Translations under genes and position numbers: made by a program
Shown here: in pieces, positions 1 to 64,000 of the stretch
Layout of the letters: each line of letters opens with the position of its first letter
Position numbering within the stretch: position 1 is the stretch's first letter
Source of the DNA: Undibacterium sp.
Lineage (GTDB): Bacteria > Pseudomonadota > Gammaproteobacteria > Burkholderiales > Burkholderiaceae_D
Direction of reading: 5' to 3'
Assembly (NCBI GenBank): GCA_030645915.1
Contig: JAUSNO010000025.1
Location: 26,083-90,082, forward strand
Length of the DNA: 64,000 bases
The notes under the pieces: model-generated
Databases searched by the model: none
What the model saw: the letters and a program-made list of their open reading frames with translations, nothing else
What the model was told of the DNA's origin: nothing

Positions 1-197
1 ATCAGAGGCATGCTGTGATCCATTCAATTCCTTTTCGCTAGAGCGCCGAACCAGTGTGGCTGACTTGATTTTAGCAGCTTTGGCTGGGACCAAGAATCGG
101 GCCTACATCGCCCCGCTGCTGGCAACACCGGAGGCCCAGCCGATACCGGCAAAACGAATACGCAACGGACAATAATGAGCTGTCAGCAGATCGAGGA

Positions 198-1400
198 TCA
201 GACGCGTTCAATGATCATGGCAATCCCTTGCCCGACACCGATGCACATGCTGCACAAGGCATAGCGGCCATTGCTACGATGCAGCTGATACATCGCCGTC
301 GTCACCATGCGCGCACCGGATGCGCCCAATGGATGGCCCAATGCGATGGCACCGCCGTTAGGATTCACGTGTGCCGCATCATCGGGCAAACCCAGGTCGC
401 GCATCACCGCCAGCGCCTGCGCGGCAAAGGCTTCATTGAGCTCAATCACATCCATCTGGTCCAGCGTCAGATTCGCTTTTGCCAGCACCTTACGGATTGC
501 AGGTGCCGGGCCAAAACCCATGATGCGCGGCGCCACACCGGCAGCGGCGACCGCAACGATGCGCGCCTTCGGACTCAGGCCAAATTGGGCGATACCGGCG
601 TCTGATGCCAGCAACAATGCACACGATCCGTCATTCACGCCGGAGGCATTGCCCGCGGTCACCGAGCCGTCTGGCCTGACCACGCCTTTTAATTTGCCAA
701 GCGCTTCCAGGCTGGTCATGCGCGGATGTTCATCCTGGCTGAAAATAATAGGATCACCTTTACGCTGAGGCAAAGTGACAGCGATGATTTCGTCGCTGAA
801 CAGACCGGCCTGCTGCGCCTTTGCGGTACGCAACTGGCTGTTCAAGGCAAACTGGTCCTGATCCGCGCGCGAAATAGTAAATTCTGTCGCCACGTTCTCT
901 GCCGTTTCCGGCATGGAATCGACACCATACATGGCTTTCATCAGCGGATTCACGAAGCGCCAGCCTATCGTGCTGTCTTCGATTTTGGCGGCACGCGAGA
1001 AAGCGCTATCGGCCTTGGCCATGACAAACGGCGCGCGTGACATGCTCTCTACCCCGCCGGCGATCATCAGATCGCAACTGCCGCTCTTTAAGGCATTGGC
1101 TGCCACGCCCAGGGCGTCGAGGCTGGAGCCGCATAAACGGTTAATCGTGCTGCCAGGCACTTCAATCGGCAGGCCGGCCAGCAGGCTCGCCATGCGCGCC
1201 ACATTGCGGTTATCTTCGCCAGCCTGATTGGCGCAGCCGTAGATCACGTCATCGACGCGGCTCCAGTCCAGCGCCGGGTATCTTGCGATCAACGCCTTGA
1301 TAGGCAAAGCGGCCAGATCATCGGTCCTGACGCCAGAAAGCGCGCCACCATAACGGCCAAATGGGGTGCGCACTGCATCGCAGATAAATGCATTATTCAT
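198..1400 (-). CDS. pcaF: 3-oxoadipyl-CoA thiolase (acetyl-CoA acyltransferase family)
   Basis: This 400-residue protein is a type II thiolase. The family cleaves or forms beta-ketoacyl-CoA; the closest resemblance I recognise is 3-oxoadipyl-CoA thiolase, which splits 3-oxoadipyl-CoA to succinyl-CoA and acetyl-CoA in the beta-ketoadipate or phenylacetate pathways. Visible in the sequence are the acyl-accepting Cys90 in RLCGSS, His356 in GHPLGASGAR and the second catalytic Cys386 in CIGVGQG, all at the expected places for a full-length enzyme. The stretch GCANQAGEDNRNVARMA is typical of the PcaF/PaaJ group. It stands alone on the minus strand with no other aromatic-degradation gene nearby, so the substrate is inferred; a general acetyl-CoA acetyltransferase is the alternative. 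Confidence 0.85.
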   Translation of the reverse strand: MNNAFICDAVRTPFGRYGGALSGVRTDDLAALPIKALIARYPALDWSRVDDVIYGCANQAGEDNRNVARMASLLAGLPIEVPGSTINRLCGSSLDALGVAANALKSGSCDLMIAGGVESMSRAPFVMAKADSAFSRAAKIEDSTIGWRFVNPLMKAMYGVDSMPETAENVATEFTISRADQDQFALNSQLRTAKAQQAGLFSDEIIAVTLPQRKGDPIIFSQDEHPRMTSLEALGKLKGVVRPDGSVTAGNASGVNDGSCALLLASDAGIAQFGLSPKARIVAVAAAGVAPRIMGFGPAPAIRKVLAKANLTLDQMDVIELNEAFAAQALAVMRDLGLPDDAAHVNPNGGAIALGHPLGASGARMVTTAMYQLHRSNGRYALCSMCIGVGQGIAMIIERV

Positions 1401-1552
1401 TGTGTCTTCTCAATCTCGTTGGAAAATTCCGCGTCCAGTTGCACCACTTGTTGACGCGATTTTAGCTGATCATCGATCCAAGAACGATGAATCAGAAGAG
1501 TTGAGAGATCTGCCTGGCTCATTGACGAGATCCATGACGTTGTAGAGCCAGA

Positions 1553-1987
1553 TCAGGCGTCGGCGGCTTGCTTATTTCGGCTACCCGCCAGCAACCGCTG
1601 CAGCAATATGCCCGCCAGCATCGCGGGTAAAAATATCCAGGTTTCCCAATTGGGGCTGGCCAGCGACGCGATCGCCGGACCGGGGCAATACCCGCTGATG
1701 CCCCAGCCTATACCGAAAATAAGCGCCCCGACGATCAGCTTGCCGTCGATATTTTTTGCCAGCGGCAGAAAAAATTGATCTGAAAATAGCGGTTTCTTCC
1801 GGCGTAATATCCATCGGAACACGATCGCTGTCACGCCCACCGCCCCGCCCAGCACGAATAATAAACTGGGGTCCCAGTTGCCGGCCAGATCGAGAAAATC
1901 CAGTACCTTAGCCGGGCTGGTCATGCCCGACAAGGCCAAACCCAGACCGAACACGAGTCCTGCCAGCAAACTAATCAAATACGTCAT
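1553..1987 (-). CDS. YeeE/YedE family transporter, second half (PmpB/DUF6691-like)
   Basis: This is a 144-residue integral membrane protein with about four hydrophobic segments and the conserved cysteine motif GYCPGPAIASL. It belongs to the YeeE/YedE (Sulf_transp) family, whose characterised members import thiosulfate through a relay of cysteines or act in sulfur-compound transport. It is the second gene of a split pair: its ATG overlaps the stop of the upstream partner by one base (TGATG), so the two halves are probably translationally coupled and act as one transporter. The natural substrate is not shown by the sequence. No sulfur-metabolism gene is adjacent. Confidence 0.8.
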   Translation of the reverse strand: MTYLISLLAGLVFGLGLALSGMTSPAKVLDFLDLAGNWDPSLLFVLGGAVGVTAIVFRWILRRKKPLFSDQFFLPLAKNIDGKLIVGALIFGIGWGISGYCPGPAIASLASPNWETWIFLPAMLAGILLQRLLAGSRNKQAADA

Positions 1988-2415
1988 CAGAGCACCTCAA
2001 ACAATTGGCGCACGATCATCGCGGTGACGATACCGGCAGACAAAAAAGTCATCGTCGCGACCAGCGAGCGCAACGACAATCGGCCCAGTCCGCATACGCC
2101 ATGTCCGCTGGTGCAGCCATTGCTGAGCGAGGTGCCAAAACCCACCATCAAGCCGGCAATCGCCAGCAGCCAGGCGGGAAAATGCGCGCGTGCGACGGGC
2201 GCGCTGCCAGAGACCGCATAATAAATCCCGGCGCCGGCAATCAAGCCGATGAGAAACAGTGCGCGCCACAGGCGGTCGCCAGCGAAAGAGAAGAATAAAT
2301 TACCGGCAATAGTACTGACGCCGGCAATGCGTCCGGTAAGCCAAAGCAAAAGAGCGGCGGCCGTGCCAATCAGCAGGCCGCCCGTCAGGGCAGTAATAAT
2401 GGTCAGACTTGTCAT
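1987..2415 (-). CDS. YeeE/YedE family transporter, first half (PmpA-like)
   Basis: This 142-residue inner-membrane protein has about four hydrophobic helices and the family signature SNGCTSGHGVCGLGRLS, whose cysteines are the proposed sulfur-binding residues of YeeE/YedE proteins. It is the promoter-proximal gene of the split transporter pair, overlapping the next gene by one base. The start is supported by a purine-rich stretch just upstream on the minus strand. In some proteobacteria such pairs are controlled by ArsR-type repressors such as BigR; none is encoded here, and I could not convince myself of an operator in the 450 bp upstream. Confidence 0.8.
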   Translation of the reverse strand: MTSLTIITALTGGLLIGTAAALLLWLTGRIAGVSTIAGNLFFSFAGDRLWRALFLIGLIAGAGIYYAVSGSAPVARAHFPAWLLAIAGLMVGFGTSLSNGCTSGHGVCGLGRLSLRSLVATMTFLSAGIVTAMIVRQLFEVL

Positions 2416-2872
2416 GGGAGTATTTCAACTAGAGCGGGATAGCCAGAATTTAACCTCAGGCACCATGAAAATTAAACGATTTTTTTGATCTTTGTATATG
2501 CGTATATGGCCATGTATGGTTGTTATTGCATGACTTGCTGTCCGCACATGCCACCGCGGCCCGGCGCATCGCGTTTTTTTACAAGGCACGCCGCTGTCAC
2601 GCATATTCCATGCGCCTCTCCGGCCTGTCAGGTCTGCAAGCCGCATGGGTACTGCGTCTCTGGCATGGCACATTTTGTGTTTTTTTGTGTTTTAGCTGAG
2701 TCCTGAGCGGATTACGCAATACCGTTCCTCCAGCGCCACCGGGAAGAAGCATGGCAGGCAGAAACGCTCGCGGTAAAAAAAGTATGTGGCGACACTTTTA
2801 TGCCTATAATCGTTCTTGCTATCTGCACACATTCGAGCTTGCGCTTGCCGTAGAAAACTCTATGCCCACGAT
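2416..2872. other. Gene-free intergenic region with divergent promoters
   Basis: About 450 bp separate the divergent transporter and GGDEF-EAL genes. Short open frames on both strands lack a ribosome-binding site or protein-like composition. The stretch holds one degenerate copy of the REP-like palindrome and AT-rich DNA around 2465-2520 that probably contains the promoters. Confidence 0.5.
2586..2672. repeat. REP-like palindrome, copy A (degenerate)
   Basis: Left arm CACGCATATTCCATGCG and right arm CCGCATGGGTACTGCGT match the consensus arms CGCACTATCCATGCGGG and CCCGCATGGATAGTGCG of a family with eleven copies in this window. It is one of the more diverged copies. Confidence 0.55.
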
Positions 2873-5800
2873 ATGACTCTCTCGATCGAACACACTCTCG
2901 CAACGCTGATGCAGAAGTTTTCCGTCAACCTTCCGGTCAGGCTCGACGCGATTCGAGATCAGTTCGTCGGCATTGACCGCGCGGTCTGGCAGCTGGATCA
3001 ATGGCAGGAAGTCCACCGTCTGATCCATAGCATCACCGGCTCGGCAGGCACTTTCGGCATGCAGCCGGTGTCCGACGCCGCGCGCGTGGTGGAGGAACTG
3101 TTAAAGCAAGTGATCAGGAAAGACGCCGCACCTTCCGAACTGGAATGGCAGGCCGTCAATGCAGAGCTGGAACGGCTCAACAAGGTCGCCAGGAATGGGC
3201 TCGCCTCCAGCGCCAGATTAAAGCCGCCCGTGGTTCCGCAAGCATTCGACCAATCGCCCCTGATTTATATCGTTGAAGATGATCCCGAGCAGGCCAGCAA
3301 TCTGCACCATATTTTGCGCGATGAAGGATACCGGGCGCGGGTATTTGCCAATTCAGCGCAGTTATGCTCGGCTTTCGTCGATACCGATGTCGAGCTTCCC
3401 GCTGCCGTGCTGATGGACATGATACTGCCCGGCGGCCCTGACGCCGGTGTCGAACTGATCGACAAGCTTGGCCTGCGCACCGAATACGGCATTCCGGTGA
3501 TATTGATCTCGGTGCGCGATGACCTGCCGGCACGGCTGGCCGCATTGCGTGCCGGCGCCTGCCGTTATATGACCAAACCGATACAGCCGAGGCACCTGAT
3601 AGATCAGCTCGATGCCATCACAGGACGCCAGCCGCGCGAACCGTATCGGGTCCTGATGGTGGACGATGACGTGCTGTTGCTTGAGGTGCACGCGGCCGTA
3701 TTGCGTGCCGCCGGCATGGAAGTGCGTACGCTCACCGAGCCCATGCAGATCATCGATGCGCTCAACGAATGCGATCCGGATCTGGTGGTACTCGATGTGT
3801 ACATGCCCGAGGCCTCCGGCCCGGAACTGGCGGCGGTCTTGCGCGAACGCGATGGCCAGCTGCAATTGCCCATCTTGTTTCTCTCGACCGAAGCAGACCT
3901 GACCGCACAACTGCTGGCGCTCAATCTGGGCGGCGACGACTTTCTGATGAAACCGATCCAGCCCCAGCATCTGCTGGTGGCGGTAGCGACCAGAATACGG
4001 CGCGCGCGGCAGAGCCGGGCCATACGCCAGCGCCTGGAAACCACGCTGTATGAGCGCGAAGTGGAACATCATGCGCTCAATCACCACGCCATCGTCAGCC
4101 TGACTGACCGCGATGGCCAGATCACTTACGTGAATGAAAAATTTTGCGAAATCAGCGGCTATACGCGCGACGAATTGCTCGGTCAGAACTGCCGCCTACT
4201 CAAATCCGGCGAACACCTGCCCGCGTTTTATCAGGCGCTTTGGCAATCCATCAACACAGGTGAGACCTGGCAAGGCGAAATATGCAACCGGCGCAAAGAC
4301 GGCAGCCTGTTCTGGCTGGCGGAAACCATCAACTCATTTATGGATAGCGCTGATGTGCCGTATCAATATGCCGCCATCTCCACCGACATTACCTATGTAA
4401 AGATGGCCGAAGCGGCGCTGCGCGTCAGCGAAGAACGCAATCTGCAGCTGCAGCGCAAGCAAGATGCGGCAGACAAGCAGCAATTGCTGGACCGCGTGAC
4501 CGACGCCTTTGTCAGCCTGGACAACGACTGGTGCTATACCTATGCCAACAAGGCTGCAGGCCAGATGTTTGGTCGCACGCCGGAACAACTTATTGGCAAG
4601 AACATCTGGACCGAATTTCCCGAAGGCGTAGGCCAGGAGTTCCATCAGGTTTATCTGCAAGCCATGGCCGACCGAAAACCAGCGCATCTGGAAGCCTACT
4701 ACCCGCCATATGAAAAATGGTTTGAAAATCGCATCTACCCGTCAGAGGCAGGGCTGACGATTTATTTTCAGGACATCACCGCGCGCAAACTGGCCGAAAA
4801 GCAGATCGAACATCTGGCGTATTTCGATGCACTGACCGGTTTGCCCAACCGGCGCTTGCTGGTAGACCGGTTGCACCAGGTGCTGGCAAGCACCACGCGC
4901 AATCATAAGCATGGCGCGCTGATCTATATCGATCTGGACCATTTCAAAACCCTCAACGACACCCGCGGGCACGAGCTAGGCGACCTGTTCCTGCAAGAGG
5001 TGGCACGCCGTCTCAGCAGCAGCCTGCGTGAAGGCGACACCGCGGCGCGTCTGGGCGGAGATGAATTCGTCGTCATGCTATGCGACCTCGCCGAAGACCC
5101 GATTGAGTCCGCCAGCCAGGCCGAAGCGGTGGCAGAAAATATCTTGTTTTCGCTCAATCAAAGCATCGAGCTTGGCGGCCAGACTTATAACGGCACGGTC
5201 AGTATAGGGATCGCCCTGTTTGGCGAACCCGGCATCACCACCGACGATCTGCTCAAGTGGGCAGATATCGCGATGTATCAGGCCAAGGCAGCGCACCGCA
5301 ACACCTTGCGCTTCTTCGATCCGCGCATGCAGGAAGTTGTCAACGGGCGCGCAGCGATGGAAAACGATTTGCGCGAGGCCATCCTGCAACAGCAGTTCGT
5401 TCTGTATTACCAGATTCAGGTGGACGAGCACAACCGGGCCACCGGTGCCGAAGCGCTGATACGCTGGAGGCATCCGGTACGCGGCATCGTGTCACCGCTA
5501 GAGTTCATTGCGCTGGCGGAAGAGACCGGGCTCATCTTGCCGATCGGCCAGTGGGTGTTAGAGACCGCCTGCAAACAGCTGGTTCAATGGGCGGCTGATC
5601 CGGCAGTGGCGCAGTTAACGCTGGCGGTGAATGTCAGCGCGCGGCAATTTCGCCTGCCGACGCTGGTCGAACAGGTGCTGGCCATCGTCAACAGCAGCGG
5701 CGCCAATCCGCACAGACTCAAGCTGGAACTGACTGAAAGCATGTTATTGGACGATGTCGAGAACATGATCCGGAAAATGGCAGATCTGAGGGCGCACGGC

Positions 5801-6127
5801 ATCAGCTTTGCACTGGATGATTTTGGCACTGGCTATTCGTCCCTCGCTTACCTCAAGCGCTTGCCGCTGGATCAGATAAAAATCGACCGTTCCTTTGTAC
5901 GCGACGTGCTCACCGACCCCAACGATGCAGCCATCGCCCGTACCGTGGTGGCATTAGCGCACGGCATGGGGCTGGCTGTCATTGCAGAGGGAGTGGAAAC
6001 CGAAGGTCAACGAGATTTTCTGGCAGCAAATGGCTGCCTTGCCTATCAGGGATACCTGTTTGGCCACCCTTTGCCCATCGCCGAATTTAACGCGCTGACA
6101 ACAAGCCTGAGCACGACATTTTCCTGA
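2873..6127 (+). CDS. HPt-REC-REC-PAS-PAS-GGDEF-EAL hybrid signalling protein
   Basis: This 1084-residue soluble protein probably makes and/or degrades c-di-GMP in response to phosphorelay input. Domains in order: HPt (phospho-acceptor His52 in IHSITGSAGTFG), receiver 1 (about 129-245, Asp182), receiver 2 (about 257-375, Asp308), PAS (about 395-505), PAS (about 535-640), GGDEF (motif intact at 728-732, with an RxxD inhibitory site just before it) and EAL (EAL at 860-862, with DDFGTGYSS, IKIDRSF and AEGVET). Both output domains look catalytically competent. There is no histidine kinase in the chain or next to it, so the phosphate donor is a separate protein. I chose ATG 2873 because the HPt homology begins right after it; an upstream ATG at 2816 would add 19 unlikely residues. 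It is monocistronic. Confidence 0.9.
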   Translation: MTLSIEHTLATLMQKFSVNLPVRLDAIRDQFVGIDRAVWQLDQWQEVHRLIHSITGSAGTFGMQPVSDAARVVEELLKQVIRKDAAPSELEWQAVNAELERLNKVARNGLASSARLKPPVVPQAFDQSPLIYIVEDDPEQASNLHHILRDEGYRARVFANSAQLCSAFVDTDVELPAAVLMDMILPGGPDAGVELIDKLGLRTEYGIPVILISVRDDLPARLAALRAGACRYMTKPIQPRHLIDQLDAITGRQPREPYRVLMVDDDVLLLEVHAAVLRAAGMEVRTLTEPMQIIDALNECDPDLVVLDVYMPEASGPELAAVLRERDGQLQLPILFLSTEADLTAQLLALNLGGDDFLMKPIQPQHLLVAVATRIRRARQSRAIRQRLETTLYEREVEHHALNHHAIVSLTDRDGQITYVNEKFCEISGYTRDELLGQNCRLLKSGEHLPAFYQALWQSINTGETWQGEICNRRKDGSLFWLAETINSFMDSADVPYQYAAISTDITYVKMAEAALRVSEERNLQLQRKQDAADKQQLLDRVTDAFVSLDNDWCYTYANKAAGQMFGRTPEQLIGKNIWTEFPEGVGQEFHQVYLQAMADRKPAHLEAYYPPYEKWFENRIYPSEAGLTIYFQDITARKLAEKQIEHLAYFDALTGLPNRRLLVDRLHQVLASTTRNHKHGALIYIDLDHFKTLNDTRGHELGDLFLQEVARRLSSSLREGDTAARLGGDEFVVMLCDLAEDPIESASQAEAVAENILFSLNQSIELGGQTYNGTVSIGIALFGEPGITTDDLLKWADIAMYQAKAAHRNTLRFFDPRMQEVVNGRAAMENDLREAILQQQFVLYYQIQVDEHNRATGAEALIRWRHPVRGIVSPLEFIALAEETGLILPIGQWVLETACKQLVQWAADPAVAQLTLAVNVSARQFRLPTLVEQVLAIVNSSGANPHRLKLELTESMLLDDVENMIRKMADLRAHGISFALDDFGTGYSSLAYLKRLPLDQIKIDRSFVRDVLTDPNDAAIARTVVALAHGMGLAVIAEGVETEGQRDFLAANGCLAYQGYLFGHPLPIAEFNALTTSLSTTFS

Positions 6128-6201
6128 ATCCAGATCGGGCTTGCATGCCGGGCGGCGAGTAATCGAGCAACCAATGCCGGCGCCATAAATCCCGTTTGCA
6201 C

Positions 6202-6284
6202 CCACCCGCTCACGCACTATCCATGCGGGTTTTCAGCCACCCTGCCCTGCAGACCGCACGGGGATTGCGTGTTGGCGGTGCCAT
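6202..6284. repeat. REP-like palindrome, copy B
   Basis: CACGCACTATCCATGCGGG is followed about 30 bases later by a decayed right arm (CCGCACGGGGATTGCGTG). It lies between the convergent ends of the GGDEF-EAL gene and the next minus-strand gene. Confidence 0.65.
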
Positions 6285-6342
6285 TCATAGTAACCCTGAC
6301 AGTAGCCGTGACAGATTCATTGCGAGTACGCCACTGCGCAGC

Positions 6343-7053
6343 TTATTCACCCAACAAATCCAAAGACTTACGCCACTCATCACGCCATTCATGCAAAAAA
6401 TCATGGGCATTAAACGCTTTTTTCAAATAGGGCATCGGTACCCGATACACATCATTTAAGCCCAGCGCCAAAGTGATCGGATTCCACAGCGCTTTATTCT
6501 TGGCTTTCCTGGCACTGCCCTTCACTCTGGCGCCATCGTCGCCGAAGATGCCGACACCGCCAGCCAGTTCCTTTTCCAGATTGAGTTTAACCAGGCTGCC
6601 AAACGCCGCCAGCACTTGCTCTTTGCCTATGCCCTGTTGTGATTCTTTCGCCACTTCCGGCTGGACTTTTACCGGCTCGGCTTCTCGCTTGAGCTTGCCT
6701 GCCAGCCGCTCGATATCCTTCTTCAAAAAGCGCAGTTCGTGCAGCGCTCTGCGTATGCCGGGCGGCGGCAGTTGCGTGACGATTTTATCGGCGTCTTTGG
6801 TGATGGTGATCAGCACATCTGCGCTGCCGGCGGCCAGCCTTTGGGTGTCGCCTTCAAAGAAGATAGGCGCAGGATAACCGCCGTTGGCCTCGCCGAACAG
6901 GGCGGGCATGTCGGCGTCGTAATCGAGCCAGACATACGGGATCAAGCCGTTTTCTATCAGCTGCGCCAAGCTCCACGACGCGCCCGTTTGCTGCGCCAGC
7001 CAGTGGCAGGCTTCTTCAGTGCTCGATCTAAAGGCTAATTCAGGTGATGTCAT
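6343..7053 (-). CDS. Hypothetical protein, 236 aa
   Basis: I do not recognise a characterised family. The protein is soluble. Its N-terminal 95 residues look like a compact domain (WLAQQTGASWSLAQLIENGL, then a hydrophobic and acidic stretch). A basic helical linker rich in Lys, Arg and Glu follows at about 105-140, then a C-terminal region ending in aromatic and charged helices. It resembles conserved hypotheticals sometimes seen in betaproteobacterial prophages, but no phage gene is nearby. It is transcribed divergently from the FAN1-like nuclease gene, with about 170 bp between them. Length and codon usage match neighbouring real genes, so it is probably expressed; the function is unknown. 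Confidence 0.65.
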   Translation of the reverse strand: MTSPELAFRSSTEEACHWLAQQTGASWSLAQLIENGLIPYVWLDYDADMPALFGEANGGYPAPIFFEGDTQRLAAGSADVLITITKDADKIVTQLPPPGIRRALHELRFLKKDIERLAGKLKREAEPVKVQPEVAKESQQGIGKEQVLAAFGSLVKLNLEKELAGGVGIFGDDGARVKGSARKAKNKALWNPITLALGLNDVYRVPMPYLKKAFNAHDFLHEWRDEWRKSLDLLGE

Positions 7054-7224
7054 TGCGCTTACTTTCTTGGGTATACATTTTTGATAGCTCCGATTGTACT
7101 TGCAGCCAGCACCACTCCATCGTGCAATTGGGTATCCGTCCCGAGAAGAGGATTTTTCTAGGCACCAAAAGACAGACGCGATACACTGTACAAATACCCA
7201 GCTAATGCCTCTCGCCCGCCTGCC

Positions 7225-8898
7225 ATGAACAAAGTATTAGAAAACCAATTTTATTATCTGGATAACTTTCAGCTGGTGCTGGCCTGGATCACCGAACGCT
7301 ACCACGACCTGCTGACCGAGGACGAGCATGCCTTCATCGCGCAGTTCAGCCAGCTGCCGCAAAACGCCCGCGCCCTGTTCGTCCGCATGGTCATGCGCAA
7401 GGGTTGCCTGTTCCGCGCCAGCAAGCTCAATTACGCGGAGATAGGCAATACAACGGAAGCCGCGCTACCGCTGCTGGCTACCGGCTGGATAGAAACCGAT
7501 CCATGCTTGGATCTGGAACAATTATTCGAGCTCTTATTGAAGCATGAAATCAGCCAGACGTTTCAGCTGACGACAGCCGAAAAGGGCTTGCGCAAGCCGG
7601 AACAATTGGCGCTGTTGCGGGAAAAATTTGCCCAGATGCCAGATACGCAACATTTTTCAAGCTGGACTCCGGATTCGGGCGAGCAGGTGTATCAGGTATT
7701 GAACAAGGATTTGTGCGAACGTTTGCGCTTGATTTTTTTCGGCAATTTCCATCAGGGCTGGTCGGAATTCGTGCTCTCGGATCTGGGCATTTACCAATAT
7801 GAAAAAGTCGAATTTTCGCTGGCATCGCGCGGCTTTCGCAGCCGGCAGGATATTGACGACTACGTGGCGCTGCAACGCTGTCGTGAACGCTTCTACAATG
7901 AAGACCCGGTGGCCGAGGTATTGCAGGATTTATCCGCCAGCCTGACAGGCGAAGGCAATGACTGGCTCGCTGGCCGGCGCGAAAAATTCATGTTCCAGAT
8001 CGCCGAGCATCTGGAGAAAGCCAAGGATTGGGATGGCGCAGTCGGGATTTATTCGGTGTGCCGCCACCCCGGCGCACGGGTACGCCGCATCCGCGTATTG
8101 GAGAAGAATGGCCAAAGCGCAATCGCGCATGCCTTGCTGAAAACCGCACAGGACGCGCCGGAAAGCGAGGCTGAGCTGCAGCAATTATTGCGCATTGCGC
8201 CGCGCCTCAATCGCAAGCTGGGCCACGCCAAACTGGCGGCAACACCTAGCACGCCGGTGCAACGCATCGATTTAAGTTTGCCATTTCCCGATGCGCCCTG
8301 TTACGTCGAAGGCGTGGTCAGGGATCATCTGACTAGCGTTGACGCACCGGTGTTTTATGTCGAAAACGCCCTGATCAATTCGCTGTTTGGCCTGCTGTGC
8401 TGGCAGGCGATTTTCAAACCCCTGCCCGGCGCTTTCTTCCATCCTTTTCACCGCGGCCCGGCTGACCTGCACAGCGCCGATTTTCAACAACGCCGCGCGA
8501 CCGAATTTTCCGCCTGCCTAGCGCAACTCGACACCGATGACTACAAGTTAAATATACGCCGCCGCTTTGCAGAAAAACAGGGCATACAGTCGCCCTTTGT
8601 GTTCTGGAATGTCCTCAGCGAAGAATTGCTGGAGCTGGCCTTAAGCTGCATCCCCGCGGCGCATCTAAAGCGCTGGTTTGAGCGTATCTTGCTCGACATC
8701 AAAACCAATCGCAACGGTCTGCCCGACCTGATCCAATTCTGGCCGACCCGGCCGCCAGAACAGCGCTACCGCATGATAGAAGTGAAGGGGCCCGGCGACA
8801 AACTGCAAGACAACCAGAAGCGCTGGATAGACTATTGCGCCACACACCAGATACCGATCACGGTCTGCTATCTGGAATGGAGCGAGGATAGCGCGTGA
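7225..8898 (+). CDS. FAN1-like VRR-NUC domain nuclease
   Basis: This 557-residue protein matches bacterial FAN1 homologues, structure-specific nucleases that cut 5' flaps and can unhook interstrand crosslinks. The C-terminal VRR-NUC domain carries the catalytic set Asp501 in GLPDLI, then Glu519 and Lys521 in EVKGPGDKLQDNQ. The N-terminal part (LFVRMVMRKGCLFRASKL) matches the FAN1 DNA-binding region, and a helical TPR-like middle (about 240-330) follows the family plan. Its stop overlaps the next start by four bases (GTGA), so nuclease and helicase should be made together. ATG 7225 is close to the homologous N-terminus. Known FAN1 activity supports DNA repair rather than defence, but the bacterial role is less studied. 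Confidence 0.88.
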   Translation: MNKVLENQFYYLDNFQLVLAWITERYHDLLTEDEHAFIAQFSQLPQNARALFVRMVMRKGCLFRASKLNYAEIGNTTEAALPLLATGWIETDPCLDLEQLFELLLKHEISQTFQLTTAEKGLRKPEQLALLREKFAQMPDTQHFSSWTPDSGEQVYQVLNKDLCERLRLIFFGNFHQGWSEFVLSDLGIYQYEKVEFSLASRGFRSRQDIDDYVALQRCRERFYNEDPVAEVLQDLSASLTGEGNDWLAGRREKFMFQIAEHLEKAKDWDGAVGIYSVCRHPGARVRRIRVLEKNGQSAIAHALLKTAQDAPESEAELQQLLRIAPRLNRKLGHAKLAATPSTPVQRIDLSLPFPDAPCYVEGVVRDHLTSVDAPVFYVENALINSLFGLLCWQAIFKPLPGAFFHPFHRGPADLHSADFQQRRATEFSACLAQLDTDDYKLNIRRRFAEKQGIQSPFVFWNVLSEELLELALSCIPAAHLKRWFERILLDIKTNRNGLPDLIQFWPTRPPEQRYRMIEVKGPGDKLQDNQKRWIDYCATHQIPITVCYLEWSEDSA

Positions 8899-11174
8899 GC
8901 AAAGAGATGAGCAAGGACGTGAACAAGGGGCTGCAATACAGCGTCGCAGTGCGCGCCTTGTGCGAATTCACCGCAAAGCAAGGTGATCTGGATTTGCGCT
9001 TCACGCCCTCGCCGTCGGCGCAGGAAGGCATCGCCGGCCACGCGCAGGTGAGCGCACGCCGCAGCGACAGTTACCAGCGCGAAGTCAGCCTCTCCGGCGA
9101 ATTTAGTACGTTAAGGGTGCGCGGCCGCGCCGATGGCTACGACCCGGTGCGCAATCAGCTGGAAGAAATCAAGACCTTTCGCGGCGAGCTCAATGCCATG
9201 CCGGACAACCATCGCCAGCTGCATTGGGCGCAGGCCAAAGTGTATGGACATTTGCTGTGTCAGAAGCTGGGGCTGAACAGTCTGCATGTCGCGCTGGTGT
9301 ATTTCGATATCGGCAGCCAGAAAGAAACCGTGCTGCAGGAAGAGCACTCGGCTGACGCGCTGCGCCACTACTTCGAACTATTGTGCGGCCGTTTCCTGCA
9401 ATGGGCCGAACAGGAAATCTTTCACCGTCGCGCCCGCGATCTTGCGCTGACGCAGATGGCATTTCCCCATCCGACTTTTCGGCCTGGCCAGCGCCAACTG
9501 GCCGAGGCCATGTACAAGGCCAGCAACCGCGGCTGCGCGCTGCTGGCGCAAGCGCCTACCGGCATAGGCAAGACCATAGGCAGCCTGTTCCCCATGCTCA
9601 AGGCCAGCGCCGTACATCAGCTCGACAAAATATTTTTTCTGGCCGCCAAAACTTCCGGCCGCCAGCTGGCGCTTGATGCGCTATCGACCATCAAGCGCAG
9701 CGCGCCGGGCTTGCCCTTGCGCGTGCTGGAGCTGGTCGCCAAAACCACCGCCTGCGAATATCCCGACAAGGCCTGTCATGGCGATTCCTGTCCGCTCGCC
9801 AAGGGTTTTTATGACCGCCTGCCGGCTGCACGCAGCGCCGCTCTACAGGTCAATATTCTGGACAAGGCAAGCCTGCGCGAGCTGGCCCTGGCGCATCAGG
9901 TTTGCCCCTATTACCTCAGCTCAGAACTGGCGCGCTGGTCTGACGTGATCGTCGGCGACTACAACTATTATTTCGACATCAGCGCCCTGCTGTATGGCTT
10001 GACGATGGCCAACGACTGGCGCGTCGGCGTGCTGGTGGACGAGGCGCACAATATGGTGGCGCGGGCGCGCAGCATGTACTCGGCAGAACTCAATCACCTT
10101 AGCCTGAAGTCGCTGCGCAAGCATGCGCCGGCCAAGCTAAAAAAAACGCTGGATAAGCTGCACCGGCAGTGGGCGCAACTGGAAAAGAATCAAGAATCCG
10201 ACTACCAGGTCTATCCCAAGCTACCGGACAAATTCATGCAGGTTTTGCAGGCTAGTTGCAACCACATAGGCGAGTATTTTGCCGATCATCCCGGTGCCGT
10301 TGATGCCGAATTGCAGCGCTTCTATTTCGATGCCTTGCTGTTTGCCAAATTGGCCGAGAGCTTTGCCGATCATTCGCTGTTTGACATCAGCAAGGACGCC
10401 CATGCCTCCGTGCTCTGCATCAGAAATATCGTCCCCGCGCCGTTTTTAAAACCGCGCTTCGCGGCCAGCCACAGCACGGCCTTATTCTCTGCCACGCTCA
10501 GTCCGTGGAACTATTATTGCGATCTACTGGGCATGCCGGACAATACCGCCTGGGTCGATGTCGACTCGCCGTTTGAAGCGCAACAGCTAGCGGTGCAAGT
10601 GGTCAAGACCATCTCCACCAGATTCCAGCATCGCGAGCAATCGCTGGCACCGATAGTCGATTTGATGGCGCAACAATATGCCGCGCAGGCCGGCAATTAC
10701 TTGGCGTTTTTCAGCAGCTTCGACTACATGGAAAAGGTCGCCGCGCTATTTGTCGAGCGCCATCCACAGATCCCGGTGTGGCAGCAAACCAGGCGCATGG
10801 ACGAAGCGGGACGCGAGCAATTTCTGGCGCGCTTTAGCAGCGACAGTTGCGGCATCGGTTTTGTCGTACTCGGCGGTTCGTTTGGCGAAGGCATAGACCT
10901 GCCCGGCGCACGCCTGATCGGCGCCTTTATCGCTACCCTAGGCCTGCCGCAGATCAACACTATCAACGAACAGATCAGGCAACGCATGCAGCAAATCTTT
11001 GGCGCAGGCTACGACTACACCTATCTGTATCCGGGCATACAGAAAGTCGTGCAAGCCGCCGGCCGCGTCATCCGCACAGAAACCGACCGCGGCGTGATCT
11101 ACCTGATCGACGACAGGTTCGCCCGGCCTGAAGTCATGCAATTGCTGCCGAGCTGGTGGGAGGTAAAATCGTAA
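8895..11174 (+). CDS. Rad3/XPD-type Fe-S DNA helicase with N-terminal PD-(D/E)XK-like domain
   Basis: This 759-residue superfamily 2 helicase is of the DinG/XPD type. Walker A is APTGIGKT (Lys226), the DEAH box is at 382-385, and motif VI is QAAGRVIRTETDRG. Cys287, Cys295, Cys300 and Cys337 form the XPD-style iron-sulfur cluster between motifs Ia and II. The first 180 residues are not helicase: GRADG (Asp80) followed by EEIKT (Glu91, Lys93) is the pattern of a PD-(D/E)XK nuclease related to Cas4 and AddB. The chain may therefore both unwind and cut DNA. The GTG start overlaps the FAN1 stop; an ATG twelve bases downstream is an alternative. The pair likely acts together on damaged forks or crosslinks. 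Confidence 0.87.
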   Translation: MSKEMSKDVNKGLQYSVAVRALCEFTAKQGDLDLRFTPSPSAQEGIAGHAQVSARRSDSYQREVSLSGEFSTLRVRGRADGYDPVRNQLEEIKTFRGELNAMPDNHRQLHWAQAKVYGHLLCQKLGLNSLHVALVYFDIGSQKETVLQEEHSADALRHYFELLCGRFLQWAEQEIFHRRARDLALTQMAFPHPTFRPGQRQLAEAMYKASNRGCALLAQAPTGIGKTIGSLFPMLKASAVHQLDKIFFLAAKTSGRQLALDALSTIKRSAPGLPLRVLELVAKTTACEYPDKACHGDSCPLAKGFYDRLPAARSAALQVNILDKASLRELALAHQVCPYYLSSELARWSDVIVGDYNYYFDISALLYGLTMANDWRVGVLVDEAHNMVARARSMYSAELNHLSLKSLRKHAPAKLKKTLDKLHRQWAQLEKNQESDYQVYPKLPDKFMQVLQASCNHIGEYFADHPGAVDAELQRFYFDALLFAKLAESFADHSLFDISKDAHASVLCIRNIVPAPFLKPRFAASHSTALFSATLSPWNYYCDLLGMPDNTAWVDVDSPFEAQQLAVQVVKTISTRFQHREQSLAPIVDLMAQQYAAQAGNYLAFFSSFDYMEKVAALFVERHPQIPVWQQTRRMDEAGREQFLARFSSDSCGIGFVVLGGSFGEGIDLPGARLIGAFIATLGLPQINTINEQIRQRMQQIFGAGYDYTYLYPGIQKVVQAAGRVIRTETDRGVIYLIDDRFARPEVMQLLPSWWEVKS

Positions 11175-11187
11175 TGTCATTTCAAGC

Positions 11188-11285
11188 AGGCCGCCAGCAC
11201 GCACGAGGCGGAGCGCCCTCTCCATGCGGGTTTGCGGGCATATAGGCTGGAAACCCGCATGGATGGTGCGTTCTGGGCTAGTGCC
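11188..11285. repeat. REP-like palindrome, copy C
   Basis: TCCATGCGGGTTTGC pairs with AAACCCGCATGGATGGTGCG across a short loop. It shares CATATAGGCTGGAAACCCGC with copy E. It lies between the convergent helicase and macrodomain genes. Confidence 0.8.
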
Positions 11286-11302
11286 ATATTAAATTTTTCT
11301 GA

Positions 11303-11845
11303 TTATTCGAACATATCGCGCGCAGATACGGCGCACTGATCGCGAATTGTTTCATATACGATCTTGTCAGCATCGGAGTAACAACAAAAAACAATCTCCT
11401 TCAGCGACGAACCGAGCTCGATGAATTCAAGCACAGTGGCAACCGCTATCTGCGCCGCCTGCGCTATCGGGTAAGCATAAATCCCCGTACTGATAGAAGG
11501 AAACGCAATCGAGGTCAAATTTTTTGATACGGCAATTTCCAAGGATTGTCGATAACACGAGCGCAGCAATTCTGTCTCACCGCCATCGCCGCCGCGCCAG
11601 ACCGGCCCTACGGTATGAATGATAAATCGCGCGGGCAACAAATACCCCTTGGTTATTTTTGCCTCGCCGGTTTTGCAACTGGACAGAAGCCGACATTCAT
11701 GCAACAGATCTGGCCCCGCCGCACGATGAATCGCGCCATCAACGCCACCACCGCCGAGTAGGGAGGAATTAGCTGCGTTAACTATCGCATCTACCGCTAA
11801 TTTGGTGATGTCACCTTTGATAATTTTTATCACGACTTGGCTCAT
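11303..11845 (-). CDS. Macrodomain ADP-ribose hydrolase / O-acetyl-ADP-ribose deacetylase
   Basis: This 180-residue single-domain macro protein has the YmdB pattern: GDIT near residue 10, [22 protein letters not shown] (about 24-45) and GIYAYP in the ribose-binding loop. The family binds ADP-ribose and removes O-acetyl or protein-linked ADP-ribose. It is divergent from nrtR, a regulator whose known effector is ADP-ribose, and a candidate NrtR operator lies in the shared 290 bp spacer about 215 bp from this start. A link between the two through ADP-ribose level is an inference from position. The C-terminal part (VVIKIIKG at the start, DMFE at the end) has the usual length for the family. Confidence 0.88.
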
Positions 11846-12060
11846 GGTCTTTCACTTTCCGAATTAATTAACCAGCTTCTTATCCATGCAAATCGGGCTT
11901 CGATCTTTTTGCTTGCATTCGTCGCGTAGTTTTTTGCGACCATTGGCGGGCAAGGATATGCAGCGCCTGTCCTTAAACCGCATAGTTTTCTACTGTCTTT
12001 TCTCTTGAGTGAGGGCATTGTAGATCCACTATAGTTTACTTATTTTTAAATGACAACTAA

Positions 12061-12083
12061 CTTAGTGATGAATTTGCACTAAT
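12061..12083. promoter_or_regulatory. Candidate NrtR operator upstream of nrtR
   Basis: CTTAGTG, nine bases, then CACTAAT form a 23 bp palindrome 52 bp before the nrtR start. The same architecture (CTTAGTT-N9-CACTAAG) recurs before the pncA remnant. Two matching sites beside NrtR-family genes support autoregulation, although the site itself is predicted only from sequence. Confidence 0.65.
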
Positions 12084-12134
12084 CTTATTATCGGCTTACA
12101 ATCGACGCCATTATCGCTATCAAAAATATGACCC

Positions 12135-12887
12135 ATGAGCAACGCCAAGCAAAGCGAAAAAGAATTTCTGCGCACCTACAATATCCATGATTATGAAGTA
12201 CCACTGACCAGCGTTGATCTGGCGATATTTACGATTAAGGATCAGCTCTTGCAGGTCTTGCTGGTGAAGCGCGGCGATCATCCGTTCAAGGGCAAGTGGT
12301 GTTTGCCTGGCGGGTTTATTGACATTCATCATGACGCCGATCTCGATGCCGCAGCCTTGCGCACACTGCGCGAGAAGACCGGGGTTGACGCACCTTACCT
12401 GGAGCAGCTGCAGGGCTTTGGCAGTGGCGTGCGTGATCCGCGCGGCTGGTCCACTACCTTTGTGTATTTTGCCTTGATATCTTCCGATCAGATCGACTTG
12501 ATCCACGGCGGTAATGCCGATGCGGTCCGCTGGTGTGCTATCGATGATCAGAATGTTATTCCGCCATTGGCGTTTGACCATAAACCGATCCTGGAAGTCG
12601 CGCTGCAACGCCTGCGCAACAAAGTGGAATACACCTCTCTGCCCGCGCACTTGCTGCCGGAAGAATTTACGCTGACCGAATTGCAGCAGGTCTACCAGAT
12701 CGTACTCGGTCGCCTGGTCGACAAAAGCGCGTTTCGCAAGCGCATCAGGGAAGGTGATTTTCTTGAAGAGCTGGAAGGAAAATGGCGCTATGGCAGCAAT
12801 CGCCCCGCTCAGCTACATCGCCTGCGCAAAGGACAAGACACCGTGTACTTTAGCCGACTCATGAGTGGTGAAACAAGTGCAAAGTAG
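12135..12887 (+). CDS. nrtR: NrtR, NUDIX-related transcriptional regulator of NAD metabolism
   Basis: This 250-residue protein has a Nudix fold (about 28-160) followed by a winged-helix DNA-binding region (about 165-235, with FTLTELQQVYQIVLGR). The Nudix box is degenerate: GGFIDIHHDADLDAAALRTL, ending in REKTG instead of RExxEE, so hydrolysis is not expected. This is the hallmark of NrtR, which uses the fold to sense ADP-ribose and represses NAD salvage genes. The downstream NAD genes (pncA remnant, nadE remnant, nadM-Nudix) are the expected targets. The ATG at 12135 fits the family N-terminus; another ATG lies two codons upstream. Confidence 0.9.
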   Translation: MSNAKQSEKEFLRTYNIHDYEVPLTSVDLAIFTIKDQLLQVLLVKRGDHPFKGKWCLPGGFIDIHHDADLDAAALRTLREKTGVDAPYLEQLQGFGSGVRDPRGWSTTFVYFALISSDQIDLIHGGNADAVRWCAIDDQNVIPPLAFDHKPILEVALQRLRNKVEYTSLPAHLLPEEFTLTELQQVYQIVLGRLVDKSAFRKRIREGDFLEELEGKWRYGSNRPAQLHRLRKGQDTVYFSRLMSGETSAK

Positions 12888-13205
12888 CTTGGCTGGTGTG
12901 TGCCGATTCGCTTTAAACTTGCAACACGTTTGCGCATGAAAGCAGCCGGGTATTGGTAATCCGCGTTATGCGCCGCGAATAGCCGCTGAGGGGCGAAAGC
13001 TGCCCTTCAAGGTTTATATTAATTTTGTCAATTTTATTAGTAGAGTGAAATCAAATAGCAATGATGCTTTTCACGATTTATTTTATGCCCTGTAAAAGCA
13101 GGACATTTTCTTGAAAGCACAGCTGCAAGCATGTTTTGAGAGTTTCCTCTCGAAATGTTATGCGACAATCGTCCGATTTCCCCGTCACGGGAACGGACAT
13201 ATCTA
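12888..13205. other. Gene-free spacer with a strong hairpin before the cassette boundary
   Basis: No convincing gene lies in these roughly 320 bp. At 13171-13198 GTCCG and CGGAC enclose a second complementary pair (CCCCGT/ACGGG), forming a hairpin immediately upstream of the GTTAGAC core at 13206. It could be the remains of an attachment site or a terminator of nrtR. Confidence 0.4.
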
Positions 13206-13212
13206 GTTAGAC
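13206..13212 (+). other. Integron-type recombination core (GTTAGAC)
   Basis: GTTAGAC fits the GTTRRRY core of attC/attI sites and is the exact reverse complement of the GTCTAAC at 14015. With the attC at 14015 it brackets the DUF2071 gene, as expected for one gene cassette. Confidence 0.5.
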
Positions 13213-13216
13213 CACT

Positions 13217-14020
13217 TTGAAAAGCATGCAAGCCAAGCTCAAAATCACCGATCTTCTTCACCCACGTCCTACACCATCTGGCATTGATGTGCTATGCAAA
13301 CTCCAGCACTTTGCGATCATTACGTATGCTTTTGATCCAGCACGATTTGATGGCGTTATGCCCAGTCGATTCAAGCTCGACACTGTGCTTATAGACGACT
13401 GCGAGAAGGCTTTGATCTCCGTCGTACCTTTTATTGATGTTGACTTTACCTCTGCAGTATTTCCCTTTCCCAAGTTCAAAATGGGGCAGACCAATTACCG
13501 CATCTATATTGAAGATACACACACAAACGAGAAATGCGTTTGGTTTTTGGGAACAACGCTTGATTCCTGGACACGAGTCATCCCGCACAATGTGTGGAAT
13601 CTGCCGTGGTACTCCGGCAATGTAATGTTTGATTGCGTACAAGCTGAAAATGGCACTTACACAAAGTACATCATGGAGACAAAGGCCAGCTGGGCTCCGG
13701 CCAAAGTCAAACTTTTTGAAACTCCTACAAATGAGCTTAGCCTTCAAGGTTTCCCTGACAACGAAACGGGGCTCGCTTTCCTGACTCATCCACTTCGTGG
13801 CTACTACCACAGGCGAGATGGTAAGCTAGGCACCTATCATGTGTGGCACAAGCAACTTGACGTCGCTCCAGCCCGCCTGGCTGAAGCCAACTTCGGTCTT
13901 CTTAAGCGATTGGGACTTGTAACGCTTGAAGAGCAACAATACCCTCACAGCGTCTTACTGGAGCCGATGAATGAGTTCACCATCTATCTACCTCCAAAGA
14001 TTCTTGACACAGTGGTCTAA
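13217..14020 (+). CDS. DUF2071 family protein in an integron-type gene cassette
   Basis: This 267-residue protein resembles DUF2071 (COG3361, YqjF-like) proteins, which share a fold with acetoacetate decarboxylase but have no well-established activity. Visible family features are the N-terminal stretch around MPSRFKLDTVLIDDCEKALIS, the aromatic-rich core VWNLPWYSGN and the region GYYHRRDGKLGTYHVWHK. The gene is visibly more AT-rich than nrtR and nadM. Its stop codon lies within the first core (GTCTAAC) of an attC site, and a GTTAGAC core lies 11 bp before its ATG, the layout of an integron cassette. A weak ribosome-binding site is normal for cassette genes. The start could also be the internal ATG four codons on. 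Confidence 0.75.
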   Translation: MKSMQAKLKITDLLHPRPTPSGIDVLCKLQHFAIITYAFDPARFDGVMPSRFKLDTVLIDDCEKALISVVPFIDVDFTSAVFPFPKFKMGQTNYRIYIEDTHTNEKCVWFLGTTLDSWTRVIPHNVWNLPWYSGNVMFDCVQAENGTYTKYIMETKASWAPAKVKLFETPTNELSLQGFPDNETGLAFLTHPLRGYYHRRDGKLGTYHVWHKQLDVAPARLAEANFGLLKRLGLVTLEEQQYPHSVLLEPMNEFTIYLPPKILDTVV

Positions 14021-14105
14021 CTAATCATTCAAGCGGACAGCCGGCCCGAAATTTGTTTAAACTGAGCTTACTCTCGGAGGCTGCCGCTTAATTCAATCGT
14101 AAGAA
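14015..14105 (+). other. attC (59-base element) recombination site
   Basis: The order is GTCTAAC (R'' core, 14015-14021), TTCAAGCGGACAGCC (14028-14042), a 36-base spacer, GGCTGCCGCTTAATTC (14079-14094), then a decayed final core around 14099-14105. AAGCGG-A-CAGCC pairs with GGCTG-CCGCTT, leaving A14037 unpaired. That extrahelical base is the known strand-selection feature of attC sites. No integrase gene is in the window. Confidence 0.8.
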
Positions 14106-14109
14106 TCAG

Positions 14110-14457
14110 ATGATTACACTTGATGATTCAAAATGGGTAAAGCTAGCGATGATTGAATTTCCGCTTGGTTCCGAGACGGACGACGAACTCTTTCGCAGAC
14201 TGAAGGCGGAAGTTCTCGCAATGGGCGGAACGATTAGGGAGAAGGATTGGGCTGTTGGCGGATCTCAGGAAGTCATTACTTATGCGATCTCATTGCCGCA
14301 AGGCGAAATTGAGGCTATCTCGGAAACCTATGTTGGCTTGTCGCTGCGTGGCGAAGAAAGCGTTGTTAGTATTCTGTTGCAACGCGTCCTGCCCAACCAA
14401 GCAAATACTCAATTAACACGGACGCGCAAAAGCGCATTAGTTATTTTTGATCGTTAA
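14110..14457 (+). CDS. Hypothetical protein, 115 aa, likely second cassette gene
   Basis: I do not recognise this protein. It is small, acidic and soluble, with alternating hydrophobic strands (WVKLAMIEFPLG, ITYAISLPQGEIEAISETYVGLSLRG) suggesting an alpha/beta fold. Its ATG begins five bases after the end of the attC site, where the next gene of a cassette array would sit, and it lacks an obvious ribosome-binding site, as cassette genes often do. No second attC follows: the 100 bp after its stop show no paired core sites. Composition is AT-rich like the preceding gene. It may be an orphaned cassette. Confidence 0.55.
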   Translation: MITLDDSKWVKLAMIEFPLGSETDDELFRRLKAEVLAMGGTIREKDWAVGGSQEVITYAISLPQGEIEAISETYVGLSLRGEESVVSILLQRVLPNQANTQLTRTRKSALVIFDR

Positions 14458-14749
14458 AACCCCTTTTTTTTGAGTAGTGACGTCTCCTTTCAGTCTTTTT
14501 CCGTCCATCTATTTGTGCAGAAATACATTATTTCTGCCTTTGCCTTGGCAGACAAGTCACTTGTTCCGCTTGATGCTTCGCAATACAAATTTGCACACAC
14601 GATGAGAACTCAGAGTTAATTTAAGCACCACGCCAGCACGCATTATCCATGCGCCTTTCCAGCCTATATGCTCGTAACCCCGCATGGATAGTGCGTGTTG
14701 GCGGTGCTGCTTGAGAGAATTTCAGTCCTCTTAAAAATAATTTACATTA
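14458..14749. other. Gene-free spacer between cassettes and pncA promoter
   Basis: There is no supportable gene. A T-rich stretch follows the upstream stop (14461-14472), and REP copy D occupies the right half. The candidate NrtR operator begins right after. Confidence 0.5.
14626..14710. repeat. REP-like palindrome, copy D
   Basis: CACGCATTATCCATGCG and CCCGCATGGATAGTGCGTG form the arms, separated by about 28 bases. It lies upstream of the NrtR-type operator of the pncA remnant. Confidence 0.75.
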
Positions 14750-14772
14750 CTTAGTTGCGAAAACACACTAAG
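14750..14772. promoter_or_regulatory. Candidate NrtR operator upstream of the pncA remnant
   Basis: CTTAGTT, nine bases, CACTAAG has the same 7-9-7 geometry as the site before nrtR. It lies 41 bp before the pncA start, so repressor binding would block transcription of the whole decayed operon, including the inserted DUF2971 gene. Confidence 0.65.
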
Positions 14773-14813
14773 CATCCTACAATGAAATCACTCATCAAAA
14801 AAAAGGACGAGAG

Positions 14814-14960
14814 ATGAAACGCAATTTACATTTATTGATTATCGATCCGCAGAATGATTTTTGTGATTTGCCTGCTGGCTATCTGCCGGCAGATCAGACG
14901 CTGCCCGCCTTGCCGGTCACTGGTGCGCATGCTGATAGCAGCACGCGAAGATACGATTAG
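14814..14960 (+). pseudogene. pncA: Nicotinamidase (pncA) 5' fragment
   Basis: The first 41 codons match the beginning of a nicotinamidase/isochorismatase-type cysteine hydrolase: LLIIDPQNDFCDLP with the catalytic Asp in IDPQNDF, then PALPVTGAHAD. Homology then stops abruptly, and eight unrelated codons lead to a TAG at 14958. The catalytic Lys and Cys of the family are absent, so the product cannot be active. A good ribosome-binding site (AAGGACGAG) and the candidate NrtR operator are still in place. The break coincides with an 11 bp inverted repeat (CGAAGATACGA, 14946-14956 and 14971-14981), possibly a junction scar of the replacement event. Confidence 0.75.
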
Positions 14961-14981
14961 TTATGCGTCATCGTATCTTCG
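14946..14981. repeat. 11 bp inverted repeat at the pncA break
   Basis: CGAAGATACGA and TCGTATCTTCG are perfect inverted copies with a 14-base loop, exactly where pncA homology ends. It could be the end of the inserted segment or a weak hairpin. Confidence 0.6.
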
Positions 14982-15043
14982 TGGACTGAACTACGTAATT
15001 GGCTCGCGAAGCGATAATCAACTGCATCTTATGGGAGTACTTT

Positions 15044-15916
15044 ATGGAATATCCGGATGACCAGACCAGAGAGCAATGGCTCACAAAGTGCGAAGAAAAT
15101 CGAAATCCGTTCTATGCTCATCCGAAGAATCCAAATCAACACATTTGGCGATATATGGATTTCGCCAAATTTGTGGCATTGATTGATTCAAGTGAACTTT
15201 ATTTCCCCTGCGCAGAAAATTTCGACGACCGTTTCGAGGGGTCAATATCTAAAGAAAATATCCGTCGCTTGCCTTCGCAAATTGAAGAGAATGTACAGCA
15301 ATTTCCGATAGATATGAGAGATAAAATGAGCATTGCGCACAAACAATTTTCTGAAGTAAATTCATTGCATCTCGAATGGCAGCGGCATTGGACATACATT
15401 AGTTGCTGGCATATAAATGATCAGGAATCCGCCGCGATGTGGAAACTTTACGCGGAAAGTAAACAAGCAATTGCGATCCAGTCGACATTTGAGCGACTAG
15501 ACAAATGCCTCGATCCACATAGATATCCTCCACATAGTGAGCCGATGCTTGGAATGGTGAAGTATGTTGACTATACCGTCGACTTTATAGGACAACGTGA
15601 TCATTTATCTGAATTTTTTCACAAACGTAAGTCATTTGCGCATGAACAAGAGGTTCGTGCAGTGATACAAGAATTACCTTTAATTCCGGTTGCATGGGAT
15701 GACAATGGCAAAACGACCGGATCGCATTATGATAAAGAAAAACGACCCCTGGCAGGGAAATCTCTTAAAGTCAATCTTGACCAATTAATAGAAGGAATTT
15801 ACGTTGCGCCAGGCGCACCGCCGTGGCTTACTTCGCTGACCGAAAAAATCATTAATAAATACGATCTAAAGAAAGAGGTTCACAATTCTGCTTTAGATGG
15901 GAAACCACTTTACTGA
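15044..15916 (+). CDS. DUF2971 domain protein inserted in the NAD locus
   Basis: This 290-residue soluble protein shows the DUF2971 pattern: an N-terminal segment with YMDFAKFVALIDSSELYFP, the conserved SCWHINDQESAAMWKLYAESKQAIAI around the middle, and HEQEVRAVI later. The family is of unknown function and is typically found in accessory regions. Composition is AT-rich, unlike nadM. The start at 15044 has GGGAG seven bases upstream; an in-frame ATG at 14999 is less likely. It sits between the pncA 5' fragment and the nadE 3' fragment, replacing the missing parts, and may now be transcribed from the NrtR-controlled promoter. Confidence 0.75.
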   Translation: MEYPDDQTREQWLTKCEENRNPFYAHPKNPNQHIWRYMDFAKFVALIDSSELYFPCAENFDDRFEGSISKENIRRLPSQIEENVQQFPIDMRDKMSIAHKQFSEVNSLHLEWQRHWTYISCWHINDQESAAMWKLYAESKQAIAIQSTFERLDKCLDPHRYPPHSEPMLGMVKYVDYTVDFIGQRDHLSEFFHKRKSFAHEQEVRAVIQELPLIPVAWDDNGKTTGSHYDKEKRPLAGKSLKVNLDQLIEGIYVAPGAPPWLTSLTEKIINKYDLKKEVHNSALDGKPLY

Positions 15917-16046
15917 AATTTCGAAAACCGTAAGCCGCAATCAGTAGCGAGTAGATACTGATAGTAAAGCGAAATCGTAAACATGCTTGGGACAAACACA
16001 TCTTGGCAAAACTCGTATGTTAATGCCGCCCCCCCCCATTTCTCAT

Positions 16047-16703
16047 TGCAACATTGATGCCGAATTTATTGTTATCGATGACGGGCTCGATCTGGTGCAG
16101 CAATTTAGCAAGGGCTATAGCCAGGCTTTCGATGCGCCCTTGCAAGGCTTGCCGCTGGAGAATTTGCAGGCGCGCATATGCGGCACTATCCTGATGGAAT
16201 ATTCCAATACCTTCGGCGCCTTGCTGATCACGACCGGCAACAAGAGCGAAATCTCGGTCGGTTATTGCACCCTGTATGGCGATACCAATGGCGGGCTGGG
16301 CCTGATCGGCGATCTGTACAAGACCGAAGTGTATGACCTCGCGCGCCACGTGAACGAGCACGCCGGGCGCGAGATTATTCCCGCCGACGTTCTGACCAAG
16401 CCGCCTTCGGCCGAGCTGGCACCGGGGCAGAAAGATACCGACAGCCTGCCGCCGTATGAAGTACTCGATGAAATCCTCAAATGGCATATCGAAGGCAATA
16501 GATTACCCGGCAACGAGGCCGCCACGGCATTGCAACTGGTCAGCCATTTGCAGGCCAGCGAAGACGGGGAAAAAACCGTGCAGCGTATACTGGGCATGGT
16601 GGCGCGCAATGAATACAAACGCCGCCAGGCACCGCCTATTATCCGCGTCCGTTCACGCGCATTCGGCAGCGGCCGCCAGATGCCGATTGCAGCAAAATAC
16701 TAG
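16047..16703 (+). pseudogene. nadE: NAD+ synthetase (nadE) 3' fragment
   Basis: About 215 codons match the C-terminal part of NAD+ synthetase: a region like ENLQARICGTILMEYSNTFG, then LITTGNKSEISVGYCTLYGD, where the enzyme binds ATP and deamido-NAD. The N-terminal half, including the SGGxDS pyrophosphatase loop that activates ATP, is gone, so the fragment cannot be functional. In the usual ARIRGT motif the second arginine is replaced by Cys, a further sign of decay. The frame remains open upstream to 15987 through a run of nine C (16029-16037). The stop at 16701-16703 is followed after 13 bases by nadM, the original operon spacing. Confidence 0.8.
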
Positions 16704-16716
16704 AATAGGAAACGTC

Positions 16717-17781
16717 ATGAATACTTCCCGCCAAGTTGAAGTTGCGGTACTCATCGGGCGCTTTCAGCCCTTCCATAACGGCCACGCCAGCTTGCTACGC
16801 CTGGCGCTCGACACTGCGGCCAAAGTGGTCATCGTGATCGGTTCATCGTTCCACGCGCGTAGTACCAAAAACCCTTTCACCTGGCAGGAGCGCGCCACGA
16901 TGATCGCCGAGACCTTACCTGAGTCTGAGCGGGGCCGGGTCAGCTATATCGCCATGCGCGATTATTACGATGACACCCGCTGGACTGCCGCGGTATGCAA
17001 GCAGGTCGAATTGCATGCATCTGCGGCGCGGCACATAGCGCTGATCGGGCACTTCAAGGACGCGTCCAGCTATTACCTGCACCGCTTCCCGCAATGGCAT
17101 CTGATCGCCGTCGACGAGGCGCTGGACGTGGATGCGCTGAGCATCAATGCCACCAGTATCCGCAAGGTCTTGTTTGAAGCCGAGAACATCGACGTCTCGC
17201 TGGCGGTGATTGATCAGCATGTGCCGCTGTGCATACGGCAGTATCTGCGAGCTTGGTCCCTGTTACCGCACTACGCGGCGCTGGCGTCGGAACACGCGCA
17301 GTTGATGGCGTACAAGGCGACATGGAGTGGCGCACCCTACCCGCCTGTCTTTTCCACCGCAGACGCGGTCGTCAAGGCGGATGAGCATGTGTTGTTAATA
17401 CAGCGCGGCGGCTTCCCCGGCAAGGGCTTGTGGGCATTACCGGGCGGATTTATCGAGCAGGACGAGCGCGTGATTCAGGCGGCAATACGCGAGCTGCGCG
17501 AAGAAACCAAGCTCGCGGTATTAACCTCGACGCTGGAAAACGCACTGCTCGACGTCAAGGTATTCGATCACCCTGGCCGCAGCCAGCGCGGCCGCACTAT
17601 TACGCACGCGCACTTCTTTGATCTGAAAACAGAATACTTCCCGGACGTAGAAGGGGCTGACGATGCAGCAACGGCAAGCTGGGTGCCAATAGCCAATTTA
17701 AGGGCGATGGAAGAACATTTTTTTGATGATCACTTCCATATCCTCGATTGTTTTTTGGGTCTAACTATCAATGATGCCTGA
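16717..17781 (+). CDS. nadM: Bifunctional NMN adenylyltransferase / Nudix hydrolase
   Basis: This 354-residue enzyme fuses two domains. Residues 1-175 are a nucleotidyltransferase with GRFQPFHNGH near the start and INATSIRKVLF near the end, matching NadM, which makes NAD from NMN and ATP. Residues about 205-350 are a Nudix hydrolase of the ADP-ribose pyrophosphatase type with an intact catalytic box (GGFIEQDERVIQAAIRELRE, then ET). This fusion is a known target of NrtR, and it is the only intact enzyme left in the locus. The ATG has AATAGGAAAC just upstream. It is apparently still cotranscribed with the decayed upstream genes or uses its own weak promoter. Confidence 0.93.
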   Translation: MNTSRQVEVAVLIGRFQPFHNGHASLLRLALDTAAKVVIVIGSSFHARSTKNPFTWQERATMIAETLPESERGRVSYIAMRDYYDDTRWTAAVCKQVELHASAARHIALIGHFKDASSYYLHRFPQWHLIAVDEALDVDALSINATSIRKVLFEAENIDVSLAVIDQHVPLCIRQYLRAWSLLPHYAALASEHAQLMAYKATWSGAPYPPVFSTADAVVKADEHVLLIQRGGFPGKGLWALPGGFIEQDERVIQAAIRELREETKLAVLTSTLENALLDVKVFDHPGRSQRGRTITHAHFFDLKTEYFPDVEGADDAATASWVPIANLRAMEEHFFDDHFHILDCFLGLTINDA

Positions 17782-17800
17782 AGGGCAAAAACGCTGCGAA

Positions 17801-17890
17801 GGCATGCGCCAGCACGCAATATCCATGCGGGTTTGCAGGCATATAGGCTGGAAACCCGCATGGATAGTGCGCTCCGCCTAGTGCCAGGCC
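17801..17890. repeat. REP-like palindrome, copy E
   Basis: This is the clearest copy: ATATCCATGCGGGTTTGC and GAAACCCGCATGGATAGTGC form a long hairpin. It lies between convergent nadM and the next minus-strand gene. Its right flank GCTCCGCCTAGTGC is shared with copy H. Confidence 0.85.
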
Positions 17891-17920
17891 TACCTGTTTT
17901 GCATTCATCCGAGGTATTCC

Positions 17921-18157
17921 TTAACCATGCTTCCAGTCGCTTGCCCTGCGCTCGGATTTCCACAATACCCGCGCCACCACATGCGAGGGCACGCCGGCGG
18001 CGAGCATCATGACGGCACCGGCTTCCTTATCGACTAAAAACGCAGCGGCCAAGCCTTTGTTCACTTGTACCTCGACGTCGGCATTGGTCCGGACAGTCTG
18101 GGTCGCTCTATCCATCAACTCTGTTTTTACTATGGCATCTCTTGCACTGGCGTTCAT
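17921..18157 (-). CDS. Conserved small hypothetical protein, 78 aa
   Basis: I do not recognise a named family. The ATG at 18157 is preceded by GAGGGAAACATC, a strong ribosome-binding site, which decides the start over an upstream ATG at 18250. The sequence is helical: a polar N-terminal part (about 1-35), then KGLAAAFLVDKEAGAVMMLAAGVPSHVVARVLW, a mildly hydrophobic central helix pair without a clear membrane span, and a basic tail ending in KHG. It is transcribed away from pabB. Function unknown; the good initiation region is the main evidence that it is expressed. Confidence 0.55.
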   Translation of the reverse strand: MNASARDAIVKTELMDRATQTVRTNADVEVQVNKGLAAAFLVDKEAGAVMMLAAGVPSHVVARVLWKSERRASDWKHG

Positions 18158-18472
18158 GATGTTTCCCTCAAATGAAATTGGCGCGTATTCACCGTGACAG
18201 TCGGCAATCCCGATCAATTTTGCCTCTGGGCCAGACATAGCCCCCATCACCCCATAACGTTCACGTTCTCTTTTATGCCGGCAACGTAAAAATTGCCTGA
18301 TAACGATCCGATGGCGATCAGGCTATGCCGCCACCGACATCCTGTCGGTTCGCTGGCGTACATTACGCATATCAACACCAAATAAGGTACAGACCAAAAG
18401 CCTATTGCATCATTAGACAAGGAAACCTATCTGCGAGTAAACTTCAGGCCATCCGTCTTCAATGAATCTCTA

Positions 18473-20338
18473 ATGAAACACATCGTGTCGCCCGCTACCG
18501 GAATCAACCCGCTCCCAGCCCTTGCATCGGTGCCGTGTTTTGCCTTGCTTGATGATGCGCATGGCGAGTCGGCAGTCTCACGCCTGTACACAGAACTGAG
18601 CGAGATTTTGCTGTGCGCCGATGCCGCTGCCTGGCCCGCGTTTTTGTCTGCCGCGCAGGTTGCGCTGGAGGCCGGCTTGCATGCGGTTGCCTTGTTCTCG
18701 TATGAAACGGGAGCGCAGTTGCAGGCGATCATGCCTCGTGAGGAAGCGACTTTGCCGTCCCGCATCCTGCTGTTCAAGCGCTGCGACAAGCTCGATCAGG
18801 CACAGCTGAGTTCGTGGCTCGATGCGCAAGAGGCGCAGCCGGTTGCTGGTATTGCGGCCTTGCGCGCCAGCGTCGATGAGCAGCAATTTTCTGAGGCGAT
18901 TGCCGCCGTCAGGGATTACATTGCCGCTGGCGATACCTATCAGGTAAATTACACTTACCGCCTGCATTTTGACGCCTACGGTTCGCCCATTGCCTTATAT
19001 CGCCGTTTGCGCCAGCGCCAGCCTGTGCCTTATGGCGCGCTGATCTGCTTGCCTGACGGTGCGGCGGTGCTGTCGCTCTCGCCTGAATTATTCGTTCGCC
19101 ATCAGGCCGGCCGTTTGCTGGCGCGGCCGATGAAGGGCACTGCGGCGGCCAGCGGCGACGATGCAAGGGACCAAATCCTGTCCGCCGATCTGGCCAGCGA
19201 TAGCAAGAATCGCGCTGAGAATTTGATGATCGTCGATTTGCTGCGCAATGACCTCGGGCGCATTGCGCTGACGGGTTCAGTCACCGTACCGCGCCTGTTC
19301 GAGGTGAATCGCTTTTCCAGCGTGCTTCAAATGACTTCGACCATAGAAGCGGCTTTGCAGCCGCAGATGCGCCTGCCTGAAATCATGTCGGCCCTGTTCC
19401 CTTGCGGCTCTATCACCGGTGCACCCAAGCACCGCACCATGGCTATTATTCGCGAGCTGGAAACCGAGCCGCGCGGCATTTATACCGGGGCGATAGGCTG
19501 GTTTGATGCGCCCACAGGGCAAAATGGCGTCGGCGATTTCTGCTTGTCGGTACCGATCCGCACCTTGTCGCTGCAAGCACCGGATGAGGCAGGAATGCGC
19601 GCCGGGGTGATGGGGGTGGGTGCAGGTATCGTGCATGATAGTGTCGCCAAAGAAGAATACGCCGAGTGCCAGTTGAAGGCTAAATTCCTGACAGGACTGG
19701 CGCCGCAGTTTTCCTTATTTGAAACCATGCATGCGAGCAGGCCGGATGGCTGCCGCCACATGGCGCGGCACCTGCAGCGCTTACGCAACTCGGCACATTA
19801 TTTTGGCTTTCCCTTCAACGCTCAACTGATCACGCAGGCGCTGCAAGGCTTTTGCGATGATTTGCCGCCAGAAGGCGCATTCCGCCTGCGTTTGAGTTTA
19901 CATGCAGACGGCACGTTTACGCTCAATAGCGGTGGTTTGCATCCTCTGCCTGCCACGGTAAAAGTCTTGATCGCGCCGCAGGCAGCCAATGCAGATCCGC
20001 TTTTTTTACGCCATAAAACCAGCTTGCGCACGCAATATGACCACGCCTGGCAAGAGGCGGAAAAACAAGGCGCATTCGATATGCTGTTTTGTAACCGGCA
20101 CGGCAATGTGACCGAAGGTGGCCGTAGCAATCTATTCATCCAGCAAAACGGTCAGTGGTTCACACCACCTGTCAGCGATGGTTTGCTACCAGGTGTCATG
20201 CGCGCAGTGCTGCTGGAAGACCCGCTCATGCATGCGCTTGAAAAAAGCCTGACGCTCGACGATGTCATCCGGGCCGAAAAAATCATGCTGTGTAACTCTT
20301 TACGTGGAGCCTTCAAGGTGGACCTGATAGCGCCATAG
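18473..20338 (+). CDS. pabB: Fused aminodeoxychorismate synthase component I / aminodeoxychorismate lyase
   Basis: This 621-residue protein joins the two late enzymes of para-aminobenzoate synthesis for folate. Residues about 10-400 are PabB-type chorismate aminating domain: RPMKGTAA contains the lysine nucleophile, RAENLMIVDLLRNDLGRIA and GSITGAPKHRTMAIIRELE are the conserved chorismate-binding stretches. Residues about 410-620 are PabC-like PLP enzyme (fold type IV), with HKTSLRTQYDHAWQEA carrying the PLP lysine region and NVTEGGRSNLF. The fused form is common in betaproteobacteria. The glutamine amidotransferase partner PabA is not in the window. It stands alone with about 300 bp upstream that hold two small hairpins. 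Confidence 0.92.
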   Translation: MKHIVSPATGINPLPALASVPCFALLDDAHGESAVSRLYTELSEILLCADAAAWPAFLSAAQVALEAGLHAVALFSYETGAQLQAIMPREEATLPSRILLFKRCDKLDQAQLSSWLDAQEAQPVAGIAALRASVDEQQFSEAIAAVRDYIAAGDTYQVNYTYRLHFDAYGSPIALYRRLRQRQPVPYGALICLPDGAAVLSLSPELFVRHQAGRLLARPMKGTAAASGDDARDQILSADLASDSKNRAENLMIVDLLRNDLGRIALTGSVTVPRLFEVNRFSSVLQMTSTIEAALQPQMRLPEIMSALFPCGSITGAPKHRTMAIIRELETEPRGIYTGAIGWFDAPTGQNGVGDFCLSVPIRTLSLQAPDEAGMRAGVMGVGAGIVHDSVAKEEYAECQLKAKFLTGLAPQFSLFETMHASRPDGCRHMARHLQRLRNSAHYFGFPFNAQLITQALQGFCDDLPPEGAFRLRLSLHADGTFTLNSGGLHPLPATVKVLIAPQAANADPLFLRHKTSLRTQYDHAWQEAEKQGAFDMLFCNRHGNVTEGGRSNLFIQQNGQWFTPPVSDGLLPGVMRAVLLEDPLMHALEKSLTLDDVIRAEKIMLCNSLRGAFKVDLIAP

Positions 20339-20413
20339 AAAATTCATTTTATTGTTGGCATCTTGCTATTTGCTGGGGTAGTATAAGAAATTCCAGAGGC
20401 CACGATCAACATC

Positions 20414-22459
20414 ATGAATCAGACAAAATCTTCACCTTTCCGGCTTAAGTTTTTAGCGAAAGCGATCATTTTTTCGGTTCATATCGGCGTGTTGCAGTCT
20501 GCCGGGGCGTTCACGGTCTCAGATGACTTAAGCGATCTTTCGCTCGAAGATCTGATGAAGGTCGAAGTCATCAGTGCCTCTAAATTTGTCCAATCCTCCA
20601 GCCATGCGCCGTCCGCCGTTCAGGTTCTGACGGCCGAGGATATTCGTCGGCATGGATGGCGCACCCTGGCCGAAGCAATGGATAGCTTGCCCGGTCTTTA
20701 TGCCAGCACCGACCGCGCCTTTGGCTTTGTGGGCGCACGCGGCTTTATGGTGCCGGGCGATTACAACATGCGTTTCCTGCTGCTGCTAGACGGACAACCG
20801 CTCAATGACAATCTGTACGATCAGGCCAATCTGGGGCACGAATTTCGTGTCGATATGTCCCTGATCGAGCGCATAGAATATGTACCGGGGCCAGGTTCAT
20901 CCATTTACGGATCAAACGCCATGTTTGGCGTCATCAACGTCATCACACACAGCGCAAAAAAATTGCCTGGTCTGCGTGTCACGACACAATGGCAAGGCGA
21001 CGGCTGGCGCGAAGTTAACTTAACGGGCAGCCATCGCGTTGGTGATGCTGGCCCGGAGCTGGTTTTTTCGCTGAGCAGGGCGAATAAATCCGGACGCGAC
21101 CTGACCTATCCCGATGCCGTCGGCTTGACCACATCGGATGGCACCGGCTCAAAAAATGGCGTGACACATGATCTCGATAGCCTGCGTGTGACGCGTGCCT
21201 TTGTCGGGCTCAGGCAAGATGGTTTTGCCTTCTCTGCGTGGGCGGCACGACGCGACGTCCACCCGTCATCTGCCCTATATGGCAGCAATTTTGACGACGG
21301 CCGGTTGCACCTGATCGATTCAAGCTACGGGGTGACAGGTGCCTTCCAACGCGCTATCAGTGCCGATCTCAATGTCAATCTGCGGCTGGCCTATCAAAAG
21401 ATCACGTATCAGGGTGATGCGCCCTATTTTGACCAGAGTGCCGGCGCGTATGTCAACCGGGATCAGGCGCTTGGCGTCTGGTCATCCGGAGAGGCCAGAG
21501 TTTTATATACCGGATTACCTAAGCACAGGCTGATCAGCGGTCTTGATTTCCAATCGGATCACGATGCATTACAAAATAACGCCGATCTGAAAGTCGTCAT
21601 CAATAGTCCGATATCGGTGAATACCCGCGGTCATCGATACGGCATATATCTGCAGGATGAATGGAGATTTTTACCTGACTGGCGCCTCAACGCCGGCCTG
21701 CGCAGCGACAGTTATTCGCGCGGAGATTCCAACCTTAGTCCACGTCTTGCATTGATCTGGGATGCCGCAGAAAACACCACATTCAAACTGCTCGCCGGAC
21801 GAGCCTATCGCACCGCAAACGCATACGAAGCCGACTACGCGCGCAACCCCTACTACATCGCCAATCCACATTTGGCGTCAGAAACCATCCGGACCCTGGA
21901 AGCCGTAGGCGAATACCATATTGATGCTGGACAGGAACTCGGTCTCTCCGTCTTCGACTATAAGCTCAATAATCTGGTGCGTCAGGTCGATACCGGAAAT
22001 GGGGTATTTCAATACCAGAATCAAGCAGAAATCGCTGCCCATGGCTTGGAGATATTTCATAAGCTTCGCCGTAAAAATGGTCTCGATTTCATGAGCAGCA
22101 TCGCATTCAACCAAAGCCGTGATGCCAGGGGGCAGGAACTGGTCAATAGCCCGCACTGGATAGCCAAGTTGCGCTTGAGTAAGCCGCTCTGGAATGATGC
22201 CTTGATAGCGGCTGCCGAATTCAATGCAGTCGGCCCACGTACCATCGAGTGGCAGATTAACCGTAGTCAGCTGGGAACCCAGTCTCAGTTAAATCTGACA
22301 CTCACTGCAGCCCGTCTGGCACCAGGCTTAAGCGTGCAGCTGCGCGTGGTCAATGCGCTTGACAGGAAAATTGTCCAGCCAGCCTCTGACGAAGCACCGA
22401 CCATGACATTGCCAATGGACGGTCGCCAATGGCAAGTGGGCTTGAATTATGGCTTCTGA
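20414..22459 (+). CDS. TonB-dependent outer-membrane receptor
   Basis: This 681-residue protein has a signal peptide (about 1-32, ending SAGAF), a plug domain (about 55-160, with SAVQVLTAEDIRRHGWRTLAEAM and the conserved IERIEYVPGPGSSIYG) and a beta-barrel ending in an aromatic residue (VGLNYGF). The N-terminal LSDLSLEDLMKVEV resembles a TonB box region used by receptors of the group with LEDLMxxEV. The ligand is not evident. Its last codons overlap the next gene by 11 bases. The operon continues with a YfiR-like protein and a membrane GGDEF-EAL enzyme, so the receptor may feed a surface or periplasmic signal into c-di-GMP control. A ribosome-binding site (AGAGG) precedes ATG 20414. Confidence 0.92.
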   Translation: MNQTKSSPFRLKFLAKAIIFSVHIGVLQSAGAFTVSDDLSDLSLEDLMKVEVISASKFVQSSSHAPSAVQVLTAEDIRRHGWRTLAEAMDSLPGLYASTDRAFGFVGARGFMVPGDYNMRFLLLLDGQPLNDNLYDQANLGHEFRVDMSLIERIEYVPGPGSSIYGSNAMFGVINVITHSAKKLPGLRVTTQWQGDGWREVNLTGSHRVGDAGPELVFSLSRANKSGRDLTYPDAVGLTTSDGTGSKNGVTHDLDSLRVTRAFVGLRQDGFAFSAWAARRDVHPSSALYGSNFDDGRLHLIDSSYGVTGAFQRAISADLNVNLRLAYQKITYQGDAPYFDQSAGAYVNRDQALGVWSSGEARVLYTGLPKHRLISGLDFQSDHDALQNNADLKVVINSPISVNTRGHRYGIYLQDEWRFLPDWRLNAGLRSDSYSRGDSNLSPRLALIWDAAENTTFKLLAGRAYRTANAYEADYARNPYYIANPHLASETIRTLEAVGEYHIDAGQELGLSVFDYKLNNLVRQVDTGNGVFQYQNQAEIAAHGLEIFHKLRRKNGLDFMSSIAFNQSRDARGQELVNSPHWIAKLRLSKPLWNDALIAAAEFNAVGPRTIEWQINRSQLGTQSQLNLTLTAARLAPGLSVQLRVVNALDRKIVQPASDEAPTMTLPMDGRQWQVGLNYGF

Positions 22460-22985
22460 CTGGCGTTCAACAATATTCGCGATCATCTTTGCCCTGAGCA
22501 TGGGAGGCGAAGTGCTTGCGCAAGAAACCGCTCCTCAACCTGAATATAAGTTGAAAGCCTTTTTTTTATACAATTTTGCAGTTTATACAGAATGGCCCTC
22601 CTTACCAGCCGAGGCGATTGATTTCTGCATACTGGGCAAAGACCCTTTTGGCTTCTGGCTGGATGAAATCGAGCACAAGACCGCGCAAAAAAGAGCCATT
22701 CATATACGGCGCTTAAGCGAGAATGCCGATACAAAAGGATGCCATTTGTTGTTTGTGCCAGCGACAGAAAAAGACACCTACCATCGATTGGCGGCAACCA
22801 TCGCCCAGCAAGCCACGCTCACGGTGACGGATGCGCAACAGATGGACGAGAAGTGGCCGATGATCATGATCACGATGATCCCTGAAGGTGGTCGCTTTAC
22901 CTTTGACATCAACCAAAGTGCCGCCAAAACAGCGGGTCTTTCTTTTAGTTCCAAACTTCTGCATCTGGCGCGGAAGGTCAAGTAG
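22449..22985 (+). CDS. YfiR-family periplasmic protein (DUF4154)
   Basis: This 178-residue secreted protein has a signal peptide (about 1-24, ending VLAQ) and the DUF4154 pattern: YKLKAFFLYNFAVYTEWP, FCILGKDPFG, CHLLFVPATE and GGRFTFDINQSAAKTAGLSFSSKLLHLAR. In Pseudomonas YfiR binds and inhibits the membrane diguanylate cyclase YfiN in the periplasm. The same logic is likely here because the next gene encodes a cyclase with a periplasmic sensor. Cysteines at about 59 and 98 could form a redox-sensitive pair, as in YfiR. It overlaps the receptor gene by 11 bases and lies 19 bases before the GGDEF-EAL gene, so the three form one operon. Confidence 0.88.
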   Translation: MASDWRSTIFAIIFALSMGGEVLAQETAPQPEYKLKAFFLYNFAVYTEWPSLPAEAIDFCILGKDPFGFWLDEIEHKTAQKRAIHIRRLSENADTKGCHLLFVPATEKDTYHRLAATIAQQATLTVTDAQQMDEKWPMIMITMIPEGGRFTFDINQSAAKTAGLSFSSKLLHLARKVK

Positions 22986-23004
22986 ACAGACGGGAGACTC
23001 AGCG

Positions 23005-25107
23005 ATGAAAACCTGGATCGTCAAACGGCCACTTGAAAAAAAACTGATGCTGGTGAATTTGCTGGCCTTTGGCCTGGCATCGGCTTTTGCAGTCATTTTA
23101 ATCGTCGCCTATTTCTGGACCACCGCCCGCGCGGATCTTTTGCGTAACACAGAAATTACTGCACAGGTACTGGCGCAAAACAGCGCACCGGCGTTCTTGT
23201 TTGAAGACAGGAAAGCAGCCAGGGAAGTCATCAGTGCGCTTAGCCAGGATCAAAATGTTCTTGGTGCAGATTTATTTTTGCCTGACCACACCCTCTTTGC
23301 CTCGTACCGCCGAGATGGTATTTCGCCGGCGCTGTGGGAACAAGGCAAAGTGCCTGCCTCAACATCATCGGCACTCATCAATTCACACTTTTATGCGAGC
23401 TATCTTCTGGTCGTGGCGCCCGTGGTCGCAGAAGGGCAACCAGTTGGGGCGGTGCAGATCAGGGTTGATTTGAGCTCTACCTATCAACACATCTTTAACC
23501 TCGTCATCGTCGTTGTCATAGCAACCTTAGGCGCCGTGCTAGTCGCAGGATATTTACTGAAGAGATATTTGCGACGCATACTTGATCCAATCAATCAGCT
23601 GGTCGGCACCATGCATGATGTCTCCAGCAATGATGATTACACCCAGCGCATACTGGCGACGACGGACGATGAAATCGGCAAATTGATCGATAGTTTTAAT
23701 TTCATGCTGGAACAAATACAGCGTCGTGACGCAGCGCTTGGCAAAGAACTGGTGGAACGAAAACGTGCTGAAATCCAACTCGACCATATCGCTCACTACG
23801 ATAGCGTGACCGGCCTGCCTAACCGTCATTTTTTCAACCGGCACACTACAGGATTGGCGCAACTGCGAGGAAATCTTGACGCCAGTTATGCACTGCTGTT
23901 TATTGATCTTGATAATTTCAAGTACGTCAACGACACCTTTGGCCATAGCGTAGGGGATTTGCTGCTCATTGCCGTTGCCGAACGCCTGCAAAAAACCTTA
24001 CGTACCCGTGATTTGGTCGTAAGGCTTGGCGGCGATGAGTTTTCAGTGTTATTGGATAATCCAAAAAGTCTGGACGATGCCATCCGTCTGGCAAATAAGC
24101 TGTTGCTCATCATGGCGGCTCCATTTAGCTGCGACGATCACGAGTTTAATGTGGGTGTCTCTATCGGTGTTGCGATGATGCCCGATCACGTCAGCAAGTT
24201 TGAGGACTTACTCAGTTGTGCCGATGCGGCAATGTATGCGGCGAAAGCCTATGGGAAAAACAATGTGAAGGTCTGGCAGCCAGAAATGTCGAAACGGACC
24301 GCGCAACGGTTCACCATAGAGTCAGGTCTGCGGCACGCCATAGAAAATGGCGAACTGGAAGTGTATTACCAGCCTATTTTGTATCTGGCAAGCAATCGCA
24401 TTGCGGGAATGGAGGCGCTGCTGCGCTGGAAGCACCCGCTACTCGGATTTGTTTCCCCGGCAGAATTTATCCCTATCGCAGAAGAGAGTCAGTTGATTGT
24501 CAGTATCGGCGACTGGGTATTGCGACAAGCCTGCAGTCAGGCAAAAATTTGGGAGCAGCGCTTTGGAGAGTTGTTTATTGCGGTCAATGTTTCGGCAAGG
24601 CAGTTTCGTGATTCGGGTTTCGCGGATAACGTCGAACGCATCGTCAGGGAAACAGGATGTCCGCCACATATTCTCGAACTTGAACTGACCGAAACCATGC
24701 TGATGTCGCAGACCTCAGAGACGATGGCGATCCTGGAGGATTTATCCGGTCGCGGGTTTCAGTTGTCACTTGATGACTTCGGTACCGGGTATTCATCGCT
24801 GGCTTACTTAAAGCGCTTTCCTATCAATAAGCTGAAGATTGATCGCAGTTTTGTCTCTGACCTGCCGCACGACAAGGACGATGCCGCCATTGCCCAGGTG
24901 ATCGTGTCGCTGTCGCATCACATGGATATGCGCGTAGTAGCCGAAGGCATAGAAACGGTGGAGCAAGCGGAGTTTCTGAGAGAACTGGGCTGCACTTATG
25001 CGCAGGGTTTTTTGTTTAGCCAGCCTTTACCTGCCGCCCGCTTTGCTTTGTTTGCGGAGGCTAACTTAGCCCAAACTGAAGAAACCCAAGGAAGATGGCA
25101 CAATTGA
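23005..25107 (+). CDS. CHASE8-like/HAMP/GGDEF/EAL membrane c-di-GMP enzyme
   Basis: This 700-residue inner-membrane protein has a TM helix at about 16-37, a periplasmic CHASE8-like sensor (about 38-155), a second TM (about 157-180), HAMP (about 180-235), GGDEF (motif at 342-346, with an RxxD inhibitory site RTRD five residues earlier) and EAL (motif at 470-472, with DDFGTGYSS, LKIDRSF and AEGIET). Both catalytic domains look intact, so it could make or degrade c-di-GMP. Its architecture matches YfiN/DgcN with an added EAL. It is preceded by its likely periplasmic inhibitor and by a TonB receptor. ATG 23005 has GGGAG upstream; the longer open frame from 22888 lies inside the yfiR-like gene. 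Confidence 0.9.
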   Translation: MKTWIVKRPLEKKLMLVNLLAFGLASAFAVILIVAYFWTTARADLLRNTEITAQVLAQNSAPAFLFEDRKAAREVISALSQDQNVLGADLFLPDHTLFASYRRDGISPALWEQGKVPASTSSALINSHFYASYLLVVAPVVAEGQPVGAVQIRVDLSSTYQHIFNLVIVVVIATLGAVLVAGYLLKRYLRRILDPINQLVGTMHDVSSNDDYTQRILATTDDEIGKLIDSFNFMLEQIQRRDAALGKELVERKRAEIQLDHIAHYDSVTGLPNRHFFNRHTTGLAQLRGNLDASYALLFIDLDNFKYVNDTFGHSVGDLLLIAVAERLQKTLRTRDLVVRLGGDEFSVLLDNPKSLDDAIRLANKLLLIMAAPFSCDDHEFNVGVSIGVAMMPDHVSKFEDLLSCADAAMYAAKAYGKNNVKVWQPEMSKRTAQRFTIESGLRHAIENGELEVYYQPILYLASNRIAGMEALLRWKHPLLGFVSPAEFIPIAEESQLIVSIGDWVLRQACSQAKIWEQRFGELFIAVNVSARQFRDSGFADNVERIVRETGCPPHILELELTETMLMSQTSETMAILEDLSGRGFQLSLDDFGTGYSSLAYLKRFPINKLKIDRSFVSDLPHDKDDAAIAQVIVSLSHHMDMRVVAEGIETVEQAEFLRELGCTYAQGFLFSQPLPAARFALFAEANLAQTEETQGRWHN

Positions 25108-25136
25108 GTTAACCCACAGCACCCGGATTGCCGACT

Positions 25137-26066
25137 TCAGTTCTTTTCAGATGTTGCACTTGCTACCGGCAGTGTCGCTGACGTCAGGATTAAACGCATT
25201 GCGGTCAAAACGATTGCGCTGCCGATGACAGTGGACATACGTACCGGCTCGTGCAAAAACAGATAACCCCACAACATGCCAAATATGGGGATTAAAAATG
25301 TCACGCTCATGGCACGGGTCGGTCCGACCCTGCCAATCAAAGGAATAAAAATAATCTGTGCCAAGGCCGAAGAGAGCAAAGAAAGTGCGAGCAAACTGGC
25401 CAAGGCAATATTTGACGGCATGACGGCAGGTAGCGAAAACGGCAAGGCGGGTAACAGCATGAGACCGCCCATCGCCAGCGAACCACTCGCCATAGCATAC
25501 GGGTGTATCCCCGTACGTGCCGGTCCTTCCAAATCTGCATGCTGATGATCCCCTAATTTTTTCACGAGAATGCTAGAAATAGCATAAGACGCGGCAGCAA
25601 CAAGACATGCGAATGCCGCCAGTAAGGTTTGCAAATTAAGTAGTATTGTTCCTGCCCCGACCAAAACAGTGACACCAGTAATACCGAGTAAAAGACCAGA
25701 CAGCTTGCGCAAGGTCAGTCTGTCAGAAAGCCATAATATCGAAAACAGGGCACCGAAAAGCGGGGCTGTCGAATTGAGAACTGCAGAATAGGCAGATGGC
25801 AAATACTGCGCGGCAAAAGAAAAACAGCTAAATGGTAATGCCGCAGAAAAAAAACCCACCACAGCATAAAATTTGACATTGAGTCGCCACATCATCGGTA
25901 CACGATGCAAATACGTAAATAGCAGCAGACTAAATCCAGCCAGGGAAATCCGTAAAGTTGCCGTGAGAATGACGCCAATTTCCGGCACGGAAATGCGCAT
26001 GAAGATGAACGATCCACCCCAAATGGCGGCGAGAAAGATGAGTTTGGAAAGATCGGAGGGTGACAT
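25137..26066 (-). CDS. EamA/DMT family transporter
   Basis: This 309-residue inner-membrane protein has about ten hydrophobic helices in two repeats of the EamA (DUF6) type. AAIWGGSFIFMRI near the start and the second-repeat stretch around LSLLSSALAQIIFIPLIGRVGPTRAM are typical. DMT exporters move amino acids, nucleotides or drugs; the substrate here cannot be read from sequence. It is on the minus strand, convergent with the GGDEF-EAL gene. Its start is separated from the upstream moeB gene by a 168 bp MITE. Confidence 0.9.
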   Translation of the reverse strand: MSPSDLSKLIFLAAIWGGSFIFMRISVPEIGVILTATLRISLAGFSLLLFTYLHRVPMMWRLNVKFYAVVGFFSAALPFSCFSFAAQYLPSAYSAVLNSTAPLFGALFSILWLSDRLTLRKLSGLLLGITGVTVLVGAGTILLNLQTLLAAFACLVAAASYAISSILVKKLGDHQHADLEGPARTGIHPYAMASGSLAMGGLMLLPALPFSLPAVMPSNIALASLLALSLLSSALAQIIFIPLIGRVGPTRAMSVTFLIPIFGMLWGYLFLHEPVRMSTVIGSAIVLTAMRLILTSATLPVASATSEKN

Positions 26067-26140
26067 GGAAACTGGCAGGAAGCAGGCAAGCCTTCAATTG
26101 TAGCACTGCAGCGAAATTAACTTATTTCGCTTGAGATCCT

Positions 26141-26308
26141 CTAGCAGCCTGTCGGACTTAGGGTGTCGAAGCGAAAAATCGGCTGGGCGAGTGCAGATTT
26201 CATCGGATTTGCAGCGTCAATATCTAGATATTGACCAAACAGCCGAGGGAATATGCACCGTCCAGGTGATTTTGCAGCCGACAACTCCTAAGTCCGACAG
26301 GCTGCTAG
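26141..26308. mobile_element. 168 bp MITE, copy 1
   Basis: The element begins CTAGCAGCCTGTCGGACTTA and ends with the exact inverted complement, giving at least 21 bp perfect terminal repeats. A central palindrome CAATATCTAGATATTG is present. Copies 2 (55900) and 3 (58103, inverted) differ at only about four to six positions. The terminal CTAG carries the TAG stop of moeB (26305-26307). There is no coding capacity; mobilisation by an unidentified transposase is inferred. Confidence 0.9.
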
Positions 26309-27063
26309 TGAGAATGATCGGCGCCACAGACAGTGCACGTCGGGTTACGCGCCACGTGTATTTGCGTCCACTCCATGTGCTGTGCATCGAGAAGCAACAG
26401 ACGCCCCACCAGGGGGTTTCCTATTCCCATGATGACCTTGAGCGCCTCGGCTGCCTGCGTCGCGCCAATGATACCAACCAGCGGCGCAAAAACACCCATG
26501 CTGGAGCACATGACTTCTTCAAACTGCTGATCAGGCGGAAACAGGCAGGCATAGCAAGGGGAAGTCTCCTCTCGTGCATCGAATACGCTGATCTGCCCAT
26601 CGAATGAAATCGCAGCACCCGACACCAGCGGTACGGCTTGCTTTACGCAAGCCTGATTGACAGCATGCCGGGTTGTAAAATTATCGCAACAATCAAGCAC
26701 AATGGTCGCCGATTGGACGAGTTGTTGCAGTTGCTCACCGTGAATCCGCGCTCTTATCGCGACGACTTCTATTTCCGGATTAATCTGTTGCAACGCCTGC
26801 CTCCCGGAATCAACCTTAGGCTGCCCAATGCGTTCTGTAGTGTGCAAAATCTGCCGTTGCAGATTGGTCAGATCAACTTCATCATCGTCCACCAGGGTAA
26901 TTTTTCCCACACCGGCACTGGCTAAATAAAGTGCAGCTGGCGAACCCAGACCGCCAGCACCAATGATTAGCGCATGGGATTGCGTAATTTTTTGCTGCCC
27001 TTCGATGCCGATTTGATCCAGAAGAATGTGACGTGAGTAGCGTAGTAGTTGTTGATCGTTCAT
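26305..27063 (-). CDS. moeB: MoeB/ThiF-type sulfur-carrier protein adenylyltransferase
   Basis: This 252-residue E1-like enzyme activates the C-terminal glycine of a small sulfur carrier (MoaD or ThiS) with ATP. Visible features are the nucleotide loop IIGAGGLGSPAALYLASAGV (about 31-50), LVDDDEVDLTNLQRQ, the DCCDNFTTR region and paired CxxC zinc ligands (CYAC and CTVC). Length is normal for MoeB without a rhodanese domain. MoeB and ThiF cannot be told apart here because no molybdopterin or thiamine gene is adjacent. Its TAG stop is supplied by the terminal CTAG of the MITE. A strong terminator of ctpA lies just upstream, so it has its own promoter in only about 20 bp or is transcribed by read-through. 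Confidence 0.88.
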   Translation of the reverse strand: MNDQQLLRYSRHILLDQIGIEGQQKITQSHALIIGAGGLGSPAALYLASAGVGKITLVDDDEVDLTNLQRQILHTTERIGQPKVDSGRQALQQINPEIEVVAIRARIHGEQLQQLVQSATIVLDCCDNFTTRHAVNQACVKQAVPLVSGAAISFDGQISVFDAREETSPCYACLFPPDQQFEEVMCSSMGVFAPLVGIIGATQAAEALKVIMGIGNPLVGRLLLLDAQHMEWTQIHVARNPTCTVCGADHSH

Positions 27064-27078
27064 AGATTTACTTTATAC

Positions 27079-27108
27079 AAAAAAATGGCCGCATCGTATG
27101 CGGCCATT
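27079..27108 (-). terminator. Rho-independent terminator after ctpA
   Basis: AATGGCCGCAT and ATGCGGCCATT form an 11 bp stem with a three-base loop, followed on the minus strand by a run of T. It begins a few bases after the ctpA stop. Confidence 0.92.
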
Positions 27109-27110
27109 CT

Positions 27111-28592
27111 TTATTTTTTCCTGGTATCGGTTTTGCCGTCAGACTCGATAGAAGTTTCCTTGTCGGCGTCCTTCATTTCATCTTTCGTTGATTCCGGTTT
27201 GCTGACCTTAACCGGCAAACCTTTTAAATGATTGAGTGCCTGCGCCAGCTGAAAATCATCTTTACTGCCGTATTCCAAAGGTTTGCTCTTCTTAGCCAAA
27301 GCGATAAGACGCTTCTCCTCCTCCAATTCATCCACCTTGGTTTTGGCCTGTTCAGCTTCCTTGTCATTGCTTAAATGTTTTTGCAAATCCGCTTCACGAG
27401 TACGCAAGCCATTAAAGCCATCACCGTCTGCTGTTTCTTCCACATTCAGATCGGGGACAATCCCTTTCGCCTGAATCGAACGGCCATTCGGCGTGTAATA
27501 ACGCGCGGTAGTGAGCTTGACTGCCGTGTCCGCTGAAATTTGGCGGATGGTTTGCACTGACCCTTTGCCGAAGCTTTGGGTTCCCAAAATGGTGGCACGC
27601 TTGTAGTCCTGGAGTGCGCCGGCAACAATTTCAGAAGCCGAAGCCGAACCTGTATTGATCAGCACTACCATAGGCACATTTTTGATCGCCTCAGGCAACT
27701 TTGCAAGCGGATCGTTGGTGGCGCGTACGCCATAAAATTCCCGTTTTGCATAAAAGGTGGCTTTGGAATCCGCCAGTTGCCCATTGGTTGAGACGACAGG
27801 TACATCTTTAGGCAGGAACGCTGCAGAAACCCCAATTGCACCTGGTAAAACGCCACCCGGGTCATTGCGCAAATCCAGTACCAAACCTTTGATGGCCGGA
27901 TCTTGTGCATACAGCGCTTGTATTTTCTTTGCCATGTCTTCGACAGTAGGCTCCTGAAATTGCGAAATACGCAACCAGGCATACCCTGGCTCCACTATCT
28001 TGCCCTTGACGCTCTGCTGTTTGATCAGTTCACGGACAAGGGTGACTACGATGGGCTTGTCTTCATTCTTACGGGCGATTGTTAAGGTCACTTTGGTATT
28101 GGGCTCGCCGCGCATTTTTTTTACCGCCTCATCAAGCGTCAAGCCCTTGATCGGAACGGAATCCAAGCGAGTAATAAGATCGCCCGGCTTCAGACCTGCG
28201 CGGTAGGCTGGGGTATCTTCTATCGGGGAGATAATTTTCACATAACCGTCCTCCATACCCACTTCGATACCAAGCCCGACAAACTTCCCTTGCGTACCTT
28301 CACGCAACTCCTTAAAGGACTTTTTATCCAGGTAGGCAGAATGCGGGTCCAGCGACGCAACCATGCCTGTGATGGCTTCTGTCAATAATTTATTATCTTC
28401 AACAGGTTCCACGTAATCTGATTTAATCAGACCAAACACATCGGCCAATTGTCTGAGTTCTTCTACCGGCAAGGGCGATCCCATGGTTTTCTGTGCCATT
28501 GCAGAAAACTGCACGGACGCAGCGACACCGGCCACCATACCTAAACCGATCAATCCAAAACTCTTAATTTTAATGCCTATTTTGCTACTCAT
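27111..28592 (-). CDS. ctpA: S41 family C-terminal processing peptidase
   Basis: This 493-residue periplasmic serine protease is of the Prc/CtpA family. It has an N-terminal membrane or signal segment (about 9-33), a PDZ domain (about 85-170, with GIEVGMEDGYVKIISPIEDTPA), and the catalytic core with Ser in NTGSASASEIVAGAL and Lys in GTQSFGKGSVQT. The C-terminal tail (about 390-493) is charged and low-complexity. The family trims proteins and, with EnvC-type partners, affects peptidoglycan hydrolase turnover. I chose ATG 28592 because AAGGG lies 9 bases upstream and the hydrophobic segment follows; the open frame extends to 28700. It is downstream of envC and gpmA in the conserved Burkholderiales order. 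Confidence 0.92.
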   Translation of the reverse strand: MSSKIGIKIKSFGLIGLGMVAGVAASVQFSAMAQKTMGSPLPVEELRQLADVFGLIKSDYVEPVEDNKLLTEAITGMVASLDPHSAYLDKKSFKELREGTQGKFVGLGIEVGMEDGYVKIISPIEDTPAYRAGLKPGDLITRLDSVPIKGLTLDEAVKKMRGEPNTKVTLTIARKNEDKPIVVTLVRELIKQQSVKGKIVEPGYAWLRISQFQEPTVEDMAKKIQALYAQDPAIKGLVLDLRNDPGGVLPGAIGVSAAFLPKDVPVVSTNGQLADSKATFYAKREFYGVRATNDPLAKLPEAIKNVPMVVLINTGSASASEIVAGALQDYKRATILGTQSFGKGSVQTIRQISADTAVKLTTARYYTPNGRSIQAKGIVPDLNVEETADGDGFNGLRTREADLQKHLSNDKEAEQAKTKVDELEEEKRLIALAKKSKPLEYGSKDDFQLAQALNHLKGLPVKVSKPESTKDEMKDADKETSIESDGKTDTRKK

Positions 28593-28684
28593 TTCGCTAC
28601 CCTTTTTACTACCAAAAACACCTGAACTTAACGGAAAAATTCCGTAATACGATGCAACTACTATTTTCTCTGCCGATATGTGCG

Positions 28685-30061
28685 CTATTTTTTTACCCAA
28701 GTTAAGGGGTCAAATACTCGCCCCTGATGGCGAAGCTCAAAGTATAAACCTGATTCTTCGTTACCACCGCTATTGCCCGCACTCGCAATAACATCCCCCG
28801 CCTTGACGGCATCGCCAGCCCGCTTAAGTACCGCCTGATTGTTGCTATACAAACTTAAGTATTGACCGCCATGATCCACAATAATCATGTTGCCAAAACC
28901 CCTTAGCCACTCGGCAAACACGACTTTACCAGCTGCAATCACTTTAATGTCAGCCCCCTCTAGCGCTTTGATGAAGAGGCCTTTCCAACTCGGGCCATCA
29001 CCACGTTTGCTGCCAAATCTGGCAATTAGTTCACCTTTGACCGGTAAGTGCAACTGCCCTTTCAACCGACTAAATTCAGTTCCATCATTACTTCCGGCAA
29101 TTGGTGTCTGCTCAACTTTTGTCAACGTTTTAGCAGGGGGCTCATCTGCATCGATGGCGTTAGGATTGCTTATTTTTCCAGATTTCTTCTGTTGATTCGC
29201 TAGTTGTTTTTTTTCTTTTTGTGCTTTTTCTAGTGCCAGTTTCTCGATTCTTTGTTTTTCTACCTGTGCTGCCCTCTCTTGTTCTGCCTTCGCCTGATCT
29301 TCCATTAACTTCTTAAGACGTGAGACAAGACTGCTCAATCTTTGTTCATCTTTTTGCAGATTATCTGCTTCTTTTTTCTGCGCATACAGTTTGTTTGCCA
29401 ACTCGACAAGCAAATTGCTGCGCCGTTTTTTTTCATTTTCTAATGCGGCCTTATGCTCTCGTTCTTCTCGCGCGATGTCATCCAGGTCAGTTTTTGCCTC
29501 AAGCGCCTCTTGAGTATTTTTCTCGATCGCTTGCAGACTGACCTTCAATGCATCAATCATTTTTGCCTGCGTTTGCGATACATAACCCATGTATTGCAAA
29601 TCACGATGAATACGATTCGGATTATCCCCTGAGAGTAGCAACTTGACCCTATCACTGTCTCCGCGCATGTATTGATGGCGCAGGAATTCGGACAATTGTT
29701 TTTTTTGCTTTTCTATTTTTACAGATAAGCGGCTCTGTTCTTCCATCAACAATTTAAGCTTAGACGCGGTCTGCGTCTGCTCTGTTTGCAGTTCACGTAA
29801 AGAACGGTTGGCTTCTGATATCGCCTGCTCAGAATCTTCTAGCGCATCACTGGCTTTATCTTTTGCAGATTCTGTTTTATTAATATTGTTTTTGAGCGCT
29901 TTTAATTTTTGCTGTAACTCGGAACGCTCTGATTCCGCCTGTTTTTTTTGATTAGCACGATTGGTGCTGGCGGCATGGGCTTGCCCAAGCGCCCCGACCA
30001 AAAATAGACAGGAAAGCACGAGCACCATTATTGGTGCTCGTGCAAATGTCGACAACGTCAT
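28685..30061 (-). CDS. envC: EnvC-like murein hydrolase activator
   Basis: This 458-residue secreted protein has a signal peptide (about 1-30, ending AHA), a long coiled coil (about 35-270, rich in Glu, Lys and Gln) and a C-terminal LytM/M23 domain (about 340-455). The LytM domain lacks the zinc-binding HxxxD of active endopeptidases at WKGLFIKA but keeps NMIIVDHGGQYLSLYSN and YFELRHQG. This is the EnvC pattern, a non-catalytic activator of cell-division amidases AmiA/AmiB. It starts 11 bases after gpmA ends, and ctpA follows, so the three are likely cotranscribed. Confidence 0.9.
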   Translation of the reverse strand: MTLSTFARAPIMVLVLSCLFLVGALGQAHAASTNRANQKKQAESERSELQQKLKALKNNINKTESAKDKASDALEDSEQAISEANRSLRELQTEQTQTASKLKLLMEEQSRLSVKIEKQKKQLSEFLRHQYMRGDSDRVKLLLSGDNPNRIHRDLQYMGYVSQTQAKMIDALKVSLQAIEKNTQEALEAKTDLDDIAREEREHKAALENEKKRRSNLLVELANKLYAQKKEADNLQKDEQRLSSLVSRLKKLMEDQAKAEQERAAQVEKQRIEKLALEKAQKEKKQLANQQKKSGKISNPNAIDADEPPAKTLTKVEQTPIAGSNDGTEFSRLKGQLHLPVKGELIARFGSKRGDGPSWKGLFIKALEGADIKVIAAGKVVFAEWLRGFGNMIIVDHGGQYLSLYSNNQAVLKRAGDAVKAGDVIASAGNSGGNEESGLYFELRHQGRVFDPLTWVKK

Positions 30062-30072
30062 CAGAGAGTTAT

Positions 30073-30819
30073 TTATTTGGATTTTCCCTGACTGGCAACC
30101 GCTTGCAGTGCAGCCGCAATCGCCGACTGGTCACCCAGATAGTAGTGTCTGATTGGTTTCAAGTCTGCATCTAACTCATAGACTAGCGGTTGTCCATTCG
30201 GAATATTCAAGTTAACAATGTCAGCGTCACTAATGCCATCCAACATCTTGATCAAGGCGCGCAAACTATTGCCATGCGCAGAAATAATGATGCGTTTACC
30301 TGAACGTATTGCCGGTGCAATCGTGTCATCCCAAGCTGGTACCACGCGCTCAACGGTGTCTTTAAGACATTCCGTCAGTGGAATTTGCGAACGCGGTAAG
30401 CCGGCGTAACGTGGATCATTAAAAGACGTTCTTGGATCATTTTCATCCAACGGATTTGGTGGTGTATCGTAACTACGGCGCCATACCAACACTTGTTCAT
30501 CGCCATACTTGGCTGCAGTTTCCGCTTTATTCAAGCCTTGTAGAGCACCGTAATGACGCTCATTGAGGCGCCAGTCATTGACGATAGGCAGCCACATCAG
30601 ATCCATTTCATCAAGCGTACCCCACAAAGTTCGGATAGCGCGCTTAAGTACCGAAGTAAACGCTAAATCAAAGGTAAAACCCGCTTCCTTAAGGAGGACG
30701 CCGGCCTGACGCGCCTCAGCCACACCTTTTTCTGTCAGATCGACATCGGTCCAACCAGTAAAGCGGTTATCGAGGTTCCAGGTGGATTCGCCGTGGCGCA
30801 TTAAAACGATTTTGTACAT
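30073..30819 (-). CDS. gpmA: 2,3-bisphosphoglycerate-dependent phosphoglycerate mutase
   Basis: This 248-residue glycolytic enzyme interconverts 3- and 2-phosphoglycerate. The phosphohistidine motif [10 protein letters not shown] (His9) opens the protein, and [20 protein letters not shown] and [13 protein letters not shown] complete the active site. Length and motifs match GpmA closely. It is the first gene of the gpmA-envC-ctpA run and divergent from the rhodanese gene, with about 130 bp between their starts. Confidence 0.97.
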
Positions 30820-30953
30820 GATAGAGAGAAATGGAGTTGGTTTAAAAAATCAGACTTAAGGCAAAATGTAGTTTGAAACTCAATCAGATGCTGCACCGCC
30901 ATCTATTTTATAATGACGAGGTTCTTTTTAACCATTCAAACTACTGGAATACT

Positions 30954-31355
30954 GTGAAATTCATTATCGACAACATCTGGATCATCGCCATCGCTTTAGT
31001 TTCAGGCGGCGCGTTGCTGTTTCCTGCATTACAGCGGCGGGGCGCAAAATTATCGCAATTACAAGTAACACAACTGATCAATCAAGGTAAGTCCTTGATT
31101 CTAGATGTCAGAACCGCAGAAGAATTTGCGACAGGACATTTACAAAATGCAAAACATATTCCACTTCCAGAATTAAGTAATCGCATTAAAGAAATTGAAA
31201 AATCCAAAGGTGGTACAGTTATTACGGTATGCGAACATGGAGCACGCTCTGCCAGTGCTGCCGGATTGCTAAAAAAGGCTGGATTTGCGCAAGTTTTCAT
31301 CCTGGACGGAGGCGTTACAGCATGGAAATCGCAAGGTTTGCCAACAATTAAGTGA
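30954..31355 (+). CDS. Membrane-anchored rhodanese-like sulfurtransferase
   Basis: This 133-residue protein has one N-terminal TM helix (about 5-24) and a rhodanese domain (about 35-130) with DVRTAEEFATGHLQNAKHIP and the active loop VCEHGARS containing the catalytic Cys. Rhodaneses transfer sulfane sulfur to acceptors such as cyanide or thiols; the natural partner is unknown. The GTG start at 30954 fits the usual family N-terminus (KFIIDNIWIIAIAL); a longer frame from 30873 would bury the helix. It is cotranscribed with grxC 25 bases downstream. Confidence 0.85.
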   Translation: MKFIIDNIWIIAIALVSGGALLFPALQRRGAKLSQLQVTQLINQGKSLILDVRTAEEFATGHLQNAKHIPLPELSNRIKEIEKSKGGTVITVCEHGARSASAAGLLKKAGFAQVFILDGGVTAWKSQGLPTIK

Positions 31356-31380
31356 ATCAGAAAGTGAGCCGGAGAATCGT

Positions 31381-31644
31381 ATGACTGCACACGTAATTAT
31401 GTATAGTACTGCCGTTTGCCCTTATTGCACTATGGCAGAACGCCTGTTGAAATCCAAAGGCGTCGAGGAAATAGAAAAAATTCGCATCGATCTTGATCCT
31501 GGCATACGTGAGGCTATGATGCAAAAGACAGGGCGCCGTACTGTCCCGCAAATTTACATCGGCGATACGCATGTCGGAGGTTTTGACGATTTATCTGCGC
31601 TCGATAGAGCCGGCAAACTTTCTGACTTATTGAATCCGGGTTGA
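31381..31644 (+). CDS. grxC: Glutaredoxin 3
   Basis: This 87-residue dithiol glutaredoxin has the active site CPYC near residue 13, the cis-proline region RRTVPQIYIG and the glutathione-binding GGFDD. It reduces disulfides and glutathione mixed disulfides in the cytoplasm. The ATG at 31381 gives the usual length; longer in-frame sequence upstream overlaps the rhodanese gene. The rhodanese-grxC-secB order is common in this group. Confidence 0.95.
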   Translation: MTAHVIMYSTAVCPYCTMAERLLKSKGVEEIEKIRIDLDPGIREAMMQKTGRRTVPQIYIGDTHVGGFDDLSALDRAGKLSDLLNPG

Positions 31645-31772
31645 TTCTCGATTGCCCATTGCATCTGCGGCTTGCTACAATATGCGCCGCGACCTTGAAA
31701 TGGTTGAAAACAGCCTCATCTTGTTATCTTGCTGTTCATTATTAATTTTTTAGAATTTTTAGAAAGTCTCAC

Positions 31773-32270
31773 ATGTCTGACGAAAATCTGCAGCCCGTAT
31801 TTCAAATTCAACGCGTTTATCTAAAAGATTTGTCGCTTGAGCAGCCAAATTCTCCTGGAATTTTTCTCGAACAAGAAGCACCAAGCATCGAAGTTTCTCT
31901 CGATGTAGGCGCAGAACAATTAGCAGAAGGTATCGTTGAATCTACAGTAACAGTGACGGTAACTGCAAAAATCAAAGACAAGATTGCCTTCCTGGTCGAA
32001 GGTAAGCAAGCTGGCATTTTTGAGGCACGCAATATTCCAGCTGAGCAATTAGATCCGTTGCTTGGCATTGGCTGCCCAAATATTCTCTATCCGTATCTGC
32101 GCTCCAACATCGCGGATGCAATTACTCGCGCTGGTTTCCCTCCTATTCATTTGACAGAAATCAATTTTGAAGCCTTCTATCAACAGCGTCTACAAAACGT
32201 TGCTGAGCAACAAGCAAAATTGCAAGCAGAAACAGCAAATAGTGACGCCGCGCCAGCTACCACGCATTAA
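31773..32270 (+). CDS. secB: Protein-export chaperone SecB
   Basis: This 165-residue cytoplasmic chaperone holds preproteins unfolded and delivers them to SecA. It shows the SecB stretches [19 protein letters not shown] near the start, [23 protein letters not shown] in the middle and [17 protein letters not shown] toward the end. The tail is Gln/Ala-rich. It lies 130 bases after grxC and is followed by a long nested hairpin. Confidence 0.97.
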
Positions 32271-32279
32271 TTCTGGATT

Positions 32280-32312
32280 GACCCCGTACAGTTCCGAAGA
32301 ACTAACGGGGTC
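32280..32312 (+). terminator. Nested hairpin after secB
   Basis: GACCCCGT pairs with ACGGGGTC, enclosing a second stem GTTC-CGAA-GAAC. The T-run after it is weak (TTCAAG), so it may be a leaky terminator or a processing hairpin before the SH3 gene. Confidence 0.65.
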
Positions 32313-32340
32313 TTCAAGTAAGACTTAGGATTTCTCTTCT

Positions 32341-32784
32341 ATGCATCGTCTTCTACTAATTTTTTTTATAGGGACAAGTCTGCTTTCTGGTTTGGCCAAT
32401 GCATTGGAATTCAGGTCCATTAGTGCTTCCCCTGTGATTTTGTATGATGCCCCCTCAGCTAAAGGTGGCAAGCTCTATGTCGCTCCCCGTGGTATGCCTG
32501 TTGAACTCATTTTGACTTATGGCACCTGGAGTAAAGTCCGGGACATGACTGGTGACTTGAGCTGGGTAGAATCAAAAGATTTAATTGTACGGCGCAACGT
32601 AATTGTTCGTGTCACTAATGCCAAAGTTAGAACGGCGCCAGATGAATCTTCGACACTAGTATTTAGCGCTGACAAACATGTTCTGCTGGAGATCACCGAA
32701 TCCGTCACTGGCGGATGGGTAAAGGTAAAACACCGCGACGGTCAATTGGGATATGTAAAAACATCCGAAGTCTGGGGCATTTAA
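32341..32784 (+). CDS. Secreted SH3-domain protein
   Basis: This 147-residue protein has a signal peptide (about 1-21, ending ANA) and two bacterial SH3-like repeats (about 25-80 and 82-145), with TYGTWSKVRDMTGDLSWVESKDL and VTGGWVKVKHRDGQLGYVKTSEVW. Such periplasmic proteins usually bind peptidoglycan or other envelope partners; no catalytic domain is present. It is placed between secB and gpsA and is followed by its own strong terminator. Confidence 0.85.
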   Translation: MHRLLLIFFIGTSLLSGLANALEFRSISASPVILYDAPSAKGGKLYVAPRGMPVELILTYGTWSKVRDMTGDLSWVESKDLIVRRNVIVRVTNAKVRTAPDESSTLVFSADKHVLLEITESVTGGWVKVKHRDGQLGYVKTSEVWGI

Positions 32785-32812
32785 TTTATCAGACCCAATC
32801 AATAATGAATCG

Positions 32813-32841
32813 AAAAAATGGACAGTTTTCTGTCCTTTTTT
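32813..32841 (+). terminator. Rho-independent terminator after SH3 gene
   Basis: GGACAG-TTTT-CTGTCC is flanked by six A and six T, so it can terminate in both directions. It lies about 30 bases after the SH3 stop and 40 bases before gpsA. Confidence 0.9.
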
Positions 32842-32882
32842 GTATTCACCATATGTATATTTAATCCAAGTCAGATCTTGAT

Positions 32883-33878
32883 ATGAAAATAACGATACTC
32901 GGTGCAGGAGCTTGGGGAACAGCATTGGCGATCGCTCTTGCAGCCAAGAATGAAGTTGTTCTCTGGGGTAGAAATCAGATAATGATGTCACGACTACAGG
33001 CCGACAGAGTCAATCAGGACTATTTGCCTGGATTTACATTGCCGCAACAATTACATGCAACGGCAGATTTTGATATCGCAATGAAGCATATTCAATCTTC
33101 CGGCTTCTTGATCATTGCCACCTCGGTTGCAGGACTACGTCCGATTCTCACTCAATGCCTGCCATACCAGTTAAAACAAGTTGTATGGCTCTGCAAAGGC
33201 TTCGAGGAAGGAAGTCAACTACTTCCTCATCAGATCGTGCGACAGATACTTGGAGAGCATGTGGAAACAGGTGCACTTTCTGGTCCCTCCTTTGCGCAAG
33301 AGGTGGCAAAAGGCCTGCCATGTGCCCTTACCATCGCATCCTCGAGCCCCGAGCTGTGTCAACAAGTTGTGGCTGCAATCCATGGCAATGCGATACGCGT
33401 ATACTCAAGTGACGATGTCATTGGTGTAGAGGTTGGCGGAGCAGTAAAGAATATTCTGGCGATCGCAACGGGTATTGCAGATGGTCTTGGATTGGGATTA
33501 AACGCCCGCGCCGCATTGATGACACGAGGATTGGCAGAAATCAGTCGCCTTGGCGTGGTTCTCGGTGGCCGTAGCGAAACCTTGATGGGACTCACCGGAG
33601 TGGGCGATCTCATCCTTACATGCACTGGTGACCTATCTCGTAACCGTAAAGTCGGTCTTGCACTCGCACAAGGGAAATCGTTGGCAACCATCATTGAAGA
33701 ATTAGGGCATGTGGCAGAAGGCGTGCGCTGTGCGCAAGCTGTCAGGTCTTTGGCTGCCAGACTCAAGGTCGACATGCCTATCAGTGACGCCGTTGCTGGG
33801 GTATTATTTGATGGCGTTGCAGCACAAGATATGATCGAGCGATTGTTGGCGCGTGATGCCAAACAAGAGGGGCATTAA
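32883..33878 (+). CDS. gpsA: NAD(P)H-dependent glycerol-3-phosphate dehydrogenase
   Basis: This 331-residue enzyme reduces dihydroxyacetone phosphate to sn-glycerol-3-phosphate for phospholipids. [16 protein letters not shown] is the nucleotide-binding loop at residues 4-19; [32 protein letters not shown] and [18 protein letters not shown] are the expected conserved blocks. It is full length and convergent with a small minus-strand gene only four bases away. Confidence 0.96.
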
Positions 33879-33882
33879 TCTC

Positions 33883-34101
33883 TTAGCCATTTTCAAATAT
33901 GCTCGATTGTTGCGCATGCATGACTCTGACGATGACGTGCTCTGGTACTTCTTTCTGACGTAAAAATTCAGACGCGCTGGCGTTACCTAAGGTAGGCGCA
34001 TAAAAAATTCCGATATCTACCAGCATTCGAGTAATCATATCCCGACGTTTAAGAGGTAGCTGGCGTTTTAATTTTTTTTTCCGTTTTCTACTTCCTGACA
34101 C
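33883..34101 (-). CDS. Small basic hypothetical protein, 72 aa
   Basis: I do not recognise the family. The N-terminus is very basic (GSRKRKKKLKRQ), followed by PLKRRDMITRMLVDIGIFYAPTLGNASASEFLRQ and a C-terminal VPEHVIVRVMHAQQ. The pattern of a basic tail followed by a short helical domain could suit nucleic-acid binding, but this is a guess. GTG 34101 follows a GGGGG ribosome-binding stretch; a TTG at 34113 is also in frame. It lies 42 bases after another small basic gene behind hslU, possibly as part of the same transcript. Confidence 0.55.
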   Translation of the reverse strand: MSGSRKRKKKLKRQLPLKRRDMITRMLVDIGIFYAPTLGNASASEFLRQKEVPEHVIVRVMHAQQSSIFENG

Positions 34102-34143
34102 AATAGCCCCCAAGGGTTGATGCGCGAGATGCGAATATACAGT

Positions 34144-34338
34144 CTAATCCGGATCGCCTTTTTCAGGGATTTTTTTAAGTACTAATTTCTGCCTCTGCCG
34201 AATGGAAGAAACAGATTTTTGATGACTGCCGGCACCGCTTCGTTTCGCAGCAAGCGCAATCGGATTGCGCGGTTTAGTCTGGGCAGGATCAAGACGAAAA
34301 ACCAATTTCTGACGGGTACCTAGTGATTTGTTCGCCAT
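34144..34338 (-). CDS. Small basic hypothetical protein, 64 aa
   Basis: The protein is very basic, with many Lys, Arg, Gln and Ser, and no predicted membrane segment. It contains two similar phrases, RQKLVFRLDP and RQKLVLKKIP, suggesting an internal duplication. The ATG has GGGAAAC close upstream. It lies 32 bases after the hslU stop and may be cotranscribed with hslVU. Function is unknown; its length and the ribosome-binding site are the reasons to call it. Confidence 0.55.
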   Translation of the reverse strand: MANKSLGTRQKLVFRLDPAQTKPRNPIALAAKRSGAGSHQKSVSSIRQRQKLVLKKIPEKGDPD

Positions 34339-34370
34339 GAGAGTTTCCCATCAAGGTAATTCAAAAATAA

Positions 34371-35726
34371 TTACAGCACATAACGCGATAAATCTTCATT
34401 TACCGCCAAAGCTTGCAGACGCTGGTCAACATACGTCGCATCAATAATTATCGTCTTGCCGCTATTTTGATGCGCATCAAAAGAAATTTCTTCCAATAGT
34501 TTTTCCATCACAGTGTAAAGACGACGCGCACCGATATTTTCTGTCGTTTCATTGACAGAGTAGGCGATCCCCGCCAATCTCTGCACCCCCTCAGCCGTAA
34601 AATCAATCGTTACCCCCTCCGTGGCAAGCAAAGCTTCATACTGGCGTGTTAGACAAGCATCAGTACCAGTTAAAATTTGCTCAAAATCGGCTATCGACAG
34701 CGACTCCAGTTCGACCCGAATAGGAAATCGACCTTGAAGCTCGGGAATCAAATCGGAGGGTTTAGCTAAATGAAAAGCACCGGATGCAATAAACAGGATG
34801 TGATCGGTTTTTATCATGCCATATTTGGTATTCACGGTCGTTCCTTCAACCAAAGGAAGTAAGTCTCTTTGCACTCCAGCTCGTGAAACTTCAGCCCCAC
34901 CCGTTTCAGAACGGGAGGCAATTTTGTCAATTTCATCCAAAAATACAATGCCATTTTGCTCTACATTGTTGATCGCTTCTTGTTTGAGCTCATCTTCATT
35001 GACCAGTTTTGCTGCTTCCTCTTCGATTAAGAGCTTCATCGCTTCTTTGATTTTTAGCTTGCGGCTTTTTTTGCGGCCACTTCCTATGCCGGAAAACATA
35101 GACTTAATTTGTTCTGTCATTTCTTCCATGCCCGGCGGTGCCATGATTTCCATCTGAGGCCCCGTTTCAGCAACGTCAATTTCAATTTCTTTATCATCGA
35201 GCACCCCTTCTCGAAGGCGCTTGCGAAAGGTCTGACGTGTCATGTTTGGCACGGAATCTACAAGCCGCGGTTCGCTACCGGATTCGGTATCTGCATTAGA
35301 AACAACATCGCGGGCAGTTGGTAAAAGAATGTCAAGTATACGGTCTTCAGCTGCGTCTTCAGCACGGCTTTTAACTCGGCTCGTAGCAATTTCTCGGGTT
35401 TGTTTAATCCCGATGTCGACAAGATCGCGAATAATGGTATCGACATCGCGCCCCACATAGCCAACTTCGGTAAATTTGGTCGCTTCGATCTTGATAAATG
35501 GCGCGCCGGCTAATTTAGCCAGGCGTCGCGCAATCTCTGTCTTACCAACACCTGTGGGGCCTATCATCAGAATATTTTTTGGTGTTATTTCATAACGCAA
35601 GGGATCGGGAACCTGCTGGCGACGCCAACGATTTCGCAATGCAATGGCAACAGCACGCTTGGCGTTTTCTTGTCCGACAACATGCTTATCTAATTCGAAA
35701 ACGATTTCTTGCGGAGTCATATTCAT
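34371..35726 (-). CDS. hslU: HslU ATPase subunit of the HslUV protease
   Basis: This 451-residue AAA+ unfoldase feeds substrates to HslV. Walker [10 protein letters not shown] is near residue 60, the inserted I-domain spans about 110-240, Walker B IVFLDEID is near 255, and the C-terminal tail (SRYVL) is the one that docks into HslV. It opens [17 protein letters not shown], as in the family. It follows hslV by 56 bases on the same strand, and the heat-shock-type promoter upstream of hslV should serve both. Confidence 0.97.
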
Positions 35727-35782
35727 ATGCGTTTATCTCAATTAATGCTTATTTTCGTTATTCACAACACTCATTGAATTAT

Positions 35783-36319
35783 CTACTCTAATGTTTCTAT
35801 CGTATGCGACAGATTCGTATAAATACACAATTCACCCGCAATGGTGAGAGATTTTTTGACGATTTCTATGGGCGATAAATCTGTATTTTGAAACAATGCA
35901 ATCGCCGCGGATTGCGCAAAGGTTCCACCTGAGCCTATCGCGCCTATACCGTCATTTGGTTCCAGCACATCGCCATTACCTGTGATCACGAGCGTCGTTT
36001 CACGGTCAGCCACAAGTAACATCGCTTCTAGCCTACGCAACATCCGATCTGTACGCCAATCTTTCGCCAATTCCACAGAAGCGCGCATCAGATGCCCCTG
36101 ATGTTTTTCCAACTTTGACTCAAATCGTTCAATCAGAGTGAATGCATCTGCTGTTCCTCCGGCGAACCCTGCAAGTACTTTATTATGATAAAGCTTGCGT
36201 ACTTTGCGTGCAGTACCCTTCATGACGACATTGCCCAACGTAACTTGACCATCCCCGCCAAGTGCCACCAGATTCCCGCGTCTCACCGACAAAATGGTTG
36301 TACCGTGAAATTGTTCCAT
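35783..36319 (-). CDS. hslV: HslV protease subunit
   Basis: This 178-residue proteasome-like peptidase begins [14 protein letters not shown]. The catalytic N-terminal Thr is exposed by removal of the residues before [23 protein letters not shown] and [16 protein letters not shown] follow as in the family, and [17 protein letters not shown] lies near the C-terminus. Twelve subunits assemble with HslU hexamers to degrade misfolded and regulatory proteins under heat stress. Confidence 0.97.
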
Positions 36320-36415
36320 GAAGTTCCTAAATGAAAATTCCCCTGCACTCTTGCAAGTTGCATTAAGGGAGGTCAGGATGATTTAGCTGACCAGAGAAAA
36401 ATTGAATAGATTCAG

Positions 36416-36444
36416 AAATGGGGGTGTTGCCCCAAAATTGCAAG
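36416..36444 (-). promoter_or_regulatory. Heat-shock sigma-32 type promoter of hslVU
   Basis: Read on the minus strand, CTTGCAA (-35), a 14-base spacer and CCCCATTT (-10) match the RpoH consensus CTTGAAA-N13-17-CCCCATNT closely. It lies about 100 bases before the hslV start and just after the stop of the upstream gene. Confidence 0.8.
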
Positions 36445-36462
36445 ACATTAGAAAGATGAACG

Positions 36463-37881
36463 CTAATGTTTACGTGGGAAAATTGCTGCGACGTTTTTCA
36501 GACCCATCGCATTGAATAAGTTCATGACTAAATAATTCACTTCGTGAAACTGTATTGAAGCACCCTTTTTGCCAGCGATTGGTACAAGACCACTCAGCAA
36601 TTGAGCTGAAGCGCCAAATTCCACGCGTTCCAATTGAGAGCAATCAAGCAAAACCACTTTGTTTAATTCGGCATGCGCAGCAATTTGACTAATGAGATTC
36701 TCGGTTCTGCCCTCGATGACAACTGGCATCATAAACCGGTCAGAAATTTCTTCAATGATACGGACTTCCGGAACCATCGTCGTCACCTTGTTCTTAGGCG
36801 CCTCAAAAGAAGGGGGAGATACCTCAAAGGTAATGCAGTAATCTATGCTTGCCTCCTCAAAGGCTTTTTCAAAGTGAAGCAACTGCAATATTTCCAATAA
36901 TAATAGCCAAGGTGCCTCAGTCTCGTCTCGTCGTCCGACTTGAAGTATGGCGCGAATTTTTTCGCTAAAATCTTGGGCGCCAACCAACATCAAGCCATGT
37001 TGCGTCTTTTTGAGATTTTTTAGGGATCGCAATAATAATCCACAACCAACTGGATCAACTTGTTTAACACGTAAAAAATCAAGTTTTAAGTTTTTACTTT
37101 GTTTGCTAAGATTTTGTAGTTTTTCTAGTAACTTGATGATATTCCCATCAAGCAGGCTAGGAAAAGTCACACTTGGAATTGCACCATCGTCACCGTTATT
37201 TGACAACTCGTCCATATTTTGTGTCGGGTCTCGCCAGACTGGCGGAGATGTCTCAAATTTGCTCGCATAATCGATGGAAAGATGATCAAATGCAGTCCGA
37301 TTGTTACAAATTTGGTAGAGATCAAATAGCATAAACCAAGCAATCTGAAGCACATTTCCAAGGTTATCCTGAGCGATTGCCGCTTGCAGCATTTGCTCAG
37401 CAACCTCATTTTGTCCAGTAGCGAACAAAATTGATGCTTCTTCCAGAAGTGGTACCGACTCAGTCGAACCCAACGCCGCAGCCGAAATATCGGCTTGATG
37501 ACCAAACAAGTAATCTGTCGCTGGCATCATCAACGGCAATGTACTCTGAAAATCTGAAGCGGGCGACTCGCTATTGAATTGCTCTGTTAGCGGGTTAACT
37601 TTGGCTACTTGCGAAATCCCTATAGTGGATGGCGCAACCGTAGGTGTCTTGGATCGTCCCATATCGCGGGACATCTCGAATTCAATTGCGTCGATCTTAC
37701 GTTCTGTGGCACGAGCAATATGTCGTTGCGCCAAAACAGATTGCGACAAGGCCTCGTCATCCTGCGGTACAGCGATGTCGGTATTAAGAGTCCTGGATTT
37801 GGTTTTTTTTGAAGAAGGCTTGCCGGAACTTGGGGGTTCCTGACTAACAGGCTTCTTACCGAAAAACGAAAAAATCGCCAC
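36463..37881 (-). CDS. Duplicated STAS-like domain protein
   Basis: This 472-residue cytoplasmic protein is found beside hslV in related bacteria, but I know no assigned function. A polar, charged N-terminal 110 residues precede two copies of a module. The first has a helical stretch, TAFDHLSIDYASKFETSPPVW and a STAS-like strand-helix (LDFLRVKQVDPVGCGLLLRSL). The second has KAFEEASIDYCITFEVSPPSF and VLLDCSQLERVEFGASAQLLSGL. The SIDY-xxx-FE-x-SPP phrase is repeated exactly in pattern. STAS domains bind nucleotides or partner proteins, so a regulatory scaffold is plausible. GTG start; its own promoter lies in the 530 bp AT-rich region upstream. Confidence 0.75.
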   Translation of the reverse strand: MAIFSFFGKKPVSQEPPSSGKPSSKKTKSRTLNTDIAVPQDDEALSQSVLAQRHIARATERKIDAIEFEMSRDMGRSKTPTVAPSTIGISQVAKVNPLTEQFNSESPASDFQSTLPLMMPATDYLFGHQADISAAALGSTESVPLLEEASILFATGQNEVAEQMLQAAIAQDNLGNVLQIAWFMLFDLYQICNNRTAFDHLSIDYASKFETSPPVWRDPTQNMDELSNNGDDGAIPSVTFPSLLDGNIIKLLEKLQNLSKQSKNLKLDFLRVKQVDPVGCGLLLRSLKNLKKTQHGLMLVGAQDFSEKIRAILQVGRRDETEAPWLLLLEILQLLHFEKAFEEASIDYCITFEVSPPSFEAPKNKVTTMVPEVRIIEEISDRFMMPVVIEGRTENLISQIAAHAELNKVVLLDCSQLERVEFGASAQLLSGLVPIAGKKGASIQFHEVNYLVMNLFNAMGLKNVAAIFPRKH

Positions 37882-38350
37882 GTTGATCTTGACCTTGAAT
37901 AAAATTAAAAAATGACTTATTGATACAAAACAGAATTCGGTTTTTGATATGCAATCGACACACTATATCTATATCCTAAAGTATAGTCTTATTCTTCGTC
38001 TAATTGTTAGCTTGGGAGCGAGTGTTTGAATGCTGACCAAGCAAAATCCTCATCATTCAATAAAAACGATCTGCGCCTAACTTACGTCAACTCCACTTCA
38101 ATCTCTCTAAAATTTGGATTTTTTCTACACTTGCGCATGTTTTTAAAAAATGATGTCAATTGCATCTGCATTGCTTCAATTTGAGCGGTTACATAATTTT
38201 ACAAATCTTTGACGGTCTGCGCATTTGCTTTAAATTTTATCGATATTTGTACCATTAATTAACCGCACTCATTCGGTATGCCAAATGGCATCAACCGATA
38301 CGGATTTCAACTTGCTTTGGCGGTGTCATTTAACCAATGAAATAAAGCCA
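37882..38350. other. AT-rich intergenic region
   Basis: About 470 bases hold no supportable gene. The right end meets the dksA terminator, and promoters of the STAS-like gene are expected near 37900-38000. I see no repeat element here. Confidence 0.5.
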
Positions 38351-38384
38351 AAAAAAAGCGCACAGATAAATACTGAGCGCTTTA
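38351..38384 (-). terminator. Rho-independent terminator after dksA
   Basis: AAAGCGC and GCGCTTT, with an inner CAG/CTG pair, form the stem, followed on the minus strand by eight T. It lies 30 bases after the dksA stop. Confidence 0.88.
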
Positions 38385-38413
38385 TTAATTCTAACCTGAA
38401 CAATAAGATTTAC

Positions 38414-38869
38414 TTAATCACCGTACAGCTTTTGCTTCATCTCACGACGCTGTTGCGCTTCAAGCGACAGACTTGCCGTTGGACGTGCCAGCAAACGTGG
38501 TACACCGATAGGTTCACCGGTTTCTTCGCACCAGCCATACTCACCTGCATCGATACTGGCGATTGATTGCTGCACTTTTCTGAGCAATTTACGTTCACGA
38601 TCACGCGTACGCAATTCCAGAGAGTGTTCTTCCTCGATCGTTGCTCGGTCAGCTGGATCAGGAACCAGTACAGTTTCACGCAGATGCTCGGTTGTTTCGT
38701 CGGCGTTTCTAAGTAAATCTTTCTCAAGCTGTTGCAAACGTGCTTTGAAAAATGCCAGCTGGGCATCGTTCATATAGTCCTTCTCACCCATCTTAAGAAT
38801 TTCTTCCTCGGTGAGCAGGGCTGCGGGTGCATTGACTGTAGCAGTCGATTTAGGTGATTTAGTTGCCAC
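38414..38869 (-). CDS. dksA: RNA polymerase-binding transcription factor DksA (zinc-free type)
   Basis: This 151-residue protein works with ppGpp in the secondary channel of RNA polymerase. A coiled coil (about 35-105) carries the DPADRATIEEEHSLELRTRDRERKLL signature with the acidic tip. The globular end has CEETGEPIGVPRLLARPTASLSLEAQ: of the four zinc ligands of E. coli DksA only the first Cys remains. Zinc-free DksA is usual in Burkholderiales and known from Pseudomonas DksA2, where it allows function during zinc starvation. The COG0523 GTPase and Zur lie immediately upstream. Confidence 0.95.
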   Translation of the reverse strand: MATKSPKSTATVNAPAALLTEEEILKMGEKDYMNDAQLAFFKARLQQLEKDLLRNADETTEHLRETVLVPDPADRATIEEEHSLELRTRDRERKLLRKVQQSIASIDAGEYGWCEETGEPIGVPRLLARPTASLSLEAQQRREMKQKLYGD

Positions 38870-39047
38870 TTCGATTACTTTCGATACAACGGATTAACAC
38901 GCATAAATAATAGCCGAGAGCAGGCATCAAGCCATCCCAGAAACTATTATCCTCCCCTTACTGCCAAAGTAAATGGCTTTTATGCCAAGTTCTTTGGTAA
39001 CCGATGGAGCAGAAAAAAGCACTGCCTCTTTTCAGTTGGGCGCTAGT

Positions 39048-40091
39048 TTATACCAAACATAGATTTAAACCTTGAATAAAAACGTCTTTCGGTAAATTTT
39101 TACCAATAAACACCATTTTACTTTCACGCAACTCATCTTCGCCCCACTTTACGCCGACATCGGTTCCCATAATTTGATGTACGCCCTGAAATATTACTTT
39201 GCGATCAGCACCTTCCATCAAAAGCACACCTTTATAACGCAACATACGCGGGCCGAACACTTGCACCAAGCCACCCAGGAACTCATCTAATTTTCCGGTA
39301 TGAAATGGTCTGGTGCTCTTGAATACAAAGGCAGAAATATCATCCGAATGATGTGCATGATGATGGTTATTTTCGTGATGATGACCTTCATGCGTGCAAT
39401 CGACATCGCATTCGTCGTGCTCATGCATTTCTTCAGCCAAAAGAAAATCAGGATCCAGCTCAAGTTTTGCGTTGAGGTTGAATCCTTTTAAGTCAAGTAC
39501 TTCGGCAATGGCGATATTGCCAAAATCAACGGCACAAATAGGAGCGCGCGGATTCATCCGCATTAAGCGTTGGCGTAAAATATCCACTTGTTCAGCATCA
39601 ACCAAATCTGTCTTGGACAACAATATCTTATCGGCAAAACCAACCTGTCGTTGCGCCTCTTCATGCTCGTTCAATTGCTCCATGGCGTGGCGTGCGTCTA
39701 CTACCGTGACCACGGCATCGAGCATGTAATACATACCGACTTCTTCATCGACAAAAAACGTTTGTGCAACTGGGCCAGGATTGGCAAGCCCGGTGGTTTC
39801 GATAATGACGCGATCAAAAGTAAGTTTGCCTTGGTTTTTTTGCTCCATTAATTTACAAAGCGCAACAATCAGATCGCCACGTACAGTACAGCAGATACAA
39901 CCATTATTCATTTCAATGATTTGTTCATTACTGTCTTGTACCAGGATTTCGTTATCAATATTTTCCTGGCCAAATTCATTCTCGATCACGGCAATTTTAT
40001 GTCCGTGATCTTCATGCAGAATACGATTGAGCAAAGTTGTTTTACCTGCGCCCAGAAATCCGGTCAGGATGGTTGTCGGTATTAATGCCAT
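39048..40091 (-). CDS. COG0523/CobW-family GTPase, probable zinc chaperone
   Basis: This 347-residue G3E-family GTPase has Walker A GFLGAGKTT near residue 11, the metal-binding CxCC in GCICCTVRGD, and a His-rich loop (about 215-240: HEHDECDVDC followed by runs such as HHHENNHHHAHH). COG0523 proteins of this form bind zinc and are proposed to deliver it to client enzymes. It lies 28 bases after zur, and dksA follows. The clustering of Zur, zinc GTPase and zinc-free DksA supports a zinc-economy role, though the client is unknown. Confidence 0.88.
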   Translation of the reverse strand: MALIPTTILTGFLGAGKTTLLNRILHEDHGHKIAVIENEFGQENIDNEILVQDSNEQIIEMNNGCICCTVRGDLIVALCKLMEQKNQGKLTFDRVIIETTGLANPGPVAQTFFVDEEVGMYYMLDAVVTVVDARHAMEQLNEHEEAQRQVGFADKILLSKTDLVDAEQVDILRQRLMRMNPRAPICAVDFGNIAIAEVLDLKGFNLNAKLELDPDFLLAEEMHEHDECDVDCTHEGHHHENNHHHAHHSDDISAFVFKSTRPFHTGKLDEFLGGLVQVFGPRMLRYKGVLLMEGADRKVIFQGVHQIMGTDVGVKWGEDELRESKMVFIGKNLPKDVFIQGLNLCLV

Positions 40092-40119
40092 AAATTTAAT
40101 GTAATGATTTCAATAAAAA

Positions 40120-40629
40120 TTAGATAGAGCAGCTGATACACCAGCCTTTGATGGTAAGTTCAATATCGTGGTTCTGAAAACCTCGTCGCATGATTGTTTG
40201 CAGTGTCAGGTTTAACTGCTCTTTAAGTGAGGTATCTTGCTGCTCATCGTCCAGGCAAAATAACTTGCCACAACGTGTGCATTTAAAGTGTGCATGCTGG
40301 TGCTGTATGCCTGACTCCATGTCGGAAGCCAGTTTTTCACTACCGGTGCTATATCTAAACACCCGGTCATCGCCAGTAATTTTATGCGCAAGCCCGGCGT
40401 CAGTCAGGCAATCCAGAGCGCGATAGAGCGTGACGCGATCCAGCTCTTTCAATGCATCTTGGACCTCCAGATGGGATAGCGCACGCTGGCTTGTCAAGAG
40501 GGTGGTTAATACACTCATCCGGGCATCAGTCACTCTTACCTGTGCTTTGCGCAACATGTTTTCGGCGCGCTCACGCTCGTTCTGACTGACACTCATTGGC
40601 GAAGTATTGATATGACTGGTTGTCATCAA
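40120..40629 (-). CDS. zur: Fur-family regulator, probably Zur
   Basis: This 169-residue repressor has a winged-helix N-terminal domain (about 18-95, with RVTDARMSVLTTLLTSQRALSHLEVQDAL) and a metal-sensing dimerisation domain with HQHAHFKCTRCGKLFCL and a final CISC pair. Two CxxC motifs give the structural zinc site. Placement next to a zinc-type COG0523 GTPase argues for Zur rather than Fur. Upstream, ATGATGTG and CACATTAT form an imperfect palindrome at 40634-40660 that could be an autoregulatory site. Confidence 0.82.
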   Translation of the reverse strand: MMTTSHINTSPMSVSQNERERAENMLRKAQVRVTDARMSVLTTLLTSQRALSHLEVQDALKELDRVTLYRALDCLTDAGLAHKITGDDRVFRYSTGSEKLASDMESGIQHQHAHFKCTRCGKLFCLDDEQQDTSLKEQLNLTLQTIMRRGFQNHDIELTIKGWCISCSI

Positions 40630-40690
40630 TTAATGATGTGGAAAAAAAATCACATTATGCGCCCAAATGCAATTGAGTTGCAAAATGGCG

Positions 40691-41626
40691 CTATTTTTTT
40701 GCGCGCGGATGGCTCGCGTCATACACTTTGGCCAAATGCTGAAAATCTAGCGAGGTATACACCTGGGTGGCGGCTATCGAGCTATGTCCCAGCATTTCTT
40801 GTACAGCACGCAAATCGCCCGATGACTGCAAGACATGCGAAGCGAACGAATGCCGCAATACATGAGGATGGACATCTGCCGGGATTCCGATGATCTGCGC
40901 ATGTGCTTTCAAACGTAGTTGCACCAGGCGAACCGACATGCGGGTGCCGCGCTCGGTCAAAAACAAGGGGTGCGGATCTGCCTTCACCAGGGTAGTGCGC
41001 ACTCTCAGCCAATCCCGCAGCGCATCAAGGGCAGGTTTGCCGACCGGAACAATGCGTTGCTTATTTCCCTTACCCGTGACATGTACCTCGGCTTGCGCCA
41101 TATCCACCCAGCCCAAGCTTGCGTAGGCATTCTCACTAATATCCGCAACGTCAAGCCCGACCAACTCGGACACCCTCAAACCACTCGAATACAGCAATTC
41201 AAACATGGCGCGATTGGCACTTGGCGTGGCTTCGTTGCCAGGCATGTGCGAAACCAGGCGTACAGCATCATCGGCACCCAAGGCCTTGGGCAACGATTTT
41301 GCTTTTTTGGGAGCTTTAATGCCATCGACAGGATTGGCGGCAAGATTTACGTGCTCAGCCAGCCAGCGGTAATAGCCACGCCAGCAAGAGAGCTTGCGCG
41401 CAATGCTGCGCGCGCTCAAACCTTCGGCGTGCTTTATAGAAGTCAGACGGCGTACATCGAAATAGGTCAGGCTCACCAGATCCTTGCCTTTGGCGAAGGA
41501 CGCCAGATCCGCCAAATCCAGCTGATAACTGCTGACCGTATGGGGTGATAAATTGCGCTGCGTCCGTAACATCTCAAGATACTGGCTGATACCAGGATCT
41601 TGCGCAGCGCCACTCATCTCAGTCAA
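40691..41626 (-). CDS. xerC: Tyrosine recombinase XerC
   Basis: This 311-residue site-specific recombinase resolves chromosome dimers at dif with XerD. The catalytic set is complete: Arg in SSGLRVSELVG, Lys in VTGKGNKQR, HxxR in HVLRHSFASHVLQ, His in LGHSSIA and Tyr in VYTSLDFQH. The N-terminal SAM-like domain (about 10-100) is present. It overlaps the DUF484 gene by eight bases, and the dapF-DUF484-xerC order is conserved across proteobacteria. Confidence 0.96.
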   Translation of the reverse strand: MTEMSGAAQDPGISQYLEMLRTQRNLSPHTVSSYQLDLADLASFAKGKDLVSLTYFDVRRLTSIKHAEGLSARSIARKLSCWRGYYRWLAEHVNLAANPVDGIKAPKKAKSLPKALGADDAVRLVSHMPGNEATPSANRAMFELLYSSGLRVSELVGLDVADISENAYASLGWVDMAQAEVHVTGKGNKQRIVPVGKPALDALRDWLRVRTTLVKADPHPLFLTERGTRMSVRLVQLRLKAHAQIIGIPADVHPHVLRHSFASHVLQSSGDLRAVQEMLGHSSIAATQVYTSLDFQHLAKVYDASHPRAKK

Positions 41627-42275
41627 TCAGGCAGCTCAGCGCCGCGCTGCTGGTATCGGCTATTTTTGCCAGGAAATCGGTCGCCATGTCCTTGGTAAAG
41701 CGCGACGGATCTGGCGAACCCAACACCAGCAATCCAAAGGTGGCGGAGCTTGGTGATAAGCGCAGGGGCAACATCGCCAACGACTCAACAGCCTGCGGCG
41801 CATCGATCCAGCTTGCGGCTTCAAATTCCTGGTTCTTGCCGCAAAAAGGAGCATTCAATCCCTTGGCAAACAATTGTACGTCCTCACCTGCAGCCTGAGC
41901 GAACCAGGTATGGGAAAAATCTTCAGCCACGTCCCACAACCGAAGCGTCGCATGCGGCAAGGAAAAAATATCCTGCAGCCCCTGTGTCAGCACGTGCGGC
42001 AATTCCACATCATTGCGCGCCAGCAACAAAGAGCGTGTCCAGTTCTGAAATTTTGATGTAATGCTGTCGTTTTCTTGCGCGACACGCATCAATTCATTCA
42101 GGCGCAGCTCAAGGACGCGGTGCTTTTCACGTACCACTTCCATCTGCCGCTCTTGCAAGGAAATAGCACGTCCCATCAGGGGGCTGGTCAGTTTAATCCT
42201 GGAGAGCAATTCTGCATGCTCCTCAAAAAAGTGCGGATTATTACTCAGGAAATCAGCGATGTCGTTGGAATTCAT
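41619..42275 (-). CDS. DUF484 family protein
   Basis: This 218-residue protein has a GAF-like fold typical of DUF484. The N-terminal helix FLSNNPHFFEEHAELLSRIKL is characteristic, followed by a helical linker and the domain at about 75-215 (FCGKNQEFEAASW, LRLSPSSATFGLLVLGSPDPSRF). It is always found between dapF and xerC, with no established biochemical role. Overlap with xerC shows cotranscription. Confidence 0.9.
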   Translation of the reverse strand: MNSNDIADFLSNNPHFFEEHAELLSRIKLTSPLMGRAISLQERQMEVVREKHRVLELRLNELMRVAQENDSITSKFQNWTRSLLLARNDVELPHVLTQGLQDIFSLPHATLRLWDVAEDFSHTWFAQAAGEDVQLFAKGLNAPFCGKNQEFEAASWIDAPQAVESLAMLPLRLSPSSATFGLLVLGSPDPSRFTKDMATDFLAKIADTSSAALSCLID

Positions 42276-42295
42276 TGTTCTCTGTTTATTCTGTT

Positions 42296-43147
42296 TTAAA
42301 TGTTGATTTCGCCGTCAAATACAGACACTGCCGGGCCACTCAAAAATACCGATGCATGTTCACCCAGCCAGGCAATCGACAGCTCACCACCACGCATGCT
42401 AACGCTTACCGGCGATGTCAGCAAACCACGTCGTATGCCTGACACCACTGCCGCACAAGCGCCGGTGCCGCAAGCAAGTGTCTCGCCGGTACCGCGCTCA
42501 AACACGCGCAACTTGATATGCTTAGCATCAATCACCTGCATGAAGCCGGCATTCACGCGTTTAGGAAAACGCGGGTGATGCTCAATCAGCGGGCCGTCTA
42601 CCAGCACAGGATAAGCCTCAACATCGTCCACCACCTGCACCGCATGCGGATTGCCCATCGACACCACAGAAACCCACACGGTTTTACCATTGATCTCAAG
42701 CGGCCAGAGTTGATCGTCGGCTTGCGTTTTTGCTGTCAGTCCGCTGGCATCAAAAGGAACTTTGGCGGGATCAAGGACCGGCGCGCTCATGTCAACTGTC
42801 ACGCTACCATCGGAATTAAGACGCGGCTCTATGATACCCGTCATCGTCTCTACCCGAATCGCCGTTTTATCCGTGAGTTTTTTGTCTGTCACAAAGCGGA
42901 CAAAAGCACGCGAGCCGTTACCACATTGTTCGACTTCGCCACCATCGGCGTTGTAGATGCGATAGCGAAAATCTACGCCCTCGGTCACCGGGCGTTCCAC
43001 CACCAAAATCTGGTCAGCGCCAATGCCAAAACGACGATCCGCGATATGCTTCCATTGCCCGGTTGTAAAATTAATGTCTTGGTTGATCGCATCAATCACG
43101 ACAAAATCATTGCCCGCGCCATGCATTTTGGTAAATTTGAGTTTCAT
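42296..43147 (-). CDS. dapF: Diaminopimelate epimerase
   Basis: This 283-residue PLP-independent racemase converts LL- to meso-diaminopimelate for lysine and peptidoglycan. The catalytic cysteines are in QCGNGSRAF and LACGTGACA, with [12 protein letters not shown] at the N-terminus and FERGTGET before the second cysteine. Full length. It heads the dapF-DUF484-xerC-zur-COG0523 run; DUF484 follows by 20 bases. Confidence 0.96.
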
Positions 43148-43221
43148 GTTCGCATTATATATCGCTCTATGACGACTGAGCTGTTATGACGGCTTACAAC
43201 AGCCGCTCACATTTATCAATA

Positions 43222-43321
43222 GGGCTTACGCAAAATTGTCCCGGCTAGGCGTGTTGACGCAGGCAGTGCGCCTGCACGACAAGGCAACACAACAACGCTG
43301 GGGCGGTTTTGCGTAAGTCCC
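43222..43321. repeat. 100 bp MITE-like element with 14-15 bp inverted ends
   Basis: GGGCTTACGCAAAA at the left and TTTTGCGTAAGTCCC at the right are inverted repeats (one base difference) enclosing about 70 bases without coding capacity. The ends resemble those of small non-autonomous elements. It is a single copy in this window. Confidence 0.65.
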
Positions 43322-43379
43322 AATCAAATGAACGTGCAAAATCGAGACACTTCCCCCAGAGTTACATTTCTAAGCAGAC

Positions 43380-43459
43380 ACCAGTACACTTTCTGCAATT
43401 GTCAGCCATACTGTACCGGTCTTTTTTTGATGCACTGTCCATAGCATTGACCAGTACAG
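43380..43459. promoter_or_regulatory. Three matching operator-like boxes upstream of the indolepyruvate oxidoreductase
   Basis: ACCAGTACAC (43380-43389), CTGTACCGGT (43411-43420, inverted) and ACCAGTACAG (43450-43459) share the consensus ACCRGTACAS. Starts are 31 and 39 bases apart, and the outer two are in the same orientation 70 bases apart. This suggests a multimeric regulator, for example of the Lrp/AsnC type; the identity is inference. Confidence 0.55.
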
Positions 43460-43493
43460 AATGTTAATGTGCGATCCGTCCCAAAAGGGATAT

Positions 43494-43514
43494 GATTCAC
43501 TCAAAAAGTGAATC
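43494..43514. promoter_or_regulatory. Hairpin in the leader of the oxidoreductase gene
   Basis: GATTCACT and AGTGAATC are inverted with a five-base loop, 46 bases before the start codon. It could be a further operator or a leader hairpin. Confidence 0.45.
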
Positions 43515-43560
43515 AAATTGGCAGCGATACCCTCGCCTCACAAAAAAGCACGGAGACACC

Positions 43561-46500
43561 ATGAATGCACCCAACAAAGCCGAACAGCAGGCGCTGGTCG
43601 ACAATACTATTTCCCTGGATGACAAGTTCACCTTAGAGCGCGGCCGCGCTTTCATGACCGGCACCCAGGCCTTAATCCGTCTGACCATGCTGCAGCGTCA
43701 GGCCGATGAAAAAGCCGGTTTGAATACCGCCGGCTACATTAGCGGCTATCGTGGTTCACCGCTAGGCAATGTCGATCTGACCGCCGCCAAAGCCAAGAAA
43801 CATCTAGCCAAACACCATGTCAAGTTTCATCCAGGTGTCAACGAAGATCTGGCCGCCACCACGGTCTGGGGCACACAACAAGTGAATATGTTCCCCGGTG
43901 CCAAATACGATGGCGTGTTCGCGATGTGGTACGGCAAGGGCCCGGGCGTAGACCGTTGTGGCGACGTCTTCAAGCATGCCAATCTGGCGGGCACGTCAAA
44001 ATTTGGTGGTGTACTGGTGGTGGCAGGCGACGATCACGCCGCCAAATCCTCTACTGCTGCGCATCAGAGCGAACACATCCTGAAAGCTTGCGGCATCCCC
44101 GTTCTCTACCCCTCATCGGTGCAGGAATATCTCGATTATGGCCTGCACGGCATCGCCATGTCGCGTTATACCGGCCTCTGGGTATCGATGAAATGCGTGA
44201 CCGACATCGTCGAATCCGCCGCAGTGGTTGAGATTGATCCGGATCGCGTGCAGCCTGTCATCCCTAGCGATTTTGTCTTGCCTGCCGATGGCGTGAATAT
44301 CCGCACACCAGACCCGGTGCTGGCGCAAGAAACCCGCATGAACAACTACAAATGGTATGCAGCGTTAGCTTATGTGCGTGCCAACAAACTCAATAAAATT
44401 ATCTGGGATAGCCCGGTCGCCAAGGTCGGCATCATCACCGCCGGCAAATCCTATCTCGATACGCGCCAGGCATTGGCTGACTTAGGTATTGATGAGCAAG
44501 TCGCCAAAGACATCGGCATACGCCTCTACAAAATCGGCATGACCTGGCCGCTGGAACCAGAAGGCGTGCGCGAATTCGCCACCGGCCTGGAAGAAATTCT
44601 GGTGGTCGAAGAGAAGCGCCAGATCCTTGAATACGCCTTAAAAGAATCGCTGTACAACTGGGCCGATAACGTGCGCCCGCGCGTGGTCGGCAAGTTCGAC
44701 GATACCGGCGAATGGGATAACAAAGACGGCGCAGGCCATGGCGACTGGCTGTTGCCAGCGACCTATGAACTGAGCCCGGCGCAGATCGCCCGCGCGATAG
44801 CCTCACGCATCAGCCGCTACTTCGCCGGTCACCCGGTAGAACAACGCGTGAAAGAGCGCGTGGCCTATCTGGAAGCCAAGGAAGCGATGTTGAATGCGGC
44901 AGCCAAGCCAGACGCCAACAAAGACCGCGTGCCGCATTTCTGCTCCGGCTGTCCGCACAATACCTCGACCAAAGTACCGGAAGGCAGCCGCGCGCTGGCC
45001 GGTATCGGTTGCCATTACATGGTGACCTGGATGGACCGCGAGACTTCCACCTTCACGCACATGGGCGCAGAAGGCGTGACCTGGGTAGGCCAGGCGCCGT
45101 TCACCACCGAGAACCACGTCTTCTGCAACCTGGGCGACGGCACTTACTACCATTCCGGCTTGCTGGCGATCCGTGCTGCGGTCTCCGGCGACGTGAATAT
45201 CACCTACAAGATTTTGTTCAACGACGCAGTCGCGATGACAGGCGGCCAGCCTTTCGACGGCCCGCTCGACCCTGGCATGATCTCGCGCCAGATCGCCGCT
45301 GAGGGCGTGGGCCCGATTATAGTCGTCACCGATGAGCCGGAAAAATATCCGGCCGATTATCCATGGGCCACCGGCGTCACCGTACGCCACCGCAGTGAAC
45401 TCGATGCAGTCCAGCGTGAACTGCGCGTCGCCAAAGGCGTCTCAGCCATGATTTACGACCAGACCTGCGCATCCGAGAAACGCCGCCGCAGGAAACAAAT
45501 CGACAAGAATGGCAAACCAGGTTTCCCTGATCCAGCCAAGCGCGCCGTTATCAATGAAGCGGTCTGCGAAGGTTGCGGCGATTGCAGCGTGCAGTCGAAT
45601 TGTTTATCCGTCGAACCGCTGGAAACCGAATTCGGCCGCAAGCGCCAGATCAACCAATCCTCTTGCAACAAGGATTTCTCTTGCGTCACCGGTTTCTGCC
45701 CTAGCTTTGTCACGGTAGAAGGCGGCAAACTGAAGAAGCCGGCCAAAGTTAAAGTGGAAGCAGGCCAAGCCTTAGACGTGGCCAGCCTGCCGCAACCGGT
45801 ATTGCCTGGCACCGCAGAACCTTTTGGCGTATTAGTCACTGGCGTGGGCGGCACCGGTGTCGTGACCATCGGCCAGATCATGGCCATGGCGGCACATTTG
45901 CAAGGCAAAGCATGTTCAGTATTGGACATGACCGGCCTGGCGCAAAAAGGCGGCGCAGTTATGTCGCACGTGCGTCTGGCAGATAACGTCAACGACATCC
46001 AGTCGACCCGCGTAGGCACAGGCATGGCCGATCTGGTCATCGGCTGCGACCTGATCGTGACGGCAAGCAAGGATGCGCTGTCACGCATGGGAGAAGGCCG
46101 CACCCACGCCGCGATTAACCTGAACGGCACGCCGACTTCCACCTTCATCAAGAATCCGAACTGGCAGTTCCCCGCTGAATCGGCCGAAGACGATATCCGC
46201 AAAGCCTGCGGTAGCGGCCACGTTGATCTGGTCGATGCCGGCGCCATCGCCACCGCACTGATGGGTGACACCATCGCCACCAACATGTTCTTGCTCGGTT
46301 ACACCTGGCAAAAAGGTTGGGTACCGTTGACCGAGGCGGCCTTGATGCGCGCCATAGAACTGAATGGCGTCGCCATCGATTTCAACAAGCAAGCCTTCAA
46401 CTGGGGCCGCATTGCTGCCAACGATCTGGCCGCAGTACAACGCCTGATCACACCAGCCCAAGTCATCGAGCTAAAGCGTACGCCAAGTCTGGACGACACC

Positions 46501-47142
46501 ATCAACAAACGCGTCGCGTTTTTGACCGAGTATCAAGACGCCAGCTACGCCAAAACCTACAGTGCATTCATCGCCCAGGTAAAAGCGGCAGAAGACAAAA
46601 TAAGTAACGGCAAACCCCTGCGTCTCACCGAAGCTGCCGCCAAGTATTTGTTCAAGCTGATGGCCTACAAGGACGAATACGAAGTCGCGCGCCTGTACAC
46701 CGATGGCAAGTTCCAGAAAAAAATCGCCGACATGTTTGAAGGCGACTACGCCATCAACTTCCATCTGGCACCACCGCTATTTGCCAAACGCGACAGCAAA
46801 GGTCAACTCATCAAACAGCAATTCGGCCCATGGATGATGAAAGCCTTCGGCGTCTTGGCAAAACTCAAAGCCCTGCGCGGCGGCACGTTTGATATCTTCG
46901 GCTACACAGAAGAACGCAAAATGGAAAGAGCGCTGATCAGTGAATACCAGCAAACCCTGAGCAAGCTATTAGCGCAACTGACGGCAGATAACTTGAACAA
47001 GGCAGTAGCAATAGCCAGCATCCCCGAAGACATCCGCGGATACGGCCATGTCAAGGAGCGTCATCTAATCGCAGCGAAAGCCAAGGAAGCCAGCTTGCTG
47101 GCAGAGTTCAACACAACTCAGCAAGCGCAAAAAGCAGCGTAA
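43561..47142 (+). CDS. Fused indolepyruvate ferredoxin oxidoreductase (IorA-IorB type)
   Basis: This 1193-residue enzyme oxidatively decarboxylates aryl 2-oxoacids such as indolepyruvate from aromatic amino acid breakdown. Regions: pyrimidine-binding part with GYRGSPLGNVD (about 50-60); TPP domain with GIGCHYM, LGDGTYYHSG and NDAVAMTGGQ (about 460-650); Fe-S part with CEGCGDCSVQSNCLS and a further Cys cluster (SSCNKDFSCVTGFCPSF); and the gamma/IorB-like domain from GVGGTGVVTIGQI (about 760) to the C-terminus. The single-chain form is common in beta- and gammaproteobacteria. ATG 43561 has CGGAGACACC upstream; an ATG at 43492 would add 23 atypical residues. It is followed by a strong terminator. 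Confidence 0.93.
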   Translation: MNAPNKAEQQALVDNTISLDDKFTLERGRAFMTGTQALIRLTMLQRQADEKAGLNTAGYISGYRGSPLGNVDLTAAKAKKHLAKHHVKFHPGVNEDLAATTVWGTQQVNMFPGAKYDGVFAMWYGKGPGVDRCGDVFKHANLAGTSKFGGVLVVAGDDHAAKSSTAAHQSEHILKACGIPVLYPSSVQEYLDYGLHGIAMSRYTGLWVSMKCVTDIVESAAVVEIDPDRVQPVIPSDFVLPADGVNIRTPDPVLAQETRMNNYKWYAALAYVRANKLNKIIWDSPVAKVGIITAGKSYLDTRQALADLGIDEQVAKDIGIRLYKIGMTWPLEPEGVREFATGLEEILVVEEKRQILEYALKESLYNWADNVRPRVVGKFDDTGEWDNKDGAGHGDWLLPATYELSPAQIARAIASRISRYFAGHPVEQRVKERVAYLEAKEAMLNAAAKPDANKDRVPHFCSGCPHNTSTKVPEGSRALAGIGCHYMVTWMDRETSTFTHMGAEGVTWVGQAPFTTENHVFCNLGDGTYYHSGLLAIRAAVSGDVNITYKILFNDAVAMTGGQPFDGPLDPGMISRQIAAEGVGPIIVVTDEPEKYPADYPWATGVTVRHRSELDAVQRELRVAKGVSAMIYDQTCASEKRRRRKQIDKNGKPGFPDPAKRAVINEAVCEGCGDCSVQSNCLSVEPLETEFGRKRQINQSSCNKDFSCVTGFCPSFVTVEGGKLKKPAKVKVEAGQALDVASLPQPVLPGTAEPFGVLVTGVGGTGVVTIGQIMAMAAHLQGKACSVLDMTGLAQKGGAVMSHVRLADNVNDIQSTRVGTGMADLVIGCDLIVTASKDALSRMGEGRTHAAINLNGTPTSTFIKNPNWQFPAESAEDDIRKACGSGHVDLVDAGAIATALMGDTIATNMFLLGYTWQKGWVPLTEAALMRAIELNGVAIDFNKQAFNWGRIAANDLAAVQRLITPAQVIELKRTPSLDDTINKRVAFLTEYQDASYAKTYSAFIAQVKAAEDKISNGKPLRLTEAAAKYLFKLMAYKDEYEVARLYTDGKFQKKIADMFEGDYAINFHLAPPLFAKRDSKGQLIKQQFGPWMMKAFGVLAKLKALRGGTFDIFGYTEERKMERALISEYQQTLSKLLAQLTADNLNKAVAIASIPEDIRGYGHVKERHLIAAKAKEASLLAEFNTTQQAQKAA

Positions 47143-47146
47143 AAGT

Positions 47147-47210
47147 CCCCTATCCCGCAAGCGGGAGAAGGGGGACAACAACAAAAATGGCCGACCCCGG
47201 CCATTTTTTT
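47147..47210 (+). terminator. Double hairpin terminator after the oxidoreductase gene
   Basis: CCCCTATCCCGC and GCGGGAGAAGGGGG form a first hairpin. AAAATGGCC and GGCCATTTT follow, with a T-run to 47210. The second is a classical rho-independent terminator. Confidence 0.9.
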
Positions 47211-47259
47211 CGCCCTGCTCTACAATACGGCACACACCACATCCCCACAGAAAGCCCCC

Positions 47260-47637
47260 ATGCAAGATCGCCACCTCATCGCCGCAGGCGCCATCAACAT
47301 GTTCATCGCAGTAGCAGCTGGAGCCTTCGGCGCGCACGCCCTAAAACAAAGCCTCAGCGCAGAAATGCTAACAATCTGGCACACCGCCGCCAACTACCAG
47401 ATGATGCACGCACTAGGCCTGATCGCCATCGCCCTGCTGATGCCACGTTTCAATCAGGTGCTGTTAAAACGCGCAGGCCTCACCATGCTAATCGGCATCC
47501 TTATCTTCAGCGGCAGCCTGTACGCACTGGCACTGACCGGCATGCGCATCCTCGGCGCAATCACGCCGATCGGTGGGGTGGCGTTTTTGCTGGCTTGGGC
47601 CATGTTGGCTTGGACGGCTATCCGTCACAAATCCTGA
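47260..47637 (+). CDS. DUF423 family membrane protein
   Basis: This 125-residue inner-membrane protein has four predicted helices and the DUF423 pattern: GAFGAHALKQSLSAEMLTIWHTAANYQMMHALGL near the N-terminus and ILGAITPIGGVAFLLAWAMLAW at the end. The family is widespread and functionally uncharacterised. It is a single gene behind a strong terminator, followed by REP copy F. Confidence 0.88.
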   Translation: MQDRHLIAAGAINMFIAVAAGAFGAHALKQSLSAEMLTIWHTAANYQMMHALGLIAIALLMPRFNQVLLKRAGLTMLIGILIFSGSLYALALTGMRILGAITPIGGVAFLLAWAMLAWTAIRHKS

Positions 47638-47640
47638 AAT

Positions 47641-47722
47641 GGCATCGGCCTGGAGCGCACTATCCATGCGGGTTGTGGCGGCATGTGCTCGCTAAGGCGC
47701 ATGGATAGGGCGTTCTGGCATG
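47641..47722. repeat. REP-like palindrome, copy F
   Basis: GCGCACTATCCATGCGGG is the left arm; GCGCATGGATAGGGCG is the right. GGCATCGGCCTGG at its left end is shared with copy I. Confidence 0.75.
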
Positions 47723-47881
47723 ATGTTTAATTCTTCCAGCATGAAGTTTAATGTGATACTGAGCCGTTTAGTTCCCAATTTATGCAGGCTACACATCAGA
47801 ATTGCCGTTTGATCTGATGGTGCTTGTATGAGTTCGCTCTTGATTTTAAACTCGTCCTTTTTCGCTTAGTCAAAATTTAGG

Positions 47882-48718
47882 ATGATAGACAAATTCGCTT
47901 CGGGGCATTACTACGGCACGAACGCGTTTGACCGACGTTTTCCTCGTATCGGTCTGAGCCATTTGCGTGCCACAGTGCCTGAGCATGAAGTGAAAGAACA
48001 TAGTCATGCTGGCGCGCATATCGTCTTGGCGACCCGCGGTCGTTATGTGACTTCAGCATCGGGCGTGCAGCGCGAAGGTCCTGTGCTTGTCTACAATCCG
48101 CCGGATGTAGTGCACAGGGATCGCTTCTCTGGTGAGGGCGGTTGGTTCTTTGCGATAAGCTTCGACCCTGACGATTCGCGCGAGCTGTATGAACAGGTCA
48201 GTCTGCCTGATTTTGCGATACGCAATCATGATCCTCAGGTCATCAAACAAGCGTTTGGATTACTTAAAGCAGCCGCTTCTCGTGACGCGGCTAAACTCGA
48301 TTTAGAAGCCCTCACATTCAATGTTTTAGGAAATCTTTACACGCAAATCCCCTTGTCGCCAAACCCACCGCCCTGGCTCAAGCGTGCCCAGGAAATGATT
48401 GCGGATATGTCGTCTGAGGATTTGGGCATTGCCGACATCGCCAAGGCTGTTGGCGTACACCGGGTTTATCTGGCTCGTCAATACCTTCGTCATCTCGGTT
48501 GTAGTCCTGGCGATGATTTACGTCAACGTCGGGTCGAACGCGCTACCCAGTTGATCATGACAACTGATCAAGCATTGTCTGACATCGCGCTGGTCTGCGG
48601 TTTCTGTGATCAAAGTCATCTCAACCGGGCATTCTTACAGCAGTGGGGGCTGACACCAACGAGTTTCGCGAAATTCAGTAATTTCAAAGAAGGTTTCAAT
48701 TATCCAAGACCTGATTGA
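47882..48718 (+). CDS. AraC-family transcriptional regulator
   Basis: This 278-residue protein has an N-terminal cupin-type sensing domain (about 20-110, with HSHAGAHIVLATRGRYV and LVYNPPDVVHRD) and a C-terminal AraC DNA-binding region with two helix-turn-helix units (about 175-275). GIADIAKAVGVHRVYLARQYLRHLGCSP and LSDIALVCGFCDQSHLNRAFLQQWGLTP are the expected motifs. The ligand is unknown. It lies 59 bases before a secreted serine hydrolase gene on the same strand, so the two may form one transcription unit. Confidence 0.9.
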   Translation: MIDKFASGHYYGTNAFDRRFPRIGLSHLRATVPEHEVKEHSHAGAHIVLATRGRYVTSASGVQREGPVLVYNPPDVVHRDRFSGEGGWFFAISFDPDDSRELYEQVSLPDFAIRNHDPQVIKQAFGLLKAAASRDAAKLDLEALTFNVLGNLYTQIPLSPNPPPWLKRAQEMIADMSSEDLGIADIAKAVGVHRVYLARQYLRHLGCSPGDDLRQRRVERATQLIMTTDQALSDIALVCGFCDQSHLNRAFLQQWGLTPTSFAKFSNFKEGFNYPRPD

Positions 48719-48777
48719 GTGAGCCGTTTAAGATTTTGCTTTATTGATTGTTTTGACTTGATGAACGGAGTTTCGAT

Positions 48778-49887
48778 ATGAATTTCAAACATGCCCTAGG
48801 TTTTTTTCTCAGCGTATTTTTGCTAGAAAGCTACGCAATGGGAGATCCCAAAAACGAAAAGAACGATTGGAATAAGGAGTCGCCTGCTGCGCAAAAAGTG
48901 GATGCTGCGAAACTTGCGTCTATGGATGAGGCGATTAAAAAAGGAACGTTTCAGCAGATCACCAGCGTTCTGATTGCCAGACGTGGTCAGCTCATTTATG
49001 AATCTTATTATGACGCCGACGGTATTGATGCAATGCGCAATACCAGATCTGTGACTAAGACGATTACCGGAATGCTAGCTGGGGCTGCGATTGATCGTGG
49101 TCATATCGCGTCGGTCTCTACCCCGATCCTTACTCTTCTTAACGGTAAGGGGCCGTTTGAAAATCCAGATCCTCGCAAGTCCAAGATTACGGTGGAAGAT
49201 TTGTTGACCATGAGCTCAATGATGGAATGTGATGATCAAAACCAGTTTTCTCGTGGTAATGAAGAACGGATGTATTTGATTGAAGATTGGGTGAGATTTT
49301 ACCTCGACCTGCCAATCAAAGGATTTGCCGCCTGGGTCAGCAAACCTTCAGCCTCGCCCTATGGTCGCGCCTTTAGCTATTGCACAGCTGGTTCGACAAC
49401 ATTAGGTGCAGTCGTGCAAAGCGCGACAAAAATGCCTTTGCCAGATTTTGCACAAAAAGTGCTATTTGCCCCCTTGGGTATCAATAAGGTGGAATGGCAA
49501 TATTCGCCGCTCGGCCTGGCTCAAGGTGGCGGCGGTTTAGGCCTGCGTAGCCGCGATCTTTTGAAACTCGGTCAACTACTTGCGAATGGCGGTGCATGGC
49601 ATGGGCAACAGATATTACCGGCCACTTGGGTAAAAGCATCAGTCACACCGCAGGCTCAGGTTGATGAACAACGCAATTATGGCTATTTGCTTTGGCTGTA
49701 CCCGTACAGCGCTAAAGGCCTGACACATCAGGCTTATCAAATGGCTGGAACGGGTGGCAACAAGGTCGTGATTTTCCCTGGTCTAGATATGGTGGTATTA
49801 GTGACGACGACCAACTATGGCGTGCGTAATCCGCATCAGGTCACCGATAAGTTAATTGCTGACTATATTGTTTCGGCTGTCGAATAG
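48778..49887 (+). CDS. Secreted serine hydrolase (class C beta-lactamase-like)
   Basis: This 369-residue protein has a signal peptide (about 1-22) and a beta-lactamase/transpeptidase fold: SVTK in TRSVTKTITGM holds the nucleophile Ser and general-base Lys, and YCTAG stands in the place of the YxN motif. The third motif is replaced by a Gly-rich segment (AGTGGNKVVIFP), as in esterases and peptidases of this superfamily rather than in true AmpC enzymes. A cephalosporinase is therefore not the first guess. The AraC-type regulator upstream may control it. The ATG has CGGAG near it. Confidence 0.85.
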   Translation: MNFKHALGFFLSVFLLESYAMGDPKNEKNDWNKESPAAQKVDAAKLASMDEAIKKGTFQQITSVLIARRGQLIYESYYDADGIDAMRNTRSVTKTITGMLAGAAIDRGHIASVSTPILTLLNGKGPFENPDPRKSKITVEDLLTMSSMMECDDQNQFSRGNEERMYLIEDWVRFYLDLPIKGFAAWVSKPSASPYGRAFSYCTAGSTTLGAVVQSATKMPLPDFAQKVLFAPLGINKVEWQYSPLGLAQGGGGLGLRSRDLLKLGQLLANGGAWHGQQILPATWVKASVTPQAQVDEQRNYGYLLWLYPYSAKGLTHQAYQMAGTGGNKVVIFPGLDMVVLVTTTNYGVRNPHQVTDKLIADYIVSAVE

Positions 49888-49965
49888 GGTTCAGAGCACA
49901 TTCAAAGATTTTTTAATCAATGTGGTGTGGTCGTTGTCGCTTGTCGAACTAAAAGGGTCAGCGCG

Positions 49966-50049
49966 GTAGGTTGGGCTACGCCTCATCAGCCCAACGTATT
50001 TCATGATCTTTCGATCGATGTTGGGCTGATGAGGCGTAGCCCAACCTAC
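49966..50049. repeat. Perfect 30 bp inverted repeat
   Basis: GTAGGTTGGGCTACGCCTCA and ten more bases (to 49995) are repeated exactly in inverted form at 50020-50049, with a 24-base loop. The phrase GTAGGTTGGGCTACG is common in proteobacterial intergenic repeats. As RNA it would make a very stable hairpin behind the serine hydrolase gene. Confidence 0.9.
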
Positions 50050-50262
50050 TATCGGAGTTAGAAGACTTAGTGTCTGTTTCGAATAAAAATTATCGAAATT
50101 TAATTTTTTTATTTCAAGTCGCCAATGCCCTGATGACCGCTTGTAACAGCTTTATCAATTGCACCAGCTTAACGTAATAGGCAGCTATATTTGCTTCTAG
50201 CCATCCATCTGCGTCGTGCCTGCCAAAAAAAGGAAAGCAGTGCTTCACTCCCTACCGCACCG

Positions 50263-50376
50263 TAAGAGTGTTCAAAAAATTTTATTAGCAGCGAGTCAAT
50301 TAGGCAAAAACGACAGCGTAGTAGTGACGAAAAACAGATGACGCCCCTTGTAATCGCTTGATTAACAACACTCTTA
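50263..50376. repeat. 114 bp segment with 10 bp inverted ends
   Basis: TAAGAGTGTT and AACACTCTTA bound a non-coding AT-rich segment that ends in the promoter region of the toxin-antitoxin pair. It may be a small transposon remnant. It is a single copy in this window. Confidence 0.4.
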
Positions 50377-50399
50377 ATGATACGATTAAAAGCATTATT
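50375..50399. promoter_or_regulatory. Candidate operator of the toxin-antitoxin pair
   Basis: TAATGAT and AGCATTA are inverted half-sites flanking the likely promoter, 20-45 bases before the antitoxin start. Antitoxins of the Phd/YefM family bind such palindromes to repress their own operon. Confidence 0.45.
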
Positions 50400-50417
50400 A
50401 CTACCTAGAGGTTTTTT

Positions 50418-50675
50418 ATGTCTCATATCACCGCTAATGATTTGAAAACAAAGGGTATAGCTGCGATCGAGTCGGTCCTGAATGAGCACACGGAGGCAAT
50501 TGTTTCGGTGCGCGGGCATGCCCGGTTTGTGGTGATGGGTTTAGATCAGTATCATCATTTGCGCGAGTGTGAATTAGAGAATGCGCTGGCAGAAAGTCGT
50601 CGTGATGTAGCAGCTGGTCGATTTGTAGACGAATCGGCAGAGACGCATGTAGCGCGTTTGCTGGCCGCTGAGTGA
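50418..50675 (+). CDS. Phd/YefM-family antitoxin
   Basis: This 85-residue protein has the Phd/YefM N-terminal DNA-binding fold (MSHITANDLKTKGIAAIESVL, VSVRGHARFVVMGLDQYHHL) and an acidic, flexible C-terminal tail (about 55-85) that would wrap the toxin. AGAGG lies nine bases before the ATG. It overlaps the toxin gene by one base (TGATG), the usual coupling for such pairs. By family analogy it neutralises the toxin and represses the operon with it. Confidence 0.88.
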   Translation: MSHITANDLKTKGIAAIESVLNEHTEAIVSVRGHARFVVMGLDQYHHLRECELENALAESRRDVAAGRFVDESAETHVARLLAAE

Positions 50676-50950
50676 TGGCATATCGTTTACGCTTTACAGA
50701 AGCCTACGACATTCGTGCCAAAAAATTCTTAAAACGACATCCTGATTTGCTCAAGCAATACACAAAAACCTTAGCCTTGCTTGAGGCCAATCCGTTTCAT
50801 CCTTCATTGCGGCTCCATCCTTTACAAGGCCGCTTATCCGGCATGCATTCGGTATCAATTAATCTCAGCTATCGAATTACTTTAGAGTTGTTGGTAACAG
50901 AGACCTTGATTATTCCGATTGATGTAGGAGATCACGACAAAGTTTACTAG
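50675..50950 (+). CDS. RelE/YafQ-family toxin
   Basis: This 91-residue basic protein has the RelE/ParE fold: RLRFTEAYDIRAKKFLKRHPDLLKQYTKTLALL, LRLHPLQGRLSGMHSVSINLSYRITLELL and a final IPIDVGDHDKVY. The C-terminal GDHDKVY is typical of YafQ/HigB-like mRNA interferases that cut ribosome-bound mRNA. A GTG three bases upstream could also start it. It is the second gene of the pair with a Phd/YefM antitoxin. Whether it is a nuclease or a gyrase poison was not decided by residues I can see. Confidence 0.88.
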   Translation: MAYRLRFTEAYDIRAKKFLKRHPDLLKQYTKTLALLEANPFHPSLRLHPLQGRLSGMHSVSINLSYRITLELLVTETLIIPIDVGDHDKVY

Positions 50951-51076
50951 CTGCGCGAATAACACGCGGTTCAGACATCAACGCGAAATAAGGGAACCGC
51001 GCGCATTACATTCCGCAGTATTCCCTTGGCTAGTCAGGTCAATGCGTTTGTGTTGTGTGCCACGTTCAACGATTTC

Positions 51077-51101
51077 CCATGTTCACGTTACGTGAACATG
51101 G
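51077..51101. promoter_or_regulatory. 25 bp perfect palindrome (operator-like)
   Basis: CCATGTTCACGT and ACGTGAACATGG are exact inverted halves around a single T. It is too short and tight for a terminator and resembles a transcription-factor or phage-repressor operator. No gene starts directly next to it. Confidence 0.6.
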
Positions 51102-51229
51102 AGAATAATTGAACATGACCAGATGGCTTAGTTACGACATAGTCGCGTTTGCAATGCATCGAATAAAATCGTTCAAATTGTGCCTGTCATTGTTTGACGA
51201 TACGACCATCATTGAAATTTAAAAACTAC

Positions 51230-51310
51230 CTCTGCCACAGCGCAATCCCCGTGCGGTTTGCAGCCCGATATGCCCGCAAACCCGCATGGATAGTGCGTTG
51301 TGGCGCTGCC
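51230..51310. repeat. REP-like palindrome, copy G
   Basis: The left arm is decayed (GCGCAATCCCCGTGCGG); the right arm GCAAACCCGCATGGATAGTG is intact. It lies at the 3' side of the GST gene. Confidence 0.75.
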
Positions 51311-51341
51311 TTAGTTCAAAAAAATGAACGAAGGCTAAACA

Positions 51342-51953
51342 TCAAGCGCCGCTTCTGGCCATAGCACGCTGATACGCCGGGCGCGCTTCTATGGTGTCGA
51401 CGAAGCGGGTCAGGTTTGGGTAGGTGTCGCGCCCGGCTCCCTTGACGGCGATTTGCACGACGAAAGACAGCTGCACGTCGGCGCCTGTGAGTCCGTCGCC
51501 GACGAAGTAGTCGCGCCCGTTCAGCTCTGCGTTCAGGTAGCCCAAATGGTTGGCCAGTTCGCTTTCTATGCGCGGCTGCAAAGGTGCGCCGGCTTCGCCC
51601 AGGCGCCCAACATAGAGTTTTAGCATCAGCGGCAACATCGCCGAGCCTTCGGCATAGTGCAGGAACTGGGTGTAGCGGTTGTATGCCGGCGTTCCCGGCG
51701 CTGGCGCGTAGCGGCCGTTGCCGTATTGGCGCACCAGGTAGTCGATGATGGCGCCCGATTCGATCAGCACTTCGCCTTTGTCGCGCAGTACCGGTGCCTT
51801 GCCCAAAGGGTGGATCAGCTTGAGCTCGGGCGGTGCCAGCCTAGTCTTGGCGTCGCGCTGGTAGCTGATGACTTCATAGTCTTGCCCCAGTTCTTCCAGC
51901 ATCCAGGTGATGCGGCGCGAGCGCGATTCATTGAGGTGGTGGACTTCTATCAT
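51342..51953 (-). CDS. Glutathione S-transferase
   Basis: This 203-residue protein has an N-terminal thioredoxin-like domain (about 1-78: VHHLNESRSRRITWMLEELGQDYEVISY, PLGKAPVLRDKGEVLIESGAIIDYLV) and an all-helical C-terminal domain (about 85-200) with GDGLTGADVQLSF. The GSH-binding elements Pro in APVL and the ESGAI turn are present. Its N-terminus lacks a clear catalytic Ser or Tyr but has SRSRR, as in several bacterial GSTs. Substrate unknown; single gene. Confidence 0.92.
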   Translation of the reverse strand: MIEVHHLNESRSRRITWMLEELGQDYEVISYQRDAKTRLAPPELKLIHPLGKAPVLRDKGEVLIESGAIIDYLVRQYGNGRYAPAPGTPAYNRYTQFLHYAEGSAMLPLMLKLYVGRLGEAGAPLQPRIESELANHLGYLNAELNGRDYFVGDGLTGADVQLSFVVQIAVKGAGRDTYPNLTRFVDTIEARPAYQRAMARSGA

Positions 51954-52176
51954 GAGCGGCTCGATTCGATTCAGTGAATGTGGAAATCGACTATACCCAG
52001 TTTTTGCGGCAGGCGCTGGCGGCGGCCAATTTTAGGCCGGCTCAGCTATAACATAAAACTTATCCGGTGCAGCTGTCTTTTTTATCGGTGATTTTAGGTA
52101 TACCTTTAGCCGCGCTTACCATTTAAAATGCGCGATTACATCGTCGTTTTTCGTTCATTCACCAGGAAATCATCGC

Positions 52177-53016
52177 ATGATTCAATCATTAAAAATTGCC
52201 GCTATTGTCCTCAGCCTTCTATTGACCGGTTGCGCCGCCACTGTGAGTAAATCGTCAGGCAATGTGAACAAAATCCAGGTTCCTGCCGCATCTGCCAAAA
52301 AGATTGTGATGACCGTCAAGGGAAATCAAACGGTATCGGGTACGTCTGACTGGAAGGCGTTGCGCGACGAATGGCGCACCAGCATGTCTGCCGCCGCATT
52401 GAGCGCCGGCCTTGGATTTAGCTACCATGAAGCGGATGCCGCCCCTGCGCCTGAAGCCGGTACGCTGGTCGGTATTAAAATTAATGACTACCGTTACGTC
52501 AGTGCCGGTTCTCGTATGGCTTTTGGCATCATGACTGGCAATGCGTTTCTTGATGCTGATGTCGAGTTTTCTGATCTACAGTCGCGACGCGTAGTAGGTA
52601 CGCGCAAGTACAGCACCTCTTCGAGCGCGTGGGAAGGGGCTTTTTCAGCCATGACGAATAAGCAGGTTCAAGCTGTTTGCAAGGAGATCGTCGACGAAGT
52701 CACGAATAAGTCAACGGCAACCAATACGAACATGGCACCAGCGGCATTAAGAAGTCCGTCGGCGGTCACAACAATGCCGACGGCATTGATCTACAGTGAT
52801 GAGCAGAATACGAATGCCCCGATTCAGATGGTTGAACACCGGGGAGGCGTTTCGTCTGTTACGGTAGAGAAAATTGCTAAAAATTATGGCTGTACTGGCG
52901 ATAAAGGCGCGGGCTTGATTACGCCTCAGGGCCCGGTTGAGGTTTACCGTATGGCGTGCGATAACGGCAAGGCCTTCCTGGCTAAATGCGAACTGCGCCA
53001 ATGTAGCGCGATGTAA
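52177..53016 (+). CDS. Outer-membrane-type lipoprotein (DUF4410-like)
   Basis: This 279-residue protein has a lipoprotein signal peptide with lipobox LLTGC (Cys19). Residues about 30-170 resemble DUF4410, with a conserved stretch GTLVGIKINDYRYVSAGSRMAFGIMTGNAFLDADVEFSD. The C-terminal 80 residues (about 195-279) look like a separate small domain with four cysteines (YGCTGDKG, YRMACDNGKAFLAKCELRQC) that could form two disulfides. The extra domain is unusual for the family and may be a fusion. Function unknown; the envelope is the expected location. Confidence 0.75.
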   Translation: MIQSLKIAAIVLSLLLTGCAATVSKSSGNVNKIQVPAASAKKIVMTVKGNQTVSGTSDWKALRDEWRTSMSAAALSAGLGFSYHEADAAPAPEAGTLVGIKINDYRYVSAGSRMAFGIMTGNAFLDADVEFSDLQSRRVVGTRKYSTSSSAWEGAFSAMTNKQVQAVCKEIVDEVTNKSTATNTNMAPAALRSPSAVTTMPTALIYSDEQNTNAPIQMVEHRGGVSSVTVEKIAKNYGCTGDKGAGLITPQGPVEVYRMACDNGKAFLAKCELRQCSAM

Positions 53017-53057
53017 AGTCGGCGTCACCGCATCAGGCATCATCAAAATGAACCCTG

Positions 53058-53083
53058 GCTTTGCATCACTAGCGATGCAAAGC
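53058..53083 (+). terminator. Hairpin after the lipoprotein gene
   Basis: GCTTTGCATC and GATGCAAAGC form a perfect 10 bp stem with a six-base loop, 40 bases after the stop. The T-run is weak. Confidence 0.65.
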
Positions 53084-53155
53084 TGGTTTCAGCCCTGATA
53101 GCAAGACGATGGCACAGGCTCTTTGGTGCAAAGCCAGAGCAATCGGAAATCACCC

Positions 53156-53248
53156 TTGCCAGCGCGCACTGTTCATGCGCTTCTCCAGCACATATGCCCG
53201 CAAACCCGCATGGATAGTGCGCTCCGCCTAGTGCGTGCCGGGCCTGCC
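53156..53248. repeat. REP-like palindrome, copy H
   Basis: GCGCACTGTTCATGCGC and CAAACCCGCATGGATAGTGC are the arms. The right flank GCTCCGCCTAGTGC is identical to copy E. Confidence 0.8.
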
Positions 53249-53315
53249 ATTAAAAATATCCCACCAGGCACCTGCGCTAAATGCCTGCGCTAAATGCCTG
53301 CGCCAGCGATACTGC

Positions 53316-54164
53316 CTAAGGCTCTGGCGCCGCCCATTTTTTTTCCAGTTTTTGGTAGGTGCCATCGGCCCGTATCCCGATTAAACCTTGATCGAGCAGC
53401 TTGGCATAGCGGCTGGCATCTGGCCATATTTTTGAAAAGCTGACGAACAATTTATCTTCGATCACAACGCCAACCTGGCGGATTTTGCCATTAAATTCGG
53501 CAGGATAAGTGACCTGAAGGTAATCAAATATGCGCGTGTAAATAAGCGAATAATCGGATCGCCCTATGAGCAATTTACGCAAGTTGGATAAATCAGATGG
53601 CGCCACTTCACGCACAATTTTCTTATCCGTCTCGACTTCATCGCCGTAGGTATATTCATGCGTGAAGCCCACTTTGTGCCCGCGCAGATCACTCACTTTT
53701 ACTGGTGCAGGTTGCGCTGCGCTTTTGGCATAGATACCGATGACCGCCTTGAATAGCGGTTCTTTATGAAAGAGATAATTGGGCGCCAATGCTACATCGT
53801 TGGTACTGTCAAAACATCCTAGCGCCTGACCGGTTCTTGCCAGCATTAAACAGCGGGAGTATGGCGCGGAAATGAACTGCACTTTGATGCCCACTTTTGC
53901 ATACGCCGCCTCGACTACATCGACGGCAAATCCGCTGATTTTTCCATCTTTAAACGCGGCATACGGATACCAGTTATCTTCACTGACCAGCGTGATGGTC
54001 TCGGCGTTTGCCGGGGTCAGGATGCAGCACGCCAGCATGCATGAAAAGACCAGGCTCATGATGCTGAAGGGAGAAATTTGCGATGCATATGCTGCGAACG
54101 ATAACGGCAATGCAGATTGCCTGGGCACATCAGACTTTAGATATTTTTTTAGGTTTTTTGTCAT
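53316..54164 (-). CDS. Periplasmic amino-acid-type solute-binding protein
   Basis: This 282-residue protein belongs to the SBP_bac_3 family: ITLVSEDNWYPYAAFKDGKISGFAVDVVEAAYAKVGIKVQF opens the mature part, and VSDLRGHKVGFTHEYTYGDEV and LRKLLIGRSDYSLIYTR follow. A hydrophobic segment (about 36-52, ending ANA) is the signal peptide, so translation may begin at Met36 (54059) instead of 54164; neither start has a clear ribosome-binding site. No ABC permease genes are adjacent, so it may serve as an orphan sensor or binding protein. Confidence 0.82.
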   Translation of the reverse strand: MTKNLKKYLKSDVPRQSALPLSFAAYASQISPFSIMSLVFSCMLACCILTPANAETITLVSEDNWYPYAAFKDGKISGFAVDVVEAAYAKVGIKVQFISAPYSRCLMLARTGQALGCFDSTNDVALAPNYLFHKEPLFKAVIGIYAKSAAQPAPVKVSDLRGHKVGFTHEYTYGDEVETDKKIVREVAPSDLSNLRKLLIGRSDYSLIYTRIFDYLQVTYPAEFNGKIRQVGVVIEDKLFVSFSKIWPDASRYAKLLDQGLIGIRADGTYQKLEKKWAAPEP

Positions 54165-54438
54165 GAAAGCTGGGGCGTCACAGTGTTTTTATTGGTGAGC
54201 AGCATGCGTGCTGAGCGATGTATTGTAGTGCAAGCTTGATTCTTATCCAGAATCAGCACCGAAGCAAGCATCATCACCTGCTGCCGCGCCACGCAGGCGG
54301 GCAAACAGCACGCGTGCGCTTTGATCAAAAACAATATGCCGCCGAATGTCGCCGGTATGACTGCGGCAATCCCGCGATTGGGAATATGATTAAAAATTAG
54401 GTATAACTTTTATTCCCTCAGATTGCGAGTGCAGCCCC

Positions 54439-55734
54439 ATGTCAGTTCAGAACCTTTATCAAAAAAAACGTGTTAGCGCAGACGATGCGATTGGTCAAAT
54501 CAAAAACGGTGATTTCATCATTGTGCCCACCGGTGTCGGCGAACCGCCTACGCTGCTGACGGCCTTATCCGAGCAGCGCCGCCGGTTTCGTGATGTCAAG
54601 GTAGGACAAATTCTGGCAGTGAGAAAATATGCCTACTTTGATCCAGAAACGGTAGCGCATGTGCGGCATGTGGCGTTTTTCTTTGGGGCCGCTTCACGTG
54701 CTGGCGGGCAGGAGGGCTGGATCGATTTTATTCCCAGCTATTTTTCTGAAATGCCTAGCCTGATCGAGCGCGGCCAGATCAGCGCTGACGTGGTGTTCGC
54801 GATGGCGTCGCCGATGAATGAGCAAGGCTATTTTTCACTCAGCCTGGGGGCGGACTACACCATGGCGGCGATCGCCAAGGCCCGCGCGGTGGTACTGGAG
54901 GTTAACCCCAACGTACCTTTCGCGTACGGCAACTGTCATGTGCATATCTCGCAAGTGAGCGCACTGATCGAAAACGATGACCCTGTGCTGGAGGTAGGCT
55001 TGCCGATGATAGGGCCGGTGCAGCAAGCCATCGGCAAATATGTCGCCGACATGATCCAGGACGGCTCGACCTTGCAGATCGGTTATGGCGGCATTCCCGA
55101 TGCGGTGGTGATGCAATTGACCGGCAAGCATGACCTGGGCATCCATACCGAAATGATAGGCGACGGCATTATGACGCTGGTAGAAAGCGGCGCGGTCACC
55201 AACCGCAAGAAGAACTATCTGCCAGGAAAAATGGTCGCGACCTTTGCGCTCGGGTCCAAAAAATTGTATCAATTCATGGATTGCAACGCCGCGCTGGAAA
55301 TCCATCCGGTCGACTTCACCAATGATCCCTACCTGGCGGCAAAAAACGATAATCTGATCGCCATCAATGCAACGCTGCAGATCGATTTGCTGGGACAATG
55401 CGGCTCTGAGAGCTTGGGTCACTCGCCCTATTCCGGCACTGGCGGGCAAGTCGATTTTGTACGCGCGGCCAACCGCTCCAACGGCGGCAAGGCCTTCATC
55501 GTGCTGCCTTCTACCGCCAGGGACGACAGCATTACACGCATCGTGCCGACACTCACGCCGGGCACGCACATGACTACCGGCAAGAACGATATCAATTATG
55601 TCGTGACAGAATTTGGTGTGGCGCAGCTGCGCGGCAAGACCGCCAAGCAACGCGCGCTGGAACTGATTTCTATCGCCCACCCTGATTTTCGGGCGGAATT
55701 ACGCACCGCTGCCAAACAGATGCATTTGCTGTAA
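54439..55734 (+). CDS. Acetyl-CoA hydrolase / 4-hydroxybutyrate CoA-transferase family protein
   Basis: This 431-residue class I CoA-transferase-like enzyme has GDFIIVPTGVGEPPTLLTAL near the start, GYGGIPDAVVMQLTGKHDLGIHTEMIGDG in the middle and the CoA-binding GTGGQVDFVRAANRSNGGKAFI around residue 335, with ESLG containing the probable catalytic Glu just before. The family moves CoA between acetate and acyl-CoAs or hydrolyses acetyl-CoA; the substrate is not fixed by sequence. Single gene, followed by REP copy I and a MITE. Confidence 0.9.
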   Translation: MSVQNLYQKKRVSADDAIGQIKNGDFIIVPTGVGEPPTLLTALSEQRRRFRDVKVGQILAVRKYAYFDPETVAHVRHVAFFFGAASRAGGQEGWIDFIPSYFSEMPSLIERGQISADVVFAMASPMNEQGYFSLSLGADYTMAAIAKARAVVLEVNPNVPFAYGNCHVHISQVSALIENDDPVLEVGLPMIGPVQQAIGKYVADMIQDGSTLQIGYGGIPDAVVMQLTGKHDLGIHTEMIGDGIMTLVESGAVTNRKKNYLPGKMVATFALGSKKLYQFMDCNAALEIHPVDFTNDPYLAAKNDNLIAINATLQIDLLGQCGSESLGHSPYSGTGGQVDFVRAANRSNGGKAFIVLPSTARDDSITRIVPTLTPGTHMTTGKNDINYVVTEFGVAQLRGKTAKQRALELISIAHPDFRAELRTAAKQMHLL

Positions 55735-55771
55735 ACCTTCTTCCTTTCAGGTAGCCGCTGCAAATTTGAAA

Positions 55772-55859
55772 ATGGCATCGGCCTGGCGCGCACTATTCAT
55801 GCGCCTGGTGGCGGCATCGGCCCGCAAACCCGCATGGATGTTGCGCGGTGGCAGGTGCC
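55772..55859. repeat. REP-like palindrome, copy I
   Basis: GCGCACTATTCATGCGCC and GCAAACCCGCATGGATGTTG are the arms. It is followed after about 40 bases by MITE copy 2. Confidence 0.75.
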
Positions 55860-55899
55860 GTTTGCAATATTGATGCGGTAGCGCTGCTGATTTGCCGCC

Positions 55900-56067
55900 C
55901 TAGCAGCCTGTCGGACTTAGGGTGTCGAAGCGAAAAATCGGCTGGGCGAGGGCAGATTTCATCGGATTTGCGGTGTCAATATCTAGATATTGACCAAAAA
56001 GCTGATGGAATATGCACCGTCCAGGTGATTTTGCAGCCGACAACTCCTAAGTCCGACAGGCTGCTAG
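55900..56067. mobile_element. 168 bp MITE, copy 2
   Basis: Same termini (CTAGCAGCCTGTCGGACTTA and its inverted complement), length and central palindrome as copy 1, with about six base differences. The terminal CTAG supplies the TAG stop of the PepSY gene (56064-56066). Confidence 0.9.
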
Positions 56068-57173
56068 CCGCGGCGCGACCTGCGGCGCTGCAGATACATG
56101 ATCCAGCCGGTGACGGCAAATAACGGCAGACACAGGCTGGCCAGCATCATGATCAGGCGGCCGGTGACGCCAAAGAAATGACCGGAATGCAGTGCGTACA
56201 AACTGGCCATGAGTTTTTCGCCGCCACTCTTGGCCGCATAGCGTTCGTGCTTTTGCAGCGCACCGCTGATGCCGTCAATGACGATACGATTGTTGGCGTA
56301 AGGGTGCGCCGCCGCCGGGTCAAGATACAGGATTTGTACCGCTTGCCCTGCTGCCGATGGCAGCAAGAGAATCAGTTTTTGGTAATCCGGCACGGTGGCG
56401 CTGAAGGTCGCCCAGACCAGCTCCAGATTGATCTCGCCTGCCGGCATGGACTTGGCCATATCGGTACTTACGGCTGGCCTTGGTTTGGTGCTGGCAGAGA
56501 TACCCGCAAGCGCAGTGAGGCCGCTGCGATACCAGCCATACGACCATGTCAAACCAGTCAGGATGATGAGTAAATACGCTAAAAATAGCCAGATGCCCAA
56601 CACCGAATGTAACTGCGCGAGAAAACTTCGCCCGCTATTGCGGAAATCGATCGATAACCAGGTGCGCCAGTACAGGCGCCTGCTTTTTGGCCAGCGCACA
56701 TAGACCCCTGACAACAGCAGGAACAGAAAAACCAGCGTAGATGCGCCGGTAACGGCTTTGCCGCCATCGTCCAGCATCAGCTTGCGGTGCAGGTTTAACA
56801 CACTACGGAAGAATTCCTCTGAGGCCGGTTTGCCCAGCAGTTCGCCGGTATAGGGATTGAGATATTGCAGCTCAAATTTTTTCTTGTCCGAGCCGGCAAT
56901 CGGGTGCATGAAACCGACGCGGGCGGCGTCTTGCGGATCGCCGCTGAGCGTCAGCGATGACACGTGAGGATTGCCCTTCCTTACCCGCGCCAGCAAATCT
57001 GCCGGCGTCAGCATGGGGCGATGATCCGGCGTGACGCGGGTGACATGCGGGTCGATTTCCTGAATCAATTCCTCTTCAAAACTGTACAGCGCACCGGTCA
57101 GGCCCATCAACGCCAGAACCACTCCGGCAGTGATGCCAGAAAACCAGTGCATTTGAAACAATAGGCGCTTGAG
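56064..57173 (-). CDS. PepSY-associated TM helix protein
   Basis: This 369-residue inner-membrane protein has four TM helices (about 8-30, 140-165, 190-210 and near the C-terminus) and the PepSY_TM pattern: FQMHWFSGITAGVVLALMGLTGALYSFEEE and LNLHRKLMLDDGGKAVTGAS. Members are often linked to iron uptake and may reduce ferric siderophores; no siderophore gene is nearby. ATG 57173 fits the usual N-terminus; an in-frame GTG at 57206 adds eleven residues. The stop codon lies inside the MITE. It is divergent from a lytic transglycosylase gene. Confidence 0.85.
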   Translation of the reverse strand, partial: LKRLLFQMHWFSGITAGVVLALMGLTGALYSFEEELIQEIDPHVTRVTPDHRPMLTPADLLARVRKGNPHVSSLTLSGDPQDAARVGFMHPIAGSDKKKFELQYLNPYTGELLGKPASEEFFRSVLNLHRKLMLDDGGKAVTGASTLVFLFLLLSGVYVRWPKSRRLYWRTWLSIDFRNSGRSFLAQLHSVLGIWLFLAYLLIILTGLTWSYGWYRSGLTALAGISASTKPRPAVSTDMAKSMPAGEINLELVWATFSATVPDYQKLILLLPSAAGQAVQILYLDPAAAHPYANNRIVIDGISGALQKHERYAAKSGGEKLMASLYALHSGHFFGVTGRLIMMLASLCLPLFAVTGWIMYLQRRRSRRG

Positions 57174-57367
57174 CATGCGACACTTTAAAAAAAGTAAAGC
57201 GCGCACTATAGCAGTGGCTTTTGTGACTGTGAAGCTTATTTATTGCACAAGACAGCAGCGTGAAGAGAGGTGCCTTTCTTCCTGCGTATACACCTGCCGG
57301 GCGGCTTGAATATCCATTAAAATACTTGCTTGAAAAAATTAGTTTCAAAGGCGCAAGACGATACCGC

Positions 57368-58060
57368 ATGACACCAGCGAACAAGACCGCGCTTTGCGCA
57401 CTGCTATTGATTGCCAGCGCTACCTGCGGTGCGAAGGCGTCAGCGCAGGCGGAAAATCATCCCGAAGCCAAGAGCGCACCAGGCCCGGCCAACGATCACG
57501 CCAACCCATCTGCCGCCAAAAAGACCAAGGTGTACAAATACAAGCTTGGCGGCACCACCTCATTTTCAGACATTCCACCCAGCACAGGACACTACGTCGT
57601 GTGGAGCCCTTCCTGCTTTGCCTGCGATGTCGGCTCTGCTGTCGATTGGCAATCGACACGGCTGCATCTGGAAAAATTTAGCCTCTTGATTGAATCGGCA
57701 TCGCAAAAGTATGCCGTCGATCCCGCCCTGGTGCGCGCCGTGATACATGCCGAATCGGGCTTTAATCCGGCCGCCAAATCGCACAAGGGCGCAATCGGCC
57801 TGATGCAGTTGATGCCTGCCACGGCACGCACGCTTGGGGTAGCCGATGCCGCCGCTCCATCGAGCAATATTCAGGGCGGCGTACGGTATCTGGCCACCTT
57901 GCTGGAACGCTTTAAGGGAGACATCGGCCTTGCCGCCGCAGCCTACAATGCAGGGCCGGAAGCGGTGGCAAAATATGCCGGCATACCGCCGTATGCTGAA
58001 ACCAGGGTGTATGTGCAGCGGGTAAAGATTTTGCACCAGCGGTATCAGCTCGGCTCGTGA
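57368..58060 (+). CDS. Lytic transglycosylase with N-terminal DUF4124-like region
   Basis: This 230-residue secreted protein has a signal peptide (about 1-27, ending ASAQ), a short low-complexity linker, a DUF4124-like segment (about 58-85: KVYKYKLGGTTSFSDIPPS) and an SLT domain (about 115-225). The catalytic Glu is in VIHAESGFNPAAKS, with GLMQLMPATARTLGV and AAYNAGPEAVAKY as expected. It would cleave peptidoglycan to 1,6-anhydro ends in the periplasm. ATG 57368 starts the signal peptide; the open frame upstream to 57260 is not needed. Confidence 0.9.
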   Translation: MTPANKTALCALLLIASATCGAKASAQAENHPEAKSAPGPANDHANPSAAKKTKVYKYKLGGTTSFSDIPPSTGHYVVWSPSCFACDVGSAVDWQSTRLHLEKFSLLIESASQKYAVDPALVRAVIHAESGFNPAAKSHKGAIGLMQLMPATARTLGVADAAAPSSNIQGGVRYLATLLERFKGDIGLAAAAYNAGPEAVAKYAGIPPYAETRVYVQRVKILHQRYQLGS

Positions 58061-58102
58061 TTTTTTCGTTTCGTTTTGCGCTTCGTTTTGCCTTCCGCCG
58101 TG

Positions 58103-58270
58103 CTAGCAGCCTGTCGGACTTAGGAGTTGTCGGCTGCAAAATCACCTGGACGGTGCATATTCCACCGGCTTTTTGGTCAATATCTAGATATTGACGCTGC
58201 AAATCCGATGAAATCTGCCCTCGCCCAGCCGATTTTTCGCTTCGACACCCTAAGTCCGACAGGCTGCTAG
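58103..58270. mobile_element. 168 bp MITE, copy 3 (inverted)
   Basis: The reverse complement of this segment matches copies 1 and 2 at about 97 percent, with perfect terminal repeats. The CTAG at its right end gives the TAG stop (58267-58269) of the next minus-strand gene. It lies between convergent genes. Confidence 0.9.
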
Positions 58271-58563
58271 GCGAGCGTCTTTTTCGGCAGCGTGACTGAG
58301 TCGGCCCAGGTGTCGATAGAAACAGGTCTGGCAGGCTGCAGTGACCGGTAGTAATTCTGAAGTACGAAGATCTCTTCCAGAATATCGGGCGAAAAACCGG
58401 CACGGCCACCGCGCTCATCGAACAGCAGGCTTTCTACATAGACTTCAAATGTAGAATCGATCCAATGTTCAGACATTTTGGCGACGATACCGGGATATTC
58501 CTTTTCCAGCTGATGCGGATAAACCTCAGCAGACTGCCATTGCCCGGCAAATTTGGTATGCAT
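58267..58563 (-). CDS. Hypothetical protein, 98 aa
   Basis: I do not recognise the family. The protein is acidic and helical: WQSAEVYPHQLEKEYPGIVAKM, then HWIDSTFEVYVESLLFDERGGRAGFSPDILEEIFVLQNYY and a short tail. It has no membrane segment. GGGGGAG lies just before ATG 58563, a strong ribosome-binding site that decides this start over 58617. Its stop TAG comes from the MITE terminus, so the last few residues could differ from the ancestral protein. Confidence 0.65.
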   Translation of the reverse strand: MHTKFAGQWQSAEVYPHQLEKEYPGIVAKMSEHWIDSTFEVYVESLLFDERGGRAGFSPDILEEIFVLQNYYRSLQPARPVSIDTWADSVTLPKKTLA

Positions 58564-58689
58564 ATCATCTCCCCCAGTTGATTTATTATTTTTTAAATAT
58601 AGACGCCAATTAAACATTTAACAATATTTTTTGCATGCCGGGCATCGCAACTACCAGCCTGCCATCATCAGGATGAATTTCTACACAGT

Positions 58690-58771
58690 GCATGCCCGGC
58701 ACGCACTGTCCATGCGGGTTCTGGCGGCATCTGCCCGCACAGGCAAGCGGGTAGCGCGTGCTGGCGATGCC
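58690..58771. repeat. REP-like palindrome, copy J (degenerate)
   Basis: The left arm CACGCACTGTCCATGCGGG is good; the right arm is decayed (GCAAGCGGGTAGCGCGTG). Confidence 0.6.
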
Positions 58772-58926
58772 GTGGAAATAAAATACAAAAAAAATGACCA
58801 CATTCATCTCGTGCGCCACACTGCCGACGTTTTTTGGGTAAGATATGGAACCGTTACCACTTATCCCGACATCATGCCGCATACGCGAGACCTCGCGGCA
58901 ATGCGCATCCGATACATCGATCACCT

Positions 58927-60294
58927 ATGCCCTCTCACACCATCAGGAAACTGGGATTATTCGCCATCACCTGGCCGATTTTCATTGAACAACTGTCGCA
59001 TATTCTGCCCGGCATTATCGACACCTTCATGGTCAGCCATTTGGGTGATTCGGCTGTCGCCGGCTTGGCGGTGGCGAACCAGATCGTCATTTTCTTCATT
59101 ATTCTGTTTTCGTTTGTCGGTGTCGGCTGCAGCGTGGTCATTACCCATTTTCTGGGCGCGAATGACCGCAGCGGCGCCGAGCGGGTGGCGGCAACCGCGG
59201 TTGCTGTCAATTTCTGGCTGGGCGTGCTGGTCAGCCTGCTGATATACGCTTTCTCATCCGAGATGCTGGCGCTGTTGCATTTGCCGCCGGGACTGATGCG
59301 GTATGCCCAGCCATTTCTGGCCTTGATGGGCGGCACCCTGTTTTTGGAAGCGCTGAACATCGCCTTCGGCTCGGTCTTGCGCGCGCATGGTCACACACGT
59401 GATGCGATGGTGATTACGCTGCTGATGAATGTGCTCAATATCGGCCTGAACTTTCTGCTGATTTTCGGCATGTTTGGCTTTCCGAAACTGGGCGTGGTTG
59501 GCGCGGCATTATCCACCGTCATCAGCCGCGCACTGGCCTGCATCGCGTTTGCCTGGCTGGCGCAGCATCGCACAAGGCTACGTCTGCACCCAGGCGCGTT
59601 CTGGCGCTTTTCAAACGACTATCTCGGTAAGATTTTGCATATCGGCGTGCCGGCAGCGGGCGAAAACTTAAGCTGGTGGATGAGCTTCATGGTGATTACC
59701 TATTTCGTCGGCCAGATGGGCGAAACCGCGCTCGCGACTTTCTCCTACACGATGCAACTGGCGATGATGATGATGATGCTTGGCATCTCCATCGGTATCG
59801 GCACTGAAATCATGATCGGCCATATGGTAGGCGCGGGCGAATTCAACGCCGCTTACCGGCAATTGCTGCGCAGCCTGCGCCTGGGCTTGGCGGTGACGAT
59901 GGTGGCGAGCTGCCTTGTGGCCTGGTTTGCACCAGCACTGTTGCGCATGTTTACCACCAACCAGAGCATCATCACCGGCGGGGTACTGTTGCTGCGCATG
60001 GGCCTGATGCTGGAACCTGGCCGCACCTTCAATCTGATCGTGATCAATTCCTTGCGTGCCACCGGCGATGCGCGTTTTCCGGTATTGATGGGGGCATGCT
60101 CGATGTGGGGATTGGCAGTGCCGCTGGCGTGGTATCTGGGTCTGCATCTGGGCTGGGGCCTGCCTGGTGTGTGGCTCGCGTTTACGGTTGATGAATGGGT
60201 GCGCGGCATCGCCATGTACCTGCGCTGGAAGAGCCGTACATGGGAGAAACATGCTAACGCCATGCGCGCCGGGGTCACAGCCAGCGCCCTTTAA
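58927..60294 (+). CDS. MATE family efflux transporter
   Basis: This 455-residue inner-membrane protein has about twelve TM helices in two halves of the MATE (NorM/DinF) type: LPGIIDTFMVSHLGDSAVAGLAVANQI in the first half and MMLGISIGIGTEIMIGHMVGAGEFNAAYRQ in the second. MATE pumps export cationic compounds by Na+ or H+ antiport; the substrate cannot be read from sequence. ATG 58927 gives the family N-terminus; the open frame from 58834 is not supported. Confidence 0.9.
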   Translation: MPSHTIRKLGLFAITWPIFIEQLSHILPGIIDTFMVSHLGDSAVAGLAVANQIVIFFIILFSFVGVGCSVVITHFLGANDRSGAERVAATAVAVNFWLGVLVSLLIYAFSSEMLALLHLPPGLMRYAQPFLALMGGTLFLEALNIAFGSVLRAHGHTRDAMVITLLMNVLNIGLNFLLIFGMFGFPKLGVVGAALSTVISRALACIAFAWLAQHRTRLRLHPGAFWRFSNDYLGKILHIGVPAAGENLSWWMSFMVITYFVGQMGETALATFSYTMQLAMMMMMLGISIGIGTEIMIGHMVGAGEFNAAYRQLLRSLRLGLAVTMVASCLVAWFAPALLRMFTTNQSIITGGVLLLRMGLMLEPGRTFNLIVINSLRATGDARFPVLMGACSMWGLAVPLAWYLGLHLGWGLPGVWLAFTVDEWVRGIAMYLRWKSRTWEKHANAMRAGVTASAL

Positions 60295-60517
60295 ATCCGC
60301 GCATTTTGTGCCGATCACGCTGGCACAAAATAAGTTCAAAAGCCGTAAAAAGCAGCATATCCCAGTACCAATCCGGCGGCGAACCGCAACTTCGTAACCC
60401 CGGATGGTACTTCCGCCCAATACTCCTTAGCCTGTATCCGGAACTTGCACTGGACGCATGATGCTGATGCGGTGATCCGGTTCAATTTCAAACACAACAT
60501 CAAAAGGACTACCTATC

Positions 60518-61330
60518 ATGAAACGTCATCTCCTCGCACTTCTCGCTTTAAGCAGCAGTTTTTTTGCCATCCCGGCGTTAGCGCAAGATGGCTCGACACT
60601 GGCCACGGCCAGCGCCAGCCAGCGCAGCAATGAGCAAGCCGAACAAGTCATTGGCGTAGGCCTGGGTTACGGCACGCGCTATTTCGGCGGCGAAACTGAC
60701 TGGCACGGTACGGTCTTTGGCGAAGCCAATTTTTCCAACGGCGTATTTCTCAGTACCAGGGATGGTGTGGGTTATCGCTTCCTGAACAATAATGCCGGCT
60801 TCTCCGCAGCGGCGAGTGTGGGTGCCAGCGGCTGGCGCAAGGAGTCTTATGGAAAAAACGATACCCGCAATCGCCTTACCGGCATGGGTGATGTCGATCC
60901 ACGCGTACAGGCAAATTTGTTCCTGAACTATGACATGGGCCCGTTCCATGTCAATACCGCTGTACATCAAACCCTGGCAGACCGCCGTGGCACGTCTGTT
61001 GACGTGACCGGCCGCTACGATCTGCTCTCCAGCAAGACTGATCTGGTGGAATTGTCAGGTGGTTTTAGCTATGCCAACAAGACCGAAATGGGTACATTTT
61101 TTGGTGTCAGCAATGCGCAATCGGCTTCCAGCGGAAATGCCGCCTACACGCCAAAAGCTGGCATTGCAGGTACCGGAGTCGGCGTAAGCTGGCGCCATGC
61201 GATCACGCAAAACTGGGTCAGCACGGTGAGCGCCAATGTCACGCGTTTGGGCGATGCCGCTGCCGATAGCCCATTGAGCGAGCGCCGCACGAATTCAGGA
61301 ATCGGCGCCACGATAGGTTACCGCTTTTAA
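60518..61330 (+). CDS. MipA/OmpV family outer-membrane protein
   Basis: This 270-residue protein has a signal peptide (about 1-22, ending ALAQ) and a beta-barrel of the MipA/OmpV type: GVGLGYGTRYFGGETDWHGTVFGEANFSNGVFLS, and a C-terminal strand ending in Phe (IGATIGYRF). Family members scaffold murein-synthesising complexes in E. coli or act as outer-membrane porins elsewhere. The start follows AAAAGGACTACC, a good ribosome-binding site. Downstream lies the repeat-rich region before cspA. Confidence 0.9.
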   Translation: MKRHLLALLALSSSFFAIPALAQDGSTLATASASQRSNEQAEQVIGVGLGYGTRYFGGETDWHGTVFGEANFSNGVFLSTRDGVGYRFLNNNAGFSAAASVGASGWRKESYGKNDTRNRLTGMGDVDPRVQANLFLNYDMGPFHVNTAVHQTLADRRGTSVDVTGRYDLLSSKTDLVELSGGFSYANKTEMGTFFGVSNAQSASSGNAAYTPKAGIAGTGVGVSWRHAITQNWVSTVSANVTRLGDAAADSPLSERRTNSGIGATIGYRF

Positions 61331-61384
61331 ATTTGGGTTCAATTACATTGATTCACTGGCACATGACACGCGTGCCAGAAACGC

Positions 61385-61408
61385 AAAAAGCCCGCTAAAA
61401 GCGGGCTT
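61385..61408 (-). terminator. Hairpin with T-run on the minus strand
   Basis: AGCCCGC and GCGGGCT pair around a five-base loop, followed on the minus strand by TTTTT. It can end a transcript running left from cspA through the repeat region. A weaker T-rich end exists on the plus strand, so it may also end the mipA-like transcript. Confidence 0.75.
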
Positions 61409-61429
61409 ACCATTCATAACGACGACTCG

Positions 61430-61463
61430 CCAGTAACCCATGCTATCTGCGTGGTGCCACTGG
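61430..61463 (+). ncRNA. Structured hairpin motif, unit 1
   Basis: CCAGT and ACTGG close an outer stem around an inner hairpin CCATGC-TATCT-GCGTGG. The inner loop sequence is identical in all four copies. Strand is assigned from G-U pairs that would be A-C mismatches on the minus strand. Confidence 0.45.
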
Positions 61464-61475
61464 ATAAACCCAGAA

Positions 61476-61497
61476 CCCGTGCTATCTGCGCGGTGCC
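61476..61497 (+). ncRNA. Structured hairpin motif, unit 2 (compensatory change)
   Basis: CCGTGC-TATCT-GCGCGG differs from unit 1 by A-U to G-C at the third base pair on both sides of the stem, a compensatory pair. Confidence 0.45.
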
Positions 61498-61581
61498 CCA
61501 GGCGGGCTGAGTCGCCCTTCGTTGCGTGCGCATTCTCGAGCTTGCACATACAACTTTTTACCACGAATGTTTCTCTTCACA

Positions 61582-61643
61582 AATCGACTACGCCATTTTC
61601 CAAGGTAGATGCAGTCTGCAAAACCTGGCCGGTGAGAATCGAT
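61582..61643 (+). ncRNA. Related structured unit with different inner loop
   Basis: AATCGACTACGCCATTTTCC and GGCCGGTGAGAATCGAT match the flanks of unit 3, with ATCGA and TCGAT complementary at the ends. The central hairpin is different (GGT-N16-ACC type). Confidence 0.35.
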
Positions 61644-61712
61644 GCGCGAGAGAGCAAATCGTCGGCCTGATGGCCACGCGAATTCTCTCGCTGCGGTGAA
61701 TATGTATTCACT

Positions 61713-61780
61713 AATCGACTACACCATTTTCCAAAAAACCCATGCTATCTGCGTGGTGCCCATGGCCGGTGAGAATCGAT
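61713..61780 (+). ncRNA. Structured hairpin motif, unit 3 with full flanks
   Basis: AATCGACTACACCATTTTCC, the core CATGCTATCTGCGTGG and GGCCGGTGAGAATCGAT form a 68-base unit with outer ATCGA/TCGAT pairing and an inner CCA/TGG closure. Confidence 0.45.
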
Positions 61781-61856
61781 CTGCGCATCAGAAAAACGTG
61801 TTGTCACGATTTCCTGACATGTGAAGTTTTGCCTCAAGTAAGATCCAGTCCATTCA

Positions 61857-61892
61857 CCAAAAGCCCATGCTATCTGCGTGGTGCCCTTGGCC
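61857..61892 (+). ncRNA. Structured hairpin motif, unit 4
   Basis: CCAA and TTGG close the stem around CATGCTATCTGCGTGG. The closing stem differs in sequence from unit 1 (CCAGT/ACTGG) but still pairs. The right flank GGCCGGTATGAAT resembles units 3 and the related unit. Confidence 0.45.
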
Positions 61893-61978
61893 GGTATGAA
61901 TGATCAGAGAGAATTTAAGTGAGGCTGAAAGCTTTTCTCTTAAGTGACCGGCAACGCGAGGCTGCCGATTTTCACTAA

Positions 61979-62191
61979 TTAAGAAAGGACTTGAATGTTG
62001 CCAGCCTTATCGCCTTTTGGGCCAACTGTGGCTTCAAAAGAAACGCGTTGGTTTTCAGACAGACTCTTGAAACCAGTCGATTGTATGTCTTGAAAGTGGG
62101 CGAACAAATCTGGACCGCCAGCATCTGGAGTGATGAAGCCGAAGCCTTTAGCATCGTTGAACCATTTGACTATACCTGTTTGAGTGCTCAT
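61979..62191 (-). CDS. cspA: Cold-shock protein CspA family
   Basis: This 70-residue RNA-binding protein has RNP1 KGFGFITP and RNP2 DLFAHF, and ends GNIQVLS. It melts RNA structure at low temperature or acts as a general RNA chaperone. AAGGAATTAAC lies before the ATG. A long AT-rich leader (over 100 bases) precedes it, as in other csp genes whose 5' leaders sense cold. Its 3' side runs into the unusual hairpin repeats, up to the minus-strand terminator at 61385. Confidence 0.95.
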
Positions 62192-62603
62192 GTTAATTCC
62201 TTAAAAATTTTAAATATAGGCGACATGCCTGAAAGGCACTTGAAACCAAGAGATGAAACCGGAGGAATTAAAACAGAACGACTAGAGGAAACAGCCATGC
62301 AGATTTGGGACCAACAATGTTACGACCTGATACAAGTACAGGCCGCAATATACACGCTGTGTGCAAATTCACCTAATGTTTTTTTCAAATAGATATTGAG
62401 AGTCGCTTAACAAGCGTCATCCATCGGCTCCCCCAGGCACGCGATCAAAACTGTGGATTTGCTGTGAATGAAGAAAATTTCTCTCATGATTGGCCGGGCA
62501 ATGTCACAGACCGAAAAAATACGAAATTCTTCTACTGACGGAAACCATGTTGGATTTTAAATTGCATTATCATGATGTTTTCTACATTTTGAAAGCCATT
62601 GCA
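62192..62603. other. Gene-free region: cspA leader and FKBP upstream DNA
   Basis: The left part is the probable cspA leader on the minus strand. A 31-codon open frame at 62297-62392 (plus strand) has AGAGGAAAC before its ATG but no recognisable product, so I do not call it a gene. Confidence 0.45.
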
Positions 62604-63095
62604 ATGAAGCCCGGACTCATTTCCCTCGCCGCCTTAATCGCCACCGCCATACTGACGCCAGCGCTGCATGCGCAAGGGGTTGCCAGCGACAATACCGCCA
62701 CACCCGCCAGCGCAGCAAGCACGTCGGTAGCAGCGCCAGCACCATTGCACATCAGCTCTCTGGGGAAAATTGATACGCTGACCGGCACCGGCAGTGAAGC
62801 AGTCTACGGATCGCAAGTCGAAGTGCATTACACAGGCTGGATCTACAACCCCAAGGCAAGTAACTTGCACGGTGCAAAGTTTGACAGTTCGCTTGATGCC
62901 GGTACGCCTTTCAGCTTTCAGGTCGGCGGCAGACAAGTGATCAAGGGCTGGGATCTGGGCGTTGCCGGTATGAAAGTGGGCGGAAAGCGCACGCTGCTCA
63001 TTCCTAGCTATCTGGGTTACAGCACCAAGGGTTCCGGCAGCATCCCGCCAAATGCACACCTAGTTTTTGACATTGAATTGTTGAGTGTGAAGTAA
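62604..63095 (+). CDS. FKBP-type peptidyl-prolyl isomerase, secreted
   Basis: This 163-residue protein has a signal peptide (about 1-23, ending LHAQ), an Ala/Thr/Ser-rich linker (about 24-48) and an FKBP domain (about 55-163): YGSQVEVHYTGWIYN, FDSSLDAGTPFSFQVGGRQVIKGWDLGVAGMKVGGKRTLLIP and AHLVFDIELLSV are the family blocks. It assists folding in the periplasm. ATG 62604 starts the signal peptide; the open frame upstream to 62490 is not needed. Confidence 0.9.
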   Translation: MKPGLISLAALIATAILTPALHAQGVASDNTATPASAASTSVAAPAPLHISSLGKIDTLTGTGSEAVYGSQVEVHYTGWIYNPKASNLHGAKFDSSLDAGTPFSFQVGGRQVIKGWDLGVAGMKVGGKRTLLIPSYLGYSTKGSGSIPPNAHLVFDIELLSVK

Positions 63096-63129
63096 GTGTG
63101 TTGCAGCCCGGACATGATGCAAAATCAAG

Positions 63130-63215
63130 GGCTGCCCGATGACGCAATACCCATGCGGGTTTCCAGGCACACCACGTGGAAAGGCGCATGAATAGTGCGT
63201 TCTGCCAGGGTATGC
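63130..63215. repeat. REP-like palindrome, copy K
   Basis: GACGCAATACCCATGCGGG and GGCGCATGAATAGTGCG are the arms. It lies immediately before the IS30-family element. Confidence 0.65.
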
Positions 63216-63221
63216 TGGCGG

Positions 63222-64000
63222 TCTAAAGTTCCAACTGCAACACTTCTGTATACTTTTTAAAAAGCCAGGAGTGAACAATGAGCTACACGCATCTAACAGA
63301 AGTAGAACGAGAATTCATAGCAAGGCATTTACAAGAGAAGCAAAGCAGGCGAGAGATAGCCAGGAGGCTGGGACGCCATGTATCGTCGATCTGCAGAGAG
63401 ATAAAAAGAAGCGGCGATGGGCATGGCCACTACAGACCGATTCACGCGCACCAAAGAGCGCACCAGAAACGTCGTATCGCCAGAAGGCCGCGCAAATTAG
63501 CCTCTCGCTATGCAGAAGGACTATGGGCTAAAGTCAGGTTTAAACTAGAAAGGGAATGGTCGCCCAACCAAATTTCTCTATGGCTGCAACGCGCATTTCC
63601 AGATACCCCAGGTTACCAAGTGTCACATACAACGATCTATCATCACATTTACCTGCTGCCCAAGGGCGAGCTGAAACGCCAGATTGTCAGCAACTTGCGG
63701 CAGGAAGGCAAGAAACGCAAAAGCAGTACGCAAGGCAATGGCAAGGGCTGGATTAAAGACTTCATTCACGCCCGTCCGGAAGAAGTTGAATTACGGATAC
63801 GCCTGGGCCATTTCGAGGGCGATTTACTGCTGGGCAGTATCGATTCGCCAGGCGCCGTAGGCGTCCTCTATGAACGGACCAGTCGCCGTGTCAGCCTGAT
63901 TAAACTAGAGAGGCGTGACGCGTACTCTGCCTATCAGGGTTTCGCCAACGTCTTGCGCAGGATGCCCGTTGGGGTCTGTCTGACGATGACTTACGATCAA
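63222..64000 (+). mobile_element. IS30-family insertion sequence, left part
   Basis: The element probably starts near 63222 (TCTAAAGTTCCAACTGCAAC), between REP copy K and the transposase gene, and runs off the window. The exact inverted repeat cannot be confirmed without the right end. Confidence 0.65.
63278..64000 (+). CDS. IS30-family transposase (partial, cut by window end)
   Basis: At least 241 residues are open to the window end. The N-terminal helix-turn-helix (SYTHLTEVEREFIARHLQ, REIARRLGRHVSSICREIKR) is typical of IS30. A DDE domain follows, with HFEGDLLLGS holding the first Asp and MTYDQ beginning the second Asp block. WSPNQISLWL and SHTTIYHHIY are also family phrases. The C-terminal Glu lies beyond the window, so integrity cannot be judged. 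GGAG lies six bases before ATG 63278. It is the only transposase in the window and is not obviously related to the 168 bp MITEs. Confidence 0.9.
   Translation, partial: MSYTHLTEVEREFIARHLQEKQSRREIARRLGRHVSSICREIKRSGDGHGHYRPIHAHQRAHQKRRIARRPRKLASRYAEGLWAKVRFKLEREWSPNQISLWLQRAFPDTPGYQVSHTTIYHHIYLLPKGELKRQIVSNLRQEGKKRKSSTQGNGKGWIKDFIHARPEEVELRIRLGHFEGDLLLGSIDSPGAVGVLYERTSRRVSLIKLERRDAYSAYQGFANVLRRMPVGVCLTMTYDQ

Follow-up and report, generated by a model that had tools for sequence, protein, structure and literature searches.

A covarying bulged-A hairpin array in the likely 3′ UTR of an Undibacterium cold-shock gene: putative docking sites for an RNA-binding protein

A csp gene followed by a hairpin array

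In the window, by which we mean the whole 64,000-nucleotide stretch of Undibacterium DNA that was analysed, a gene for a cold-shock domain protein lies on the minus strand (domain match PF00313 at G000:C20:88070-88261, 89.2 bits). Along that strand the order is csp, an array of similar hairpins, and a predicted terminator. The features, in the order in which the minus strand is read, are:

61979..62191, minus strand: csp gene for a 70-aa cold-shock domain protein, the third csp paralog of the genus (open reading frame list; PF00313)
61856..61891, minus strand: hairpin unit 4 (model R2, 46.6 bits, E 6.4e-12)
61731..61766, minus strand: hairpin unit 3 (model R2, 40.1 bits, E 3.8e-10)
61709..61785, minus strand: extended hairpin around unit 3 with outer AUCGA/UCGAU arms (single-sequence fold; the arms are direct repeats D2/D3)
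61576..61662, minus strand: degenerate copy, with the arms of the extended unit and without the conserved core (direct repeats D2, D3)
61468..61503, minus strand: hairpin unit 2, the CCGCGC/GCACGG variant (model R2, 43.0 bits, E 6e-11)
61429..61464, minus strand: hairpin unit 1, closest to the terminator (model R2, 46.6 bits, E 6.4e-12)
61384..61408, minus strand: predicted intrinsic terminator at the end of the csp-array unit (terminator scan; same place across the genus)

The exact core TGCTATCTGCG occurs at 61441, 61480, 61743 and 61868, always on the plus strand, which confirms the fourfold repeat that the first-pass annotation had reported; these copies span 61441-61878, and the window holds no further exact copy. 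Allowing one mismatch yields seven matches in the window where 1.63 are expected, a number that none of 100 shuffles reached. Repeat finding returned four 43-nt copies with spacings of 39, 263 and 125, and because this spacing is irregular the array is not a CRISPR, as had also been stated. Two pairs of longer flanks (D2 and D3) were recovered as well, in agreement with the earlier claim of shared flanks; the fifth unit that had been proposed alongside them did not survive, 61576-61662 consisting of arms only with no model match. A covariance model found four strong matches (40-47 bits) in the array and nothing above 7 bits in the rest of 61300-62300. Taken alone, the extended hairpin around unit 3 is weak (z -1.57; 16 of 200 shuffles fold as well).

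Hairpin structure, covariation and strand

Read in the sense of csp, each hairpin has an outer stem of eight pairs, then a bulged A, an inner stem of six pairs and the pentaloop AGAUA. Two pair-preserving changes described earlier within the window are both present in the sequence: A-U becomes G-C in the inner stem of unit 2, and the closing stem is CCAGT/ACTGG in unit 1 versus CCAA/TTGG in unit 4. Folding of the minus strand over 61384-61978 gave -226.6 kcal/mol (z -5.46) with all four hairpins formed. Unit 4, the first hairpin after the csp stop codon in the predicted RNA, forms in this 595-nt fold with its inner C.A pair open.

Searching genomes for the core with at most one mismatch produced 159 matches, of which 151 were kept and 145 were distinct after duplicate removal; the eight left out had other cores, and at least one of them is a probable true unit (L155, loop AGAUC). 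Alignment A1 takes 43 diverse units from these, without gaps, and A2 holds 64, its 21 added units having been picked for the bulged A and CAGATAG. In A1, two-sided changes are found in 12 of the 14 pairs, 81.1% of cells are paired (against 62.6% when shuffled and 32-44% when slid), and the covariation score is 0.489 versus 0.174. Two-sided changes extend to 13 of the 14 pairs in the 64 units, among which pair 15-23, invariant in A1, appears as AU, CG, GU and UA. These counts uphold the first-pass proposal of an undescribed structured RNA with true covariation.

The invariant loop of A1 is a product of selection, because its units were chosen by their core. Loop constancy was assessed again on 178 model matches from 68 loci, with a model that itself favours the bulged A and AGAUA. 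Among the 177 that were tabulated, a single partial match (L218) being omitted, the bulged A is present in every one and the AGAUA loop in 174; the other three read AGAUC, AGGUA and AAAUA. The bulged A is likewise present in all 145 units of the first set, which were selected by core and not by bulge. Stem bases vary freely and mostly stay paired, and the bulged A, the closing C-G pair and the loop hardly change.

Which strand carries the RNA was judged from G.U pairs and terminators. Plus-strand transcription had been favoured earlier on account of one G-U pair. That pair is real, but it is one pair: it reads C.A on the minus strand (G.U on the plus) in 87 of 145 units. Across all 14 pairs of those units, G.U on the minus strand (A.C on the plus) accounts for 267 cells and the reverse for 129, and once the one inner pair is set aside the counts become 266 versus 42. 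All seven outer pairs, taken singly, show more minus-strand than plus-strand G.U. In 62 of 70 loci the minus strand has a predicted intrinsic terminator no more than 160 nt beyond the hairpins, whereas the plus strand has one in 2 of 70; five contig-edge loci were set aside for this count, and three of the 70 (L053, L056, L068) are probably chance matches from other bacteria. Terminators here are pattern matches, and 61384-61408 is the one terminator-like site in 61200-62500, where shuffles give 1.5. Since the scan of the window alone proves nothing, the evidence lies in recurrence across loci.

An RNA on the plus strand, facing csp and possibly antisense to csp read-through, would give the inner pair as G.U or A-U in most units, and folding of the plus strand, too, is stronger than that of its shuffles (z -4.39); the inner C.A and this fold both count against a csp-sense reading. 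The terminators and the outer pairs speak for the minus strand, as does the -10 box of the standalone loci described below, which reads in the hairpin's minus sense, and we regard a plus-strand RNA as highly improbable. The plus-strand reading is thus very likely wrong, and the RNA very likely lies on the minus strand, in csp sense. The inner C.A may form a protonated wobble, or the mismatch may itself be useful. Small plus-strand peptides (MLSAWC...) were considered and rejected, with an ATG in only 98 of 145 units and an in-frame stop in some.

Distribution across genomes and two carriers

A search for cold-shock domains covered 43 genomes of the genus, in which the third csp paralog corresponds to the class scoring 86-94 bits and is present in 34. 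Of these 34 genomes, 33 have the array; none of the nine genomes that lack the paralog has it, two of the nine being less than 75% complete. Rechecking eight of the ten array-negative genomes with model R1 gave only matches of 19.5-20.9 bits. The one exception with the paralog, G021, has a terminator of the same type about 40 nt after the csp stop and no array; the 2.8-kb stretch from that terminator on holds no hairpin (full-length matches of at most 10 bits), and the csp stop is preceded by a partial match of 13.2 bits. No hairpin was matched at the two remaining csp paralogs in 20 loci of 10 genomes. Co-inheritance of csp and array may come in part from shared ancestry. One genome, G036, carries two csp-array cassettes (C1:638835-639525 and C2:648509-649232), a pair that suggests duplication of the whole csp-array unit.

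Among 34 csp-linked loci listed by hand, the predicted terminator follows the array in 33 and falls between csp and the first unit in one. A promoter match of 10/12 stands just before the array in one of the 34 (L020); matches of 8 or 9 of 12 occur in some others and none in the window copy. From the L020 match, an internal promoter ahead of the array is conceivable. The stretch between csp and the array is little conserved in the genus alignment.

The position of the array between csp and its predicted terminator, together with the strong folding of the minus strand, would suit a cis-acting stabiliser, in which the hairpins only shield the csp mRNA from exonucleases or aid termination and have no specific partner. 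A plain block of this kind needs neither a fixed loop nor a bulged A, and it leaves unexplained the standalone RNAs with their conserved -10 box. We judge it an unlikely explanation.

A 22-mer pattern with at most two mismatches was found in 36 of 98 genomes, the window's own included, and the reversed control pattern had no matches. Scanning named genomes for an exact 16-mer gave at least 118 stretches, many of them chance matches in other phyla; among the matches listed, the full motif is present in Undibacterium, Duganella, Massilia, Pseudoduganella, Rugamonas, Herbaspirillum and Noviherbaspirillum, and also in metagenome-assembled genomes labelled Janthinobacterium and Herminiimonas. The homologues for which a covariance-model search had been proposed do exist: model R1 detects the hairpin in 173 of 294 genomes of the window's family, in 17 of 44 genera. 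At E ≤ 0.01, 12 of 300 genomes of the order gave matches, five of them from the family itself and seven weak (25.6-30.4 bits) where about three are expected by chance. Among genomes of the class, 2 of 274 matched, one being the window's own, and model R2 at E ≤ 0.001 matched 9 of 399 genomes, eight of the same family. Spread beyond the family was rejected, the outside matches being weak and near chance.

The genome that contains the window has five strong R1 matches, namely the four of the array and one at C12:109751. This fifth hairpin (L002, 1489-1524, minus strand, contig C12) is near a fumarase-like open reading frame, and inspection by eye places a terminator some 230 nt further along the RNA strand. 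In two other genomes, G110 and G307, the hairpin is found at about four separate places, as single copies enclosed in longer hairpins whose middle stem is AGAUUC/GAAUCU; one copy in G110 (L217) comes directly after a tRNA gene cluster.

Near-identical palindromic cores, the second place on C12 and the scattered copies of G110 and G307 are what one might see of a DNA repeat, whether a REP-like mobile hairpin or a set of protein-binding DNA sites. REP and BIME elements have many dispersed copies per genome; here only five strong matches exist in the own genome, four at one locus, and across the genus the array is tied to a single csp paralog. Compensatory changes that run through G.U mainly on one strand are also not expected of DNA sites, and little credence is left for this explanation.

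A second carrier is represented by 21 aligned standalone loci, among them Massilia, Duganella, Pseudoduganella and Rugamonas. A -10 box, TAYACT, occupies the same place in 19 of the 21, and a terminator with at least eight T is present in 19 of 21; the loci L114 and L115 have a similar -10 box closer to the hairpins and a terminator with five T. Thirteen of these RNAs measure 228-274 nt from the assumed start and have 77 consensus pairs, 31 with two-sided changes, in an alignment and structure fitted to the same data. In Massilia, Duganella and Rugamonas the hairpin is predicted to reside on a separate small RNA that has a promoter and a terminator of its own. Judged by eye from the end sequences, the neighbours of the standalone form differ (yihY-like, recJ-like, infA-like and others). 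Two loci, L156 and L151, lie near an infA-like open reading frame (by eye; its product, translation initiation factor IF-1, is another OB-fold protein), which in L156 stands 217 nt before the first unit.

The standalone form bears on the main rival of a docking-site reading, namely that the array is a trans-acting base-pairing RNA, with CAGAUAG (the loop and its closing pair) as a seed that is repeated for avidity and pairs with CUAUCUG in target mRNAs. Near-constancy of AGAUA is in keeping with this, as loop-loop pairing would also hold CAGAUAG fixed, and so are the predicted promoter, the terminator and the conserved stretches outside the hairpins of the standalone RNAs. Against it, the bulged A is equally fixed, which loop pairing does not explain, and by eye those conserved stretches are absent from the window array. 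We consider base pairing by the loop a serious contender that is nonetheless probably not the explanation.

Putative docking sites for an RNA-binding protein

We think it likely, with appreciable room for doubt, that the covarying hairpin array is the 3′ UTR of the csp mRNA, on the minus strand, and that each hairpin is a putative docking site for an RNA-binding protein. A specific partner is indicated because bulge and loop are fixed. The combination of a fixed bulged A, C-G closing pair and AGAUA loop with variable, paired stems has the look of an operator-type protein site, and the occurrence of the hairpin in predicted RNAs with different neighbours counts for a docking site over a plain stem. 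In operation, transcription from csp would continue across the array as far as the terminator, processing may leave the array as a persisting 3′-UTR-derived small RNA, and expression in cold shock would raise the number of protein-binding sites, titrating or redirecting the docked protein.

Several known RNAs are built along comparable lines. Phage coat-protein operators are short hairpins in which the loop and one bulged base below it are fixed while the paired stem varies, and iron-responsive elements have a bulged C and a CAGUGN hexaloop, one case having several of them in a 3′ UTR. The hairpin described here shares the short form, the fixed bulge below a fixed loop and the variable stem, but it is bacterial, and its bulged base is an A, six pairs below the pentaloop AGAUA, where iron-responsive elements have their bulged C and CAGUGN. 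CsrB and RsmZ titrate proteins through repeated hairpins with a GGA loop motif. Repeated hairpins with a fixed loop would suit protein titration here too; unlike CsrB and RsmZ, the array has AGAUA and not GGA in the loop (at the frequency given above), a fixed bulged A and a location in a csp 3′ UTR.

The first-pass annotation had recognised no known RNA family, and this stands. In the window no Rfam 15 family reaches gathering, and the hairpins themselves, here and at 12 related loci, show only overlaps below gathering, so that known Rfam families were discarded as an identity. These overlaps, seen at relaxed thresholds, are with isrB (22.5 of 35 bits), istR (26.5 of 45), rsmX (25.5 of 56, at L063, a further likeness to CsrB/RsmZ), Thr_leader (26.5 of 55), mir-154 (27.4 of 52), rnk_pseudo and a few weaker ones. 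The cspA thermoregulator (RF01766), which like the array belongs to a csp mRNA, has a match below gathering (56.4 of 78 bits) that spans csp and the region 5′ of it, at 61946-62300 on the minus strand, and does not cover the array. Betaproteobacteria_toxic_sRNA (RF02278) is a small RNA of related bacteria, two copies of which, above gathering, flank one hairpin of G110 (L223, copies at 1280-1347 and 1658-1722, plus strand); the hairpin itself has no match to RF02278.

Among the titles and abstract openings covered, we recognised none as describing the AGAUA hairpin. Two papers on Herbaspirillum small RNAs (PMC6337395 and PMC7011215) deal, in the passages covered, with csp 5′ UTRs and not with this hairpin. 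A general likeness is to 3′-UTR-derived small RNAs such as CpxQ and RaiZ (PMC9438474), which follow the stop codon of a stress gene and share its predicted intrinsic terminator, as the array is predicted to do in 33 of 34 csp-linked loci, and whose coding and noncoding parts would act together. Unlike them, the array is made of tandem copies of one covarying hairpin with a fixed bulge and loop, and the same hairpin recurs in a predicted standalone RNA; release of the array by RNase E is hypothetical. The kind of element, a structured 3′ UTR or small RNA, is already known; what appears new is the hairpin, together with the two carriers and the csp cassette.

ProQ was considered as a candidate partner. 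Across 294 genomes of the family, hairpin and ProQ occur together in 128, the hairpin alone in 45, ProQ alone in 48 and neither in 73, an association (odds ratio 4.3, p 4.5e-9) between genomes that are not independent of one another. ProQ is not an obligatory partner, because it is absent from 45 of the 173 hairpin-carrying genomes, and these include 23 in genus g67 and 11 of 20 in the window's genus.

More tentatively, and as a possibility that we hold to be less likely than the docking sites themselves, the hairpin could belong to an RNA-protein system that spans the Oxalobacteraceae. In such a system a bulged-A/AGAUA operator hairpin, carried by dedicated small RNAs as well as by csp 3′ UTRs, would titrate a dedicated protein and so couple cold-shock transcription to a post-transcriptional regulon.

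Our literature search found few described regulatory RNAs for the group of Undibacterium, Massilia, Duganella and Herbaspirillum, and in these genera and their relatives the AGAUA hairpin provides a testable RNA family with dense covariation. Its link to csp would make a coding and noncoding pair at a cold-shock gene.
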